DNA of 12,478 nucleotides, from the NCBI GenBank assembly GCA_014803815.1, contig JAAVAY010000027.1, positions 1 through 12,478 of the forward strand, in the 5' to 3' direction. Under the pieces are notes generated by a model. The model saw only the letters and a list, made by a program, of their open reading frames with translations, searched no databases and was not told the DNA's origin. The position numbers and the translations under genes are program-made. Positions 1 to 12,478 of the stretch are shown here, piece by piece (within the stretch, counting starts at the first letter, position 1; each line of letters opens with the position of its first letter). The DNA comes from Allobaculum sp. GTDB taxonomy: Bacteria > Bacillota_I > Bacilli_A > Erysipelotrichales > Erysipelotrichaceae.

Positions 1-1451
1 ATCAACATCACTAAGCGGTCGATGCCAAGGCCTACACCACCCGTAGGAGGCATACCATATTCGAGGGCTTCAACGTAATCAACATCCATATCGTTGGCTT
101 CATCATCCCCGAGTTCTCTTAAAACGAGTTGGCTTTCAAAGCGTTCTCTTTGATCAATCGGATCGTTGAGTTCAGAGAAGGCGTTGGCGTATTCATGGCC
201 TTTGATGAATAACTCATAGCGATCGGTAAACCGCGAATCTTTGGCGTTTTTCTTCGCCAAAGGAGAAATCTCAATGGGGTAATGGTAGACAAAGGTAGGC
301 TGTTCGAGGGTTTCTTCCACGTATTTTTCAAAGAAGAGATCCAAAATGTGGCCAACGGAGTTGTGTTTCTTTTCGAGTTCAATACCATGCTCCGTGGCTA
401 AGGCTTTTGCTTCTTCAAAATCGGTGATGGCTTCAAAGTCGATGCCCGTTTTTTCTTGGACAGCTTCAGACATCTTGATGCGCTTAAAGGGCTTAGCCAA
501 ATCGATTTCGGTGCCTTGATAGGTGATCACTTGCGTGTCCTGCACCTCTTGAGCCACATAGCGGAAAAGACCTTCGATCAAATCCATCATCCCTTGTAAA
601 TCGGAGTAGGCCACATAGGCTTCCACAGTGGTAAATTCAGGATTGTGAGTTGGGTCCATGCCTTCATTGCGGAATAGACGCCCGATTTCATACACTCCTT
701 CTAGCCCGCCTACGATTAGACGCTTCAAATTGAGTTCTGTGGCAATACGTAAGTACATATCGATATCCAGGGTATTATGATGGGTCACGAAAGGACGAGC
801 AGCTGCACCGCCTAAAATGGTATTGAGTACAGGGGTTTCAACTTCGATCAAGCCTTGGCCATCCAAATACCGTTGAATCGCGCGGATGATGCGGGGACGC
901 ATCACGGCAATGGTGCGGGCTTCTTCGTTCATGATTAAATCGACATAACGACGGCGAAAGCGCTCTTCTGTATCGGTCAAGCCATGGAATTTTTCTGGCA
1001 AGGGACGTAAGGCTTTGGAGAGGTGCGTGTATTCCTTAGCGCGAATGGCTAAATCGCCATGATCGGTTTTCATCAAGATGCCTTCGATGCCAACAATGTC
1101 TCCAATATCACTCTTTTTGTATAGTTCATAGGCTTCCGGCCCCACGACATCTTGGCGGACATACACTTGAATCTTTCCATCGATATCTTGAATGTGCATA
1201 AAGCCGGCTTTACCCATACGGCGCTTGGTCATGATGCGACCAGCGACTTTAACAGGAACTTCTACGGCTTCGAGCTCCTCTTTGGTTTTATCTTGATAAA
1301 CAGGAACAATGTCATTGGTTTTGTGGGTACGAGTGTACGCTTGACCAAAGGGATCAATGCCCATGTCGATGAGATCTTGCATTTTTTGGCGTCTGACTTT
1401 TTCTTGCTCAGTCAGTTTTACGCCATTGTTCTTCTTTTGTTTCTGGCTCAT
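1..1451 (-). CDS. lysS: Lysyl-tRNA synthetase, class II (3' end cut by window edge)
   Basis: Charges tRNA-Lys with lysine in the cytoplasm. About 483 residues are readable from the ATG at 1451. An N-terminal OB-fold anticodon-binding region contains [18 protein letters not shown]. It is followed by the class II catalytic core: FRRRYVDLI, the motif 1 region ending in [15 protein letters not shown], motif 2 [15 protein letters not shown] (near residue 260) and motif 3 [13 protein letters not shown] at the extreme left edge. Only about 20 C-terminal residues should be missing compared with the usual length near 500. The start is supported by AGAAAGGA five bases upstream. No frameshift or internal stop was found on reading through. 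It follows tsaC on the same strand but has its own likely promoter in the 106-base gap. Confidence 0.97.
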
Positions 1452-1512
1452 GAAAATCCTTTCTAGGTTGGGACAAAAGAATGTTGTTCTTTTGAAAACC
1501 TTGCTGCTGTAA

Positions 1513-1541
1513 ACACTAGTGATTTTTCGAAAAGATGTCAA
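1513..1541 (-). promoter_or_regulatory. Probable sigma-A promoter of lysS
   Basis: On the minus strand a perfect -35 TTGACA (1541-1536) is followed by a 17-base spacer and a weak -10, TAGTGT (1518-1513). It lies about 60 bases upstream of the lysS start and just after the tsaC stop. The -35 is strong and the -10 poor, so the exact start of transcription is uncertain. Confidence 0.45.
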
Positions 1542-1567
1542 AGAAAAAGGGAAGGTCTCAAGCCTTC
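1538..1567 (-). terminator. Weak possible terminator after tsaC
   Basis: On the minus strand a 5-bp GAAGG/CCTTC stem with a 7-base loop overlaps the tsaC stop codon and is followed by CCCTTTTTCTTT. The stem is short, so read-through from tsaC into lysS is likely. Confidence 0.3.
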
Positions 1568-2166
1568 GAAATGGCTTCTTGGATTTGGGCCAGCGAAATG
1601 GGGCCTTCGCGTAAAATTTTGGGGGTGTCTTGGGTGCAATCGACAATGGTCGAGGCTTGCATCTCCTTGCACTCCCCTTCTAAAATGCCATCTAAATCTG
1701 GAAGCATCGCTTTAGCCTGCTCTTGATTGAGCGCTGCTGGTTGTCCCGAAACATTGGCTGAGGAAACCATCAAAGGGACATTGAGCCCATCTAAAATCGA
1801 AAGCAAGACAGGGGCGTTGGGAATACGCAAAGCGATGGTGTCTTTGCCATTAGTGTAAAAGCGATCCACCTCAGGCTTGAGGGCCACAATCAGGGTTAGA
1901 GGGCCGGGTAAAAAGGCCTTGGCGATGGCTAAAGCCATCGGGCTTAAAGGTTCGATGAGCGACTTAACTTGTTCAAGATGGCTACACATCAGTGGAATAG
2001 GCTTATTTTGATCACGATGCTTCATGGCTTTTAACCGCTCTAAGGCGAGCTTATTTCCATATATTACCCCTATCCCATACACAGTATCGGTGGGAAAGGA
2101 AAGAACCTCGCCATTTTGAAACGCGTTCACCATTGCCTCAATATCCTTGGCGGTGTATTGTTTCAT
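1558..2166 (-). CDS. tsaC: L-threonylcarbamoyladenylate synthase (TsaC/YrdC/Sua5 family)
   Basis: Makes threonylcarbamoyl-AMP from threonine, bicarbonate and ATP, the first step of t6A37 formation in ANN-decoding tRNAs; cytoplasmic. The protein is 202 residues, the size of the short TsaC type without the extra Sua5 C-terminal domain. Diagnostic stretches appear in order: PTDTVYGIG (25-33), [12 protein letters not shown] (about 49-60), [28 protein letters not shown] and ILREGP near the C-terminus. The same frame stays open 83 codons further upstream, but I chose the ATG at 2166 because it has GGAG seven bases upstream, matches the usual family N-terminus, and the upstream extension is antisense to the mnmE intron and lacks family features. 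It is divergent from mnmE and upstream of lysS, a tRNA-function cluster. No clear promoter was picked out. Confidence 0.94.
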
Positions 2167-2202
2167 ACATTTCTCCAAAAATTCAAATAAACATAAAATA
2201 TA

Positions 2203-2219
2203 GAAAGGATGAATCCATT
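2203..2219 (+). promoter_or_regulatory. mnmE: mnmE 5' exon: Shine-Dalgarno and predicted AUU initiation codon
   Basis: AGAAAGGA (2203-2209 region) is the same Shine-Dalgarno seen before lysS and the LUD gene. In those genes the start codon comes 5-7 bases later; here that position holds ATT (2217-2219), immediately followed by the predicted intron. The ATG at 2209 directly abuts the Shine-Dalgarno with no spacer and would be out of frame with mnmE after the predicted splice. No convincing promoter was identified; a -10-like TAAAAT lies at 2194-2199, but it would start RNA too late to include the Shine-Dalgarno. Confidence 0.55.
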
Positions 2220-2683
2220 TTGTTTGATTGATCTTGACTGAAGCTGCACAGTCAAGATGGTCCACTCGCCAAGAAATTGACGAGATTGCACTGCTCGAAT
2301 TGCTGGAACACCCTAAAGCCAACTCACAACAACAACGCTTTGAAACAAAGGCCTTGTGAATGTCGCGTAAGCAGAAACAAGCAGTTGGATGCCACAATGG
2401 GCAATCAGCAGCCAAGCTTCGAAGAGAAGAAGGTTCAACGACTATCCCTCAGGGAGTAGAAATGAAGCCATTTCCAAGCGGGCAGCCCTTCGGCTTGAAT
2501 CCCTTTCTTTTTTAAGCCAAGGTGAAGATATAGTCTGTGCTTGTCTGAAAGGACAAGAAGGGAATTCCCTGCATGATCTTTGCGCCATCATGTGAACACC
2601 AAACGGAAAAAGAGATCGAAAAGAGCGATAAAGCAAGTCTTTTCAGCTTTCCATTTTTCTTTTCCTCTTTTTCTACTTAACAG
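2220..2683 (+). ncRNA. Group I self-splicing intron (IA-like), no endonuclease ORF
   Basis: About 464 bases. The conserved core elements are visible: Q-like CAATCAGCAGCC (2402-2413), R GGTTCAACGACTAT (2432-2445) and S GAAGATATAGTC (2524-2535). Helices that pair by eye: P1 2215-2222/2253-2260 with the required U2219·G2256; P2 2265-2268/2281-2284; P3 CTGCTCG 2291-2297/CGGGCAG 2479-2485; P4 2300-2305/2406-2411; P5 2311-2313/2399-2401, extended by 2319-2324/2383-2388; P7 2440-2445/2530-2535; P7.1 2446-2449/2451-2454; P7.2 2459-2464/2469-2474; P8 2492-2496/2514-2518; P9 2540-2545/2552-2557 with a GAAA loop. P9.0 (UGU 2536-2538 with ACA 2680-2682) places the terminal G at 2683. A 9-bp helix, 2606-2614/2665-2673, closes the 3' tail. 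P7.1/P7.2 hairpins point to subgroup IA, common in phages. It is inserted at the mnmE start codon. No P10 was evident. Confidence 0.9.
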
Positions 2684-4039
2684 GATACCATTGCGGCGAT
2701 TGCCACGCCGCTTGCGGCTTCGGCCATTTCCATTATTCGCCTTTCGGGTCCCGATGCTCTTTCCATTGTGGATCAGATGTGTACGCGAAATGTAGCCGAT
2801 CAAAAAAGCCATACCATTCAATATGGCTTTATTATCGATCAAGACCAAGCTTTCATCGATGAAGTCTTGATCAGTGTCTTTCGGGCACCTAAGTCCTACA
2901 CCTGTGAAGATGTAGTGGAGATCAATGCCCATGGTGGCCCCTATGTGGCTCGCCAAGTTTTACAACGTGCGCTTTCTTTAGGGGCGCGCTTAGCCAATCC
3001 AGGCGAATTTACTCAGCGCGCTTTCTTAAATGGACGCATCGATTTATCTCAAGCGGAAGCAGTTGAGGATATGATTGAAGCCTCGAATGAAGGAGCCCGT
3101 CGCCAAGCCATCGACTCCATTCGTGGCGAAATTCGCAAACTTTTAGAGCCTTTAATCGAGGAATTGATGAATCTGATCGCCAACATCGAAGTCAATGTGG
3201 ACTATCCTGAGTACGAAGATGCTGAGCAATTGACTGCCCAAACTCTCTTGCCTCGCTCTAAAGGCCTTCTTGAACAAATGGATGCGCTTTTGGCTTGCTC
3301 GAAAAAAGGGTTTGCCTTACAAGATGGCATTCAAACCGTCATCATTGGCCGCCCTAATGTGGGAAAAAGCTCACTTTTAAATGCCTTGTTGCATGAAGAA
3401 AAAGCCATTGTCACCGACATCGCTGGCACGACACGGGATTTAGTGGAGGGGCGCTTATTGGTTGGGCCTTTTGCGCTGAATTTAGTCGACACGGCGGGAA
3501 TTCGCCAAGGAGCTGATCAAATTGAACAAATCGGCATTGAAAAAAGCCGCCAATCTATGGAGAAGGCCGACTTGATTCTTTTAGTTTTGGATGGCTCTCA
3601 ACCCCTGGATTCCCAAGATTACGATTTATTGGAACAAACCAAAGATAAAAAGCGCATTGTCCTCATCAATAAGCAAGATTTACCCGAAGCGTTTTCTTTG
3701 GATTCGCTTCTCTTACAAGAAAGGGATCAAGAGCGCATCATTTCCATCAGTGCTAAAGATGGCGACATTGCTCCTTTAGAACGGGCTCTAGAAGAACTCT
3801 TTGATGCTGATGGATTTGTATGGCAACCAAGGCTTTCCAATGAACGCCAAATTGGCTTATTGCAACAAGCGCGTCAAGATTTGTTAAACGCTAAGGAAGC
3901 TATGGAGCTAGGAGTAGAGCCAGATCTTATCGAAATGGACTTACTAGCCAGCCATGACCATCTCAAAGAGATTTTAGGAGAAGTCCATCGAGATGATTTA
4001 CTCGATACCTTATTTTCCCGCTTCTGCTTGGGCAAATAA
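2684..4039 (+). CDS. mnmE: tRNA modification GTPase MnmE (coding part after the intron)
   Basis: With MnmG, MnmE installs the carboxymethylaminomethyl group on U34 of tRNAs reading split-box codons; cytoplasmic GTPase. Reading starts DTIAAIATPLAASAISIIRL, which is the canonical MnmE N-terminus minus its initiator Met; with that residue the protein is 452 aa, normal for the family. The N-terminal folate-binding domain shows IRLSGPDA, VEINAHGGPYVA and NPGEFTQRAFLNGRIDLSQAEAVEDMI. The G domain shows GRPNVGKSS (about 223-231), AGTTRD (248-253), DTAG (270-273), NKQD (330-333) and a SAK G5. The C-terminus is FCLGK, matching the CxGK rule with its catalytic Cys. In genomic DNA an in-frame TAA at 2678-2680 lies just upstream, so full-length translation needs splicing. 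The first in-frame start in unspliced RNA is GTG at 2768, which would drop conserved sequence. A weak stem (4039-4043/4050-4054 plus GATTTT) may be a terminator. Confidence 0.95.
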   Translation, partial: DTIAAIATPLAASAISIIRLSGPDALSIVDQMCTRNVADQKSHTIQYGFIIDQDQAFIDEVLISVFRAPKSYTCEDVVEINAHGGPYVARQVLQRALSLGARLANPGEFTQRAFLNGRIDLSQAEAVEDMIEASNEGARRQAIDSIRGEIRKLLEPLIEELMNLIANIEVNVDYPEYEDAEQLTAQTLLPRSKGLLEQMDALLACSKKGFALQDGIQTVIIGRPNVGKSSLLNALLHEEKAIVTDIAGTTRDLVEGRLLVGPFALNLVDTAGIRQGADQIEQIGIEKSRQSMEKADLILLVLDGSQPLDSQDYDLLEQTKDKKRIVLINKQDLPEAFSLDSLLLQERDQERIISISAKDGDIAPLERALEELFDADGFVWQPRLSNERQIGLLQQARQDLLNAKEAMELGVEPDLIEMDLLASHDHLKEILGEVHRDDLLDTLFSRFCLGK

Positions 4040-4081
4040 GACTCTCTCTAGTCTGATTTTCGGTAGGCTTAAAACAACAAA

Positions 4082-4112
4082 ACCATTTTTTCCCATACTT
4101 TGCAAAAATGGT
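4082..4112 (+). promoter_or_regulatory. Inverted repeat abutting the DUF1622 gene's Shine-Dalgarno
   Basis: ACCATTTTT (4082-4090) and AAAAATGGT (4104-4112) form a perfect 9-bp stem with a 13-base loop. It ends directly before AAAGGAG (4113-4119), the Shine-Dalgarno of the next gene. It is not followed by a T-run on either strand, so it is not an ordinary terminator. It could stabilise the mRNA or affect ribosome access; this is inference. Confidence 0.4.
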
Positions 4113-4128
4113 AAAGGAGCAGATTTCT

Positions 4129-4584
4129 ATGTATTCTCAACTCATGCTGACCATTTTGAAAGAAGACGCCTATATGTCAGCATCCACCAAGTTCTTACAT
4201 GAATTGACCGTAGACATAGCGGCCTTAGCGATGTATGTTTTAGAGCTTCTTTCCATCGCGTTGATTGTCTATTCTACCGTGGTGGCTTTTGTAAAGCTCT
4301 TCCGTCATGATCGCTATGCCCGCATTTACTTGTTGCATGGCCAATCCATTGGCTTAAGCTTTAAACTTGGTGCCGAAATTTTACGGACCGTTACCGCAAC
4401 CTCTTTGCTTGATATTACCGAAGTCTTCTTATTGATCGTCATCAAAGCGTGTATGGTGCTTTTGATCGAACGAGAACTTAAGTCAGCGGATGCCGAAAAT
4501 GAATTTCCCACTTCTGAAGAGGCCACTAAAACACCCCACGTCCAACATGTCAAGACGGGATCCTATCGCAATAAGTCTAAGTAA
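4129..4584 (+). CDS. Small integral membrane protein, DUF1622-like
   Basis: Function unknown. The 151-residue protein has about three hydrophobic segments: residues 28-57 (VDIAALAMYVLELLSIALIV...), a second amphipathic/hydrophobic one near 71-90, and a third near 96-114 (DITEVFLLIVIKACMVLLI) that runs into IERELK. The sequence RIYLLHGQSIGLSFKLGAEILRT followed by a helix and an ERELK end resembles the DUF1622 family of small bacterial membrane proteins as I remember it. The C-terminal 35 residues are polar and probably cytoplasmic. An earlier in-frame ATG at 4108 exists, but the ATG at 4129 is preferred because AAAGGAG lies nine bases before it and the earlier one has no such site. It lies 89 bases after mnmE and ends at a strong terminator, so it may be read from mnmE or from an unseen promoter. 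Confidence 0.8.
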   Translation: MYSQLMLTILKEDAYMSASTKFLHELTVDIAALAMYVLELLSIALIVYSTVVAFVKLFRHDRYARIYLLHGQSIGLSFKLGAEILRTVTATSLLDITEVFLLIVIKACMVLLIERELKSADAENEFPTSEEATKTPHVQHVKTGSYRNKSK

Positions 4585-4590
4585 AGTCGC

Positions 4591-4621
4591 AAAAGCTCCT
4601 AAAGAAAAGGGAGCTTTTTTT
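4591..4621 (+). terminator. Rho-independent terminator after the DUF1622 gene
   Basis: AAAAGCTCC (4591-4599) pairs with GGAGCTTTT (4610-4618) across a purine-rich loop and runs into a T tract ending at 4621. It sits seven bases after the stop codon and separates the membrane protein from the LUD gene. Confidence 0.9.
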
Positions 4622-4690
4622 GTTGGCCTTTTCTTTCTTTTGATGTGGGCTAAAGTTTTATAGAAGGAACCTAGAAAGAAAGGAACTCGT

Positions 4691-5299
4691 ATGGACTTTT
4701 CAACCGTGAAAAAAAACTTAGAAGCTAGAGGCTATAAAGTACGTATTTTTGAAACCGCCAAAGAGGCGACTCAGTATTTGAATGAGCAAATCGATCAAAA
4801 AACCGTCGGTTTTGGTGGTTCCGTAACCTTAGCCCAGATGAATCTTATGGAAGCGTTACAAGAGCACAACACTGTATTTTGGCACAATCGCACGCCGCAA
4901 GGCGAAGATCCGAATGCTATTCGCCAAGCGGCCAGCCAAGCCGAGGTATATGTCTCTTCAGTGAATGGCTTAGCGGAAAGTGGTGAAATCATCAACATCG
5001 ATGGCACCTGCAATCGCTTAGCTTCCCTTTTCTATGGCCATGACCAAGTCTATTTGGTCATCGGCCAAAACAAATTGGCTAAGGATTACGATCAAGCTCT
5101 CTTCCGCGCTCGCAATGTGGCCGCTCCTTTAAATGCCAAACGGGTAGGCGTGAAAACACCTTGTGCGATTCATGGCGATCGCTGCTATGACTGTAAAAGC
5201 CCTGAGCGCATTTGTCGTGGACTTTTAGTCCTTTGGGAAAAGCCCAACAATGGCGCGAGGTATGAAATTGTTTTGGTTAACGAAGACTTAGGATATTAG
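4691..5299 (+). CDS. LUD-domain (LutC/YkgG-like, DUF162) protein
   Basis: LUD-domain proteins include LutC and LutB of the iron-sulfur L-lactate oxidation complex; many stand-alone members have unknown roles. The 202-residue protein is a single LUD domain: GFGGSVTLAQMNLMEAL (about 41-57), NRTPQGEDPNAIRQ (about 66-79), SVNGLAESGEIINIDGTCNR (about 93-112), YLVIGQNKLAKDYDQALFRARN. A C-terminal cysteine cluster, C-x6-C-x2-C-x6-C (starting at TPCAIHGDRCYDC), could hold a metal or iron-sulfur centre; I recall a similar Cys pattern in clostridial members. The start has AGAAAGGA seven bases upstream. It is flanked by terminators on both sides, so it is monocistronic. No lutA or lutB lies next to it, so a role in lactate oxidation is not supported by context. 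Confidence 0.9.
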   Translation: MDFSTVKKNLEARGYKVRIFETAKEATQYLNEQIDQKTVGFGGSVTLAQMNLMEALQEHNTVFWHNRTPQGEDPNAIRQAASQAEVYVSSVNGLAESGEIINIDGTCNRLASLFYGHDQVYLVIGQNKLAKDYDQALFRARNVAAPLNAKRVGVKTPCAIHGDRCYDCKSPERICRGLLVLWEKPNNGARYEIVLVNEDLGY

Positions 5300-5328
5300 A
5301 AGGCATGGAAAGATCCATGTCTTTTTTT
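5300..5328 (+). terminator. Rho-independent terminator after the LUD gene
   Basis: AGGCATGGA (5301-5309) pairs with TCCATGTCT (5314-5322), including one G·T pair, across an AAGA loop and is followed by seven Ts (5322-5328). It lies directly after the stop codon. Confidence 0.93.
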
Positions 5329-5332
5329 GACC

Positions 5333-5360
5333 AAAAGAAAAAGCCTAGCGAGGCTAGGCT
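5333..5360 (-). terminator. Rho-independent terminator of the acetylation operon
   Basis: On the minus strand AGCCTAGC (5360-5353) pairs with GCTAGGCT (5349-5342) over a CTC loop, followed by TTTTCTTTT. The stop codon of the lipoprotein gene (5356-5354) lies inside the 5' arm of the stem. With the plus-strand terminator at 5300-5328 it forms a back-to-back convergent barrier. Confidence 0.92.
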
Positions 5361-6397
5361 GCTAAATGACTTTCAGAATTTAAAATCAAATCTCCTGGAT
5401 TGACGCAATTTTCACCGCCTTGATCTGGAACGGATGGAGTGGTTGTCGTCGTGCCACCAGAGCTAGTCGGTGTACTGGGGGCTTCGGTAGGGTTGACAAT
5501 GGGTGTTCCATAGGTTGGATCCACAGCAGGAGAAGATGGAGTTGTGGTGGAGACATCGCTTGTAGGTGGAATATAGATGGGTTCATCATAATAGTAATCA
5601 TCTTCCACATACGTTGGTTCTTGAACGGTTGGCGTTTCCACTACGGGTTGTGTAGAAGTGGGGGTTTCTACAGTCGGTGTGGTTTGAACAGGTTCTTGGG
5701 TTTGAGGTTCTTCAGACTCTTCGATTGTTTCATCCACAGCGATTTCTTCTTCTACAGGAACTGGAGCTTCATAGTCTTGAGACGACATCGTTTGACCATC
5801 TTGGCGCCAAGTCATCACCAATTCGTCATCTTCTATCTTCAAAATACTTTGTAAAGAAAGCGTAGAGCTTTGGCTACTTGTTGTGCTAGAGGTGTTGGAA
5901 GCGCTAGACGTACTGGAAGCAGTAGAGGACGTACTCGAAGTACTGGAGGTTCTAGAATCCTGAATGACCATGGCTGCATCAAATAAAGCTGCCGTGGGAA
6001 AGACAGGCATCGTATACGTTAGAGTTTCTCCATCTTTTTTGGCTTGAATTTCAAGGGACATCCCAATGGATTTATCCCCACTTTGGACATACAAATCCGC
6101 TTGTTCACCACTTTTCCATTGGCCTTTGGTGGGCATGAGTTCTGGAGACGTGACGTTTTCATCGCTTTCAATGGGAACCAATTTAATGGAGTCAATATCA
6201 AGCCCTGTATTGTTGGTAAAAACCACACGCAAGGCTTGGCTGGTCGGGGTTCCAAAGACTAAATTTTCTTTGACCACTGTACTAATCGAAGAAGAAGCTT
6301 GGCTGCTGCTGGTCTTGTCTTCATTAGAAGAGCATCCAGTGAAGACAAATCCAGCCACCAATAGCCCCGACAACAATTGTTTGGTGGGTATATTCAT
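5354..6397 (-). CDS. Lipoprotein with Ser/Thr- and Pro/acid-rich low-complexity regions
   Basis: A predicted surface lipoprotein of 347 residues with no family I recognise. The signal peptide is short (MNIPTKQLLSGLLVAGFVFTGC) with a lipobox ending in Cys22. Residues about 42-146 look like a beta-rich folded domain (LRVVFTNNTGLDIDSIKLVP, LEIQAKKDGETLTYTMPVF). A Ser/Thr-only linker at about 150-180 follows, then a short ordered segment (ILKIEDDELVMTWRQDG, about 185-201). The rest, to about 330, is rich in Glu, Pro and Thr with a YVEDDYYYDEPIY tyrosine patch. It is the last gene after the MBOAT and DHHW genes, 83 bases downstream. The start is uncertain: GGAAAGGA is 11 bases before the ATG at 6397 but only five before an in-frame TTG at 6403. 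The tail could span or bind the cell wall; that is inference. Confidence 0.82.
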   Translation of the reverse strand: MNIPTKQLLSGLLVAGFVFTGCSSNEDKTSSSQASSSISTVVKENLVFGTPTSQALRVVFTNNTGLDIDSIKLVPIESDENVTSPELMPTKGQWKSGEQADLYVQSGDKSIGMSLEIQAKKDGETLTYTMPVFPTAALFDAAMVIQDSRTSSTSSTSSTASSTSSASNTSSTTSSQSSTLSLQSILKIEDDELVMTWRQDGQTMSSQDYEAPVPVEEEIAVDETIEESEEPQTQEPVQTTPTVETPTSTQPVVETPTVQEPTYVEDDYYYDEPIYIPPTSDVSTTTPSSPAVDPTYGTPIVNPTEAPSTPTSSGGTTTTTPSVPDQGGENCVNPGDLILNSESHLAA

Positions 6398-6418
6398 TTT
6401 CAAAAAAATCCTTTCCAA

Positions 6419-6447
6419 GCCCAAATGAGCTGTGCATGGCTTTGGGC
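6419..6447 (-). promoter_or_regulatory. Inverted repeat before the lipoprotein's Shine-Dalgarno
   Basis: GCCCAAA and TTTGGGC form a perfect 7-bp stem with a 15-base loop in the gap between the DHHW gene and the lipoprotein gene, ending just before TTGGAAAGGA. No T-run follows, so it is not a terminator. It may set the relative level of the last gene in the operon, for example by protecting an mRNA end. Confidence 0.35.
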
Positions 6448-6480
6448 TCTTGAAAGCTTATTTTGGCAAATTTTTCGCAC

Positions 6481-7926
6481 TTATTCAAGGACAGTTTGCA
6501 CATCTAAGCACAAAACCTCTTCGCCCGTCTTGACGAGAGTTTTGACGATTGTCTCTTTAGGCAAGTAATCCTTCATCAAATACACCCCATAGCCATCTTC
6601 CAAATAAAAGACGGGATAGGTGTATGTCTGCCCATTGGGCCAAGTGGTCTCAAGGTAGATCTCGCTATTTTCGGAAAGATTGGGAATGGTTCCCGAGATA
6701 TACATCCAGCCTTCAGCATCACGCAAATTTAAAATGGACGAAGTCTGAATACTGGATTCCTTAGCCGTGGCGTCTTGGCTGATTTGAGCTGTTTCTTTGA
6801 GCGCTTGTTCTTTTTCTTCCACCCCATCCGCTAAAGTGTAGGTCATATTTTGTACCACTGGCATTTTCATAATCGCAGCTTGTTCTTGAAAGGCACTCAT
6901 GCGTCGTTCGGCGCGTTCAATGATCACCCATTGCGGTTTTAAGGCCTCAATTTGGATTAAGTTGTATGGCGTTAAGCGGGAGAAGTAGCTCTTAGCAAAA
7001 TGATTGGCAAAAAAAGGAGCGAGAGCTTCACCAAAGGAATCGCGAAACATCAAAAGCATGCCCGAGCCAGCGGGATTTGAAGTTTCAATCCAGTTATCCA
7101 TGAAATCAACAATCTCATTATCCACCTGAAAGGAAAAAGCCTTGTTGTAATCGTAGTCGACTTCAGGCGTAGCGCTTTCTGGATTGAGCATAGTATCTAA
7201 ATCGGATTCATGAGTAGGCATAGGGGTGGGGGTGAAGGTGGATAAATCGTTGTGTTCAATGCCCATGGCATCCATCAAAGTATTGTAGGCCACTAAAGCC
7301 CCCTCGTTTGTCCAATGGGAATCCTTGTGGAAATATAAGGTCCGTTCATCGTTGGATAAAGGCGTTTTCAAATCCACACACGGAATCCCTCCCTGAGCTA
7401 AGGCATTCATCAAACGATCGATGTCCTTGTCTTCGGTTTCTAAGTAGCGATCTTTCATCTGTTCGGGGTAAACGGTGTTTTTGTTGGGAACAATGGTGAC
7501 CAAAAAGCGAGATCCTTGAGAAGTGATGGAGTATTGGATGAGCTGCAGGTTATGGACGATGTTGTGGATTTGGCGATCGCTCAAGCGATTGAGGCCCGTG
7601 AAGTTATCAAGGGTTTCTTGGTAAAATAACCAATCCTCCTTGCCCCGCAACACATTGCGAATGCTCGATTCGCGAAAGAGACCATTTTCCAAATCCGCAT
7701 AGGCTGTAATCAGCCAAGAGCGAAAGGCAAAGTGATCATCAAACCAATTTCCAAGCTCAGAAAGAATCTTCGCGTTGAATTGACCATTTTCCATGAGAGT
7801 AGGAAAGGCAGCGAGTTCTCGCTTTTCACTGGTTTCATCGCTTGACCAAAAGGCCATGCCCACAAGCGGAAGAAGCAAAGTAGCGATCAATACCGTGGTA
7901 AATAATTTTGGGAGTAAATTTTTCAT
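6481..7926 (-). CDS. DHHW/AlgJ-AlgX-like SGNH protein, O-acetyltransferase partner
   Basis: Likely the extracytoplasmic half of a two-protein polysaccharide O-acetylation system; MBOAT proteins pass acetyl groups across the membrane and AlgJ/AlgX-type SGNH proteins act on the polymer outside. The 481-residue protein starts with an uncleaved anchor or signal segment (about 5-27). It then has the family N-terminal block (KRELAAFP, FDDHFAFRSWL), a GKEDWLFY stretch, VPNKNTVYPE (146-155), the catalytic Asp-x-His of KDSHWTNEGA (Asp202, His204) and the nucleophile Ser297 in MFRDSFGEAL, where AlgX has GDSF. Residues about 380-481 form an extra beta-rich C-terminal region (WMYISGTIPN, YLETTWPNGQTYTYPVF). 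It starts five bases after the MBOAT stop with no visible Shine-Dalgarno, which suggests translational coupling. The substrate polymer is unknown. Confidence 0.9.
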   Translation of the reverse strand: MKNLLPKLFTTVLIATLLLPLVGMAFWSSDETSEKRELAAFPTLMENGQFNAKILSELGNWFDDHFAFRSWLITAYADLENGLFRESSIRNVLRGKEDWLFYQETLDNFTGLNRLSDRQIHNIVHNLQLIQYSITSQGSRFLVTIVPNKNTVYPEQMKDRYLETEDKDIDRLMNALAQGGIPCVDLKTPLSNDERTLYFHKDSHWTNEGALVAYNTLMDAMGIEHNDLSTFTPTPMPTHESDLDTMLNPESATPEVDYDYNKAFSFQVDNEIVDFMDNWIETSNPAGSGMLLMFRDSFGEALAPFFANHFAKSYFSRLTPYNLIQIEALKPQWVIIERAERRMSAFQEQAAIMKMPVVQNMTYTLADGVEEKEQALKETAQISQDATAKESSIQTSSILNLRDAEGWMYISGTIPNLSENSEIYLETTWPNGQTYTYPVFYLEDGYGVYLMKDYLPKETIVKTLVKTGEEVLCLDVQTVLE

Positions 7927-7931
7927 AGTAT

Positions 7932-9308
7932 TTAAAAACGGAAATAAATAAAGGGATTATAGGTTCCCGCTGAAAGCGCCAAGATGCAAACCACCAATAG
8001 TGCATAGCCACCAAGATAAGACCAGCCAACCATCGGAGACTCATCAAAGTTTACTTGTTGCCACAAAGGAGCACTGCCTACAGCAGCAGCGACTAGAGCT
8101 AGGGCTAAAACAGGGGAGCAAACCGAATACAACAAAGCCATCGAGTTCCAATCGAAGTGGAAGCCTATAAACATCTGCGTGATCATAAAGAGGCCTTGGC
8201 TAACCGTGTCGGCTCGAAACATCACAAAGCCCACAATGACAATGAGCATGGTTCCAAGCCAGCCGATGAATTTAGGCAAACGGTTGAGATGGAGCAGATC
8301 TTCAAGCACGATGAAGCAACCATGCCAAAGCCCCCATAACACAAAAGTTAAATTGGCTCCATGCCAAATGCCAGTAGCCAAAAAGACGATCAGCTTGTTC
8401 ACATAAGTGCGAATAGTTCCCTTTCGATTTCCCCCTAAAGGGATATAGAGGTATTCGCGAAACCATGTGGACAAAGAGATATGCCAGCGTCGCCAAAACT
8501 CTTGAATGGAGCATGAGATATAAGGGTAGTTGAAGTTTTGGTGAAAGTGAAAGCCAAACACTTCCCCAAGCCCAATGGCCATATCCGAATAGCCAGAGAA
8601 ATCAAAGTAGATTTGGAACAAGTAACAAAGAGCCGCCAGCCAAGCGCTGCCGATATTGATGTAGGAAGGGTTCGCCGCAAAGAGCAAATCAACGGTACTC
8701 GCCAAAGTATTGGAAATAAGTACCTTTTTTCCAAGCCCTACACAAAAACGACGAAAACCAAGAGCGGTGGTTTGGGAATCCATGGAGCGATGTTCAATTT
8801 CCACAGCGACATCGTGATACTTCACGATTGGACCCGCAATGAGCTGGGGAAAAAGGGAAATGTAGAGCATCACATGCCACAAACTTTTTTGGGCAGGCAC
8901 ATCTTGGCGATACACATCGATAACATAGCTCAAAGCCTGAAAAGTAAAAAAGGAAATTCCTACTGGCAAAGGCAAGTGGGGCAGGGCAATCGTTAAGCCA
9001 AATAAAGCATTAATCCCACTTAAGGCTAAGTCCAAATACTTAAAGACAAACAACAAGCCGATATTAATCACGATGGCGAGCCACAAGGCCCATTTTTGGG
9101 GGCCATTTTTCATGGCAAGGCCTAAAAGCCAGTTGACCAGTACGCTAAAGAGCATCAACAAGACATAATATGGTTCTCCATAGGCGTAAAAGAGGAGTGA
9201 GGCAACAATCAATAAGCCATTTTGATAGGGAATGGACTTGGAAAGTCGACTCAATAAAAACACCACGGGCAAAAATACGCATAAGAAGACCATGGAAGAA
9301 AAAACCAA
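7932..9308 (-). CDS. MBOAT O-acyltransferase (AlgI/DltB-like)
   Basis: A multi-pass membrane enzyme that moves acetyl groups to the outside for transfer to a cell-envelope polysaccharide. The 458 residues contain about ten hydrophobic segments and the family signatures LPVGISFFTFQALSYVIDVYR, PQLIAGPI, YFDFSGYSDMAIGLG, FWRRWHISLSTWFREYLYIPLGG (about 271-293) and the active-site region ATGIWHGANLTF with His316; a second His lies in GLWHG. The start is TTG at 9308: a near-perfect AAGGAGG lies seven bases upstream and the resulting N-terminus VFSSMVFLCVFLPVV matches the usual AlgI opening. The frame is open 23 codons further, but without a ribosome site or family match. It is the first gene of a three-gene operon with the DHHW partner and lipoprotein. 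No clear promoter was identified in 9309-9476. Confidence 0.95.
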   Translation of the reverse strand: MVFSSMVFLCVFLPVVFLLSRLSKSIPYQNGLLIVASLLFYAYGEPYYVLLMLFSVLVNWLLGLAMKNGPQKWALWLAIVINIGLLFVFKYLDLALSGINALFGLTIALPHLPLPVGISFFTFQALSYVIDVYRQDVPAQKSLWHVMLYISLFPQLIAGPIVKYHDVAVEIEHRSMDSQTTALGFRRFCVGLGKKVLISNTLASTVDLLFAANPSYINIGSAWLAALCYLFQIYFDFSGYSDMAIGLGEVFGFHFHQNFNYPYISCSIQEFWRRWHISLSTWFREYLYIPLGGNRKGTIRTYVNKLIVFLATGIWHGANLTFVLWGLWHGCFIVLEDLLHLNRLPKFIGWLGTMLIVIVGFVMFRADTVSQGLFMITQMFIGFHFDWNSMALLYSVCSPVLALALVAAAVGSAPLWQQVNFDESPMVGWSYLGGYALLVVCILALSAGTYNPFIYFRF

Positions 9309-9476
9309 GCAAAATCCTCCTTTCCAAGAGCATGGAGCAAACAAGGCTTGGACTTGTTTTGCCAACGCTATGCCCATATTTTGGCAATAGCTGTCCCTAT
9401 TTTACTCACAAAGACTTTACCAAATACAGGAGAAATCACCTAAGCCTTACGCATTTTGTTTTAAGAAAGGAAGGAT

Positions 9477-9512
9477 AAAAAAAAAGACAAAGTCCGAACG
9501 AACTTTGTCTTT
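9477..9512 (-). terminator. Rho-independent terminator after the DUF5648/transglutaminase gene
   Basis: On the minus strand AAAGACAAAGT (9512-9502) pairs perfectly with ACTTTGTCTTT (9493-9483) over an 8-base loop and is followed by six Ts. The 11-bp stem is seven bases beyond the stop codon and separates this gene from the MBOAT operon. Confidence 0.95.
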
Positions 9513-9519
9513 AAGATGA

Positions 9520-11109
9520 TTAATAGTGATAGCTTTCGACAGTGTAGACGAAAGTAGGACGCTCTTTGGGTTGCATGTAGCAAAGATCGGCTTTAAAGCC
9601 TTGGGCAAAGCTACCATCAAAGATGTACCACTTGCCATCGATATTAAGCTCAGCCCAACCGTGTTCTTCTTGGCCATTGACCGTTTTCACCGTTCCTTTA
9701 GCCAAGCGCCCTTCATAGCCTAAATTGCGGGCCAATGATAAAAACGTCGAGGCAAAGGTATAACAGTTTCCCGTATGGCTTTCTAAGCCATATAGAGCAA
9801 AGTTTTGTACGTGGGTACGCCCTTCTGGTGGAGTGCGCCATTGGGGATTAAAGGCTTTGTAGACGATGGTTTGATACGTCCAATCAAAGCAATTTCTTAA
9901 ATCCTTCCCCACCAAATCATACACGTCGTAGCAATCGAGCATGATTCGCTCATCTACAGAGAGGGTTTGTTTTTCTCCATCAGGGCCATAGCTTACGCCA
10001 TCAACCGTGCAATCTTTAAGCATCGCCCCATCATCACCAAAGCAAACAATACTATTTTTATCTTTGCCACTTTCCTCTTTACTCAAAACCATAGAACCAA
10101 TTTTGGCTTCTCCAGTTTTGGGATCGAGGTAGTAGGTTTTGCCTTCATATTCAGTCCATCCGGTCAATTTTTGACCTTGGGTATCGAGAATATAAATCTT
10201 ATCTCCCTCTTGGACCAAACCAGTAAGAGTCGTCAAATACCCATCATCATCTAAAAGATAGGCATCGCCCTCGATCGTTTGAAGACCCGTTAAAGGTTCA
10301 AGCGTTTCGATATTCATGTATTGAATTCCTCTATCGGTTTGGACTTTGGAGTAAGGGGTTAAGCCATACCAGCCAATTTTTTCATCAAGCCATCCCCCAC
10401 CAGTGAGGTGGTTCGCTTCAGTTTGGGATACGGTATAGTTATGGTTACGAATATAGTCGTTGGGATTGTATTGACGATACACCGCACTAGCATTCACTTC
10501 ATCCCCATCAAAGGATTTCCAGCCAATCCCCTCATCTTTCCAACCCGCTTTGACAAGGGCATCGCGTTCAGCGGTATCGGTAGTGTAGTGGTGGTCACCT
10601 TCGGGATTGTATAAGCGATAGACATCTAGACCACTATGGATTGGAGCATACCAACCAATTCCTTCATCTTTCCAGCCTTCTTCCACTAATTGATCGCGTT
10701 CTTCTTGGCTAGCCGTATAAAAATGCTCGCCTGAACTTTTGTTATAAAGGCGATACATGGGAGTCATCTCAAAGGTTTCTAAGATTTGATCGACTTGATC
10801 CATCTTGGCTTTGAGTTGCTCTTTTTCGCTTTCAGAAGCCTTAGCGTATTGATCGGCTAACTCTTTGGCATACACTTTCCATTCGTAAATGGTGCCAGTG
10901 CCTGGTGTTTCTAGATTTGTCGCCTTTTGGCTGGTTTCCATTTCTTCAATGGACGTTTCTACACCATTAAGAGTGCTTTCTTGTAGGCTAGTCTGACTGG
11001 TTTCATCTTCCATTTCCTGCGCCAAAAGGGGCATAGAAAAAGCGGAAAGAGACATGGAGCTAGCGGCTAAGGCAAGAAGCATCTTTTTATAAAAAGGATA
11101 TGTGTTCAT
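9520..11109 (-). CDS. Secreted protein: DUF5648 repeats, cell-wall-binding repeats, transglutaminase-like domain
   Basis: A predicted exported wall-associated protein of 529 residues whose C-terminal domain is a papain-like transglutaminase fold (protease, crosslinker or amidase role cannot be told apart). Signal peptide 1-30, with cleavage near PLLAQE. An acidic/helical spacer (31-115) follows. Three DUF5648-type repeats, each ending in GW.DEGIGW or a variant, cover about 118-155, 164-198 and 210-248 (YRLYN...HFYT, YRLYNPEGDHHYTT, YRQYNPND...HNYT). Choline/cell-wall-binding-like repeats cover about 262-345 (LTGWTEYEGKTYYLDPKTGEA). The transglutaminase core at 388-529 has Cys449 in GNCYTFASTF, His483 in EEHGWAEL and Asp498 in YIFDGSF, a complete triad. 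The ATG at 11109 has AAGAGG upstream. A long leader with a possible attenuator precedes it. It is a tandem paralogue of the gene at 11687-12478. Confidence 0.92.
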   Translation of the reverse strand: MNTYPFYKKMLLALAASSMSLSAFSMPLLAQEMEDETSQTSLQESTLNGVETSIEEMETSQKATNLETPGTGTIYEWKVYAKELADQYAKASESEKEQLKAKMDQVDQILETFEMTPMYRLYNKSSGEHFYTASQEERDQLVEEGWKDEGIGWYAPIHSGLDVYRLYNPEGDHHYTTDTAERDALVKAGWKDEGIGWKSFDGDEVNASAVYRQYNPNDYIRNHNYTVSQTEANHLTGGGWLDEKIGWYGLTPYSKVQTDRGIQYMNIETLEPLTGLQTIEGDAYLLDDDGYLTTLTGLVQEGDKIYILDTQGQKLTGWTEYEGKTYYLDPKTGEAKIGSMVLSKEESGKDKNSIVCFGDDGAMLKDCTVDGVSYGPDGEKQTLSVDERIMLDCYDVYDLVGKDLRNCFDWTYQTIVYKAFNPQWRTPPEGRTHVQNFALYGLESHTGNCYTFASTFLSLARNLGYEGRLAKGTVKTVNGQEEHGWAELNIDGKWYIFDGSFAQGFKADLCYMQPKERPTFVYTVESYHY

Positions 11110-11160
11110 AAGGACCTCTTTTTTCTAAATATGAAACTTCAAGTCATGGAATTACCAAAC

Positions 11161-11190
11161 AATAAAAAGGCCACATCAAAAGATGTTGGC
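11161..11190 (-). terminator. Intrinsic terminator inside the leader of the transglutaminase gene
   Basis: On the minus strand GCCAACATC pairs with GATGTGGC (ACATC/GATGT plus GCC/GGC around one bulged A) over a TTTT loop, followed by CTTTTTATT. It lies upstream of the start codon on the same strand, which is expected of a premature terminator rather than an end-of-gene one. Confidence 0.65.
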
Positions 11191-11280
11191 AAAATATTGA
11201 ATGGCATTGATATTGCTTGCCTAGCCGTTCGGCTCAAGCAAACGAGAATATTCAGAATCTCGAAAATTCGGTTTCTGACT
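11161..11280 (-). promoter_or_regulatory. Leader with terminator/antiterminator layout (candidate riboswitch or attenuator)
   Basis: On the minus strand, downstream of a promoter, come: hairpin A TCAGAA/TTCTGA (11278-11273/11257-11252) with an inner CGAA/TTCG; hairpin B TTGCTTG/CAAGCAA (11241-11235/11219-11213) capped by AGCCG/CGGCT; and an intrinsic terminator. An alternative helix pairs GGCAA (11221-11217) and AATAT with ATATT and TTGCC (ending 11188). It shares bases with both hairpin B and the terminator's 5' arm, so it is exclusive with both. The leader lies about 50 bases upstream of the gene's Shine-Dalgarno. I recognise no known riboswitch class or T-box signature in it. Confidence 0.5.
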
Positions 11281-11286
11281 CAAAGA

Positions 11287-11315
11287 ATTTTAACAGTCAA
11301 GCGCTCTGCTCACAA
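11287..11315 (-). promoter_or_regulatory. Probable sigma-A promoter of the DUF5648/transglutaminase gene
   Basis: On the minus strand TTGTGA (11315-11310), a 17-base spacer and TAAAAT (11292-11287). The very A/T-rich stretch upstream (about 11340-11400) could act as an UP element. Transcription would start near 11280, giving a leader of about 170 bases. Confidence 0.6.
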
Positions 11316-11635
11316 GAAAATTTTAATAAAAAGTTGAATCTTACAACAAAAATTTAAAATTTTTTGAAAAATCACAAAAAATTGGAAAAAATTTAGAATT
11401 TATGCCAGATTTATCGAGAAAAAATAAGGAACGTTTTCTAGTTCTAGGCTAATCAAAAGACAAATTTCTTTGACTGGTGAAAAAAACGAAAAGGCATAAG
11501 GCCAGTCTTTCCTTTTATTTATATTACTTTATCCATAAAAAAGACGAAAACGTTTGAGTAAAAAGTCGGACACTTTTTATAGGCAAGAAACAATGGAGGA
11601 TAGGATAAAGAAAAATTCCTAAGATGGCCAAAAGA
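11316..11635. other. A/T-rich intergenic stretch without a gene
   Basis: No credible coding sequence on either strand. Small inverted repeats are visible: AAAAAGT/ACTTTTT at 11560-11578 (7-bp stem, CGGAC loop, able to fold on both strands) and GACTGG/CCAGTC near 11471-11505 with a long loop. 11340-11400 is almost all A and T. These may be leftover terminators or promoter-proximal sequence; no function is supported. Confidence 0.5.
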
Positions 11636-11671
11636 CGCAAAAAAGGACTATAGCTTGAGCTACAGTCCTTT
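11636..11671 (-). terminator. Rho-independent terminator after the partial DUF5648 gene
   Basis: On the minus strand AAAGGACT (11671-11664) pairs with AGTCCTTT (11649-11642), with TAGCT/AGCTA continuing the stem inside, followed by a run of Ts. It lies 15 bases after the stop codon, so the two paralogous genes are transcribed separately. Confidence 0.93.
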
Positions 11672-11686
11672 AAAGGCTTCAAGGAA

Positions 11687-12478
11687 TTAGCGATGAGCTT
11701 CTAACCACGCTTCTTGCTCTTCATCAAGATTTACTAAATCACCATTCGCATCAAATTCATGACCATCAACGGTAGTATTGCGTAACAAGCGTCCAAATTG
11801 GTCAAAACCGACAATGCGGGCTCGTTGACCATCTTGTTCTTTAGTGAGCTTTTGAATACCTGTTAAGGCTACAAACGTCTTGCGATCAAAGTAATAGGTA
11901 TGATCATCGTACTTTTGCCATCCCGATAGGCGCTCTCCATCCTCACTACATAAGATAAATTCACCGTTTAAGAAGGCGAGTCCCTTTAACATTTCTCCAT
12001 TCGATTTAGGTAACAAATAGTAACGAACACCACAAATCGTTTGATCTCCAGTTAAAGGCTCCATGGTGTGGGTGTCATAAAAATAAGTAGAACCATTGGC
12101 GTTAACCACTTTAGAATAAGGAGCTACGCCATACCAACCGATTTCTTCATCTTTCCAACCCAATTGAATCAACGACTTCATTTCGCTTACTGACATAGTG
12201 TAATTGTGGTTGCAAATTTTCTCGTTGGGATTGTATTGGCGATACACAGGAGCCGCATTGACTCCATCTTGTTTGCTTAAGGTTTTCCAGCCTACGCCTT
12301 CATAGACCCAACCGTATTTCACAAGCGCATCTCGCTCTTCTTTAGAAGTCGTATAGTGATGATCTCCTTCGGGATTGAATAAACGGTAGACAGGATCGCC
12401 TTCCGCTGGAGCATACCAGCCAATTCCCTCATTTTTCCAGCCATCTTCAATGAGTTGCGTCCGTTCAGATTCGCTTCC
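11687..12478 (-). CDS. DUF5648-repeat, cell-wall-binding-repeat protein (N-terminus beyond the right edge)
   Basis: The C-terminal 263 residues of a likely secreted surface protein; reading is open to the right edge, so signal peptide and further repeats should lie outside. The first 23 residues end a DUF5648 repeat (GWKNEGIGWYAP). Complete repeats follow at about 31-67 (YRLFNPEGDHHYTT...GW) and 78-117 (YRQYNPNE...HNYT...GWKDEEIGWYG). Then come cell-wall-binding-like repeats (about 120-205; LSGWQKYDDHTYYFDRKT) and a short tail ending LEEQEAWLEAHR-like. It aligns along its length with the neighbouring gene, but stops where that gene's transglutaminase domain begins. It is a paralogue without the enzymatic domain. 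Its own terminator follows the stop codon. Confidence 0.9.
   Translation of the reverse strand, partial: GSESERTQLIEDGWKNEGIGWYAPAEGDPVYRLFNPEGDHHYTTSKEERDALVKYGWVYEGVGWKTLSKQDGVNAAPVYRQYNPNEKICNHNYTMSVSEMKSLIQLGWKDEEIGWYGVAPYSKVVNANGSTYFYDTHTMEPLTGDQTICGVRYYLLPKSNGEMLKGLAFLNGEFILCSEDGERLSGWQKYDDHTYYFDRKTFVALTGIQKLTKEQDGQRARIVGFDQFGRLLRNTTVDGHEFDANGDLVNLDEEQEAWLEAHR

Follow-up and report, generated by a model that had tools for sequence, protein, structure and literature searches.

A probable ORF-less group I intron early in the coding sequence of a bacterial mnmE gene

How can a full-length MnmE be made from a gene whose reading frame is broken almost at its start? In the 12,478-nt stretch of Allobaculum DNA analysed here (the window), mnmE lies on the plus strand and diverges from a minus-strand gene of the Sua5/YrdC type (tsaC-like); by inspection only ~53 nt separate the start of that gene from a TTG at 2220. 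A plain ORF finder places the mnmE start far downstream, at GTG 2768. The nearest named relatives are Erysipelotrichaceae: the window MnmE is ~72% identical to that of strain RD49, and its best match reached 73% across 272 family genomes and 72% in a scan of genome contigs. Of these 272 genomes, 270 yielded a match of the MnmE type, some of them weak and perhaps to other GTPases. A preliminary description had placed a group I intron at the 5′ end of mnmE, which the Rfam match and covariation given below bear out. From observed structure, covariation, empty sites and reading frame, we consider it very likely that mnmE is interrupted between codons 3 and 4 by a group I intron that is IA2-like, lacks ORFs and is kin to the intron part of IStrons, and that its splicing yields a protein beginning MFDDTIAAI (Table 1).

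Table 1. Features of the mnmE locus and of the predicted intron (window coordinates)
Feature	Position	Strand	Basis
Sua5/YrdC (tsaC-like) gene, bounds the mnmE leader	1558–2166	−	PF01300; ATG start by inspection
Shine–Dalgarno AGAAAGGA of mnmE	2202–2209	+	Sequence; 10 nt upstream of TTG start
Exon 1 coding part, TTG TTT GAT (M-F-D)	2220–2228	+	Versus L001 ATG TTT GAT, 8/9 bases
P1, exon GAU 2226–2228 with IGS GUC 2260–2262, U2228·G2260 wobble	2226–2262	+	
Group I intron (IA type), 455 nt, final base omega-G	2229–2683	+	Rfam, covariation, junction comparison
P1 extension, perfect 10 bp	2231–2240/2249–2258	+	
P2 with GAAA loop	2265–2284	+	Inspection
P3	2291–2297/2479–2485	+	Covariation
P4	2301–2306/2405–2410	+	
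P5	2311–2313/2399–2401	+	
P6a	2417–2420/2426–2429	+	
P7, guanosine site (predicted)	2440–2444/2531–2535	+	Invariant
P7.1	2446–2448/2452–2454	+	
P7.2	2459–2464/2469–2474	+	Covariation
P8	2487–2522	+	
P9.0, 5′ strand UGU with ACA beside omega-G 2683	2536–2538/2680–2682	+	Inspection
P9	2540–2546/2551–2557	+	Covariation
P9.1	2560–2569	+	Inspection
P9.2	2571–2577/2587–2593	+	Inspection
GAACAC motif; the IS part of IStrons comes after such a motif	2594–2599	+	Motif list in the available text of PMC4227781
Terminal stem, 26 bp (16 A-U, 7 G-C, 3 G-U)	2605–2674	+	Fold
Exon 2, remainder of mnmE, 451 codons and stop	2684–4039	+	TIGR00450, 415.5 bits; TrmE_N from residue 2

A covarying group I core

The covariance-model check proposed in the preliminary description gave a match above the gathering cut-off: RF00028 aligned completely (model positions 1–253) to 2185–2557, scoring 82.8 bits where the cut-off is 50 (E = 2.8e-20), the sole Rfam match in the window at gathering level. 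A permissive scan of 2100–2800 (E ≤ 1) added only MIR815, whose 19.7 bits fall well short of its cut-off, 63. We aligned the core by plain MAFFT with six relatives (L010, L011, L013, L019, L053 and L056) picked because their core ends, as in the window, in a GTGAAC motif; the alignment left aside three further delimited introns (L052, L066 and L072) and all other RF00028 loci. Across 41 core pairs in the seven introns, 99.3% of 282 cells were paired, versus 31–47% for slid controls of the core helices, a comparison that favours the window's own structure because the helices were derived from its sequence. Two-sided changes occurred at 21 of the 41 pairs (47 cells); the observed covariation score was reached in none of 500 shuffles and the pair-type count in one. 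The signal lies mostly in P7.2 (all six pairs, one of them in just two sequences), P9 and P3 (four of seven pairs), whereas P7 is invariant among the seven introns and is therefore neutral evidence.

The locus shows three features expected of a group I intron: a P3/P7 pseudoknotted core with covariation and, as predictions, a U2228·G2260 wobble where exon 1 meets the intron and omega-G 2683 at the 3′ end. A local fold finds the GAU–GUC pairing of P1 unaided, and the fold of 2594–2683 has z = −3.29. The whole-sequence fold is unexceptional (z = −1.63; 5 of 100 shuffles equally low), as expected of a pseudoknotted ribozyme, and was kept out of the evidence. Between 2311 and 2401, ~25–30 nt of the P5 extension (the GGTTAAATCCTAAGTG region) are missing relative to the six aligned introns.

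Splice junctions and the making of MnmE

Intronless relatives point to the insertion site. In L001, the closest named one, mnmE starts AGAAAGGATCCCC ATG TTT GAT GAT ACC, and in L002 AGAAAGGAGCGATTTT GTG TTT CAT GAT ACG; both carry the AGAAAGGA Shine–Dalgarno. The window reads AGAAAGGATGAATCCATT TTG TTT GAT, then TGATCTTG...TTAACAG, then GAT ACC ATT. Joining 2228 to 2684 gives LFDDTIAAI, or MFDDTIAAI with TTG read as Met, and agrees with L001 in exon 1 at 8 of 9 bases and in exon 2 at 26 of the first 30. A search of related genomes for mnmE alleles free of the insert, suggested in the preliminary description, found an empty site at 8 of 8 loci in a first comparison; in a second, all 19 distinct loci scored have a start codon, ATG or GTG, that precedes the junction by two or three codons (the 19 come from 38 rows, of which 16 on the opposite strand were unscored and 3 were repeats). 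Of 20 junction pairs that preserve the frame, 2228/2684 is the one to give the M-F-D-D-T start of L001; P9.0 (UGU/ACA, inspection) ends directly at omega-G 2683. Together with the P1 pairing and the reading frame, the empty sites place the intron at 2229–2683, between codons 3 and 4. The preliminary description needs correction here: it had put the insertion at the initiation codon, three codons off, between Shine–Dalgarno and coding sequence, and had made it 464 bases rather than 455. Because the L001 comparison sets the start at TTG 2220 and the junction follows codon 3, the splice site lies inside the coding sequence.

Other boundaries were considered, and two were rejected. The earlier start, ATG 2209, overlaps the Shine–Dalgarno and gives a product unlike those of relatives, most of which start M-F; taking the Rfam start, 2185, as the 5′ end would set P1 on the leader, where it pairs poorly. 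On sequence grounds, a 2229/2684 junction, GATT|ATACC (MFDYTIAA), is possible and would fit P1 nearly as well, and the local fold also pairs U2229 with G2259. TTGAT is present twice in tandem (TTTGATTGAT), and a 2232/2683 junction after the second copy, giving MNPFCLIDDTIAA from ATG 2209, is likewise possible; there, U2232 faces A2257, so no U·G pair forms, and ATG 2209 sits in the Shine–Dalgarno. Also counting against our own reading are a P10 of only ~2 bp (inspection), the shortened P5 extension, a long Shine–Dalgarno spacing (10 nt) and a TTG start where relatives use the stronger ATG or GTG.

Read on in the frame of exon 1, the intron opens with TGA (2229–2231), so unspliced RNA would be read as M-F-D-stop; the available text of PMC3984707 reports that many such introns carry a stop in the frame of the upstream exon. 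In the exon 2 frame, the TAA at 2678–2680 noted earlier is present, and the first possible start after it (ATG, GTG or TTG) is GTG 2768. Because of these two stops, the lack of a start before GTG 2768 and a TrmE_N domain running from exon 2 residue 2, full MnmE needs splicing, and the earlier claim to that effect is supported by the stops and the domain position.

We infer self-splicing, by the following chemistry. The intron RNA would fold and bind guanosine in P7; cleavage would follow U2228, wobble-paired with G2260, and exon 1 would be joined to exon 2 behind omega-G 2683 to give TTG TTT GAT GAT ACC. The UGA opening the intron would halt translation of unspliced RNA at three codons and should bar ribosomes from the core. 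The intron is real and probably active. Its decay, with splicing lost and mnmE either broken or translated from an internal GTG 2768 or ATG 2777, seems highly unlikely to us: the P5 extension is partly gone, the ORF finder chooses GTG 2768 and two sister proteins (below) are called from internal starts, but P3, P4, P5, P6a, P7, P7.1, P7.2 and P9 are all formed, exon 1 keeps M-F-D in frame and an internal start would remove ~30 residues of TrmE_N. The 82.8-bit score also exceeds those of all 15 order-level places listed (best 79); in the class list, three reach 82.7–89.

Kind of intron and relationship to IStrons

P7.1, P7.2 and an extended P9 (P9.0, P9.1 and P9.2) reproduce the IA2 layout given in the available text of PMC4227781 and point to a predicted subgroup IA2 assignment, made against that description. 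According to the same text, IStron introns are IA2; group A IStrons insert after TTGAT, ATTAT or TTTAT and end in TCAG, and the bases flanking IStrons on the 3′ side vary greatly. Their IS part follows a GAAC-type motif and is bordered by repeats forming a stem-loop of 6–10 bp in group A and 15–34 bp in group B, and BcISt1 is the only ORF-less IStron named there. The mnmE intron shares with group A IStrons (CdISt1 type) and BcISt1 the IA2 layout with P7.1, P7.2 and P9.0–P9.2, a GAAC-type motif followed by a stem-loop and an in-frame intragenic insertion, and with group A a TTGAT-type left flank, TTTGAT preceding 2229. It lacks ORFs like the group B BcISt1 copies of emetic Bacillus cereus, which are vertically inherited. 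Unlike IStrons as described there, it has no IS genes, ends AACAG (TTAACAG) rather than in the group A TCAG and sits at mnmE codon 3. Its 26-bp stem is nearer the group B length, yet only 16 of the 26 pairs are A-U. Like the stand-alone IA2 introns of Fusobacterium and Turicibacter in that source it has no IS, and it shares a TTGAT neighbour with the Fusobacterium intron, but unlike either it has a terminal stem-loop.

Five ORFs of at least 60 aa overlap the intron, the tsaC-like minus-strand frame, which runs into it, being set aside. None matched Pfam or PHROGs, so reading them as endonuclease or transposase remnants was rejected; the earlier statement that no homing endonuclease is encoded agrees with this, none being recognised among the five.

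A GTGAAC motif also occurs in L019 and L053, where no IS is seen nearby, so the motif is not IStron-specific. Because of this, the AACAG end and the absence of a recognisable transposase, we file the intron as IStron-related and ORF-less rather than as a group A IStron; the TTTGAT flank, GAACAC motif, 26-bp stem and structure together suggest that it is an IA2 intron akin to IStrons but free of ORFs. It would have arisen when an IStron-like element, or an intron closely related to one, inserted here, and today has no recognisable mobility gene. That it is instead a genuine group A IStron now without ORFs, descended from an IS200/IS605 insertion whose tnpA and tnpB were lost, and not a sister intron that always lacked these genes, is a serious possibility, though we lean against it. 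The left flank, the motif, a terminal stem at the IS position and an intron followed by IS200-like TnpA and IS605 OrfB in a same-family genome (L013) speak for such an origin. Against it stand the AACAG end, a 26-bp stem where group A has 6–10 bp, the non-specific motif and an exon 2 side, GATAC, common to L019 although IStron 3′ flanks vary highly; moreover, the available text of PMC4227781 judges the Fusobacterium intron beside TTGAT a distinct element.

The L019 intron (440–1000, genome G177) is related, ORF-less and, with exon 1 set by inspection, follows codon 10 of a HAD hydrolase gene, identified by a Pfam match of its downstream part. Its junction, TTTTGAT|...ACAG|GATACG, is the same, with exon flanks nearly identical to those at the mnmE site, and by inspection it reads D-F-D-D-T. 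A GATAC right side in the unrelated mnmE and HAD genes exceeds the IStron target rule, an observation from one case. Other loci were recorded alongside. L010, also in G177 and on the minus strand, holds an RF00028 intron (79 bits) adjoining an exon for DNA gyrase/topoisomerase IV subunit A (PF00521). L013 1450–3348 (genome G065) is IStron-like, from the same family as Erysipelotrichaceae RD49, a family absent from the 2014 IStron table in the available text of PMC4227781. L053, on Enterococcus lactis plasmid pMElacP1, has an ORF-less related intron beside a sufB-like fragment, at a site with no gene in the record's table, which is itself incomplete.

Distribution, a sister clade and possible regulation

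Among the genomes of the first relatives, RF00028 (E ≤ 0.001) was found in none of seven. At the same threshold it occurred in 9 of 272 family, 12 of 315 order and 16 of 395 class genomes, overlapping sets searched with stricter filters that lose weak matches. MnmE flanked none of 35 intron loci fetched from related genomes, and mnmE and the intron lie on separate contigs in eight of the nine family genomes with a match, namely all those with a listed mnmE place (all but G186). Short stretches of core DNA match 37 phage records (for example, Enterocloster phages at 86–89% over 63–77 nt) and 25 plasmid records, 23 of them from Enterococcus; no phage or plasmid record spans 80% of the intron.

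The MnmE proteins themselves offer a further view. In a tree of 29 of the best 120 clusters (378 gap-free columns), the window protein (P0001) and the four closest MnmE among the matches listed (P0002–P0005; 82–96% identical to it over those columns) form one clade with support 1.0. An M-x-x-x-TI start is found in 113 of the best 120 of 7,002 MnmE clusters, including 112 of the 115 outside this clade (P0016, P0030 and P0037 have longer or different starts). Within it, the annotated start of P0003 and of P0005 is internal, so that both lack the N terminus, P0004 begins MAFFFQ-DTIAA and P0002, counted among the 113, begins MLQ-DTIAA. The Q before D in the latter two is what CAG|GAT at an intron end would encode; P0002 is ambiguous, because MLQDT also starts the intronless gene L047. 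Protein sequences alone thus hint, short of proof, that the intron or another interruption may be common to the sister clade. If so, a group I intron free of mobility genes would have been retained over a genus-like divergence. A single entry into mnmE before the clade split (MnmE down to 82%), followed by loss of mobility and retention as a codon-3 ribozyme gate, strikes us as improbable; were it true, all MnmE of the clade would be splicing-dependent, tying tRNA wobble modification to free guanosine/GTP or ribosome traffic.

The preliminary description had also cast splicing as a control step. A regulatory intron, its efficiency tuned by guanosine/GTP, temperature or an unseen ligand so as to gate MnmE, is in our judgement unlikely. 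Full MnmE depends on splicing, and the missing or odd N termini of three of the four sister proteins (the fourth being ambiguous) hint that an intron devoid of mobility genes has long been kept. Against this, dependence on splicing by itself holds for any intron within a coding gene. No Rfam aptamer appeared in the window scan or at 2100–2800 (E ≤ 1), and the leader is just ~53 nt long. Sequestration of the Shine–Dalgarno by the P8 loop was rejected: the 8-base complementarity, including G-U, was reached in 457 of 1,000 shuffles and is chance. The control claim is therefore unsupported, and constitutive splicing is our default reading. As in the Clostridioides difficile c-di-GMP riboswitch/group I intron described in the available text of PMC3984707, splicing decides whether an ORF is translated; unlike there, no aptamer was found, the splice site lies within coding sequence and no alternative 5′ site was seen.

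This kind of group I intron is already known; the host gene mnmE and the early position are unusual. It resembles the introns of recA, nrdE and flagellin genes in the available text of PMC3984707 in being a group I intron in a bacterial chromosomal protein gene, and differs in host gene, mnmE, and in position, codon 3. No earlier report of mnmE/trmE as a group I intron site was found in open-access literature searched by title and the start of the abstract. A tRNA-modification gene, interrupted unusually early, thereby joins the bacterial chromosomal protein genes in which group I introns are known. There is also an annotation pitfall, in that gene callers start mnmE within exon 2 or, probably, at intron codons.

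Elsewhere in the window, the minus strand carries two adjacent proteins with DUF5648 and choline-binding repeats, one with a transglutaminase core (9520–12322), and a pair of an AlgX-like SGNH protein and an MBOAT acyltransferase (6481–9377), a pairing known from polymer O-acetylation systems.
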